DNA of 64,000 nucleotides from Pegea sp. RAD2-039 (taxonomy: Eukaryota; Chordata; Thaliacea; Salpida; Salpidae), in the NCBI GenBank assembly GCA_034620365.1, contig JAQGEQ010000110.1, positions 434,001-498,000 of the forward strand, written 5' to 3'. Numbering within the stretch: the first letter of the stretch is position 1; each line of letters begins with the position of its first letter. Shown here in pieces: positions 1-64,000 of this stretch. The notes under the pieces were generated by a model that was given only the letters and a program-made list of their open reading frames with translations, was not told where the DNA came from and did not search any database. Both the position numbers and the translations under genes were made by a program.

Positions 1-604
1 ATGTGGAACTGGTTTAGATTGAACCTAATTCTTTCATTTTTACAGTTAATTCAAGATCTAAAAAAAAATTGGAAAAGTTTGGTTTTCAAGTAAAGCAGTT
101 TCAACTATTTAGATATTTAATAAAAATATCTAAAAATAAAATTGATTCCTTAGTTACAAGTACAACTGGTCATTGTACCATTTATTGCTGACTTTAAATT
201 CCAGAAACCTTCTTGATTTATAAATTAGCTTAATAATTTACTTCATGTTTGAAGTTGGTGTTTACTGACGCAAGACAAATTGAATTTTGTAATAAACAGG
301 AAGAAATTTTTGTAATATTAGTTTTATCAACAAACATCATTAGTTAAATCTGAAGCTAACAAAACAATCTTAACAACTTTTGATTTCACATTTCAACAAC
401 ATTTTCTAGATCATGATAAATCTAAAATATTTCTAACCAAACTAAAATATTACATAAGCAAAAGAAAGAACTTTTTAAAGTTTATGAAGGCCACAAAACT
501 AGCAGTAATAATAGAAATGCTTCTTTGTTTTATGGAGCTCCTTTGTATTAGTTAGTCAAAATTGTAAGATTGAAAATGAAATAAAGGCAGGTGGTTAAAA
601 AAGT

Positions 605-1702
605 TCAGACTTTTTTTCTTGCATAGTAAGCACAAGAAGACACAATAACAACGAAACCAGTCAAGATTAAGAGTTTTGTAAGTCCATTCATTGAGTTGAT
701 CTTGCTCATGTTGGAATATTCCTTCTGTAAAAACATCAATAATTTCTATCTCAGTTTGTATCTTAAAAATCATTTGAAGTCAATCTAGTCATCTGTCAAG
801 CATCAGCATTTCTTGTCGTCGGATGTTGCTGTCGACTACGCGTTGATGACGCCCCATACTCGTGGACCGTCCCATATATAGAATCGAGACGGACTACCAG
901 GTTCATCTTCCAACTACTAACTACTCCCCTTTTATGTAGTATAATAGTGGAGAGCTTCGTGCGCTAAACAGTCCCCACTCCAGATGTCCGATGTTTGGTA
1001 ACACAGACTAGGGAACTGGGACAGTGACCTCGAGGTCAACTCAATAAACATTGATGTAAGCTGCCAACTTTGTTGCCTCAATTTTGGTGACTAAGTTATT
1101 TTGATTTTACAAGAAGCCAACATATGAAGAACTTACAATAAGATAGTCTTCAGCACCTTGCCACACCACCATCTCAACTTCATCACCGGCTGAAAGAAAG
1201 ATTTCTACAGCTTCTTGATGAGACTTGTTTTCCAAAGAAATTCCATTTACCTGAGATGAATCACTCAAATTTAAGGAATTGGTTTACATAAAGTATGAAG
1301 ATGAACAATTAATAAAATTATAATTAGAAATAGTAAACTTACTGAGAGGATTTTATCTCCTTCGTGTAATCTTCCATCTGATCCTGCTGTTGCTAATGGC
1401 CTAATCTTTGTAACAAAAAGCCCACTATCCTGAGGTAGATGAGGCTTGTCAGTTCCTCCAGTTATATTGAATCCAAGGCCTTACATAAACAAACATTTTT
1501 TAAAAATTCTTTTGATATTAAAAAGATAAAAAATTGTATTTAAATGAAAAGAAATAAAATCTTCAAATTTCAGAATTAACAAATCATGAACATTTAATAT
1601 AAAAAATTAATTTTGTATCTAAACAAAAAAATCTTTTCACATCTTACCATACTGCCCACGCTTCAATTTAATAGTTACAGCATCATGCATTTGTTTTTCC
1701 AT
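605..1702 (-). CDS. SYNJ2BP: Synaptojanin-2-binding protein-like (PDZ, tail-anchored)
   Basis: Four exons on the minus strand: 1702-1648, 1479-1343, 1250-1137 and 724-605. They join in frame to 141 residues; human SYNJ2BP (OMP25) has 145. A single PDZ domain fills about residues 8-100. Its carboxylate loop reads GLGFNITGG, followed by [15 protein letters not shown], both very close to the family. The last exon encodes a polar linker and one hydrophobic segment ([18 protein letters not shown]) ending in basic ARKKV, a typical tail anchor for the mitochondrial outer membrane. In the family the PDZ domain faces the cytosol and binds partners such as synaptojanin-2. All junctions are GT-AG with matching phase (1, 0, 0). 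The start follows MEKQ with no plausible upstream exon. The last intron carries a compositionally odd block at about 780-1075. Confidence 0.9.
780..1075. repeat. GC-richer insert within SYNJ2BP intron 3
   Basis: This stretch is clearly less AT-rich than everything around it, with abrupt edges near 780 and 1075, and lies wholly inside an intron. It has no open frame of note. It contains a 14-bp perfect palindrome at 1025-1038 (TGACCTCGAGGTCA) and several CG dinucleotides that are rare nearby. I read it as an inserted repeat or short mobile element, but see no target-site duplication or terminal repeat that proves it. No tRNA A/B boxes or hammerhead ribozyme core were found. Its family is unknown to me. 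Confidence 0.5.
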
Positions 1703-2340
1703 GTTTATAAACTACACAAAGATATTGTTCAACTACTTACAACCTGGTAAACAAATAAATAAATATGAAGAATAAAGCTGTTTTGAATAAATAAGTTACT
1801 ATCTACCCATATACATACAAGCTTTATTTTGCTAAAAAATAAACCTTCACCCATTTACACTAAATATATAAATAAAAAGTATAATCATAATTTAAACAAT
1901 AAGGATGTAGATATAGTTCTTACATGTATCAAAATATGATAAATGATTAAGTTTATATAAGAAGTAACATATTAGAATGTGATACAAACTACATAAATAA
2001 TAGTATGTATAATATTTATGAAACTAAGAGTTCAAATTAAGAGTTCAAATTAAGAGTATAAATACGACAATAACTATGAAACATATTATCATTCCTTTTT
2101 GATAAACAATTTAGAAAAGTATTAGCTTGATTAACCATCAATTCAAAAAGATGTTATGAACTGTAAAATTAAAATTACTAGATTAAATTTAGACTAAAAA
2201 GTCTTCAAACTAATTTTTAGATAATGGATTCCTGAATTGAAATGGAATTCTTATTCCGAATTGTCTAATAACTTTCATCTTTATCATTTTACAAGATAGT
2301 AGAGAAATATCCTACTTACATAAGGATTTATGATTAAAAA

Positions 2341-3159
2341 TTAAGTAGCAAGTTTGATCTTTGAGAATAGCCTCATTGCATTTTCTGATGTGATTGTAAC
2401 AACATCTTCAACAGACATCTTTTTTATCTTAGCTACTTCTTCAGCACATATTCTAATATTTGAAGGAACATTTCTATCAAATTTAGTGGGTCCTAATGCA
2501 GGAGAATCAGTCTCTAATAACATATGAGAAATAGGAATTGCTTTAACTAACTTTTGTTTTTGTTCACTACGTATAACACATGGTGGTATTGAAAAATAAA
2601 ATCCGTTTTTAACCCCTTCAAGAGCATAATAAGGTCTACCATCAAATGCATGCAAGACTGCTTTATCAACTTTTTCTTCTTTAAGAAGCTCAACAACAGG
2701 TCTTCCAGCAGATCTTGAATGCACATTAATAGGCAAATCAAACTGTTTAGCTATTTGGATTTGATTTTTCAAAACTTTTCTTTGATTATCCTTATCATCA
2801 TCTGATTTTATATACCTAGGCGTAAAATCTAAACCAACTTCCCCAATTCCAACAACTGCATCAGAATAATTCTTTACTAATGAACTAAAATTTAAAAGAT
2901 CATCAGGACAAGAACTTCTATTTAAGTTACTTTCTTTTATCTGTTGAACAGGATGAATTCCTATACATGGAAATAGAAAATCTTTATGTTGAGAACAAAT
3001 CTCTAAAGTTTTTTCAAATTCATCTTGAAATTCTGTAACAACAATAATAGCAGAGACATTATTATCTTTTGCTTTTTTGATAACTTCTTCCCTATCACCA
3101 TCAAAATCAGAAGCAGTTAAGTGGCAATGACAATCAATAAAACCAGCAAAGTTCTTCAT
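2341..3159 (-). CDS. TATDN3: TatD-family metal-dependent deoxyribonuclease, TATDN3 type
   Basis: A single-exon frame of 272 residues, against 273 in human TATDN3. TatD proteins are TIM-barrel, metal-dependent hydrolases acting on DNA ends. The metal ligands are visible in order: DCHCHL near residue 9 (His-X-His), GEVGLDF near residue 106 (Glu), NVHSRSAGRP near residue 145 (His), LHAFDGRP near residue 168 (His) and LETDSPALGP near residue 215 (Asp). DGRP and SIPP mark the TATDN3 branch. The start at MKNF puts the first metal motif at the usual distance from the N terminus. The absence of introns is notable in this intron-rich neighbourhood, yet the frame is intact, so it appears functional. 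Confidence 0.93.
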   Translation of the reverse strand: MKNFAGFIDCHCHLTASDFDGDREEVIKKAKDNNVSAIIVVTEFQDEFEKTLEICSQHKDFLFPCIGIHPVQQIKESNLNRSSCPDDLLNFSSLVKNYSDAVVGIGEVGLDFTPRYIKSDDDKDNQRKVLKNQIQIAKQFDLPINVHSRSAGRPVVELLKEEKVDKAVLHAFDGRPYYALEGVKNGFYFSIPPCVIRSEQKQKLVKAIPISHMLLETDSPALGPTKFDRNVPSNIRICAEEVAKIKKMSVEDVVTITSENAMRLFSKIKLAT

Positions 3160-5440
3160 TACTCCAAATTAGTTTATTTATCAAAATTCTAAACCTCCAA
3201 CACAAAGAAGGCTTTATTTTGTAACCCAATATTATTTTGCTAACTTTAGAATACCAATACTTAAATTATAAAATAATATTTATGTCTAACTGTTGAATCT
3301 AGCCAGCAAGTTATGCAATGATTCAGTTTAAAATCAATGTATATATAAATAAATAAGATTAAAATAAATATAACAATAAGCAAAATGGAAAAATACAAAA
3401 AATGATCTATGTCTTTTGTCAAATGACAAAATTTTATATCTCTCCTGGCACTCTCTTTCTCATTTATTGTAAAAAATATAAAATAGCCAGGAAACTATTA
3501 CATAATCAAAAAATATAATAAAAACTGTAGTATTACATAAAATTATAGTTATTGAAAAGTTATTGAAGCTAATAATAAAGGGCGTTATCAGTATATTTTT
3601 TGCCTGTTTGATTTGATTTGTCATTTGCAAAAGAGTAGACAAAAATTTCAATGAAATGTTCAATATTCGGCATTCGAAGTGCTCTTTTTGCATGTCAGAA
3701 AATTGTATGTCAAATATTTTTTTATATACAAAAAATCATGCATCTTAATTGAATACACTTTCAATCAAAGTATTTTTTAAGTAAAACGCTTCTATAAGCA
3801 CAATTAATAATAATTAATTAGGTCAACTTTCAAAACCTTTTGAATTGATTTCGAATTTCAGTAAAGCTGGTAGCCTTTATTCTTAAAATTTATTGGTTGT
3901 TAACAAAATATACAAAACTGCATCAACATTATTAGAGTTTCTAATTATGTACTCATGTACTAAAAAAAATCCGTTTTAAGTAATAAAAAGACTCTAATGA
4001 AGAAACTTGAAGTACATTTTGTTTTAAATATACCTAAAATTAGGAATATTTTACCTAATGGTTAGCTCAGCTAAAAACTCCTAACAAAAAGAGAAATATT
4101 TTAAATTCAATTTTTTTTAATGTGCTGATTCGGCTGATAGCAGCCATGAATCAGGGTAGAAGATGTAAAATGAGCCGTAGATAGATAGATTTGATCATTG
4201 GGATTTCCTGAGAATTTTAGATAAATGTTATTTAATTATAAACGCAAGAACAAAATATTATATTAAGTTTCGATTAATCTTATCTAAATGCTTTTCTGAT
4301 CCAACAATAGTATGTTTAAAGGATATTTTTTTCTATTTTCTACTGACTATTTGTTTAAAGATGGTTGTTTCAAAATTAACTACAAGACTTTCACTTTAGA
4401 TGAGTTTTATAAGAAAACCTTTTAGATATTGATGAACTAGTAGTATCTGTTGAGTGAATGAATACTATTTTGTAATGCTTAGCAGCAAAACACAGAAGCT
4501 ATAATCGGATATACTATGAACAGTGATCACAATTTAAATCTTTTTGGAAAATCAGAGCAGCTTTATCACCACTTTTTAGATCATATGTAAAATATATTGA
4601 CTACAGTGTTACTCGAATGTCAATTTTTCTCAAATTTTTATTTGAGAAAACCCCAAGGATAGCGAGTCTGTTATTACCAATTTTGTTCATAAATTTTGTT
4701 TCTCTATGTTATACCTTCAGCTTTGAAAAGTACCTAAATAAAATAATCTCAAGTGAAGACACTGTTCACACTGAAATGTATATGTAATCACTTCTCTGTT
4801 TCTATTTTGGGGCAATCTATTTTATTAAAAACTTGACGTTTGCTTCGATTACCTTTCTTCAATATTAAAAAAATACTTGTCTTACAGAACTTTCTAGGGT
4901 TAAACCATATTTCTGTTTAACGAAACAAAAGTTATCAGTTGAAGTTTACTTTTTATATAATATCATTGCAAACCTGAAAGTAATGAGACTGAGAACAAGA
5001 TAAACCTACCACTGATCTACGGAACATATACCTTGTAATTGTAAATACAGATATACATTTAGCAATTGACAAGTTTAGATCAAAAACCACAATTTTCTAT
5101 TAATAAGTTTTGGAGAAATCTCTCCAAATTCAACTATTTGTAAGATGTGGACATAAACAGAAATATTACCAGAAGAAAACGAAACAAATTAGATACAAAG
5201 AACTTTATAAAGAAAATTAATCTAAAAATAAAAGATGGTTTTATGCAATTGTGTATACTGAAACTCTTAATTTGAAGCAAACTTAAAAGCATATTAAAAG
5301 ATTAAAATAAATTGACCAAAGCACTGCATAATATATGAATTATCTTCACAACAAATGGTTCCTGTTTTTTTTAGAAAAACCCCTTACCCACCAGTATTTA
5401 GCTATAATCAAAATAAAGTAGGAAATGTTTTAATTTGCAA
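3160..5440. other. Intergenic, no convincing gene
   Basis: AT-rich spacer between TATDN3 and TMED2. A 77-codon open frame at 3693-3460 (-) is rich in I, F and N and looks like chance. The only structure I can point to is a short hairpin at 4125-4154. Confidence 0.6.
4125..4154. repeat. Short inverted repeat (hairpin)
   Basis: Arms CTGATTC and GAATCAG enclose a second paired segment, GGCTG with CAGCC, around a 4-base loop. This gives about 12 paired bases with a small bulge. It is followed by GATA-type repeats (tagatagatag). No T-run terminator or RNA gene signature accompanies it. Confidence 0.5.
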
Positions 5441-6781
5441 TTAAATAACTCGGCGAACTTCAAAGAACCGTTTCAAATAATAGATTTGTCCAATAGTCAT
5501 AGCTACTAAGACAAATGATTCGAAGAATGCCCACAAAACAACTCTGGAATTTGTGCTATCGTTAACTGAAAATGAAAATTGTTATTAGATTAGGTGACAA
5601 TTATAAAAGAAAATTTTGTTGATTATTTTGATTTAGAAACAACTCAACAACGATCATTAGATGAACTTACTTGCTCGGTGGATACGTTCTCTAACTTCCA
5701 TATATTCTTGTTCATGTTTAACAGCGGTCATAGCCAAAGACAGTTGCTGAATCATATCTTCCAGCTTTGTTTTATGCTTTTCTAATATTTAAAAAGTAAT
5801 CATTGATTTAGCAAGCTTGATATCAACTGATTCCAAGTATTCGACTATATATACAAAACTAACATGAAATATGAAGTGATCCAAAATTAAATGTAGGAAC
5901 TCTTTTATATAAATATTCTTTCAAACTAAGGTTATTAGAAGCAACATATACAAATTGTAGCGTTTGTAATCAAACTTTAAAAAACTATTTTAACTTAAAT
6001 AGAAAGCTCTTTATTTAAATATCTAATAAAGAAAGAAAATCATTTTTGATTGATTTCCAAACTTAACTTAATGTTTTCAAATCTAATTACATTGAAAACC
6101 ATTCATATAAATGTAATTTGAAATCAACGAACCGTTTTCAGCTTTATCTTCAGGCTTGACTGACTCTCCAGCCTCAATTGTAAACATGACAATCTTTGGT
6201 GTCATTGTAGACATCTTATTACTGAAGCAGAACTTATACACACCATCTGCATGTGCTACAAAAGTATATTTTCCATTTGTTTCTTTATTTCCTTTATAAA
6301 CAACTTTTCCATCTGGTCCGGTAACCTATTGTAACATTTTATTATTAACAAAAATCATATACATTTAGTTGTGGATATATCAACTAGCTCAAATAGTCTA
6401 CAAGTAAAGTAAAAAGGCTGAAAAGAAATATTTTGACATATAAATTAAAGATGATTTCTAAGTTGACCTTTAATTTAGCTATAACTAGATTTAAACTAAG
6501 ATTTAAATATAAAATATCATAGTTTTAGTCACATTATTTTATCTTTTGAAATCTGAATAAAACAGACAAGAATAATTTAGTAAGAAACTAACAAACTTTA
6601 CCTCAACGTCAATATCTAAAAATCCACCCTCAGCTACTTCAAATGTAAGCCCTAGTTTTGTTCCAGCAGTAGTTTTCTCATAAAAACATTCTTCTGCATG
6701 AGCATCTACTGTAATAAAGTATGCTTGACTAATATTAACCAGAAAACAACTGATTATAAATGAAAAAAATAAAATTTTCAT
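5441..6781 (-). CDS. TMED2: p24 cargo receptor, TMED2 type
   Basis: Four exons (6781-6602, 6325-6133, 5781-5671, 5565-5441) join in phases 0, 1 and 1 to 202 residues; human TMED2 has 201. The order is a signal peptide (about residues 1-20, cleaved after SQA), a GOLD domain beginning [13 protein letters not shown] with the family cysteine pair (ECF and YKFCFSN), a coiled coil ([15 protein letters not shown]), and one transmembrane helix. A short cytosolic tail follows, with the COPII/COPI signals [13 protein letters not shown]. p24 proteins cycle between ER and Golgi and help load cargo, including GPI-anchored proteins, into vesicles. Near-identity to the TMED2 tail (FFEVRRV) separates it from other p24 subfamilies. 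The start is fixed by the signal peptide. Confidence 0.95.
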
Positions 6782-7973
6782 GTTTGGTCCTAATATTAAT
6801 CAAGTTTTAATTAACTGAAAAAATAGAAAATATAATAAATATATAATTGTTAAAAAACTAGTAAAATTTTAGTTTCTATACTAATACAAAATTTGAACTT
6901 ATGGTTTCTACAGTTATGTATGATAAAAAAGTGTGTTTAGATAACTTAAAATAGATATTAGATGAAAGTTAGGTATATAATAAATTAAATAATATAAATT
7001 TGTTGGTATAATTCTACTTGGATAAAATTAAATAGATGCATTCTACAAGTAAAAAAAACTTTTAATTAACTTTATAACTGTCTATTATTTATACACTATG
7101 TATAAAATAGAATGAATTAATTAAAAATTTTCAGTAAATATAAAATACATAATAAAAATACAAGTAGCAAAACATGAAAAACCTGACATACAAAGTGAAC
7201 AATTTAGTACAAACAAGAAAAAGAACTACAAGAAAAAAATTAACAAATTAATTTATAAATTATATTCACATATTAAGCGAAACTATTACTTTAAAAGTAC
7301 TTGGAAAAATATAAACAAGTTTGAATTGAAAAAACAGGTTGAACATAACAACTAATTGTACTTCTTACTAAAGCTACTAATTTATGCTTTAATTTATGCT
7401 TATAAATAATATTTACCGTAATACTCTAACCAGTTTATTATACCTTTAAAATTGATAAAACATAATAAAAATAGGTAAATATTTTTGACAACTGACAATT
7501 TTATGGACACGTAAAATTATCTATAACGTCATCGTGTCTAAGATGACTTTTAAAAAAAATTACCTACTATTAATATTTAAGTAATTTTTTTATATGGAAT
7601 CATAAATATTTTGAAATGAAATACAAATTTTTAAATTTTTATATTAGTTTACATAGTAATAAAAAAATTTGATTTTAGAAATAATTAATTAAATCAATAC
7701 TTTCTAATTTTAACGTATTTGCATAAAACATTGTTTATTTTATTTATTCTTATAATTCAAGTATTTTTTTTGATAAAATAATCTACAATGATTTATTTTT
7801 TAATTGAAATATACAAATTTTTTCTACTAAATAATATAAGGCTTTTGTCGGTGAATTTAACGAGGTCTTGATCAATTAAATAATATTTTTTCTTTAGAAA
7901 GTATAAGAAATGGTCAAAAAGACAAACAGAGGCGAGTTGCTGATTATCAATCAAACAATTTATTTATTTATTT

Positions 7974-8043
7974 CAATAAATGCGAAGAAGGGTACCTGAA
8001 AAGAGCACCTCTTGCTAACACACATTCTCACAAATAACATTTA
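7974..8043 (-). mobile_element. Truncated 3' end of a non-LTR retrotransposon
   Basis: About 70 bp match 21405-21478, the 3' end of the larger element, with six differences over 69 bases, all transitions. Read on the minus strand, the match runs into an AAATAAATAAAT tail, the simple-repeat end usual for CR1/Jockey-like elements. It is a severely 5'-truncated insertion of the same family, in the same orientation as the larger copy. Confidence 0.7.
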
Positions 8044-8980
8044 TGTATGCAAACCTATTTTCGCCTTTGCTTGCGAGAAATATAAGTTATATTAACACTA
8101 CAATCTAAAATATTTATAGTTTTCTTATTTAAACTCAAAGCATGGAGTCTATTTTACATCCATACTAGGAAAAATAATTAGTATAAGCTTTTTCGTTACA
8201 AGAAATATTTCTAATAATTTGTAGTATTCTATAGATAAAACATCTATCTTAATTCTAATAGTTTCCTTGTAAAGCTTTGCAGTCAAAAAATTATCAAGAG
8301 CAATACTATTTAGTGTAATTTACTGGATGAATTTATTTTTATACTTTATAAAGTTTAAATGAAACAGTAATAGTGGTTTTAATCCGTTGTTTTTGACTTT
8401 TAGATTATTATAAAGTTGTACTTTCGATATTCTTTAGGTTTGTTTAAAAGTCTGTATTAACTAGATGATTGCTTGGCATTAATTCTACTAAGACAGTTCT
8501 GGCAACGCTCTTTCTAAAGACGAATGTAATTATAACTACTGATTGTTGTGGTAAGCATTTGTTACTCAACCCCGTAGAAGCATAGACTATCTACATGATT
8601 CCATGAGAGAAAATTAAATAAAGAGATACCATCTCACATTCGGAGATTTGAAACCATAGTAATACATATTAAACTGCAAAAGTACATTAGCTACATTCAA
8701 AGAAATATCAAAAATTATTTTTTATCTTTTTACAAGACATTTGAAAGGCATATAATAATATATTATTGAATAGAAATTTGTGGTTTTTAACAGATCACAC
8801 TTTCAATGCTGTGCACACTTTATATTGTTTCAAACTTATTCAGTTCTTCATTTTTGAAGCATTAAACATACAAGAACTTTATACTTTAGACAAGGTTTGA
8901 TACAACCAAGTATTTGAAGTTGAGTTTATAAAAATAAGATTTGAAATAAGTCATCTCTGAATTTCGTCAGAAATAATTCT

Positions 8981-9096
8981 TTTACTTATCGAAAAATTCA
9001 GTTTTGAACTTCAAGAGTAATTTGTTCAGCTGATACTGCTGTAAACTAGTTCGAACTCGACGAATAGCCGTTTCATCATCTTCTGACTTTCTGTGA
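8981..9096 (-). other. Orphan exon-like segment
   Basis: On the minus strand, a ttcacag acceptor near 9097 precedes an open frame of about 35 codons rich in K, R, L and Q. It includes DDETAIRRVRTSLQQYQLNK and then ends in a stop just after FFDK. The composition and helix-like pattern resemble a real terminal exon. I cannot connect it to an upstream exon: RECQL ends at 9390 with its own stop. It could be an alternative 3' exon, a remnant, or chance. Confidence 0.3.
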
Positions 9097-9389
9097 ATGT
9101 TAAGCTATGTAACTAACAAAATAATAACTTTCTAAATCTGATTAATTTTCTGAGTTTTGTTAAATATTGTTTCTGTACTTTAGGTAATTTGAAGAAATTG
9201 TATTATTTACAACTAATTGTTTATTTTACAACTAAATTTAGTGAGGTGTGGCAACTATTAACAAAAAATGAAAAGAACTATGGCTTTAAAATATACTAAT
9301 TGTTGAACAGCAAAATGTTACAATTAATAAACAAACAAAACAAAAATTAAATTTTATTAAAAATAAAGACAGTTTCAAAAAAAGGACAA

Positions 9390-13447
<4,058 letters not shown>

Positions 13448-15561
13448 AAAAAAGATTTATTTAAAAATTTATATATAGCAACACCTTTTAGAAATGAAAA
13501 TAGGACAAAAGTAAAAAATTGAAAATGCTTAGTAATTTTTAGCAGATTTGAATAAAATGATAAATAAATTTATTTTTGGTAAGCTCTAATATTTAAATTT
13601 TTCGTAAACTAAAGTAGAAATTTATTAGCATTTATATTTCATCAAATTTCTATTTATACAAAAAATACTTAGTAAGAAATTCTAGTCGATAATAGTCGAA
13701 TTTTAGTTTATTTTTTTTTAAATGTGATTTATGAGTTTAATTTAATGAATACTCACTTGAACTAAATAAAGATAAAATTCAAAATAAATATTTAAGATTT
13801 AATCACATATATATTTATGTATAAAATTTATATAAAAGAAATGTAAAATTATATAAAAATATATTAATTTGAAGATATACTTAATTAAAAAAGGGCAATA
13901 TAAACAATTCCTCAATAAGCCATGTTTCAAATTATTTTCAAAACGTACTTTTTCACTTAAGGTTATTTTACCTGCTGTCAAACATTTTTTAAATAACGCT
14001 AGACAATAAATAAAATATATTAATTGTTAAGAATTTGATTTCCAAAATTTAGAAATTTTAAGTGATTGCAGCATTTTCGCTACCAAATCAATATATGTGA
14101 ATAAATTTTAGTCTCCAAAGGTATGTTAAAATAAAGTATATGTAACATGATCAAAGTATCAGCTGCTAAAATTAAAAATGATTGTGTTGGTGCAATACTA
14201 TAAATGTTTATTGTTTTTTTTTGACCAAATATAATAATTCTTTGTCAAGTGTCTTACCGAATTTGAACTTTTGAAAGAAGTATGCAAGTCCTTAGAATTC
14301 TCAAGCACCAAGCGTAAAATTTGTCAGTAATTCATTTTTTCTCTTGGCGTAGCTGGATGGCAAGTTTCACAGATCAGAATGATAAATTACTAAGTTAATT
14401 CTATAAAATTTTTATTTTGTACAATTTTCTGCTTTAGGTGGGTTTCAAACCAAATTTGACAATAAAAATCACAGTTTTCATCATGCTTCCAGACAATAAA
14501 ATAGCTACGGCAAATAAAATAAATAAAGTTCTAAGTTTCTGCAATTCTAGTAATATTAACCTAAGCAAACCACTTAGCAGAAAAGTGTGTGAGGCAAAGA
14601 TAAAAAAGTTATGTTTAATACAAACTAGATAAGAATCTTAATTTTGTAATATATAGAGTATAGATTATAATATATTACAGTATGATTAGAAAGTTTATGA
14701 CTTAATTACCTTGCAATAATATATATATCGTATATCGTAAAAATTGAATTTATAAACACACATAGAGAATATAAACTTTTAATTAATTATGAATAAATAT
14801 CGATTAATAGTTTTACAACACGGATTGCTTTGATTAAACTTTTTGTCAAATAGAAGTTTTTACCTAAAAAACTTACGTTTCTGGTAAATTTTGAACGATT
14901 TATTAATTTATATCTTACAATTAATATCGTGTTTTATTATATATTTTAAAGCAACTAATTTATTGGGCAAATTTGTAACTATTACATAGAATTCGTATTT
15001 TAACGATATCAACTGTAGCTAACAATCCAACGCTATTCTCTCAACTTATTTTTTAAATTTAATAATCATTATTTTTAAAACTAATTTGTAGTAGTAATGG
15101 AAAGAGAAATTTATACTATCTATTTTTTAATTTCATAGCATGCAAGATAGTATTATTATAATTTCAGTTTGTTTACAAATCTTACTTTGATGTTTTTATT
15201 TGTTAAACTTAAAATAACAAAAATAAAATGTTATTTTTAAAATAAAACCTTTTTTAATATTGATGGTTTGTCAGCCCAAAATGGTTGAAAGTTTTTTTTT
15301 GTTTTAAATTGACTGATGTATTATTGTTTATAATATTAAATTTTAAATATATTTGTAAATTATAATTGTTACAAATTTGTTATGTTTTGTGGTATAACTA
15401 ATTAATGTTTTAAGAAGGACTTTTATTATATAAGTTTTAAGACTAATTTAAAACAAGTAACTCTTATGATTGATAATATGTTTGATTATTTTTAGGATTT
15501 ATTACCTGAATGGATTGTTTTTTTTAGTATTTGATACAATTATAAACAGAAAAAAATAAAT
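13448..15561. other. Intergenic between RECQL and trichoplein genes
   Basis: The flanking genes are divergent, so both promoters should lie here. The sequence is very AT-rich and no core element can be named with confidence. Open frames of 60-64 codons (13981-13799 on minus, 14438-14632 on plus) lack splice support and recognisable motifs. Confidence 0.55.
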
Positions 15562-17859
15562 ATGGCTTTACCAACTTTACCATCTTACTGGCAAGATAAA
15601 TTTCAACATTTAGAAGCTCAACGGTATCGAATGAGAAAGCAACAACAAAAGTTACATGAACACCGTGCTGCAAATGCAAAATTTTTTCAAGATAATAATT
15701 TGTGGACTCATGTTCAAAACAACTTTATGTCTAACCGTTCATATAATAAAAGGTGAATTCCTTAATATTTTAAATTTCTTTTTAAATTTATCTTTGATAT
15801 CCTAAAAGTAACTTGGAGCTGATGAAAAGTACACTTTTGTTTTAGCTGATTGAATTACTTTAAATACTCTAAAAAACTTATTTTAATTCTGTTCTTTTTT
15901 ATAGTATGAATGCATTTGCTTCAAGAGATAAGAAATGCAAACGACAAGCTAGTCTTCAGTTTAGACGACAAAAATTAGGCAAGCTGTTACAACAAGAAAG
16001 CCAACAATATGAAATTGAGTTAAAAAAATTATCTTCTCATACTAAAAGTGGATTTGAAAAGATGAAAGAAAGGTATGAAAGAGTCAATAGAGGAAATTAT
16101 CTGATTTCTTTTTAAAATATTTCGAATATTTGAAATAATTATTTTTAGTTTGATAAGTTTTGATTATTAATTATTAATGTATCAAACTTTTCATCAAACT
16201 GAATAGGATAAACTTTCTTATTTTATTTTCTAGAACTAATGCTCTAAAAACTGCCAGAGAAGAAAAAAGAAAAAAAGTAAATTTTTAGCTGAACTTATTG
16301 AATTGTATCAGCTGCTTGTCACATTTCAGTTTGTCTATTTCAGGTTGCAGAAAATCTGTTGTATGAGCACTGGAAAGAAAATAATCCTGATCTAAGAGAT
16401 ATAGCAAGAAATCTTCACCAAAAGGATGTTTCTGAGACATGGACACAGCAACAACAGTTGAAGAAAGAAGTAAGTTGAGTGACATTAAGAAGAAAAATAA
16501 TTTCTCTAATAAAAATCTTTAGAAACTTGCCGAAAAAGTTCTAGAAGAAAAAGAGTTGGCAGAAGAGTATGAAATAGCTCGAAAAGAAGCAGTTGAAGAT
16601 GTGAGAAGGAAAGAAAAAGAAAAATTGAAAGAAGAAAAAGCAAGGATGCAGATACTGAAGCAGCAAATGAATGTAACTTCAATTGATCAAAATATGATTT
16701 ATGTCTTTATTTCAATCTTTTCAAGGAAATCAAACTGAAAGAAGAAGAAGCTCTTGCTCTTCGAGAAGAGGACGCAGAATTGCAGAAGGAACGTTGGAAG
16801 CTTCAAAAGATGCAGGAAGAAAGAGATGATCTTGAAAAGAAGAGGAAGAATTCTCAATTGCAAAGGTTTGGGTTGAGGAAGAAAAGAAGAGTTGCTGAGA
16901 AAGGTTTTCTCTGATGCAGATTTTTGCATCATCAATACAAAGCTCAGTTGAGAAGGAAAGCTCAGCAGGTTCAGGAAGAGTTAGAGCTGGATAAGATGAT
17001 CCTCGAGAAGTTGCAAGAAGAGGAGAGACGTCGGGATGAAATTGAGACTGCGCGGCAAGAAGGAGCAAAAGAGGATATCAAGTGGATGAAAGAGGTGGAA
17101 GGGATTGGTGTTTGTATCTGATGTTTGAAAGAGGATCTTAGGTACTGGAAGAGCAGATGAGGTTAGAGAAGAAGCGGGAGTTAGAATTGGATCTGATTTA
17201 TCGAGAAGAAGCGCGAAGGATGTGGAGTAAACGAGAAGAAGAGTGGAGGCGGGAACGGGAAGCGAGAAAGAAGTTGATGAATGAGGTTAGAAGATCAGAT
17301 GAAGATCATTTGAGAAGATTTGATGTGAGTAGGTTCTGAGCGAACGATCAAAGCAAATGGAAGAAAGAGCTGAAACGATCCAGAAAGAACAGAAAAGACT
17401 CCTAGAAGAGCGTGAGGAGTTGTTGGAAGAGTTGGATGAGGTGAAGAAGACATCTCGTTTGAATAAAGAAAAAGAAAAGAAAATGAAATCTGAGAGGTAG
17501 AACAAAAAAAAAGTTTTAATTTAAAACTTGATGAAACTTTTGTAGAAATTTGGAGCTTCTTGCTTTGATAAATGAGCAAAAAAAAGTTAAACAAAACGCT
17601 AAAGATGATCATGAAAAGCAATTAAAACAAAAACAGGATGAAGAAAATCATTTTAAAGAGTTATTTGAAGATGAGAAAGATTTGATGGAACAAAGAGGTC
17701 ATATCGATAAGGTTCGTAAAAATCTGTTGAAAAACTTTGACTTTTACAAGTCATATGTGAATTTGTGAGAATTGATGTTAAAGAGTTTTGCAAAAATTTA
17801 TTTAATTACTAAAAATTTATTTGAAGGTATACACAAAGGTTCGAAGGGCTTGGGAATAA
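15562..17859 (+). CDS. TCHP: Trichoplein keratin filament-binding protein
   Basis: Eleven exons: 15562-15752, 15905-16072, 16234-16276, 16344-16469, 16523-16672, 16726-16865, 16920-17094, 17142-17285, 17333-17496, 17546-17711 and 17827-17859. They join in frame to 499 residues; human trichoplein has 498. The first nine residues (MALPTLPSY) match, as do [14 protein letters not shown], the [11 protein letters not shown] segment and the C-terminal ending KVRRAWE (human PKIAWN). The protein is almost wholly charged coiled coil (trichohyalin/plectin homology). In vertebrates trichoplein sits at centrioles and keratin filaments, activates Aurora A and restrains cilium assembly. Introns 7 and 8 are only 47 bp. 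The last coding exon is 33 bp, so frame continuity and the human-like end are the main support for it. Confidence 0.93.
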
Positions 17860-18171
17860 ACTTCAAGTTGCATGCTGGGCCTAATATAATTTTCAATTTC
17901 TCATCATTGATAAACCAATCAGTTCAAGCAGGTTCTTTTTATGAACAATTTTGAACTTTTCTTGCTACCGGGAAATATTTTCAACAATTTCTTGATATTA
18001 TCAAACTTTTAATTTCGAAGAATTCAATTTTATTACTTTTTTTTCGGTGAAGAAAAATTATTGAAATGATTTTAAAATAAAAAAAAGATTTTAGAGATAC
18101 ACAAATATTTTTGAATTGAAAACTTATTTGCAGATATTTCAGTGGTGCTGGTACATCAAGTTTGCAAAAAT

Positions 18172-20555
18172 TTAATACATAAAATATTTACAATATATAA
18201 TTGCAGAAGCAACCTCTACAAGCTGTAAAAATAAATAAAAAGTTGGTTAAAGAAATTAAGATGATGATAATTTTGAGTAATTTACTTGAAATGCTGATGT
18301 TACAAGGCAGGCAATAGCTACTATAGTACTATAATCGTTGAAAAACTCCATAATAATTGTTTGACAGCCCTTCAAAATAGAAATTATTTAAACATAAAAA
18401 CAAAGAATTAGGTTTTACTCACAACTTTGTAGATATCATCTAATCTGCAAATTGTGCCACTTTCTACTTCACAACAACTTGCAATTCCTTGGTTGAAAGT
18501 AAAATAATCGCTTACAGTGGTTAGATGATATCAAATTATAAAAAGCTTCTCTTAAGTTATGGTGGTTTATTAGTAATTCGTATGATTCATACGTATAAAT
18601 GTAGCTCATTTCCTATTTTCTATGTTTAAATTTACACGCTTCTCAAATTATGATTAATTGCATGTGACATAAGATTAAAGATTAAAAAAAATTTAACAGA
18701 AAAACTTTGATTAAGCTTGTTCTGTTTATTGAACTACAAAATACTTTGAACAAATACAAGTAAATTCTAACTTTTAATGTCACTTACCACTTAAAGTGTT
18801 GGTCACGTTCGTAGCATAATCTGCAGGGCCATTTATTCCGCAGCATTTAAACTAAAAAATTCATTTGATTCATAAAAGTATTTTAAATCACAAATATTTC
18901 TTGAAAACTTTATAATGCAAGACTTTAGATACGTCCAAGAATTATTTTTAAACAAATCAAACAACAAATAAATATACTAATGATTGAAGATTATCCACAA
19001 TAAGTTTATACTCTTCATATTGATTTATCATCGATTTGAGACGAATGAAAATAAAAGATTGAACTTCCTGTTAAAACTCAGAAAGACAAGTTTTTTATTA
19101 ATAAATTTGTTGTATGTTTCAAGACTATTTATTATTTAATTGATAATTATAGATGAAAAACTTAAAATTAGAGCAATATTTAGCTACATGACTTTCAGTT
19201 ATTTTTATATCTTAATGAGTAATGTAATATATAATATTAATTTATAAACGATTATTTTTAGCTTAAATGTTCATCTTATCAAACTTACAGAGGTTCCAAA
19301 AACCAATATAAGAACTCCAACTGCCAAAACTCCTAACATTAGAAAAATAAGAATAGAGATAAACTGTAAAATAAGAGTAACGAAATTTATTCGATTTATT
19401 ATGTAATGTTTAACGACTGCTTGTATCAAACAAGTATGATTTACTTTTCTTCTAATTGTTGCTTTGACGAAAATGTTTGCTTATCAAATAAATAAATATT
19501 ACTAAGTGAAAAAGTTTAAAAAACGTTAATTAATTGGACCTTTAAAATAATCTTTGGTGAAAAAACCTTGTCTTACAAAGTAGTCTTATACTTGATGGTT
19601 TAAAGTTCTCAGGAAATCATAGCAATTAGTTAATTACTATATAATAGTCGTTATGTCTTGTAATAAATATTAATAATCTAATTAGATGTTGCACCCAAAA
19701 CACCTGTTAAGGTAAAATTATTTTCACCAATTGTAATCTAAAACGATTATAAAAAGGGTTTTAATTAGATAAGCAGCAGAAGATCTATTCATCATCCAAA
19801 CAATTTTATTTACAAAATATTCATTAACTTTTAAATATGTGCTGCCGTAAAAAATATACCAGTCATTAAAATATATGGACAAATAATTTTAAAAATAATA
19901 TGATGCATACCACAATAAAAAGAAATTTTGATTCTGATTTTATTCCATATATTCCGACAAAAGATATAAAAGAAAGAAATGATCCGATCATAACAAAACC
20001 TAGGTTGACAGCTCCTAGTTGTGACTGCGAGACTGATGGTGCAAGAGTAAGGAAGACATCTCTAAGATCCGGATAGTATTGATTCAATAACCCAAAAATA
20101 AGCATGCCAAATCCCGCTATCTTATGAATTTCAAAAGTACATTTATTGAATAATCTTATTAAAATATTTGAGACATTAAATCCATATTTTCGTAGAATTA
20201 AGTTTAATTCTTTTTTTAATCTTTTCTTTAAATAGTTAATTGTTTATATAACTACTGTTGAAAACCAGTATTATAACAGAATTATTCGTCAACCTAAAAC
20301 TATTTTAAGTGATGAACTAATATTAATGCTAAAACTAATTAGTAATTTTGCACAACTACTGATACAACCAAAAAGCGAACAGTTTTAGAAAATATTAGAT
20401 GTGAACCTTTGCTTTAAGCTGAAGTATTTGTTTACTAGTTTGATCATTAAGATACTTGTTTTATGATAATAAGTAATAAGAAACATTCAACTCACTATAC
20501 TGATTGTATTGCCAGCGTGAAAGACAGCCAAAGATTTCGGTACTTTTAGTTTCAT
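18172..20555 (-). CDS. Tetraspanin
   Basis: Eight exons (20555-20496, 20120-19911, 19363-19289, 19067-18978, 18851-18784, 18510-18423, 18369-18286, 18222-18172) give 241 residues with four membrane helices. The first spans the exon 1/2 join (GNTISIIAGFGMLIFGLL). A small extracellular loop follows, then TM2 (LGFVMIGSFLSFISFVGIYG) and TM3 (FISILIFLMLGVLAVGVLIL). The large loop has the diagnostic KCCG, then a CC pair (ASCCE), TICR and the final GC just before TM4, so six cysteines form three disulfides. Tetraspanins organise membrane-protein microdomains. I cannot assign the subfamily. One donor, GTGACA after 18784, is used because the stronger-looking GTAAG four bases away breaks the frame. 19744-19686 looks exon-like but is not needed. 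Confidence 0.88.
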
Positions 20556-21880
20556 TTCTACTTATATGATTATTAGAAAATTAGTTAAAAACTTTCAAGC
20601 AAAGATAGTTTATTAAATCTGTAAATATTAATCGGACAGAGTTATCGGTTGTAAATAAATGTTATGTGATTAATAAATACAAAGTAATAAAATTCATGAA
20701 ATGATAGTTTGGTGATAATAGATAAAAGGCGATGATTTGTTTAATTTTCCTTTAACCTTTTATGTAAACTACATTAGTAACTTTTATCATTCTAAAACTG
20801 CCGAAGAAAAGTTTAGACATATGTTAAAAGCTCACCAAAATATAAAATTTAAAATCTGAATAAATTTCAATCACCATTTTTAATACAAAATATATCTGTA
20901 AAAACTTAGTATCTGTAAATCCTGCTAAATATATATATTCATTAATTTATCATATGCTAAATACTAACTTATATTAGATGAGCTTTTATATTAGTACTCA
21001 TAAGTACTTGAAGAAATTTATCAAAACTTTTTTTTCTTGCTTACTGAATTAAGTGATTGATACTTTTATCGCCTGTTTCTCTAACAAAAGTTGCAAAAGC
21101 GTTTTATCGCATTAATTTATACCTTAGCAGTTTTTATACACTAGTACAGAGATTAGTCAGATTTGTGAAAAAGTGTTTGAACTACTCACTGTTACCTAAC
21201 ATATATTTTAAATGCAATCTACTTTGATAGATGTAAACATGAAAGATTGATTTATAAAGATTATTACAAGATTTTTGTTAAAACTGACAAACAAAATAAT
21301 TCAGTTTAAGTAATTTTTAATCGATTTTGATAATTTAAGTTAAGCAGCAACATTTTTCATTCCATTTTCACTAAAGTAATTAAAAAAGTAATATTTGTTT
21401 ATTAAAATAAATGCGAAGGAGGGTACTTGAAGAGAGCACCTCTCGCTAACACACATTCTCACAAGTAACATCTATTTAGTCAAAAATATAGAGAGCAAAA
21501 GAGGTAACAAATGGTATTTCGATAGCACTCAAAGCATATAGCAGTGAGCAATTACATAGAAAATTAATAATATAAAAGAGGAAAAAATCACAGTTTAGAA
21601 ATGACCATGTTGGCAATATTAGAACGATTCAACTTCTTCTTGAACAACGCGAGTGACTCTGACATGACAATGTCTGATGGCAGCTGGTTCCATGTACTAA
21701 TTGTGCGGTATGAGAAAAAAATTCGCTGTGATTAATGTACCAGGTGATATAGACTTATTAAAATGTAATGTGTGTCGTCTGAGTAGATATATCTTAAGGG
21801 AAGGACTAATGGAAAAGAAAGCATCAAGTGGAAGATCAACTAAATTGTGGATAATTTTAAAAATAAGAATTAAGTCTTAA

Positions 21881-22117
21881 TTAATCCGTCAAATTTCCAA
21901 AGTATCTAAATTTGAAGAAGCTGAAACGATGTTTATAACTATTATATTTAATATTAAGTTTCCTACGTACTAATCTCGTAAATGTGGCCTGAACAGACTC
22001 GATTTTTTTGATATCACTAACTTGATATGGCATCCATGCACTGACATTGTATTCAAGAATTGGACGTACGTACAATTTGAAAAGATTGATAAAAAAGCAT
22101 AGGTCCTTACAATTCAA
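21881..22117 (-). pseudogene. Reverse transcriptase C-terminal fragment
   Basis: An open stretch of 78 codons, part of the element above. It matches the usual post-palm region of LINE reverse transcriptases, where an RPILEYN..W.P motif is followed by KIESVQ and R(F/L)VRR. Stops on both sides show it is no longer translated as a whole. Confidence 0.65.
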
Positions 22118-22474
22118 GATCTTTATAATAAGGAAGACAAGGTTGATTGATTAACCAAAAATTTTGGAAACATAATTGCGCCATTTAAATTCAGATGATA
22201 GAGTAATGCTAAGGTCTAGGACCAAAGATACTCGTTGAATAATAAATCTATATATGGAGTATTGGTTCAAGGAATTTACAGCTGGTTTACGAGAAAAAGT
22301 TATAAGTTCAGACTTTGTGGGCTGGATTCTGAGCTACAAGCTCCTAGACCAGTTTTCTACAGTGTGTAGTGCAGTTTGAAGGATTACAAGATAATAGCTT
22401 GATATCATCTGCATACACAAACACTTTGAAATCATCCACTGCTAATAGTCTTTTGATGAGGTATTCATTGAAAA

Positions 22475-22774
22475 TTAAAAAAAGAAGGGGACCCAGAACA
22501 AAACCCTGAGGACACCAATAGTGATTTGACTAGAAGAAGATAACGATCTTTCTACACGAGTTTGTTGGGCTCTACCTGATAAGTAATCTTCAATCCACTG
22601 TAAGATAAAGCTGTTGATTTTTAAATTTTTAAATACAGTAACGAGCTTAGGGTGTGGGACAGAATATGATGAAGTCGTTTGTGAAATAAATTGTGTCGGA
22701 TTTTTATCAGGATTTTTCTTTACATTTGAACATAAGGTCTTGCCAGTTTTATTTGGATCCACCATAGTTTTCAT
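22475..22774 (-). pseudogene. Reverse transcriptase fingers/palm fragment
   Basis: An open stretch of 99 codons, part of the same element. It carries LVTVFKNLKINSFILQWIED and a segment ending in a damaged GV(P)QGSVLGPLLF box (GVLRVLFWVPFFF, a frameshift). The YADD aspartates lie downstream in another frame. Confidence 0.65.
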
Positions 22775-23636
22775 GAAAGATTTTTAGTGTCACCAACCAC
22801 AATATATAATATACAAATCATTTCATAAAAATAACTTTATCACAACTTATAAGCATTTATTCAAGTAGAATACAACCTTATTCAAATAAAATCTTTACAA
22901 GTCAATCACCATTAAATCTGTTAAACTTATGATTAACCACGGTACATTATATTGATAAATAAAAATTGAACTTATTGGCGCAAGTATTGATATAATTCTT
23001 TTTGTTTTCGGTTGAAAAAGGCTTCAGTATCTTTGAAATGTAAGAGTATTGTAAATAAAAAAATTCTTAAGAAACATGTTAGGCCTAAATTAAGCAACTT
23101 AATTTTTAACTCATGTAAAATTCTGCTTGTTCAGGAAAATAACTAGCGACTTAATTGCATAAACTCAGTGACTCTCATTACTACGTATCATCGATTCTTC
23201 TACATTTATCTTGATTACTATATTAAGAAATTAATTCATATATATTACTGCTCTTAAAGTTTTGCTGAATTTATTTAGCTTTATGATCTAAACTCTGGGA
23301 AATGGTTTTTACCTATGTGCAAAAAACGGATACCCAAAACTACCTGGATACTCCAAAAAAGTTGTAACATGTTGAATGTTGCTTTTTTATATAAAAGAAG
23401 TTTAGAGTACTTATGTTTTTTATTTAAAACAACAAATACATAATTTCTTATCAAAAAAATAACAAAGCATACAACAAAAGATTAATATTTTGCTACATAG
23501 AGCTTCTGGGTTACAAAAGAATTAGGGTTATAAGTAACAAGCTTAAAAAAGTTCTTAAGCATAAAATGGTAACGAATACATGACAATTGTGAGATAAATT
23601 GTTAAAACTTGGATAATATTCAGAACTTTAATTTAT

Positions 23637-24423
<787 letters not shown>

Positions 24424-26518
24424 CTAGCTATATAAGAAAAAAACTAGTTTAAAATAATTTTTTAAGCATTATGTTAATCTGTTTATAATATTTGCTCACA
24501 AGATTTAATACAGATTGTATAATTATACTTTAATCGTAAATAAATCAAACTATTAAGTGATTTATATTATGTCTATTCTTTCATTCTTATTTCAGTAGTT
24601 CATTTATGGCAATACTAATGACTATACGAATACAATCATATAAATATCTACAAAGTCTGTTTAGAGTATCATAAAACTGATAACTCTGACAGACACAATT
24701 ACTTGTGCTATCTTCATTATCTTTTCCTAAGAAGTCGGTTGGCTTGTTTTTAATGGTATACTAAACTTATGAAAATTAAAACAAAAACAAAATTCAAAAT
24801 ATATTAGCTTTTGAATAAGTTTTAGTGAAATGTTATTTTATTTTTATATTGTAATTTTCTAAAGTTTGGATCTATACTCATAAACATATTCTTTTAAAGA
24901 TATTTAAATTAGGTTTCAAGTAAAAAAACAATAATTTGTTCATTTTAAATTGTAGATACGAATTAGTTTTATAAATCAGTACGATTGTATTTATTTATAT
25001 TAAACAATAACATTTAACTGAAGTAGTGAGATAATAAACTTTCTTAATTAGATAGTTGAAGATATAAAAATGAGTTCGCCTGTGACTAGTACATCTAAAC
25101 AAAAATTTCTCAAGATTGCTTCTTCTGTAATAATTATCTATTCGAGTTATTGCAGCCAATCAAAAACGGCTTTTAACAAGTTTAAGTCAATAATGCTATT
25201 TTCAATACATCATATATAGAATATAATAAATATTCTTATAAAATATTTGAACAATTCATTTACCTCGCTTACTTTAGGCATTTTGTATCTACAATTTTAC
25301 TCGATTTTTAAAAACAGGCTATTAAAACAACATGAAAAGCCACAAGACTTTAAAATATAGGAGCTACTAACTCAACTTCTTTATTAAAATATATAATATT
25401 ACTTATGATGCAACAGACTGAGTTGGAAGCTTATAAGCAGATTAGAAGCTTGACGATTTACAAAAAGTTTTTCGAATGATATATCCAAAATGATTCATCG
25501 ATATTTTAAATGTATCATATTTGTTTTCATAAAATAAATTTTCTATTTCTTTATTTAAGTTTACTTATATATTTATAAACGACTTTGCAAGACTAAAAAC
25601 AATGGAAAATTTATCTTAGTGCACACATTGTAATTGTTTTTATTGAGCTCTATTCTTATTTAATTCTGTAAAAAATTGCTTTTGTATTTATTTATACATT
25701 TACATGTAACCTGTCATTAATTTAGAGACGATAGCTAAAAAAATATATATAAAATTAAGGAGTAAACTAACAAGAAGTCTTGAAGTTTGTCAAAAAAGTA
25801 GTTAAACTTATGAAAGGTTCAGAAGAAGCAACTAAACAACTCATCTTTCAGGAATTATTACAACAAAATATTTAATTTTGGTGATAACAATTTTCATTGA
25901 TAACACTTTAACTTAAAAAGGTTTTTCTATGAAACAAGTTTCAAATAAAGTTAGAGTCAAACGTTTGTAATCAATTTGTTGGAATCATCTTTCTTTTTTA
26001 TAACTTTAAGGTTTAAAAAGTCCATCAATTTTACATTCTTAAATAGAATTAATTACACAATGAATGAATGTTAATTACTTTTGATAAATACTTTGTCTTA
26101 CTCACACTAATAAGACATCTCGCAATATTCAAATATTTATAGAAATTTTTAAAGTTTCAAAGTCATTGAAAGCATTAGAAAGTCATTCACCTTTAAAAGT
26201 AAAAACTTTGAGCTGAATATTGATAATAACCCAAATATCTATTTTTGCATCTATCATTTTGTTTTATCTGTAGAACTTTATGTACTTTGTTGTAAATTGT
26301 TTTATTTTGATTGTAAAATAGAAATGTAGTTAAATATTTTAAGTATTGAGATATGTTATCTACATTATAAGCCTCACTGTGAATTATTTTTCATCAACAG
26401 CAACAAAATTTGATGTAAAATAAAACTGATGACAAATTAGAAGTACAAAATGACTGACAATCAAAAAAGATTTCATTAAAATAAATACAGTTTGAACTCA
26501 TCAATGTATTTCAGATGA
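24424..26518. other. AT-rich stretch without a recognised gene
   Basis: It may include unplaced 5' exons of the smoothelin-like gene (a possible ATG exon near 25281 on minus). Otherwise there is only AT-rich sequence with short open frames and no repeats worth naming. Confidence 0.5.
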
Positions 26519-27194
26519 TTATTTCGTTTTATTTCCATTTAAAAGATCAGTGATAAATTTAGGATTATTCTCACCAGCAGCTTTGGATTTTTCTTGACTC
26601 AAGAACCTTTTCTAAACATTTTCAAATATTTTTATTTTGACCAAACTTAAATAAAATAGAACATTTTAATAAAATATCTTACATCATATTCTTTTAAAAA
26701 TTGATTCATTAAGGTACACTCATCTTTATGTTCCGTGTAACTTTCTCGAATTGTCTCAAAATAATTTGTCCACTTTTCCAAATCATTCTGAAACCAACTT
26801 GTTTGTAACTTTGAATCTGTAATTTCCTTTTATCAATTTTATTACTCACACTTGCGTCTTTAATTGAATCGCATATTTTTAAACACCCTTTCATCACTTT
26901 TGTAGTCAACTGATAATTTTCATGAACAAGTCTTTTTAGTGTTTCCTATACAAGAATATTAGTTCTACATTATCAGGTTATTACTACTAAATCACTACTT
27001 TTTCCTACTAAAAATGAAAAAAAAATTATACGAGATATTAAAAATTAAACATGATATCCATATAATTATAAGATGTTTATATATAACAAAATTTCGATAA
27101 AACTTACTGATTTTTCTTCATTTGTCATACGTTCGATTACATCTACTTCATCTTCAAAAAAGTGTTGAAAAAAATACTTAAACATATTTTGCAT
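26519..27194 (-). CDS. Unrecognised protein, member A of a tandem pair
   Basis: Exons 27194-27108, 26945-26850, 26787-26683 and 26611-26519, all phase 0, give 126 residues starting MQNMFKYFFQHFFEDEVDVI. The chain is charged, helix-prone and rich in K and E, with no domain I recognise. It ends LLNGNKTK. An acceptor lies at 27203, so the shown ATG may be internal and an upstream exon may exist. The last three exons (96, 105 and 93 bp, phase 0) mirror those of the next gene upstream (99, 108 and 108 bp, phase 0). Both begin with an FKY(F/I)F..F segment and then an acidic patch, which argues for tandem duplication. Function unknown. Confidence 0.55.
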
Positions 27195-28296
27195 AAAGCT
27201 ATCTGTATATTATTTTGAAATTATAATAATTTTAGATTATGGCAAAAAATATAATTGAAATATTTTCCATTAAACGCAAATGAGATTTTATTTTTTAATG
27301 CAGATGCTTTTGTGCGATAAAGTAAATTATAGAAACATTTTACAATGTGTATAATATATGATTTGACTATTGGTTATTAAATTAATAACTTGTTAAGGTT
27401 ATATTGGTTATAAGGTGCTATTACTAAATTTTTTAATTGTTTATTTGTGCTAGCAACAAATTAGGGATTCTCCCTAAGAGTTAATTTAATTTACTAATTT
27501 TTTAATATTTATGGGAATTTTTATTTATTAGTTTATGCTGAAAACTATTTTTACTGTATATTTATCTTACATTGATAAAAATTTTATTTAATTAAAGATT
27601 TGAAAAATTTGCTATTTTTTGCGACAGAAAAGACCACAATAATTTTGCTTCTGAAAAAACTAGAAAATTTGTGAATAGTAGATAATGAAACAGTCGTGTT
27701 TTTCTTTCAGTAAAGATTATAAGACAATTTTTTCTAAATGTCTAGTTTTTGATTCTATTAATAATTATTGTTTACAATTGTCAAAGCTCTATAGTAATAT
27801 GACCCCAAATAAAAACATTAACTTGTTTCTAAAAACGACGCAAAACTGATAAATTGTTACAAACTCATTATTTACGTCTAAAAATGTTTTTCAGTTAAGT
27901 TTAAAAGTTTTTTTAAGCATTAGGTTTATATTTGATTTGCTAACAGTCCTTAATCTGATATTAAATATTAGTTATAAAATTAGTATGGGTAAATAAGTTT
28001 AACAATATTCAACCTTATGAGAGGACTGTATTTATTAGTAACAAATTATTTTTATACTAAATTTTTTTCAACTTGTTCTACAGGTAGATGCGCGAAGCTT
28101 GTGAAAAAATGGCTATAATTTAAAATATTTTGTTTTATTGAAACTTCAAACAAAAATTGTTATCTTGTTGTTAGATAGCCACACAGAAAACCTCTTATTA
28201 AAATGTGTTTGTATTAGTAGAAAGATAAAATGATATTAAAATCATACGTAACAAAGTTTAATTACACATAAAAAATAATAAGTAATTTTTATTTAG

Positions 28297-29410
28297 TTAC
28301 ATCTGCGCATTTACAAAGTCACCGACAATTTTACTATCAATTTTTGAAAAACTTTGATCTCCGGTTTCATTTGGAGATGCAGCATCAATTTTTATATTTA
28401 AATCCTTAAAAAATGTAATATGCAATAGTTAGCATGCCATCAAATAAACTTCGCTTTCAGTGTAACTTACCTTTGAAACTTTACCAAAAACTAATCTCAG
28501 AACAGCTAGTTCTTTTTTATTAAGTTCTAAACATTCAATTGATGAAGAATAAACTGTCGCTACCAATTCTTGATTTTTCTGTTAAAAAAATTTCATAAAC
28601 AAATTAAGCTGTAGAAAAAAAATATTCCCTACCTCTATATTTGGTAGTATTTTTTCTAGATTTGATAACCGTCTATCAAAATCTTTCAAAAACCGATTAC
28701 ATACTTTATAAGATTTTATAAGATGATTAATCTGTAAAATCATTTTTTTAATTATAATCGAGTTCAATAAATGAAACTAAAGTGATTATTATGGTACTTC
28801 TAATTCCACAACGAAATTTTTCATTTGTAAATAAATAGATCTTTTATTTAATTACATTTTTAAATAAAGCTTATCCTTACTGAATCTGTAGATCCTATTT
28901 TATCTAAAAGATCAGAATCAACATCAATCATATCATCATTTTCAATGGTGATACCAAAACAAAATGAAAAAATATATTTGAAAATTCTGTTAAAATATAT
29001 TCAATTTATAGTAATTTTATTAATTATTTAAAGTGGATATAAATTTACTTCTTTAAATATTTATTTTAATATTTTTTGATTTCAATTCCTATATAATTTC
29101 GATATATGATTGATATCTCTTAAAAAAGACAAACCTTTTGATTTCACGTAAAATTGGTAAAACTATCTGATTAAAGAAATAAAGCCACCAAGATGTTATT
29201 AATACTAAATACAAATAGCTAAACAAAAAATCTACTGCTTTTTCTGTCGTTTGCAAGTATGTTGTTGAAAGGTATGGTTGGTTGACAAGATTTAATGAAC
29301 TATTGGTCAGACATACTTCGTTAGTTATCAATTCTGACATGTACTTATTGATTTTTATCTTGGAATACTCCAGTTGCACTTTCAATATTTTTAAATCGAC
29401 TGCTCGAATA
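28297..29410 (-). CDS. Unrecognised membrane protein, member B of the tandem pair (5' end missing)
   Basis: Exons 29410-29135, 28986-28881, 28731-28633, 28578-28471 and 28404-28297 join in frame. They encode about 230 residues, open at the N-terminal side because the first exon begins with one base of a split codon. Residues near the middle of exon 1 form a strongly hydrophobic segment (VDFLFSYLYLVLITSWWLYF), then basic LREIKRIFKYIFSFCFG. The rest is soluble and helix-prone (SYKVCNRFLKDFDRRLSNLE, LELNKKELAVLRLVFGKVSK), ending VNAQM. I do not recognise the family. A membrane-anchored helical protein is all the sequence supports. Exon pattern links it to the 26.5-27.2 kb gene. Confidence 0.55.
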
Positions 29411-29774
29411 CTAAAATTGGTTTAATAATTTTTTATGAATACTAACTTAAAATAACTAAATAATAGACAAATCCAAAAAAACGTTTGCGTGTAATGTTTG
29501 AAAGTTACAAATTGGCCACTACTTTATTGTTAAGTTCTAATGTTTACATTTACTTTATTCTTAACTTGATATTTCTAATAAAAACCTAAATTGATTTTAT
29601 AAAAAATATATTTTTAATAACGCTATACATAATTTTGTAGTATAAAACTCGATTATTACAAAGTAAGATTTTAATAATAAAAACAATATATATTTTAATG
29701 GTAATAGTAAGTATACTTTAAAATTTACAAACTTTATAAGAATAATTTACAAATGTAAAACTAATTATTGGTAA

Positions 29775-29883
29775 CTTAATTGAAAATTTAGACTAAAATA
29801 TAATGGGTTATTTGTTGTTTGATCTTGACAACTATAAGGTACTTTCCCCTTTCCAACTCCTAAATGTAGACTATTAGCGTTTC
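29775..29883 (-). other. Orphan exon-like segment
   Basis: After a tttgcag acceptor at about 29884 (-), an open frame reads NANSLHLGVGKGKVPYSC and runs about 36 codons to a stop. No partner exon was found upstream. It may be the end of a lost gene or part of the decayed region next to it. Confidence 0.25.
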
Positions 29884-30099
29884 TGCAAATTAAATAAATT
29901 AGTCTCGATAACTTAAGTTTTATTAGCAGCTTAAAAATATCTCAGATAATATTTACATTCAGAAAATCATATTTAAATTTTTTTTTTGAGAAAAAGGTGA
30001 TAAAATAATGTTTTGTTTTTCCTAATATAGATTAGAGTTGTACAATTACAAAAAAGTACAATTATTCTTATACTAAAGAAACTCATTGCTGCATAATAC

Positions 30100-30830
30100 A
30101 CTTACTTACAATATGTTAATGGTGTTTGATTATTTCTTCATTGATTGCATTACGTTCCCTGATGCCAGGCTTGTTGAAGTCTCTTAGGCGTCAGAGAGCT
30201 AATGGCGTCTTTGCTTCATGTAACCAATTAGCTGACCTACTTTTTGGAAAATATCGCCAGACTGCATGAAGTTAGTAATTGAAGCAGTTTACAGCCGACA
30301 AATCATCTATTTTAAATCCACCATCTCTGGATTCATCTGTTGCTGTAGGATTGTTTACTTTTAGCCGAAACCCCTTTACTTTATCAAATGGTGGGCATTT
30401 CGTATCGCTATCCTACGCGCCATTTGAAATCATTGCATCTGATTGAGAATGCTAAAGATGAGAAGGTTCTTGAGAGGCATCCGTTTCAGCTCATCATACA
30501 AACCGTCAGCGTTTACAAATATTTTGTAAATGAGAGCACTTCCGTTACGATGTCCGTCTTGTTTTATATTTTGGGTTATTGCTGTTCCGGTTTGGATTAA
30601 GGTTTGGATTAAATTGCGCCATGCTTGTTCATCTTTTCCAAAGGAGTAGATATTAAAATCTTTCTTAAAACCATCGTATTTTTTCAGTGCTGGTTCATAA
30701 ATAAGTGCCGATAGGTTTATTAGACACAGCTGATCGTTGATAGGATTTTCAGGATTCAATCTCCTTATATTCGGAGTAATCTATCCCCTGTGTGATGACA
30801 TATATGTTTCTAGCGTGTAGCAGGTTTAAC
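30100..30830 (-). pseudogene. Decayed coding remnant, possibly endogenous viral nucleoprotein-like
   Basis: This stretch is less AT-rich than its surroundings. On the minus strand it keeps protein-like sequence across all three frames with several frameshifts and stops. The longest open piece is 109 codons (30759-30430). The overall pattern, with an N-terminal YVITQGIDYSEYKE-like segment, a helical core and RRIAIRNAHHLI-like and DGGFKIDDL-like segments, reminds me of nucleoproteins of negative-strand RNA viruses that are common as fossils in invertebrate genomes. This is an impression, not a match, and I cannot assign a virus family. Alternatives are a dead cellular gene or another transposon. 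No intact reading frame remains. Confidence 0.35.
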
Positions 30831-31029
30831 ATGAAACTTACTTGTGGGTGGATTACTGCCTTAGTCCTACGAAAGTATTTTTTCCTGTGATGTTATGACC
30901 TTAAACAAATAGTTTATTAAATCTTAAGTTTAAAACTTACATTGGTACTGTTTCAAGCTATCGCCTTCAGTAATGTTATTCACTATATGATTTTACTGTT
31001 TAAAATTTTTACAAAAATAACTTTGATGC

Positions 31030-31690
31030 TACTTGAATAGTTTCAAAGTGTAACCATTCTTGCGTTTCCGAAAAGGGTGAAGTATTCCACTGCATTGGGG
31101 TAAATATTAGTCTTTTTTAAGTCATTTGTGAATTCTTATTTTTGTTTCTTGTACGTTGACACAGAGGAATAAAGTTTTAACTGAGGTATAGTGGCATGTC
31201 TCTTTGGTTTCAACTAGTAATCAAATTTTGTTCGATATAATTTGGATCCTAGATACACTTTGTAGTGTCTCAGTGCCATTAACGTCGGCTTGCATTTTTG
31301 ATGGCTTCATCAGTGTTGTGAACTCGAACGTTCTACACAACTAGGGACTATATTTTCAGTTTTAGTATCAACTTTACAGCTACCTTTAGAAATATCTATC
31401 CATGCTTACAGCTATCTCGTTTTTTGATGCACACTGAAGCAAGTAAATCGTCCCCATATCACTTTAAATCCAGCACCCCTCAACAGGCTCACTATCTCCT
31501 TGTGAAGTCTAAGCAAACTTTCTGATTGATGTTCAAGTCAACAGATGATATCTCCAACTTAGGTCCATAATTGCATAGTGTCCAGCTTGTGATTGAGTAT
31601 GTTGATAACTTTGATCAGAACCAAAGTTACATCTACTCATAAAGCACTTGTAGATAAGGTTGTAAATAAGAACACTTCTTAGTGCACATA
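31030..31690. other. Decayed low-AT segment, origin unclear
   Basis: Composition is again less AT-rich than the flanks. On the minus strand, short coding-like islands appear (for example LLRLHKEIVSLLRGAGFKVI near 31500-31440) broken by stops. It may belong to the same insertion as 30100-30830 or to a transposon. No terminal repeats were seen. Confidence 0.3.
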
Positions 31691-32079
31691 ACAGATGTTT
31701 ATATTTATTAATTCCAACAATCTACAGGACATGAAATGTCAAAAGTGACCAAAGCTAGTTGACCTTTAGTTTTAATGTTTGTTTTAAGCAAATGCTGAAA
31801 TGTTCAGCTACTATTAATGATCTAAACTAAATTTTATGCTGAAATTAAATTTTAGATTATTTAGGCAATAATTCAAGCATCATTTTGAGATAATGAAAAA
31901 TTTGTACATACAAAGCATCACTAATATAAACTCAAAAGATATATTTTTGTTGAAAAATTGAAACAATTTCATGATTATAACTGAATTCTTAAAAGTTTTT
32001 AATTAGTTTAGTTGTTTCAAATATTGGCGTTAAGCTAAGATGCTCCAATATTTTGAAGATTCGTTTTTTCTAAATTAAC

Positions 32080-32280
32080 TTACTTTCGTCTTCTACGGAT
32101 TAGACTTATATTTGGAAACTCAGTTGCTTTGTAACCATTTATAAAGTCAGCAAAGTCTATTTTTTGAGATAAACAAAACTTCAAGACTTTCAGATCTTGT
32201 AACTGAAGGATTTTTACGAGATTTTTATCAAACTTTTCCTGATTACATAATAGAAATGTTTTTAGAGGTTTTTTCCTCAA
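32080..32280 (-). other. Doubtful small open frame
   Basis: A 66-codon frame on minus, K/L-rich and ending in IRRRRK. An opposite-strand piece at about 32504-32670 also reads as helix-rich protein (FELLKQVWLLSTNF, LFKHLREVASKS) before a stop. Neither has splice partners or a family I recognise. Remnants or chance are both possible. Confidence 0.2.
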
Positions 32281-32915
32281 AAATTACTTTCTTTCTAAAA
32301 TTTGAAGAAAATTACGAATAATTGAAGCTACCGTTGTAACTTTTAAGAATAAACAAGATTGGTAATTTTTTGTTTAGAAATTAATGAAGCAAATACTTCT
32401 TACAAGATTTGCGCTATTAATAGATTTCATTGAATTAGATAAACTTTTCATCAATCGTAAAAATGATCTAAATCAATCTCATAAATTTGTAGACCGGTTC
32501 AATTACTAGTAAAAATAGAAAAATATGTTTCTCATGTTGCAAAAAGCTTTTATGGATTTAAAAAATCGTTTTTTGAACTTTTGAAACAAGTTTGGCTTTT
32601 ATCAACAAACTTCAAACATAATATAAATGATTTGTTTAAACATTTAAGGGAAGTTGCATCTAAATCTTAAGAATTTCTTCGAAAAGAATACTGAAGCAAC
32701 AAAGCTGACTTCAAAATATGATTTAAGTCTAAACATGGATATAATTGAGGACAAATCTGCCACTATTGACAAGTTATCTTCTAAATGCCACATAAGATGA
32801 AAAAGAAGTGAAATTGAAAATTTTATTAAATATTCACAAAATAGGTGATAAACAGAAGATCTTCATTTACCACCAAATTCAACTAAGACTGCATTTCATG
32901 ATCTTCAGCAGATAG

Positions 32916-34281
32916 TTAAGATTGAGGTGACCAAGACGTGACACATGTTAAACTTGAAGCAGTTGGAATAGTTAGAACACATTCAGCTGCGAGTATTAGT
33001 TGATTAGCTGACAGTTGTGATAAAAACTGATGATGAAATATACCGAAGTTAGTATCCAAAGAAGATTCATCAAAACTATCAACTTTTAATTTCCACAACT
33101 TCAAATTCTGATCAGAAGACACTGAAGCAATCCATGAAAGATCGTCATCAGAGAGCTCTGCTGATGTAAAAGATGAAACTCCCTTTAAACGATTCGAATG
33201 TGCCTGAAAAGAACTCACAATTTAAACTACCAACAAATTAGAAGCTGATTTTTTAGAACCTGAAATTTTAGAAGAGTTTTTCCACTTAAAATTTCGATTA
33301 TTTGAATATTGCCCTTAATATCACCAATTATTAAACAATTCTTTTTCAAAGATTCGTTTTGTAGAAATTCCATGGATTGAATATTATCACTGACTGATAT
33401 TTCTTTCACACGACCACAAGTTTTCACCTGGTAAACGTGGATAGAACGTAGTGAAGATAAAACGAAGTAATTTCCATCTGGCGACCATCTGAAAGATCAT
33501 TTGATAAAGATTGGTGAGATGCAATGAAAGACAGAGATCAGAAAAAGATGTTTTTTGTAGTAAAAAGTATTTAATAAAACTTTCACAAAACAAATAAGCA
33601 CCTGACAAATTGAGGTTGCATCCATTTGAAATTCTTGATATAAGCTTTACGCCCAGACATCATGTCCCACGTGAAAACTGATCCATCTTTGCTGTTGACA
33701 GAAAGACACAATTTTCCAGATGGATGGATTGCAATTGATGAGATGGGTCCGCTTTGCCCTGAAATTATGAAGAAGTCAGATAGAAAAATGATTTGTTAGC
33801 TACATCATTGATGTAAAGAATCTTGAAGTGAAAGTAAGGTGCTGAGAGCCACTAGTGGAAACAAACCTTTTAAGGAATGTAACAAATCGCCTTCAATTTT
33901 AGTCTCCCAGACGCGAATCTCACCATCTTCTCCTGCACTGATCAGATGTTTATGATCAGGAATCAGCAAACAGTTCACAGATCCCTCGCTTCCCTTTAAA
34001 AGTACAAAAGCTAGTCGTCATTGTAAGATGAAATTTGACAAATTATGAACCTGAAAGGTTTCAACTTCTTGATTGATTGTAAGATCATACAGATGAATTG
34101 TTTGATCCACAGAGCCAGATGCGACGTACTTGCCTCCAGATGCAAGGCATTTGACACAACTATCATGACAAGCTTCTGAAAACTCTTTTTCATATGAATA
34201 CGAAGTCTTATCATCTTCTGTTGTCTTCTTGATGTTGTAGCAGGTCACAAACCTTTCATAGCAGCCTACAATGATCTTCAT
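32916..34281 (-). CDS. PAK1IP1: PAK1-interacting protein 1-like WD40 ribosome-biogenesis factor
   Basis: Five exons (34281-34051, 33993-33867, 33758-33602, 33488-33260, 33203-32916) join in frame to 343 residues. WD40 repeats run through the protein: KCLASGGKYVASGSVDQTIH, then CLLIPDHKHLISAGEDGEIR with VWE, then SIAIHPSGKLCLSV with FTWD, VRWSPDGNYFVL, and a last repeat with IASVSSDQNLKLWKL. The N-terminal VGCYE and the SGRKAYIKNFKW segment match PAK1IP1 (yeast Mak11), a nucleolar factor needed for 60S ribosome maturation that also inhibits PAK1 in mammals. It is shorter than human PAK1IP1 (392 residues) because the long basic tail is absent; it ends soon after the propeller. The start is the ATG directly before the first repeat. 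Confidence 0.88.
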
Positions 34282-35526
34282 TTTTAATTTTTACTAAAGT
34301 CTGAAATTGAGCAAAATACCGTGTTTTTAAAGAGTCTAAAACTAAATCTTTGTCGATAATTAGCTAAATGATAAAGAAAGTTTCTATCGGTTGCAAACAC
34401 AGTGAATGTTGAAAATATTTAGTTAAAATAAAAAAGTTGAATCAATACTTTTGTTGGTTGAATGAACTATTTAAAAAATACAATTTCAAATGCTCCAATA
34501 CTTGAAATATGAAGAAGTAAATATATAAACTCAAAAACTGATGAATAGTTTAAACATAATAGTATAACACATTCGGAAAATAGAAAGTTTTTGATAAAGC
34601 ACTTAGTAATATGAGGTTAAAAACTATAAAACTGAAGAGTCACTGAAGTCAAATGTGCAGCTAAAGGTTTTCAGTTTTGTTCTAGATGGATATAAAAATC
34701 AATTTAATTAGTGATTAAAAATCAATATCTTATCAGTGTTATTAGAAGAACACATATATTTATATTTTTATGATAAGTAAAAAAAGTATCAAAAAAACTA
34801 CAGGCTAATTCATATATACAAGTTTGTTGAAAATTGTTCAATATGTATGATCAGTAGAAGCATGAAAAAACAAATTAAAAAATAATAATATTAAAAATGG
34901 TAATTTTCAAATGCAATATTACACTGCCATTCATTAGTTAGAGGAAATGATATCAATTATAAGAATCAAATACTTTGTTTAAAAACAAATAAATGTATTC
35001 GATAAACGAAGTAAACAGAAAATATTTTTGAATAAAAAAATCTTTATGCAATTATCATAGAAATCTATAAAAACATGCTTAATATTGTAACTATAATAAA
35101 GATGTTATTCAGAAAAATAAATGTTCTAGCCCAGTTCTATGATTGTTATACCTCAAAAATAAACTGTTAAAATTGAGTTTAGTTAAATAGTAGTTTGAAA
35201 ATAGGAAATTGAAGTAGCAGTGATGGATGGATAATGAGATGAGGACACAAATAGCAAATACCATTATTAAATTAGAATCATTAAACTCGTTCAGGTCAGG
35301 GTAAAGTTACAACAGATAAGATTCAATTAATCAAAAACTAGAAACAAGTATACGTATGTAAAATGTAAGTTTCTCAGGATTTCATCAATTCAAACAAGAC
35401 ATAAAACTAAAATTTAAAAACTCTATAACTAATTGATTTGTAACTGGTGTTTGCATAAAACGAGAAAAAAAAATTCATTAAATTTTTAAAGATTTTAGGA
35501 AAACTTAAAAATCTACAAAAATAATT
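34282..35526. other. Intergenic, nothing recognised
   Basis: AT-rich spacer between PAK1IP1 and PLEKHF. It must contain the PAK1IP1 promoter and the PLEKHF 3' end. AATAAA-type motifs are frequent but not informative at this base composition. Confidence 0.6.
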
Positions 35527-36195
35527 TCAGAAACTGAAGTTAACAAAACAAGAATCACAAACACGAACAGGTTTATCAGATTGTTCTTTCAAAAGTAGTT
35601 TCTTAGTTGAACAAGATCCACAAACCACAAAACCACATTTTCGACAGTGATGTTTTCTTTGAAGAGGTGTAAATCTTGTAGAACTACACCTCATACAAAC
35701 CGTAGCATCTGAATCAGGAACCCAAGTTGGTGCCGTTTCAACATCTCCTGATGAACCAGAGTTTTCACGAAGTTTTTCAATACATCGATTCATATGAGTC
35801 ATCCATTCTATTTTCTCAGTTTTAGTTTGAGCATAAACTGCAAATGATTTTACTGGTGATGATATTAGCCAGCCATATCTTAATTCGTTGTTATCGTCAT
35901 CAAAAATCCCTATATTTCTGCTTTCTGGAACATTTTCAATTTTCATTTTGGTCAATTCCATCACGTGTTGATTCTTGAAGACTTTTTTGTGGATGACAAT
36001 AGTACCATAAACCAAAAGATCGTTAAATAAAAAAAACTGTCGCTGCTTAGGTTTTTTTCGACACAACTTTGTCAGAACACCTTCACCAACTAGCACACGA
36101 CCTTTAGCAGTTAAGGGGACACCAGAGGTTCCAAAACATTGCTGGACATAGTTGATTCGTTGTTCATTGACAGAAGAGTTTTTCAACTGGTCCAT
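35527..36195 (-). CDS. PLEKHF2: Phafin: PH and FYVE domain protein
   Basis: A single-exon frame of 222 residues (human PLEKHF2 249, PLEKHF1 279). A PH domain covers about residues 33-135: RVLVGEGVLTKLCRKKPKQR, FFLFNDLLVYG, KSFAVYA and EKIEWM. A FYVE zinc finger covers about 155-220: WVPDSDATVCMRC, the RKHHCRKCG core (R(R/K)HHCRxCG motif), CGSC and PVRVCDSCF, so all eight zinc ligands are present. Phafins bind PI3P and PI(3,5)P2 on endosomes and lysosomes and act in endosome fusion, autophagy and apoptosis. It lacks the acidic C-terminal tail of vertebrate PLEKHF2. An invertebrate single-copy gene is likely co-orthologous to both human paralogues, so the symbol is approximate. Confidence 0.92.
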   Translation of the reverse strand: MDQLKNSSVNEQRINYVQQCFGTSGVPLTAKGRVLVGEGVLTKLCRKKPKQRQFFLFNDLLVYGTIVIHKKVFKNQHVMELTKMKIENVPESRNIGIFDDDNNELRYGWLISSPVKSFAVYAQTKTEKIEWMTHMNRCIEKLRENSGSSGDVETAPTWVPDSDATVCMRCSSTRFTPLQRKHHCRKCGFVVCGSCSTKKLLLKEQSDKPVRVCDSCFVNFSF

Positions 36196-36789
36196 TACAC
36201 TGTGAGCCCCTCTGAAACTACTTGTAAAAAATAAACAAATGAAAATAAAAACTTAGAAAAAGTAAGTTTTTAGAAAAATGTTATAAATTACTTTTGATAA
36301 TTATTCAATTGTTTATTTATTATTAAAATCATATAGTTATTTAGTTATCAAACTTATCTAAAATTTATTTATAGAATTAGTTATAATGACAAACCTTAAG
36401 TAATCACTTCTCCAAAAATGATTTTTAAAGTAAAATATAAAAGACTTTTTAATATCTGTAAATATAGAAAGATGTTTTAAGCTTGATTATTAGACATAGA
36501 AACTATTTTCGTTCAGTTAATGTAATGTAAGAAAGTATTAAACTATACCAACCATAATTTGAACATATAAAAAGAACTAAAACTCAACTAAATTTTAATT
36601 TATCAATATTTAAAATTCAATTTAAATGAAAATCACACTATTATTTTTATCATAAATATAAAAAATGTGAAATCAAAATAAAAATTAAATATTTCAGTTA
36701 TATAATTACATTTACTAAACATTATTGACAAGATGTTCTAAACTTAAAGTTCTGTTACATCTGCAAATAACTTTCTCAAGTTACTAAAT
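36196..36789. other. Intergenic between PLEKHF and PSMA1
   Basis: An AT-rich spacer of about 0.6 kb between two same-strand genes. It should hold the PLEKHF promoter and PSMA1 3' UTR. No distinct element is visible. Confidence 0.6.
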
Positions 36790-37560
36790 CTACTCATGTT
36801 CCATTTCTGCTTCAGCTTCTGCCTCAACAACTGGTGCTTGGGCATCTTTTTCAATCTTCTTTATATATTCTTCAGCTTTATCATCATCAAATATTTCAAC
36901 ATCTTTATCTTTTCCAACAACAGTTATAGTGCAAACTCTTGAAGATAGGTTTTGGTCTGCTGGTAAGGTTTCAGCTAAAGCCATTAACCCATGCTTTATA
37001 AGATCATCTAAATTACAAGCCCCAAACTTTTCATAATTTCTTTCCAAGTATGTTCTAGCACTCTGAGATCGTGAACCTATGGCCATTGCTTTACAGTTGA
37101 AATAGTTTGCAGATGGACAAGTTTGAAATATATGTGGACCTTTAGAGTCATAGCCTGCTACCAAAATTCCAACACCAAATGGTCTTCTTCCATATCTTTG
37201 AGTTGGCATTTGCAACTTATCACCAAGAACACCAACCATTCGAGAAACAGGAAGTTTTTCAGAGTAAGTGAATAAATGTTGAAGACATTCAGTTCGCATG
37301 AATCTACTCAATGATCTAGCATCAGATGTAAGGCCAGATATTGATACCACAATATGAGGAGCAATCTTTTCAACTTTTTTCTGCGGTGAAATTAAATCAG
37401 AGCTACTTCTTTTTAAAGCCACAAGTACAGCATGTGTTTTGGATTTTAATCCAACAGTAGCAGAACCTTGCTTAACAGCTTCCATTGCATATTCAATTTG
37501 ATGAATACGACCTTGAGGACTCCATATGGTAACATCATTATCATACTGGTTTCTAAACAT
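36790..37560 (-). CDS. PSMA1: 20S proteasome subunit alpha type-1 (alpha 6)
   Basis: An intronless frame of 256 residues; human PSMA1 has 263. The N terminus [20 protein letters not shown] with [11 protein letters not shown] is the alpha-subunit signature that forms the gate of the core particle. Further matches are [57 protein letters not shown] and [15 protein letters not shown] in the form [15 protein letters not shown]. As an alpha subunit it lacks the catalytic N-terminal threonine. The C-terminal tail is acidic, as in the family. The start is certain from near-identity at residue 1. Like TATDN3 and PLEKHF it has no introns here. Confidence 0.97.
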
Positions 37561-40500
37561 TTTGATAACCTAATGCTTCACAATTCACTATAAAATAATA
37601 ATTTTTATCACAAAAAAATATTTCAGATATAAAATGAAAATATTAATAAAATTATTAAAGCTTTTAATAACAGTTCTATCATAAATATAAAAGTTCAAAA
37701 ACCAAAATCTAAAACCAAAATAACTTTGCCTACTAATATACTTAACTATACTTTAACAAACTCAAATAAACTACTGATAAAGTTTTTATAAAATTTGATA
37801 ATTTTATAAAGTTAAGATATTTTATGATCTAAAAGAGTAGGAACACCTAAGTATACTTAGAATAAAAATTATAAACAATTTTAATAATGTTAAAATATTC
37901 AACATCTATGAATTAAATGAAAAAACAGTATAATAATCAGTACATAAATAAGAATATATAAATACTAATAATATTAATAATAATAATGTATAAATCAATA
38001 CATAAATTATAAAACTTTTTATAAAAGCTAAGTTAGTTTATCTAGTTTATTCGTTGAATATAATTCTAAAATAATCTATGAAATAAGTTATTTTTAATAA
38101 CTTATAGATTAATTCTTATGTATTTAAAAGAATTCAAACTATATTTATATGAAAGTATAAAAACTTCAATCAAATTCTAAAGATATGCAAAACATGTTTT
38201 AGCTATATTTTATAAGAACTTTAAAAATACACAATTTATATAATTCTAAAATAAATAAATTTAATGAGCTATACCAAAATGTTTAATTATTGTTTTTGAT
38301 TATTGTATAGATCAAAGCTATTTCACATAAAAAATGTAAAGACTTCAAATAAACGAGTTTAAATTATTTTTATTTCATTATACATTTTAGTTAAGATAAA
38401 CACCACAGATTCAAGTATACATAACCAACCAATAATAAACTACTAACATAAAGTTTCAACTTTTTTTTACATATTTGTGAATAATAGTTTCAAAAAAAGT
38501 CTTATAGTTATGATATCATAAAATAAGGTATTATAAACTAAAAGATTGTAAAATTAATAATTCAACCTATAACAAATTTTTAATAAAATCAAAAATAATT
38601 AAATATTTTAAAATTAAATTATAAGGCATTCTTAAATAAGCTAAAAGCGCACGACATTATTGATATAAGCCGAAAGAGCTATATCATATTTACTAAATTG
38701 GGTTTTATCATATAATCAATATTAGAAAGTTATTAGTGTTAAGTAAAATAATGAGCAAATTGACGATAATTAAACGGTTACTAATATCGCTATTAAAATA
38801 ACAAAAATAACTAATTTATAAATCTCTTTTTTGTGTAGTTATGTGACAATAAAGCTAAAATTTCATATCAACAGCTACCTTAAAAATGTTTAAAACAAAA
38901 ACGTTTAATTAATATATCTTGAGACCTAAAAATAAAACTGTATATTATGGACCGATTGTCTGAACAAAAATCTTTGCTGAGCGTAGCCTTCCGGATAACT
39001 GAAGATGTAGATGACTATCGTTGAGATCTACAAACCTGAACAGCGCTGTGTTTAGCAAAAAAAAACTTGCTTACTTTTGTAGTATAATCACCATAAGATC
39101 TTTTTTGAATAATAATTATTTACCTATATTCGTTTAATTAGATATCAAAACAAGTTTCTAGCGAGTCAAATGAAGGTAGAAACTTTATACAACAAACTTA
39201 TAACAAGTATTTTGCCACATATCAATATTAGGACTAACTAATAACTATGCCAAATCAATTCCTAACATACAACTAAACTTAAATATTAGCTTAAACCTTT
39301 TTTTGTCTTTGTTCTCACTTTTGATTATCGACATAAAATAAATTTATTTATTAATTCAAACTAATTGATTGCTAACTTTTTTTCACTATTTATAGCTTTT
39401 CAAAAATGATTAGTAGCTAATAACTTATGTTTAAGTTTACAATTTAAATAGATTAAAAAGTTACAAAGCTTTTCCTTTAGTAATTTTAATTTCGAAGAAA
39501 ATTTAAAAAGTACTAAAACGTAATTTTCAAAAACTTAATAGGTAACGTAAAAACATTGCAATAAGTCATTAGTTTCTTATTTTTACTTTAATATATGCTA
39601 ATTCGAATTTAAAAAATACTTTATCAATTTAACACATAATTAGTAAAATGTATAAAAGAGTACAAAAATACTGTTTTTTTTTTAACTTTTTTGATCTAAG
39701 TTTATATTTAATTGTTAGATTTCGATTTATTTAGAGTTTGAAAATAAAAATAGGCATAGCTGTTTTATAAAACTACTATTTCGTAAACTCCAGGTAAAAA
39801 CATAATACAAGACTTCGATTGATAACCTACTGAGTTTATCTTATTTTTCATATTTCGGTTGGTTACTAATGTCTAAAAACAGTTGTATATTAAAAAAATA
39901 AAGACTGGATAAAATGTAGTGTGATATTGATTAACGTAACAGTGGTATATGTTGCATCTATCTTTGAATGATGCACAGCCAATTAAAAATTTTTAAATGA
40001 TGAATTTTTTCATCGAGTAAATATAAATGCTTATACATAACCCGAAATAGTTCTAACCCCATACAAAAAGTCATTTTAATCTTTAATTTATTTTCATATC
40101 TTTTTTTTAATAGTTAAGATTATAATTCCTTAAGGCAAGCTGAATTTACAAACATTAAGTTATTTTATTCATATAAACTTGAATGTGACAACTAAACAAA
40201 AAGCTTAAATGGTTTTATTTTGTTTTGCGCTAAAAAGTAATCAAAAATATTCATTCCTTACTAGGTCTAATCGAACAATCTAGAGCTTTTGGGTATGATA
40301 TTTCCTAAGCTTAATTTGTTTGCTATTTATGTCAATTTATATGGTATTCTATTATCAGCTCTTGTATTTTGTTTTTATATATTAAATTTATTGCTCTTAC
40401 CTAGGACTTGGAATTACTTTTTGAATCACTTCAATCGTAAAAACAGTTAGATAATTATTAAATGTATTGATAAATATTTAAATATATTTTATTGACAAAT

Positions 40501-41376
40501 ATAAAATTAAAAATAAATATGTAAATATAAACTTGTTTTTTATATTTATATAGTTTATTTTAAAACCTTTTGTATCTTAAACTTAAACTTGAATTATTGG
40601 CCCCTAAAAATCTTATCAAGTTTTTTGTAGTTTAAAAGGAAATAACAAGCAGCATTTTACTTATATTTGAAATATAATTTTCTCATAAATTTGTTTATGT
40701 TAGCATTGTTGTTTAATTTTATTATTTTCAAACAATCTGTAGATCTAAAACTTGTTGAATTATGCTGAATAGCTAAATGGTTATGTTTCATTTCTTAAGT
40801 AAGCTAGTTCAATTTTTTACTATATATATTTCATTGTCAAAATTAAATTTTATTACCTAATTTACTTTTTAAGTGAACAATTTTTTTGATATAAACTATT
40901 TCATAAAATTTGGTTCTGTTATATATATATATTCTAAAAATATTTTTAGTCTAGAGTTAAATCTGTAATTTTCTGTATTGTATTCTATATTTTGAACTAA
41001 TAAAAATATGATTTAGTAAATTAAGTTTTATTCTTGGCCATTATGTTATATTATATTTTGTATATCTTTCAAATAAATGTTTAATTATTTCTTTTATTCA
41101 ATAGATGGCCTTAGATGGTAAGTTATACAGCTCTTAAAGCAAATGCAAACTAATATGACTGCAGAAAAGTAATGAAAAGGTTTTAAGTACCACAGTTTAA
41201 TGTAATCCAAGTAGAAAAAATATAAAACAGCTTGGTTGTAATAGGTCAAGATATAGTTTAGATGTTTCTACTCTACTTATAAGTTTTATTTAGTTTATTA
41301 TGGATTTGATTCTGTTTATTATATTTTTAGACATCATTAAGGATTTTGGTTATAGTAGATAAATGAGTTAAAAAAA
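37561..41376. other. Long AT-rich intergenic region
   Basis: About 3.8 kb between the divergent PSMA1 and BAG6 genes. Mostly very AT-rich with TA microsatellite stretches (near 40920). A less AT-rich island at 38940-39060 holds a 25-codon frame (MDRLSEQKSLLSVAFRITED, then VDDYR and stop) without splice or homology support. No other gene evidence. Confidence 0.55.
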
Positions 41377-44300
41377 ATGTTAGAAATTGCAGTAAAAACC
41401 ATGGATTCTCAATCACGAACTTTTCAAGTTCCTGAATCTGTAAGCAAACTTTATATTTTCAAATATTTTCTACACTTTTTCTTGTTGAAATTTATTGAAA
41501 CTAAATTTTGTAAAGATTACTGTTGGAGATTTTAAAAGAAGGATCGCAGAATCTGTGAATATACCACCACCAAGTCAAAGATTAATCTTTCAAGGCCGTG
41601 TACTAACAGACAATTTTATTTTAACATCTGGTAATTTTACTTTTCTTTACTATTTGTGTAAATAAAAAATTATTTCATAATTTTAATCTAACTTGTTTAT
41701 ATTTGATATTTAGCTCACCACGAAAAAACTTTGCATTTGGTTGAGCGTCAACAGCAAACTCCATCAACAACCTCGTTAACTTCAGCAAGAGCTTCTACAA
41801 GATCAACAACTACGTCATCTACACCTAGTACAGCTAATATAAACATGATGCCTGCCATGGTAAATGATTCATTTAGAAAAAACTACTGGCGTCGCCCTTA
41901 TGTTGTCTTTTAAAGGATTTTTTTAATCAAATTATGGGAGGAAGAGGTGTTTTTAGTGCTGCTGCTCCAGTGATCAGCGGACGAATTGTGAGTGATTCTT
42001 GTAGTTTATTGATGATTAATTCTTATTCAATTCAGCATCAAAGTGGTAGTCCTGTTGGAGGTGATGGTACTATGAATATTGAGATAAATCTTGATGATAG
42101 ACAATTCACAGCAACTCAAGCTCCTACTTCAGTTTCTAACCAACGAAGAAATGGTGAATAAGTGCAAAGTGTGTCTGATTTAAACTCGAATTTCTTTTTG
42201 GTAGTCAATGGAAGAGCGATGATGACGCAAGCAACTCGAATCGTCAATCAACTTGATGAGATTTACCGGGATTATTCAGTAAGCTTCACATTTCAACATT
42301 CTCAACAAAATTCCAATATGTTTTATCAGCAAGGAAACCCGGTTGAAAGTACTGAAACTACTGCCGAAGCAACTGAAACGCCGTCTGCACCCAGTGAATC
42401 TGAAAGTAAGGTTGTTTAGCAAAAGGGATAACAACTTTAATCAACCAGCGACTCGATTCTATTAAAATATTGTCTAATGAACAAATCTTTTTGTTGGTAG
42501 TTGATGGTAACACTAACACTATTTTTCAGCAAATAATGCAACTGCTGAGGGTGAAGCTGTCGACGGGTCAACTGGAATCCGAGTAGATAGAAATACCACC
42601 AGGTTAGCATCATCATCATCTCACCTTCGAATCGTTTGTAACCATGGCAACTATCAGGCAAGCGATGATGTCTGAAGTTCATGAGTTATATGTGAGATTC
42701 ACTCGAGTACAAGCCCAACTACAACCACTTGTCGATAGTTACTCGACCTTCTTGGCACAGGATCCAGCTTTTACAAGCACTAATGTAACTCCTCTTCACT
42801 CCCATCATCTTCAACTAACATCTCATCTTCTATGAAGAGCACCGAATATCAAAGTGCAGCGCGAATCTTCGCCCTCGTTCCCAACGTGCTCCGAAACTAC
42901 TCGGACTTCTACGACTTCTTGGCAAACGCTTCAGTGCCCCTGGAGCGCGTACCACCGCGCCCCGTTACCATGACGAACAACAGCGGTCGTCAAAGCAACG
43001 TTATCTTTGCTCAGCGAGGTACAGATTCCTCATCTTGATCTGATTTTCATTCAAATTGAATCGTAGCGAGAAGTAATCGTCATGGAAACGTCACTGGTCG
43101 TGCTGTGAGTATACTGCGCGGTACACCGCCTCCAAGTGGTGTAGCTGGAAGCGCAACACCTTCTGATAGACATCAGGTAACAGATCTTTATCTTCACGCC
43201 CCTCATTTCATCCTCTTCATCAACAGACTCGAACACGTCGCGTTTGTGTTGGACATCGAAGTGCAAGGTAAGTTCAAACTCATTTCTACTAACAACCACT
43301 GAACACTTATCGTCACAGCAACGCGAGTAGTGACGTCCAATCATCGAGATCACGTTCTACGAGTTCAGCAACAAGATCAACAACAGCGGCGACACGTTCT
43401 TCAGCATCACCAGCGACTCCCAGCGAGCAACAAGTTCGTAACCTTCCTCCATATTCATTTCAGGTCCGTTCACCAACAATCCATTTACTAACTGATCTTC
43501 TTCTAATCTCTTCAACTTCTCTTAGTTAAATTTGCATGACATCCACTTGTTCACCTACTCAGCCACTAAACCATGCTAGTTGAGTGTTAGTTTAAAGAAA
43601 GTTCTTTCAATTTCCTCTCCAACACATAAGTTGATCCGTCCCTCACGAAGCGATAGTCTAAACGTGTAGCGCGTTTCACTTCTCAACTCAATTTAAGTAA
43701 AAAAGCAAGAATTCAATTTGTAAGGTGACAGTAAATTGAAAGAAGCCATATTTGCTCATCAGATAAACACCATATTCTACCAAAGATCGGCTTATCCCCG
43801 CTTGTCTCGTCGGGCGTCACCCTCTACCACCAACATTGATGCTACCGGTCATTCTCAACAACCAGCCCAGCAGCAACAGTCTGCAAGCGACGAAGCGGTT
43901 GACGACAACGCTTCCCAACAGCAACGTAGTAGTAGTAAACGCAAGTCATCTGCTGCTTCGTCTTCCAATTCCAAAAAGTCGAAATAGATGTGAATAGAGT
44001 TCTTTTGAAGGGCTTTCGACGTAACCCGCTGCCTCTTCTCTTTTCACCATATTTTTGTAGCTCTAGTTCTTTGATGACTATCATCTCAACTGTCTTCTGT
44101 TAAACTTTTGAAACCAACTTTTAAGTGCTCCGCTAGTTGAATTGGAACTGATGTCCTCATCCTTGCACCGCAATTTTTTGTAATCTTTTAAGATCGCCCG
44201 TTTCAGGACTTCTTCTTTTCATTATCTCGGATGTTATTTTCTCTTAAAAACACACTTTTAATTTGCTTGTTTGCAACTTAATAAAGAGCCGAGACGAATA

Positions 44301-47300
44301 ATTGTTTATTTATTTGTTTTGGTAGATCAGTTGTTCAGTTTTGAATATTTAGTGCTAAGTTGAAGCTTTTCTAGAGGAACTTTTTATATTTTAGGATATT
44401 TTCTTAAAAATCTTTTAGTTATTGCTGTTAATTTTGGATTTTCGTTTTAAAACTTTCAAAGATTTGTTTCTTTATGAGATGCTTACTTTTCAAAGTATAC
44501 ATTAATTGTGATTAATTCTGAAATTTTTATCTTTCAAACTTCTGACTTTTCACAAACCTTAGACCCTTTCTTAAAAACTTATTGTGAATTTATTTTAGGA
44601 TGAGTATAGAGCTTTAACTTATATATTTGATCGTTTTCGACCGTATAAAGCAATCAGTACAGCTAGTTAGATATGCAGGCATGGTGAAACCATTTAAGTC
44701 GCTTAAAAAACTGAAAAATGATCCCTTATCAGCAACAATACCTTCAAAATTGCAATAGAAGTAATCATAACTTTATTCTTTCTGTCGTTAAATCTATTTT
44801 CTTCTTTAATATATAGAAGATCCTCATCATTACTCATGATGAAAGAAAACCTCATTTAATTTTTCAGGTCAATCCTGCAACACATCCAAGAATCATCATC
44901 ACTATTAATCCATCATTTGAAATAGCCAACCAACAACCATCTCAAACCCTTCCAACTACCACAACTACACAAACCAGCACATCTGTGGTTAGCCAACTTA
45001 TTTCAACTTTTCAATGTTCTTATAGCTAACATCATATCTCTATTTAATTAAATATTTTCATTTTTATAATCTTTAAATATCAAATGCTTTGTATGAAGTT
45101 TCAAAATATTTAATCAACAAAATTTCATGAAATTCTGATTTGTTAGAAACAATTTTTAAATTTATTGAAACATTTCAGCAAGCAGATCAAGTCAGAAGCA
45201 CAGCTGCAACTGGAGGTAATTGTTCTCACATAATTTAGTTGGCTTTTCTCGTTATATAATTGCTGAAAGATGGAAGAAATACTTTCATTAAGATAAAATT
45301 CTAATCGTTTTCACTATGTTCTTAATTCAGATGTTACGAGAAGTGGAATTATTATCCCTAACATTTCATTATCTGCTGGAAACCAATCAACATCTGACTA
45401 TATGGTAAAATTCAAATTAGATTTAATCTTAATTGTAGTTCTTTATTTTATTAAAAAAGATTTTTTATATCAATTGAAATCTTGCTACACTAAAAAAACC
45501 TTTCAATCAACTAAACATATTTCAACAGAGTGAAATTGGTGAAAATGTCTCTAGAGCTATCAGTGATACAGTTCTTTCAACAATTAACTCATATTTGAAC
45601 CCAGGTAAAAACTATCAGAGTTACTTTTCAATATATTTCTAACACTCAATGATATTTCGAAACATTTTATAATTTAAAATAAAAGACTTAAAAACATTTC
45701 AAATGAAATTCTGATGCTTGATTAGCAGCACAAGAGGATAACAATGTTCTTTCTGAAACCAGTACTGCAACAACACCAGCTGATACTCAAGCCCGTCAAC
45801 AACCAGGTCATCATCATTTGTTTCTCGTTAAACTGAAATCAATTTCAACTTATCAGTAATTCTGCCTTGAATCAAATTGATAGAAATTCACTTGAATCGA
45901 ATTATCCCTTAAACTGTAAAAACTCCTGAAAAGAAAATCATATTCACTACCAAGTCGTACACTTGATTGTCGAGTGTCTATAACGACTCGACAGTGTTTG
46001 AAATCTTGAAATAAATTCACAATTTGTAGATAAATCTGTTTTTTTAAATATAGGTCAATTTGAAGTGATTTTTATTGAATCAAAACTTGATTTTTTACAG
46101 AAACTACTCCATTGTCAACTGTATCTCCTCCTTTGCAAACAGGTCTTGATAAAATTTTCAATATTTCCACATTGTAATATCTAGAATTAAAAAATATACC
46201 ATTCCGCTCTCATCAATTTCTATTTGTTTCTAACGCATGGGTTTTTTTTTGGAAGCAGAAGCGGCCACTAGCGGAAGTAGAAACATTTTTGCAACGATGA
46301 TATCAGATATGAACTTAGCTGCTGATTATTTATTTCAAAATCTCGGCCGTTCACTTCGAAGCTATCTTGCTGAAAACGGTTTGACTGTACCAGAAAATTC
46401 AGATGCTGGTAAAGGTACATCTCTTCTAATCTTTAACAGATCATCTTCTAATTTGCATCTGTTGCAGATCTCTTCGAGAAGATTCTAATCGAGTTTATCA
46501 ACCATTTCACATTTCAAGATTTAATCAATGCTTTCCATGGCAGTGGAAAGATTAATATGAAGAAATTGGTTTCACCTTTGAAGAAATTATTTCTTTCTTC
46601 GTTATTTGATGGAAATTATCCTGAAAATTGTTCTGATATTAAAGTTCGTACCAATTTCTATTTGCTTCAATAAATTCTCTTTTATCATCTTGATTATCTG
46701 CTAGTTTTGATCATTATTGATTTCAGAAAGCGTTGGATCAAATTGAGAGTTCAATTAAAGAGTGGTTGAAGATTTTCTTCAATGTCACTCTAGAAAAAAG
46801 TGATTTAATCGAACGGAATTTCCAAGTTGTTAATGTTTTGATGCATCGCTTGCTAAATGGATTGTTTCTTTCTTCTGGTAGAAAATTTTACTTTTAACAT
46901 AATTTGTTTCTAAACTATTTAAACACTCATCAAATTTGATGATTATTTCTGATAACTTTTTAATTTTTATTTTGATTTAGAACCAAATATCGACTTTCTC
47001 GGTGGAATTGTCTTCAATTTCATTCAGTCCTTCTGCTCCATCAGTGGAAGTATTCTAGTTGGAGAGAAACTGGATTTTTTCATTCTGGTAACTTAAATAA
47101 ACACACTCAAATATTTCCTACATTATTTGCTTTCAGCAATACTTTCGCGAGCGATTCCCACAATATCAAGAAGATGCTGATATCTTCATCAAATTGATCA
47201 ATCCTCTTTTGAACTCTGAAAGAGCTTCGCCATATCTTAAAGAACATTTGAACTTTGAAACACCTTCAAGTTATTCTGTCGAAGTACATCCTCATCTTCG

Positions 47301-47931
47301 TTGATCATCTTTAATCTTACTAATTTTTAGGATGTAGTCAAAGATGAAACAGAAATGGAAGTCAAAGATGAAACAGAAATGGAAGTCAAAGATGAAACAG
47401 AAATGGAAGTTCAAGATGAAACAGAAATAGGAGGTCAAGATGGAAGAGAAGATGAAGAAATGGAAACCTCAACAAGTGTATCTTCCCATTGTTCTGCATC
47501 CAAAGGTTAGTTTTGACCAAAAATAATTTCTAGCATCAGCTTGAAGCTCTGAAATTCTACAAATCAATTTTCTATTTAAAAATCTCATTTTTATCTATAT
47601 AATAAGTTTCAGTAAAACTCATCGTTAGTGAGATGTGGCACCTTCACTTGTCAAACACAATCTCTTGTAAACAGTATCCACCTAACATCAATTTCAAAAC
47701 TTATTTCTTCATATAACACTCAATCGCTACTTTGTAGAAAATGAAGGTAGAGGTGATGAGGATGATGATTGGAAAGGAGAGTTACCTGGAGGATGGATTC
47801 CAATCATCGAGGCTGATTTAGTTTTGCAGAAAAGTACGAAGCAGACTGGTGTGAGTCCAGCTTATTTAGCTGGGAAGCCGGCCAGTAAACGACGCAAGGT
47901 CAGTCGATGTTCCTATTTTCTGTTTATATAA
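41377..47931 (+). CDS. BAG6: Large proline-rich protein BAG6 (Scythe/BAT3)
   Basis: At least 26 exons: 41377-41439, 41516-41630, 41714-41859, 41916-41987, 42036-42153, 42205-42278, 42330-42405, 42530-42602, 42658-42784, 42838-43018, 43067-43176, 43227-43267, 43319-43463, 44868-44987, 45179-45215, 45331-45404, 45529-45604, 45726-45806, 46101-46142, 46259-46408, 46468-46643, 46727-46877, 46981-47087, 47137-47283, 47331-47505 and 47738-47898 or on to a stop at 47931. All phases agree, giving about 956 residues. BAG6 captures hydrophobic clients for tail-anchored insertion or degradation. The ubiquitin-like domain is exons 1-3 (VKTMDSQSRTFQVPES, RLIFQGRVL, LHLVER). A low-complexity S/T/R middle follows, then a conserved helical region (IFATMISDMNLAADYLFQNL). 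Near the C terminus GGWIPIIEADLVLQK and AYLAGKPASKRRK match BAG6 and its nuclear signal. The final BAG-like helices were not found. Confidence 0.9.
43782..43987 (+). CDS. BAG6: Alternative terminal exon of BAG6 (basic, Q/S-rich)
   Basis: Inside the 1.4-kb intron between 43463 and 44868, an acceptor (ctaccaaag) precedes an open, GC-richer frame. It reads SAYPRLSRRASPSTTN and runs through Q/S-rich sequence to SSSKRKSSAASS and NSKKSK, then a stop. It is in frame only with a phase-2 donor, which fits splicing from 43267 (skipping exon 43319-43463). The product would be a short BAG6 with a new nuclear-localisation-like tail and without the C-terminal half. Codon-like composition and the clean stop support it; expression is unproven. 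Confidence 0.45.
47331..47454 (+). repeat. 24-bp tandem repeat within a BAG6 exon
   Basis: About four copies of a 24-bp unit (gtcaaagatgaaacagaaat plus ggaa) encode repeats of VKDETEME. The first three are almost identical; the fourth (VQDETEIG) has drifted. The length keeps the frame, so copy number may vary between individuals. Confidence 0.85.
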
Positions 47932-50638
47932 CTAATGAAATAAATCATAAGAAGCTTTTACAATCTAAACAAAAGTATTTCATCGAAAAATAAACTGAAA
48001 AAGATTAGATTTTGATATTCTGCTAAGTAATTCTTGAATGATTCATTTAAAAATAAGCAATCAAATAACCAAAGTTTTTTTCTGTGAAATAAGATATTTG
48101 TAATCAACAGTAATTGATTGGTTATCAGATGAACTGAAGAATGAAAACTGATCGACCTCATGGACGTCTCTTCTTTCGGATTTCTTGTAGAAATGTTTCC
48201 TCTTCCCTTCGTATGTCAGTTTAACGACTTCTCTCGCTGAAAACTTCTTCAGATACTTAATCTCTACTTTTCAAAATTTAAAGATAAACTAATTTCCCGT
48301 CAAAGATGTGCATTTGTACAAAGCAAGTCTTAATTGCTTATCAATTAGGTTTTTCTCTTCTCACTTAACAACTTTTCGTACAGCAATTATATTTAGCTGA
48401 ATAATAACAGCTGTAAACTGAAGAAATTCCGAAATTTGAAGACTTTTATTTAAAATCTGTAAAATTTTCGGTGATTAGCTTAAAATATACCAGAACAAGA
48501 CATAGATTTTTATCATTGTAGTCAAACCAGATAATATTATTATTTTTTAGTAAATGAGGTGAAAATAAATTTTCCATTTTGAACAACTTATCAAGAACTA
48601 CTTTAAACTCAACTGAAATTATCACATCCAAAATACTTTAAGATTACAGAAGTTTACATCTCGTTTTTGGAAAACTTCAGCAAATTTACATGGCCATTTA
48701 TTAGTTAATATCTGAGCTAGTTTGACGATAGGCAGTTAATGAGATATGTAGCAGTGGATCTTGTTTTTGTATAGATCAAAATTTTAACTTATTTCTAAAA
48801 TTAGGAGTAAATTCGACGAAATAGTTATTGGTAAATATTTTCGAATTTGTCGAATATTTTTTGAGTGTGTTTAATTGCTCCTTTCAAAATAGTCAATTGG
48901 TGCTTCTAGATCATATAATAGGTAAAAAAATATGTTTGTGTCCATCAAAAAGTTGACAAAGTAACCCAATTCTAGAAGTTGTGTTCTTAAAATATGAAAT
49001 AATTCAAGAAGTAAAACAACTTGACATTTTTTAATAAAAATCTTATTTTACTTAAATCATTCTTTAACCTCAGTTTACTTACCAAGTTTTAAGAACTTTA
49101 TTGTCTACAAAATTTTAATGTAGTTAACTTTCATCAATCAAAAAAATGTTGAGTATTTTTCGTTTTTTTACAAACATTGCAGCAGTCAGTATGAAGTTGG
49201 TGTGTACTAACTCAAAAAACTGCTTATACAAGTTTAGTATGAATATTTATCTCATCTTAAATCTAGTTTTCAATAATTTTTAAAAATATGCTTGAAAGAA
49301 TAAACATTTAAAAAACAAAATTCTGTATTATAAACTAGTTAGATTAGATCATGTTAATAAGTTTTTATTATTTTACTAACTTGTTTTATTTTATAATAAG
49401 TCGTTAATAATCGGTAAGATTTTTGAGAAGTGTAACTATTTAATTGATATTCAACTGGTAAAATGTTATATAAACTACTTAGTCTTCAAATTACTATCAT
49501 TCAAAAGATATCTCGTAACAAAAATTTTAAGATTCTGAATATTATCTATTTTGTAATGACTCTTATATAGAGTTTTAATTTGATAACTCAGAATATTTTT
49601 TTTGGATTTAATTAGTTTTATAAAACTGAAAGTTACTATAGAATAGTAATAATTAAACGTTAGAACTTTTTTAGAGGCTTAGATGTGACTCAGTACAAAC
49701 AAGTTTGGTTACAAGTGTAGAAGCAAACACGATTTTAAGTTTAAAGATATTTATTTAACTTTCTATAACATATTTATTCAGAAACTGACAAACATTATTT
49801 AACAGTTTTTGTAATAATTGATAACTTGCGAGTGATTACTCGAGTCATTTGTCTACACTTATCTATATTTATCTAACTACTTAATGAATTCCTGAAAAAG
49901 TTCCATTTTAACAAATCTTTTAACTGGAAACATTAGATTAGTACACTTTTAATTGGAGCAAATAAGGAAGACCCGCCTACACACTCATTTCAACAGACAT
50001 AAAAAACGATTTTTATCATTTTTGTAAAGTTTAAATCATTTTTCTAGAATATTTGTTGGCATCAATTTTTGCTGTTTAAAAAAATCAGTTACTAAAAGTA
50101 TATTTAAGGGTATATTTTAGATCAGTTATTTGATAACAATAAATATGTTATAAATATAAATTATTTTTCATTGATTATTATATCATATGCATTAGATTTA
50201 TGATATTTTTATCTTTTGAAAACAATTATTTTAGCGTAAACTATTTAATATCATTTTGTAATTTTTCAAGCAGTTATTTTTAGAACATTTTTTTTCAGTT
50301 TCAGCCGGCATTTGAATAATAACATTTAATAAACGTAAATTACAATAAAATTCTAACGATATATTTATAATAAAGATTCTATAAAATTATCCTTGCCAAT
50401 ATGTTGACAATAACTTTTAAATTGATTTCTATAAGTCTTTATCAAGATAAACGTTGAAACTGTCTAAAATGTTATTCATCTAATAAATTTTATTCATTAT
50501 AAATTTTAGAATTAAATATAAGATAATATTTAGATACAATGAAGTCAATAAGTTAAAATATAAAATGTGGTTTGATATTTTAAATAGTTTTATGATTGAA
50601 TTAAACTTTCAATATTTTTTTCAGAGATTTTAAAGAAA
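47932..50638. other. Intergenic / possible BAG6 3' exons
   Basis: A ttcttgtag acceptor near 48190 precedes an open frame (KCFLFPSYVSLTTSLAENFF) that could be an alternative final BAG6 exon but does not resemble the known C terminus. The remainder is AT-rich with nothing recognised. Confidence 0.45.
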
Positions 50639-53187
50639 ATGCGAATTATTGCTTTGACGTTTATGTTTGTAGTATTAACAAACATATTTTGTTATGCTCA
50701 AAGAAACGAAGATGAAGAAGAAGATGAAGAGAAGCAACATCCGCTTGGACATATGATGCCGTTAGGCACAAGCGGTGACTTTTGGAAGATTGAAGAAATT
50801 TCAGAGTTTCCAGACCCAGTTGAGTTCTTTGACAAATATGTGAAGCCTTCAAGACCAGTTGTGTTCAGAGGAATGGCTAAACAGTTTCCATCTTTTGAAA
50901 ACTTTAAAAACGACCAATATTTGAAGTAAGATTTAAAATATGTTTGAAACAATCTTCAATTTATCCAAAAACCTTTTTAAGAGTTGTGTTTTATGAAGAG
51001 GACTAATATTTTTCTTAAATCTTCTTTAATCAATTAATAGTTTAGCTTTTATTTTCTACCCATAAAGATCAAAATATGGAAAGTGGAAAATTTTTTATGA
51101 GTATAATAAAAGAGAAGATAGTGAACATAACGGGAAAAAAACCTCCTTTAAAAAATTTCTTGATCTCTATAACAAGAAACCAGTTTATCTGATATCTGAT
51201 GTCATAAAGCCTACACCTTTAACAAGTCAGTAAACTTCTATTTTTATACATTCTACCATCAAAGAAATCGCAGTTAAAACATCAACCCTTCTGGCTATAA
51301 TTTATATTTTTATTTTACTTTGGGTTAGACCTGGTTTCTCTGATACTATAAGTTTCATTGAACTGCTTGATGATGGCATATAATCTCACTGAAACAATTT
51401 TGACGTAAAATATTTCTTTATTTACAATGATACTACCTTTAAAACAGCTTAAACCCATTTTTTCACTTCAAACTTTTAGACTTAAAAAGTAACATCGTGA
51501 TAATTAATGGAACTGAATTAAATCAATAATGAAGTTTATTTTTAATTTGGTGGCACAAATCACTTATGATGTATAGGTTTAAGCTTATGGTTTGTAATGA
51601 AGCAATAATAACTAACAAATACTGACTCTTCATCGCTAAAACGCTGAGTCATATTATTCTGAGTTATTCTGATAGTTAAAGAAAATGTTTTTGTGATTTT
51701 TAGAAGAGATCTTTTTGCCTAAACCTATACTTTGTGATGAAATATTAAAAAGGTTTGAGACTTGCATTTTGTGGATATCAGGTGGAGGGAGTAAATCCAC
51801 TTTTCATTCAGACTCATTCGAAAACATTCACTGTGTTTATGATGGTACAAAGCAATTTGTACTCGCACATAAGGTTTAAAGTTTAAAGTAACGTTGAATG
51901 AATCTAATAGTGGTCTTGATAGAATCACGAAGAAACAATCAGAGCTGCTACAGATGGAGTTTATGCTAATTTAAATGTTGATGAAGTCGACTTTAATAGA
52001 TTTCCAACTTTGGCAAAGACATCGTGGTATAAAGCAAAAGTAGAAGCAGGTGACTGCTTGTATATACCATTTAGGTAAGCATTCACAAAATTCAATCAAC
52101 TGCAAGTTGCTAATTTAAAGGATAACTTTAATCTGTACAATTTTAAGAGTTTATCAATGTATTTATTACAGCTGGTTACATCAGGTAAGGTCTGATAAAG
52201 GCCGCAATTTAGCAATTAATTATTGGTGGAGTCAATTACTAGTAATACCAAATATAGATGAATGCCGAAAACAATGTAAAGAGCTTGTTGGAAGAGCAAC
52301 AGTTAATGATTATCCAAGAAGAAATGAAACTGAAAGACAAAGGTTATTAAAAAATTATTCTGTACTTAATTTATTTATTTTCTATCAAATTTTGCTGCAC
52401 ATTTTACTACTGTAGTCTTATGCTAGTCTTACTGAAGTCTTATGCTTTTAAAGATCTTTGTTTATTTCGAACTTTGAGAAAGAGAAAGGTCCGATAACAT
52501 TTGATCGATTTCATGATGTTATAGCAGCAGAAGACGCGTTGATACCATTGAACGAGGTATTAAGGTTTGATTATTCAAACTAATCAATATTCATATATAT
52601 ATTTTACTGTTTTGATGTTGAGGCTGAGATAATTACTAACTACAAAATACCAACAATATGAAAGAGTTATCGTATTAAGTTCAAAAAGTTATAACTCTAA
52701 AGTTTGCTTTGGTCATTTTGAAAGCTTCAAATTCATATAGTGAAATACCGCCCACTTTAAAGTGGGTTGTTTTTGAATTTTAGTCTTACCAATTTTACTT
52801 TAAAACTTAAAAAAGTGTCATTTTTTTGTCTTAAATTACAAAATTTAAATCATTGTTTTTAAATCAACAACTTTTTATATTTTAGATACGGTATGTTGTA
52901 AAAAACTTTGCTTCTACTAAAAAAATAATTTATTAATTTGTTTCACTTGATTTAAGGAAAATACTTAATTTTGAGTTTTAACTACTAAGTTGTGTAAATA
53001 TTTTTTACAGACAAAGCAAGTTTTTTCTAGAATTGATAAAGACAATGACAATCTGATATCTATCCGAGATATGTACCTTACCGATTTAGAAGTCTTCAAA
53101 CCGCTCATAAAAATACCAGCTCAAAAATCAGATGACGTTAATGAAACTTACAATTATGAAGAAGTTGACTCAAAAGATGAGTTGTAA
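50639..53187 (+). CDS. ER-lumenal JmjC-domain protein with EF-hand and KDEL tail
   Basis: Seven exons (50639-50925, 51068-51225, 51704-51873, 51923-52074, 52172-52342, 52454-52556, 53011-53187) join in frame to 405 residues. A signal peptide (MRIIALTFMFVVLTNIFCYA) and an acidic stretch lead into a cupin-type JmjC fold. The iron-binding facial triad is visible: TFHSDSFENIHCVYDG gives HxD and SWLHQVRS gives the distal His. The cosubstrate lysine is probably in KQFVLAHK. After the JmjC come a helical segment and a canonical EF-hand loop, DKDNDNLISIRD, with an acidic linker. The protein ends in KDEL, so it should be retained in the ER lumen. JmjC enzymes of this type are 2-oxoglutarate-dependent hydroxylases. 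The nearest lumenal human relative by topology is JMJD8, which lacks the EF-hand. Substrate unknown. Confidence 0.88.
52751..52766. repeat. 16-bp perfect palindrome
   Basis: CCCACTTTAAAGTGGG in the last intron of the JmjC gene, a GC-richer point in AT-rich sequence. It could be the tip of a small foldback element; no longer arms are visible. Confidence 0.6.
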
Positions 53188-54390
53188 AACTTTTTAACAA
53201 TTAATTGAAACATTACTGTTTTTAATGTATGCTTTATTAATTTATTATAATTTATTTAAGTTTAGAGATTAAAAAAATTAAATTTAAGATTTGTCTACAA
53301 AGTTGTACTTTTAATATTTGTGAAACTTTTCATAACGTGAAGTAAAAAATGAGTATTTTAAAATTGTTTTAAAATTTTTACTTTTCAAACGCGAGCTGTT
53401 TATGATGTTTTCTAAAAAAAGTTAGTTCAGATTATCAGTAAAAAAAATCTGAAATAAAACTAAAATAAACCTAAATTTAGAAATAGTTAGAAGTTATCAC
53501 AAAAAAGATTGCAACACAATTGTGAGTTACAAACTTCGCTTGTTATTTAGCCAAAAGTCTTTAAAATCCAACAATTTTTAGCAATAAAAATGACAAATTC
53601 TAAAATTATGAAGATCAACAGTACGAACACAATGATATGATTTGGTGATTTTTTATTTGTATCAAAATTCAGTGCAAACAAAGTTGATCTTGATTTCACC
53701 AAAATCTTTGAAAATAAAAACAATTGTACTAAAAGAGAGCTCGACTTTTTAAATTGCTGAATTTGTCTTAAATACTAACAAAAGAAGATCAGAAATACAA
53801 TAAAAATGGCTGAAAAGCTACCTGGCAAAGTTGCAAAAGTTTTCTATTAATCATACTAGCATAGAGTTTCAAATAATTATATACAAAAGAAATTCAGAAA
53901 TAGAATCAACTTTTTGTAACTCGTTTTCACAGTTAAATGTTACAAAAAGATTCTTGACTACCAGTAGATTCAACTGCATCAGAAATGTAAAAAAAATCAG
54001 GTAAACAATTGCTTAATAATCAGAAAATTGTACAAAAAAATAACGGTGGTATATGTATAAGGCAGTCTCTGAATTTAAGTTCAATTTGTCAACTTTATTA
54101 TGAGTCAGAAATCATAAATAAAATTGAAAAACATTTTCACAATCTTAAAGATAACTAGGTAAAACGTCTAAAAAATGATTCTTAAACTTTTACTGATCCC
54201 ACATAATACGACTCTACAAAACATAGAATGCTTTTAAAGAAAACACTGATCGCTTTTATGATGATAGAAAAAGATTTTAAGATTGAAGTTGTCGAAACTG
54301 CTGATGCATTATGAAAATAGAAAAACGCAAAAGATACCAAAAGTAACTCTTCAACAAACCAGATTAAACATTTCTTGAATATCGAAGCTG
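53188..54390. other. Intergenic, no gene recognised
   Basis: AT-rich. The duplicated segment described below begins near 54295. On minus, an open frame continues past the stop of the 54.4-55.3 kb gene in another frame and is probably only 3' UTR. Confidence 0.5.
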
Positions 54391-55170
54391 TTAGTGGTTG
54401 ATTAGAAATAATTCCCAAGCAGTAAGTATCGAAGTCAAGGATGTATCTGTGGTGTATATGAAACTTCGAAAAGCAGAATATTCTGCTGCCGTAATTGTAA
54501 ATTCTAAAAAAAAGCGTTTTGTTTATTGCACACTGCATACTAATAATCTAAAATAAAAAATAAATCTTTGTAACTTCTACTTATTACCAAACTTTTGTAA
54601 GTTACTAAAACTTAATAAAATCTATATTCTATAGTTAAACTCACGGGCAGATGTGCTTATCCGTTTTCTCAGTTTAGGGTTAGACAAAGGATAGTTTTTA
54701 GGTATATCCACACTAATCGATCTATTGTTAACTTTCACTAAATAATACATTGGCAGGAATTATAAACAAATAATCACTAAAAGTTTTTAACAAGAATACT
54801 TACAATGTTGGCATAGTAGAAGCAATTTACTTGGACCATTAAACAAATAGAATTTAAAGGATTTCCCCAAATAGAACAACTCTCGTCTTAAACGTTCAGA
54901 AAGTTCTGGTATAGGTTTGCCCGCTTCAACTTGAACATAAGTGAAACTATAAAAAATATAATCATCATTTTTGTTGGAATAACATGTGTCATAAAAAAAC
55001 AAAGAACAAGCAAGTCTTGAAAAAATTTAAAAGTAATTTTATAAATGCATGCAGGAGAAAAATGTTCATGAATGTAAAATGTTTATTTTACACCAAATTT
55101 ATCTTTTCAATAAAATAAAAAACATTTGATGAATGACTTTTGTTCAAACTCACCGTCCACAAGGGTTCTT
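54295..55170. repeat. Duplicated segment A, copy 1
   Basis: Nearly identical to 62489-63365, with a few percent substitutions and small indels. The match begins at aactgctgatgcattatg and ends inside exon 1 of the 164-aa gene, where copy 2 jumps to segment B. Confidence 0.85.
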
Positions 55171-55299
55171 TTTAATTTTCATCTTATAATCAATTAAATA
55201 AGGAATTCTTTTGATCTTTCTAAGACAAATAAAAGTTTTTTGGCCACTTTTACGTTCATAAGATGCATAATCAGGACTCATTAGTGAATATGATGACAT
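54391..55299 (-). CDS. Unrecognised 164-aa protein (parent copy)
   Basis: Four exons (55299-55154, 54946-54804, 54737-54645, 54503-54391) join in phases 2, 1 and 1. The start is MSSYSLMSPDYASYERKSGQ. Exon 2 is the best-looking coding part: FTYVQVEAGKPIPELSERLR, then RELFYLGKSFKFYLFNGPSK with LLLLCQH. Exon 3 is VNNRSISVDIPKNYPLSNPK, and exon 4 ends ILTAWELFLINH. I do not recognise a domain; it is basic and has no clear membrane helix or signal peptide. Support comes from clean splice sites and from the second copy at 62.6-63.1 kb, where exons 2-4 keep length, phase and stop. In exon 4 the copies differ in protein yet stay in frame, which suggests constraint on at least one of them. Confidence 0.6.
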
Positions 55300-58200
55300 T
55301 GGATTCTTATACTTTTAATTAAGCTGTTTGCTATAGCTGTAGTATGACACTAAAAATAAAGTTGAAACCAAGTTTTGAAATTTCGTAATTAAATATAAAT
55401 TTAATATTCTATCATTTATAAATGATCATTCTTTAAACATCACAAAATATGGCTTACTAAAGCTAAATTAAGAAAAATAAAATGTAAGGATAAACCATTT
55501 CAAATTTATATCCTCATAAAAATGTAACCTTTTTACTAATCTTAATTATATAACTTAAAACTATAAAATTTTAACATAATGAAATGAACATTTAAATTAT
55601 ACATAAAATTAAATAATATAAATAAAGATTATGTATAAAATACAAAACCAGATAAAACTATTAATCATTTTTTTTTAATTGGAGTTAATTACTTTAAGAA
55701 AACATAATATCAATAATATATACTCCAATATTCATTAACAAAGCTAAATACAATTTGTTAAAATTTCTTGTAATTTATAAAAGAATTTTATTGAAAATTT
55801 TGAATTCTTTAAAGTATCAAATATACTCATAGATATCATAGTAAATATAATACAACAAAACAAAACTGTAATAAGTTATGCAAATAAGTCTAATATCTTT
55901 TACTAAGAAAACAATGGGAAAATAAAAATCTTTATAAAAATGAATAATGAAAAGTATTAAAAAAAAATCAAGAAATTACAAAATAAGAACCATTAAAATT
56001 AATCTTAGTAAGAGAATATTTTGTTGATAAGTTTATACCAATATAATTATTTTTATCTTAATATTAAAATAATAACTTATTACATAAACTATCCTTAAGA
56101 AACATGTGATTAAGGAAGTACGAGCATTTAAGACATTATCAATGATAGTTGACAGGATTAAAAGTTTGTTTTGGAATAATCTAGTAAAAACTTATTTAAT
56201 CTACTAAAAATTAAAAGACTTACAGCAACTATAAATGTTATAGTAAAATAATAAACCACCTAAGTTAGTTTAAAGAATGTGACAGTTCAAAAAATAGGTT
56301 CTAGACTTTTTAATTTAGAACCACTATACATTTCAACTTGTGTACTTCATTTTAATTAAAAATTTTAAGCAAAGGAAGTTAAAAGTAGCTAAAAAAAAAC
56401 TTTACTCACAGTGCAGATAACATCTACAAGTTGTGCTGAACTAGTTGAGAAAAAATAAATAGCAAAACTATAAAGTAATAAAAATAATAAGTGTTATACC
56501 GACTTATAAAATAATTCGCAAAGTTAACGTCAGCTCAAGAACGTGATGACTAAACACTTAATTCACATTTTAAAAATTATATGATATTCTCACTACACGT
56601 GGGTAATTTAACTTTGGAACCAAGCGCATGTACGAAATTGGCTAAATAGTAATTTTGTACTTGTTTCAATTTCTCATCAGATCTACTTAAACCTATTTGA
56701 TTAAATGTAAATTTGAACTAAAATAGTTCTGAAAGTAAACTTGATAATTAAAATTACTGGTATCATAAAAAAATATGGATGAAATTTATCAACTTAGTGT
56801 TGATATTACTTTATCAACAAAACTATTCTTACAATTAAAACTAGACTGAGTGACCCAGGTTGCCAAGAATTCAAGCAAATGAAAATTATATTCTATATTT
56901 CTATATTCTTCACTTTAGTAAACACGACTTTTTATGTTTGTGTTATCTATCTTATGATTACTGTGATTTCAGGTTAATATATCATGTCAAGTTTAATAAG
57001 TTGAAAGTTTGAGACTACAATAGACGTATTAAATAATATCCCAAAAAAGATTTTTTGGTTTACACTATTACAAATAATAGAACAGTAAGTATTTAACGTA
57101 TAATATATGTTGATATGACATTTTTACACCTATTTACGTATTCAGCTCGTACAAGTACTCTTCATTTTATAATCTAAAATTTTATCGAAAGAATATGGTT
57201 TAAACGTATTTAAAGAAGAGTAGTTGAGTTGAATTATCAGAATGAAGATGAAAAATTAGCAAAAAAAAATAACAGAATATTATTAAGTGAATAAAATTAA
57301 CAGAAAGAAAAATCTTCTGACTTAAATGAACAAAAATATAAAACTTTCCTCATAACATGATTTTTTTAACCTGAACTTAGATACTTTATTAAGTATGATT
57401 TGCATGGTTTTAAAGATTATTTTTTTATTGATAAATTATATATAATACCTGAAGATTTCAAGTTTTGTTTCAACAATTATTCTAAAAGTATTCAAACCTT
57501 ATCCTCTATGTCACTATAAATTTCGAGCGTTTAAACAACTTTAAGAACAACTTTTATTAGATAATTCAATTCCTTGATAAATCTAACTAATGGTTTAGTT
57601 TCATGTTCTATAGAGACCTTTTTAGTCTCAACGGTTTCAATTATTTGTGATATGTGGTCGAAACATTCAGTATGATTCAAAAAATTAATTAGTTTTGATA
57701 TAAATATAACTTCAAAAAATTGTTTTCTGCAGTGTTTCAAGCAATCAGTATTAAAGTCTTAAATTGTTTTAACTTATCATTTACGATATTTAACTTTTTT
57801 ATAATTCTTTGAAATAGTTCATTAAATAAAAGCTTTAATAAAACCCGAAATAAAGATTTTCAAACAGTACAATTTTGAGATAAGCTAAATAACAACATAT
57901 TTTTGCAATTTTATTCGGAGTATTCTAAGTATGAAAATCCAGTTTAACTAGTTCAATTATAATTTCTGGAATTGTTTTTTTTAATAAGAATATCTAAAAT
58001 GTTTGGAACTAGTTGTTATCTAACTAAATTGAATGACAAACTTTTTTGGCATTTTTTTCAGCTGGTGTCGCAATGTTAAGTTTTACAAACAAGCTCAACT
58101 GCTTGAGCAAGTATCTGAGTTTGTTAAAAAACACTGATAAAGGCTAAATGAAATGTAGATAAGTAAAAAATATCAGAAGATAGAGTTAGGATTTATTCTA

Positions 58201-58711
58201 ATATGGAAACCAGCTATAAATCAACCTAGTATATCGAATTTTAAAATAAATAATTGGTATTGTGTCTTAGAAATACTCTTAATGGTAAGAAAATTTGTTC
58301 TTAGGAGTCCTAAAGTTGAATGACACAGATTTATAAAAAATTGAAATTTATTTAAAAACGAAAAGCTTGTGTCAATTATATGGATCAATTACTGAATTAA
58401 GCTATTCAGTATAGCCATCGGCAATACTTTTAGTATTTATAGAAAACTGCCCGTACAACTTACACTAACTTTATATTTTTTAAAATTTTACAGAAAAGGC
58501 TTAAAAAGAGAGTTCAGCTTTTTCTAATAACAGTTAATTTTTGGTAGATAAAATTCAGCTTTTTATAAGTGGAAAAGTTTGCTTTTAATTCTACTGTTTA
58601 TTACAATTTGTTTGATGTTTTTTAATGGTTTAATTATTAATTTTTATCAAACAAAAACTTTGTTGTTTAAATTTGTTATTCAAACAGCAGTATATTTTAC
58701 ATCATTTTAAA
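55300..58711. other. Long AT-rich intergenic region
   Basis: Promoter regions of two divergent genes should lie at the ends. Weak candidates only: a 69-codon frame on minus at 57740-57531 (LINFLNHTECFDHISQIIET), and a plus-strand exon-like piece after ttttttcag at about 58060 (SWCRNVKFYKQAQLLEQVSE, FVKKH, stop). Neither has partners I can join. Confidence 0.45.
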
Positions 58712-60034
58712 ATGTCAAAAAATATTTCATTGCATCCAATGCTAGTCAGACATAAAGACCCTTTGTCTGGTGCAGAATGTGTTTACCCTAAAAGCCATAC
58801 ACTTGAACAATTTTCATCTGCATTAAAATATACCGCAAAACCATCAGATATTTTTGTTTGCTCTTTTCCGAAAAGTGGAACTACTTGGCTTCAGTATATC
58901 GTGTGGCAAATAGTTCACAAAGGGAATGACTTTCCAGAGACAAAGACCTTACGAAAAGTCATGCCAATGCTTGAGTTTGATGGTAAAGAAGTTACTGAAG
59001 CTGTTAACACTATGGGTTTTCCTAGCATCATCAAAACTCATTTTCCTCGCCACCTTGTTCCTTACAATAAAGTAGCTAAATATGTTTATATTGCACGAAA
59101 TCCTAAAGATGTAATTGTCTCCTACTTGTTTCATTGTCGGGGATTTCCAGGTTATGAAGCAGCTGATCTTAAAATAGAAGATATCTTTGAAGCTTTTGCT
59201 TATGGTGAAATTGAATTTGGAAATCATTTAGAACATATTGCTGAATGGCATCGAGCAAAAAATGAAGAAAATGTTTTGTTTGTGTTGTATGAAGCTTTAA
59301 AGAAAAACCCTGAGAAGGAGATATTAAAGATTGCTTCATTTTTAGGCCATCAGTATGAAGAAAATCTGCTTCAAGATAACAAAAAGCTTCTTCATTTTAT
59401 TACTCAAAAAACAAGTTTTTCATCAATGAGTAAAGAAAACGATGCTAAATGGGTTAGAAAACTTTATGAAATTTTATTTAATATGTTTTTAAAACTATTG
59501 ACAATAAAAGATTTAAGTAAGATGTAATTCGCTAGATTAAAAACTTTTTAGTTGTTTCAATTTAAGATTCTGTAAATTAATGATCAAATCTAAAAATCAA
59601 ATCAAAATAAAGCTTGCTAAGATTGAGTTAGAAAATTACCAGTTTCCAGTTTGTAGATTAACCATTTGGTTTACTCACAAAGATTAAACCTTTAATAATT
59701 TGCACCAGTTGTTAACATTCTTTACGAAACTTATCTACACTTATCTACACTTATTTAAACAATCTAAATTAGATAATTGCTCTATATTTTATATCAGTTC
59801 AAGTTTCAGCTACTTAGAAACATTAATACTAACTGTGTTTTAAATATCTCAAGAATGTTTGTGTTGCAGGTGACAAGCAAACGAAGAGGAACTTCATTTG
59901 TTAGAAAAGGTGTTGTTGGAGATTATGTAAATTATCTAACGAAAGAACAAATTACAATTCTAGATGATCAACTCAAAGAAAAAGGAAAAAAGTTGGGTAT
60001 AAGTGAACTATGGACTGAATTTGAAGCTGTTTGA
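58712..60034 (+). CDS. Cytosolic sulfotransferase (SULT family)
   Basis: Two exons, 58712-59452 and 59870-60034, join in phase 0 to 301 residues, the usual SULT length. The PAPS-binding motifs are complete: the 5'-phosphosulfate loop FVCSFPKSGTTWLQYI near residue 49, the 3'-phosphate motif YIARNPKDVIVSYLFH near residue 129, and the C-terminal RKGVVGDYVNYLT. The catalytic histidine sits in KTHFPRHLVPY. SULTs transfer sulfate from PAPS to hydroxyl groups of small molecules such as steroids, catechols or xenobiotics. The sequence style (FGNHLEHIAEWHRAKNEENV) recalls invertebrate, especially chelicerate-type, SULT expansions; the substrate cannot be told. I start at MSKN, 13 codons inside the longest frame, because of its better context and family-like N terminus. 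Reading through the donor would replace the essential C-terminal motif. Confidence 0.9.
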
Positions 60035-61033
60035 AATATGTTGATACCTAGCAATAGTATCGGTGTAATTACTCATATTGTTTAATTCTTAATTCGAAAT
60101 AAAAGAAATATTTTTACCAGATTCAACATTTTCTACAGATTGTTTCGAAGTAAAAATTTAATCAGATTTCTAATTAAGTTATTCTTGGTATTTCTTATTT
60201 TTTTTAATAATAACCTTGTTGAGAAAGCTAAATAAAATAAAACGAGAAAACGATAAGAAAATATTTGCATCTATTTAAATTATAAAATGCAAATATTAAT
60301 TAAGAAAAATGATAAACTAAACGTCAAACTTTCGATTTTTCGATTAATTTAAAAAAGTACACAAAGGAAAATGAGTATTTACCACCTTTTATATCTTAAA
60401 TAGAAAAAATATTTTTGAAAAAAAAAAAAGCACTCTTATGGTTTTTATAAAGTGTTGCAGCATTATTTGTTTAATATTCACCGTCACTAAAGTACAATAA
60501 ACCAAGTAAACCTGTTCACGCGGTATTTATTGCTTTTATTACTCAATCAGAGGGCTTTATAAATCACATTGACAAAAAGGAAAGTTTATTTTCAACGCCG
60601 TGATAGAAATTTCGATGTTTAAACTGGTAGCTAAAATTTTAATCATATTTTGAGCATGAATTCGATGAAAACACAGTTGCGTTGGCTTAGTACTTTGACC
60701 AGTAAAAATTGTCAACTAATTACACTAAGCCAAGAAAAAACCCAAAAGCTTAATGCTTGATATTATTTGGAGTAACCTGCGCCTACTATGTGAATGGTAT
60801 TTATACTTGTAAAGCAAAGACATTTCAACTTTGACTAATGGTAACTAATGAAATGCATTCTTTAGTATCGCATAAGCAAGTTTACACCTTAATGTGGCTT
60901 AAATGATTTGGAATAAACTTTAAAGACTTGTAGATCGAATTTTACTTTACTAGAAAGTACAGATCAGAATTCTAATTATATATATTTGACTAAGGCGATG
61001 ATATTTATAATTGATAAGATTTTGAATGAAAGC
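60035..61033. other. Intergenic, nothing recognised
   Basis: 3' flank of the sulfotransferase gene. It includes one AATAAA-like signal near 60095 (gaaataaaag) and is otherwise unremarkable. Confidence 0.5.
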
Positions 61034-61662
61034 CAGTACATTTCTTGTTCCATATACCTATTATAAAAATTGCTTAAGCTTATTGTGAAATCTACTCAAT
61101 TAAATTCAAATCTACCTGACAATACTGTATTAAAAAATTACTTGAGGCAACTTCTATACATCTTCAATCATCAAATTGACATAGATTTTTTTCTCGATAA
61201 ATCTTTCATTTTTGCAAGTCAACATTCTAAATATAATCGATTTAGCTTTTACTCAGCTTATGTTACTCTGGTGCAGCTTGAACAAAATTTCCATCTATGA
61301 AAGATTTATTTTTAAATTTTAGATAAACAAAATATTTTTTGTAAACTTTAATTAGCATTTTTGATTAGAATGTACCTTATTTTTATTTTTTTTGTATTTT
61401 TGACAGGCCTACGAAAATTCATGTATCTGCAGATTTTAGTTACAATTCTAAAAATAGCCAAAAATGTCTTGCGCATGTTTTATGCTAGTTGGTTTTTTAG
61501 TCGAGTAGATAGCATTTTTGATAGATAACAAAGCACCTTCGTCATAGGTTTAATGTATTAAGATACTTTTCATAATTTTCTTTTTCCAGTGATTTGTAGT
61601 AATTTAACATTAATTGTACTAACTAAAGATTAGAACCATTTAAACCTAACTGTTAAAAGTTT
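61034..61662. repeat. Duplicated segment B, copy 1
   Basis: Matches 63373-64000 over its whole length, with about 5% substitutions. Both copies carry a 76-codon frame on plus (61070-61300 and 63410-63640) starting MLKLIVKS and ending LVQLEQNFHL. Most of its differences between copies change the amino acid, which argues against a constrained protein. Copy 2 runs off the window. Confidence 0.85.
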
Positions 61663-62488
61663 AAAATACGCAAATATTATTTTTCTAACTTTTTTCTTTT
61701 GTATCTAGATTTTACAATTTTTTCTTCAATAATACTTATTATTAACATTTATTTTTTAATTTATAGTTAAAGGTTTTATTAGTTGAAAATTTTTTAAACA
61801 AATTTTATTGAATTTGTTAACATTAGATTGAATTTTCTATATTAGTTATGTTATCTAAAGTATTAAAGTATTTTTTTATTATTTAAAAATATTTTGTTGA
61901 ATTATAATTATTTTCTTAAAATTTTTAGATTTTAACTATTTACTATAGATATAAACTATATATAAGATATTTTATTAGAAACTTTTATTTGAAATATTTA
62001 ATTATTTTTATATATTTTAGACTTAACTAAAATATTTTTTAATTCCATATTGACTTAATCAATTTTTAAATTATAAATTTTAAATAATTTAATAAAATAA
62101 TTTTATCCTATGTATAAGTTTTTTGTATAATTTAAAACATTTAGTGATATAAATTTATAAGAAATTTATAATTTTTATTATGTTTAATTTCCTTAAAGTT
62201 TTTAGACTATTATAAAGAATAATAGTTTAACGTTTTGAATATGAAATGACAATGAATATTAATTTATATTTAATATATTTTCTAAATGGCAATAAATAAA
62301 TTTATTTTGAAATAATTTGTTTAGCAAAAATTATAAATTCATTATTTTAAATACTAGTAAATATTCTTTCATCAAATATTTAATTAGAAATAAGATTTAA
62401 GTTAGGATTGATATCTAAAACTTAGGTTATACTTTTTAAAAAAAAGTTTTTAAGGTTTTTTATAATGGTGTATTTAGTTTCAGTTATA
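61663..62488. other. Very AT-rich spacer between duplicated segments
   Basis: Extremely A/T-rich, single-copy within the window, no coding potential. If the duplication model is right, the boundary of the tandem unit lies near 62489. Confidence 0.55.
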
Positions 62489-63365
62489 TAAACTGCTGAT
62501 GCATTATGAAAATAGAAAAACGCAAAAAATGCCAAAAGTAACTCTTCAGCAAACCAGATTAAACATTTCTTGAATATCGAAGCTGTTATTGGTTGATTAG
62601 AAATAATTCCCAAGCAGTAAGTATCGAAGTCAAGGATGTATCTGTGGTGTATTGGAAGCTTCGAAAAGCAGAATAATATGCTGCGCTAATTGTAAATTCT
62701 AAAAAAAACGTTTTGTTGATTGCACACTGCATACTAATAATCTAAAATAAAAAATAAATCTTTGTAACTTTTACTCATTACCAAACTTTTGTAAGTTACT
62801 AGAACTTGATAAAATCTATAATCTATAGTTAAACTCACGGGCAGATGTGCTTATCCGTTTTCTCAGCTTAGGGTTAGACAAAGGATAGTTTTTAGGTATA
62901 TCCACACTAATCGATCTATTGTTAACTTTCACTAAATAATACATTGGCAGGAATTATAAACTAATAATCACTAGAAGCTTATAACAAGAATACTTACAAT
63001 GTTGGCATAGTAGAAGCAATTTACTTGGACCATTAAACAAATAGAATTTAAAGGATTTCCCCAAATAGAACAACTCTCGTCTTAAACGTTCAGAAAGTTC
63101 TGGTATAGGTTTGCCCGCTTCAACTTGAACATAAGTGAAACTATAAAAAATATAATCATCATTTTTGTTGGAATAACATGTGTCATAAAAAAACAAAGAA
63201 CAAGCAAGTCTTGAAAAAATTTAAAAGTAATTTTATAAATGCATGCAGGAGAAAAATGTTCATGAATGTAAAATGTTTATTTTACACCAAATTTATCTTT
63301 TCAATAAAATAAAAAACATTTGATGAATGACTTTTGTTCATACTCACCCTTCACAAAACTTCTTT
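62489..63365. repeat. Duplicated segment A, copy 2
   Basis: Second copy of 54295-55170. It joins directly to segment B copy 2 at about 63366-63373, so everything between A and B in copy 1, including the sulfotransferase gene, is missing. Confidence 0.85.
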
Positions 63366-63367
63366 TT
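62586..63367 (-). pseudogene. Truncated copy of the 164-aa gene
   Basis: Exons equivalent to 2, 3 and 4 are intact (63140-62998, 62931-62839, 62698-62586) with the same splice sites, phases and final stop. Exon 1 keeps only about 20 bases before its donor (63348) and then runs into segment B, so the start codon and most of the first 48 residues are lost. Unless a new first exon was acquired, this is a 5'-truncated pseudogene. Exon 2 is unchanged in protein; exon 4 has four replacements. Confidence 0.7.
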
Positions 63368-63372
63368 AGTAC

Positions 63373-64000
63373 CAAGTACATTTCTTGTTCCATATACCTA
63401 TTATAAAAATTGCTTAAGCTTATTGTGAAATCTATTCAAATAAATTCAAATTTATATGACAATACTGTATTAAAAAATTACTTGAGGCAATTCCTATACA
63501 TCTTCAATCATCAAATTGACATAGACTTTTTTCTCGATAAATCTTTAATTTTTGCAAGTCAACATTATAAATATAATCGACTTAGTTTTTACTCAGCTTA
63601 TGTTACTCTGGTACAGCTTGAACAAAATTTCCATCTATGAAAGATTTATTTCTTATTTTTAGATAAACAAAATATTTTCTGTAAACTTTAATTAGCACTT
63701 TGCATTAGAATGTACCTTATTTTTATTTTTTTTGTATTTTTGACAGGCTTACGAAAATTCATGTGTCTGCAGATTTTAGTTACAATTCTAAAAATAGCCA
63801 AAAATGTCTTGCGCATGTTTTATGCTAGTTGGTTTTTTAGTCGAGTAGATAGCATTTTTGATAGATAACAAAGCACCTTCGTCATAGGTTTAATGTATTA
63901 AGATACTTTTCATAATTTTCTTTTTCCAGTGATTTGTAGTAATTTAACATTAATTGTGCAAACTAAAGATTAGAACCATTTAAACCTAACTGTTAAAAGT
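63373..64000. repeat. Duplicated segment B, copy 2 (runs past the window end)
   Basis: Begins aagtacatttcttgttcc like copy 1 at 61034 and stays alignable to the last base. The duplicated unit therefore continues beyond 64000. Confidence 0.85.

Follow-up and report, generated by a model that had tools for sequence, protein, structure and literature searches.

JmjC enzymes are mostly nuclear or cytosolic, and JMJD5, JMJD7, TYW5, and FIH, all members of the class, are all hydroxylases. In the endoplasmic reticulum (ER), the CREC proteins (calumenin and reticulocalbin) combine low-affinity EF-hands with an HDEL-type retrieval end and have no enzyme domain. The first JmjC protein reported from the ER lumen was JMJD8, which has a signal peptide, is N-glycosylated, and was clustered by its authors with JMJD7, HSPBAP1, JMJD5, TYW5, and HIF1AN (PMC5684140). 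Because His replaces the iron-binding Asp in JMJD8, the same authors suspect that the protein may have neither hydroxylase nor demethylase activity (PMC5684140); demethylase activity, on AKT1, was reported later (PMC9820096). A 2-oxoglutarate oxygenase of another type, P4H-TM, also resides in the ER and carries two EF-hands that bind calcium with a Kd of 23 uM, a value from which saturation in the resting ER is expected. The role of this EF domain is stated to be incompletely understood, and its saturation could respond to calcium release (PMC7948501).

Here, we describe a gene of the salp Pegea sp. RAD2-039 that brings together a signal-peptide-like N-terminus, an HxD...H iron triad, an EF-hand loop, and a KDEL end. 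All four were named in a preliminary description of the locus and are present on the + strand at the positions given below. That description regarded the product as a JmjC oxygenase of the ER lumen that has an EF-hand. This is still the best reading, and the paralogues strengthen it: the feature is stronger than was first stated because it belongs to a family with an intact iron site.

The family of loci and the gene model

The window, i.e., the whole stretch of 64,000 nucleotides that was analyzed, has a G+C content of 27.3% and comes from contig C236 of a genome of 105.7 Mb. It gave no match in Rfam or tRNA scans. A gene for a JmjC-class protein is located on the + strand at positions 50639-53187, and its seven exons, separated by six introns that are all GT-AG, give a protein of 405 residues, to which NCBIfam has no match. 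Searching the genome with this protein returned 40 matching stretches at E values up to 0.01, from which 11 family loci were obtained:

window gene (W): one locus
C28: two loci (C28a and C28b)
C236: two loci (C236a and C236b), approximately 89 kb from the window gene and outside the window
C246, C75, C125, C278, C26, and C76: one locus each

A weak stretch at C1, also among the 40 matches, is a TYW5-like gene. The existence of a small family with the same combination of features makes this combination look real rather than the result of a reading error.

The exon joins were obtained with a home-made spliced aligner that was run on the window with paralogue models as guides. Each of the five guides (C236b, C236a, C246, C28a, and C125) gave the same six introns, and the length of 405 residues claimed in the preliminary description was thereby recovered. 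With the C236b guide the splice score was 892, compared with 42 on the reverse complement and 38-45 in five further 3.2-kb pieces taken from elsewhere in the window. The exons are as follows.

50639..50925, + strand: exon 1; signal-peptide-like N-terminus, acidic stretch, GHMMPLG motif, and beginning of the JmjC region; the frame stays open to the donor AA|gtaag, which is identical with all five guides
51068..51225, + strand: exon 2; N-terminal part of the JmjC domain including Y136; guided splicing
51704..51873, + strand: exon 3; HxD iron motif and K198; guided splicing
51923..52074, + strand: exon 4; JmjC domain; guided splicing
52172..52342, + strand: exon 5; third iron ligand and final part of the JmjC domain; guided splicing
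52454..52556, + strand: exon 6; linker and the stretch preceding the EF-hand, which may be a degenerate partner hand; guided splicing and alignment of the family profile (403-residue form) to calmodulin
53011..53187, + strand: exon 7; EF-hand followed by an acidic tail and the KDEL stop; present in the paralogues in the same frame

In a hand-joined model of 403 residues, intron 5 was placed at 52362-52478. This alternative was overruled by the five guides, every one of which positions intron 5 at 52343-52453. The guides were built with the 403-residue model and hence are not fully independent of it; yet they overruled it at this intron. The two forms differ only around residues 314-321. The 403-residue form or its derivatives were used for the genome search, the paralogue models, the viral and prokaryote scans, the PDB searches (including the profile search), the full-row tree, the dN/dS estimates, the EF-hand shuffles, and the iron-ligand counts across loci, while the Pfam search, the alignment, and the JmjC-domain tree were repeated with the 405-residue form. 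The intron phases, 2,1,0,2,2,0, are the same in the window gene and C236a and recur as the last six phases in C236b, C246, and C75; in C28a they are 2,1,0,2,2,1.

The catalytic domain

In the Pfam search, Cupin_8 (PF13621) covers residues 61-277 with an E value of 9.1e-37 (127.8 bits; cut-off 27.4), and the matches up to E 1 are limited to Cupin_8, JmjC_2, and EF-hand models. The iron triad, H183-x-D185...H259, is intact. Moreover, S180 (H-3), N189 (H+6), K198 (H+15), and Y136 align with JMJD5.

51805..51813, + strand: H183-S184-D185, the first two iron ligands; HxD kept in 10 of the 11 loci
51850..51852, + strand: K198 (H183+15), putative 2-oxoglutarate carboxylate ligand; aligned with the Lys in JMJD5
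52179..52181, + strand: H259, the third iron ligand, by alignment

We take Y136, S180, N189, and K198 to be the residues with 2-oxoglutarate-binding roles. This putative assignment is based on the JMJD5 alignment, since none of six residue spellings occurs in a paper on the 2-oxoglutarate site of JMJD5 (PMC9712658).

The HxD motif and the third His are retained together in 10 of the 11 loci. All 10 also have Lys at H+15, and eight have Asn at H+6; the residue at H-3 is Ser in nine and Thr in one. At C75, the remaining locus, Arg, Glu, and Tyr align with the iron ligands, and the EF-hand region and a KEEL end are kept. C75 may thus be a pseudoenzyme or a decaying copy.

Seven family members were aligned, and in these H38, P41, and G43 of the GHMMPLG motif are invariant, as are four cysteines (C159, C192, C250, and C287). 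In JMJD5, the columns of C159, C192, and C250 hold residues other than Cys, and of these three columns JMJD7 has Cys only at that of C192. Invariant cysteines would fit an oxidizing compartment; they do not prove disulfides.

ER-targeting signals and the EF-hand

The two ends of the protein carry candidate ER-targeting signals, and the EF-hand loop and an acidic tail precede the C-terminal one.

50639..50698, + strand: codons 1-20, MRIIALTFMFVVLTNIFCYA; hydrophobic, signal-peptide-like stretch with possible cleavage before Q21, judged from hydropathy and by eye
53035..53070, + strand: EF-hand loop D356-D367, DKDNDNLISIRD; PROSITE-type pattern; Pfam EF-hand_6 at E 0.042 and EF-hand_1 at E 0.061, both below cut-off
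53173..53184, + strand: KDEL, C-terminal retrieval signal; KDEL in five and KEEL in four of the 11 loci

The N-terminal 20 residues have one Arg followed by a hydrophobic run and end in CYA|Q, which is a plausible signal-peptide cut. Hydrophobic N-termini are found in the paralogue models as well; the start codon of C246 was not found. Three N-glycosylation sequons (N307, N346, and N391) are present. At the other end, KDEL closes the window protein and those of C236a, C236b, C125, and C278 (the last exon of C278 was read as an open frame and is not derived from the aligner), while C28a, C28b, C246, and C75 end in KEEL, i.e., a retrieval-type end is found at nine of the 11 loci. The DNA examined showed no KDEL-type end for C26 or C76, the two loci with an unsettled model of the 3' exons.

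The EF-hand is the weakest part of the feature. The loop fits a PROSITE-type EF-hand pattern, and shuffling produced this pattern by chance 39 times in 20,000 for the tail and 49 times in 20,000 for the whole protein (403-residue form; the match is unchanged in the 405-residue form). In Pfam, the window protein scores 14.0 and 13.3 bits, below the EF-hand cut-offs of 25 and 25.4, and none of the six paralogues scanned reached the cut-off. The closest is C236b (E 2.3e-5; 24.0 bits compared with the cut-off of 25.4), followed by C236a, C246, and C125, all with E values below 0.001, and by C75 at 0.0063; C28a has no EF-hand match in Pfam up to E 1. Since the Pfam scores are subthreshold, the case for the EF-hand is made by the loop pattern together with the family evidence. 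A profile of seven family members matched calmodulin in the PDB profile search at 3.2e-5 over approximately 80 positions; it also matched radial spoke protein 7 at 3e-8, a match in which no individual stretch passed by itself.

The loop pattern fits five of the 11 models, those of the window gene, C236a, C236b, C246, and C26, in a count that includes the truncated models of C278 and C76 and the unsettled model of C26. The EF-hand of C278 is degenerate. Loop position 12 is occupied by Asp in the window gene, C236a, C246, and C75, by Glu in C236b and C125, and by Asn in C28a and C28b. Asp at this position would suit a weaker calcium site. The preliminary description considered calcium regulation possible; one canonical loop that ends in Asp, not Glu, could equally be a switch or a site that binds weakly or is structural. 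When exon 7 was folded alone and without an alignment, it gave one helix (residues 2-28; mean pLDDT 67) and no helix-loop-helix; such a fold is a weak test, and it lends the EF-hand no support. We suggest that exon 6 might hold a degenerate partner hand that pairs with the EF-hand.

Relationship to other JmjC genes

In a tree of 16 full rows, a branch with a support of 100/99 separates the 10 family rows from the JMJD7-, TYW5-, KDM8-, and HSPBAP1-like genes found in this genome and from two bacterial/phage rows; the gene names are our reading of the sequences (e.g., L001 as JMJD7-like and L004 as KDM8-like). Since the outside rows have no EF-hand tail, the tree was repeated on the JmjC domain alone (405-residue form), where the family branch has a support of 100/98 and the family stays on one side in 98% of 200 bootstrap trees. 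The order of the outside rows is unsafe because of the long branches among them. C28b, being a near-copy, entered neither the alignments nor the trees, L030 and L031 were omitted from the trees, and JMJD8 and FIH lay outside their scope. A spliced alignment to L030 was rejected because it passed through a stop. These data suggest that the family is distinct from the JMJD7, JMJD5/KDM8, TYW5, and HSPBAP1 copies of the same genome.

The best 60 of the 198 matches of the seven-member profile in the PDB include JMJD5 (1.4e-26, over the JmjC domain), JMJD7 (4.3e-19), TYW5 (C2orf60; 7.2e-15), and FIH (4.3e-13). Among viral contigs, the same profile gave one relative (L032, from a contig that otherwise carries frames of phage-like appearance) from 66 pattern matches, and a three-member profile gave none from 92. 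Prokaryote genomes gave one relative (L033, from a Methylovulum bin) from 126 pattern matches. Both are distant JmjC-type sequences, with 27% (L032) and 33% (L033) identity over approximately 95 and 85 residues, respectively, and are of no help in dating the EF-hand. Among eukaryotes, the family search covered this genome.

Within the family, C236a and C236b differ with a dS of 0.82 and a dN of 0.25, which is consistent with an older pair under purifying selection overall. Their tails diverge fast (dN 0.53; dS 3.7, saturated). C28a and C28b are near-copies (dN 0.016; dS 0.027), with a weak dN deficit that is based on few changes.

Proposed function and alternative explanations

Judged from its domain, iron site, and ends, the protein is probably a soluble Fe(II)/2-oxoglutarate protein hydroxylase of the JMJD5/JMJD7/TYW5/FIH-like (Cupin_8) group that resides in the ER lumen and has a calcium site of low affinity or of structural use. 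It would be directed into the ER by the signal peptide and returned from the Golgi by the KDEL end. H183, D185, and H259 would hold the iron, and K198 together with S180, N189, and Y136 would hold 2-oxoglutarate. The enzyme would then use O2 to hydroxylate a residue in secretory or membrane proteins while these fold. The C-terminal EF-hand, perhaps paired with its degenerate partner in exon 6, is predicted to bind lumenal calcium. The hand might either stabilize the enzyme where calcium is high or lower its activity as the stores empty.

Whether calcium has any regulatory part in this is where the closest alternative lies. The EF-hand could be structural only, i.e., always occupied by calcium at ER levels and without influence on catalysis. 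We consider this almost as likely to hold as to fail; it is a narrower version of the preferred explanation and does not exclude it. A single pattern-fitting loop that ends in Asp and the uneven conservation of the hand among the paralogues both suit a structural site, as do the resting-ER saturation implied by the Kd of P4H-TM and the incompletely understood role of its EF domain (PMC7948501). On the other hand, the hand is recognizable in several paralogues, including C75, which has lost the triad, and the saturation in P4H-TM could be sensitive to calcium release (PMC7948501). A further alternative does away with catalysis and takes the protein to be a binding or chaperone-like protein, as the JMJD8 authors suspected might hold for JMJD8. 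C75, where the iron ligands are replaced and the remainder is kept, provides a precedent within the family, and JMJD8, with His for Asp and an activity doubted by its authors, provides another (PMC5684140). However, the retention of the triad and the H+15 Lys in 10 of the 11 loci is hard to explain without catalysis, and JMJD8 itself was later assigned demethylase activity (PMC9820096). We therefore regard a nonenzymatic role for the window protein as unlikely.

That the protein would be a lysine or arginine demethylase is suggested by its JmjC class, which many demethylases share, but this is a very improbable assignment. Its best matches of known structure, among the matches listed, are JMJD5, JMJD7, TYW5, and FIH, and the KDM2-like loci that the Cupin_8 model finds in the genome are absent from the 40 stretches matched by the protein. 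Moreover, the apparent ER location makes histones unlikely as a substrate. Least probable of all, and in our view hardly credible, is a chimera in which the model joins JmjC exons of one gene to the EF-hand/KDEL exon of another. The intron that precedes exon 7 is 454 bases long, the joins are derived from homology, and the splicing guides descend from the window model, all of which leave room for such an error. Against it, five guides gave identical joins, and paralogues on other contigs also carry exon 7 after these exons, with the frame preserved through to the stop and a KDEL or KEEL end. The concern raised beforehand that exon 7 might belong to another gene or frame is thus opposed by homology, and the parallel concern that the signal-peptide exon might not be joined to the JmjC exons is opposed by exon 1, which holds both parts in one open frame.

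The preferred reading, a lumenal hydroxylase with a calcium hand, can be extended to the family. We tentatively propose, as a possibility that we consider less likely than not, a previously unnamed clade of about eleven genes that would encode catalytically intact ER-lumenal JmjC hydroxylases with a calcium hand and KDEL, which modify secretory proteins in a manner dependent on O2 and ER calcium. At least one pseudoenzyme paralogue would be included, possibly as a regulator or decoy. The combination of JmjC, EF-hand, and KDEL/ER was not found among the open-access papers that the searches listed, which agrees with the initial view of an under-described branch. In the accessible text of a paper on the evolution of ER calcium (PMC7016017), the terms JmjC, 2-oxoglutarate, 2OGFeDO, hydroxylase, jumonji, and cupin are absent, and in that of a Jumonji review (PMC4233403) the terms EF-hand, endoplasmic, and calcium are absent. 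Orthologues may already be present, unnamed, in public animal proteomes. If the proposal is true, it would point to a hydroxylation system of the secretory pathway besides the collagen, EGF-domain, and P4H-TM enzymes. The family also offers a direct route to asking whether ER calcium tunes an O2-dependent modification, with the triad-less paralogue as a natural control.

Comparison with known systems

The window protein is probably a JmjC-only hydroxylase of a known sort with a new combination of features rather than a new kind of enzyme. JMJD5/KDM8, an arginyl C3 hydroxylase, is the best structural match of the family profile, and its HxD...H, Ser at H-3, Asn at H+6, and Lys at H+15 align with those of the family. 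To our knowledge, JMJD5 has no signal peptide, EF-hand, or KDEL; moreover, the genome has a separate KDM8-like gene (L004), which the trees keep apart from the family. JMJD7, a (3S)-lysyl hydroxylase of DRG1/2, is the best single-sequence match in the PDB (5.7e-12). As far as we know, it is cytosolic and without an EF-hand or KDEL, and again a separate JMJD7-like gene is present, at L001. The CREC proteins share an EF-hand and an ER retrieval end with the window protein, which differs from them in having an enzyme domain.

JMJD8, a JmjC-only lumenal protein with a signal peptide and N-glycosylation (PMC5684140), is a protein that the window protein is predicted to resemble in these respects. 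The preliminary description set the two apart by the EF-hand. Neither EF-hand nor KDEL occurs as a term in the main text of the JMJD8 paper (PMC5684140), while both are present in the window protein. The larger difference, however, is in the iron site, which is altered in JMJD8 and intact in the window protein; by the published description, JMJD8 has His at the position of the iron-binding Asp, which corresponds to D185 (PMC5684140).

P4H-TM is the nearest working analogy and a precedent, being an ER-lumenal 2-oxoglutarate oxygenase with EF-hands. It is a membrane-anchored prolyl 4-hydroxylase with two EF-hands that precede the catalytic domain, whereas the window protein has a JmjC domain with the hand after it, and no prolyl 4-hydroxylase catalytic domain was found in it with Pfam up to E 1. 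By domain, P4H-TM is no relative, and the resemblance between the two proteins is likely convergent.

Members of the putative ER JmjC family

C28:333500-340500, ER JmjC gene pair (L021)
C75:241500-246000, ER JmjC family paralogue (L024)
C26:697500-703000, ER JmjC family member (L028)

The two adjoining ER JmjC copies on contig C28 are near-identical (dS 0.027), and both carry the KEEL retrieval-type end; their sequences point to a recent tandem duplication as the origin of the pair. The C75 paralogue retains the signal-peptide-like N-terminus, the EF-hand region, and the KEEL end, and its three aligned iron-ligand positions hold Arg, Glu, and Tyr instead. This locus would be either a natural pseudoenzyme or a decaying copy. 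The C26 member, whose exon model is provisional, has two EF-hand-like stretches, RIDTNKDDFIEIKEV and LDLNMDGILDEEEM; a KDEL-type end was sought in the fetched DNA and none was found.

Other open frames in the window

By eye, four further long open frames resemble known proteins:

58634-59524, + strand, cytosolic sulfotransferase-like
36793-37569, - strand, proteasome alpha subunit-like
35530-36252, - strand, PH-FYVE protein-like
2344-3168, - strand, TatD-type nuclease-like

KDM8-like and KDM2-like loci

C260:402572-406039, KDM8-like match (L004)
C260:410055-413522, KDM8-like match (L005)
C257, C44, C83, and C18, KDM2-like long open frames (L034, L035, L036, and L037)

The KDM8-like matches have identical scores at a spacing of ~7.5 kb and are possibly a recent duplication. 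In the long open frames of L034-L037, a JmjC-like domain is followed by CXXC-finger-like cysteine clusters, with an F-box/leucine-rich-like end in one of the four (L035). Judged by eye from these features, the loci appear to constitute an expanded KDM2-type family of the same genome.
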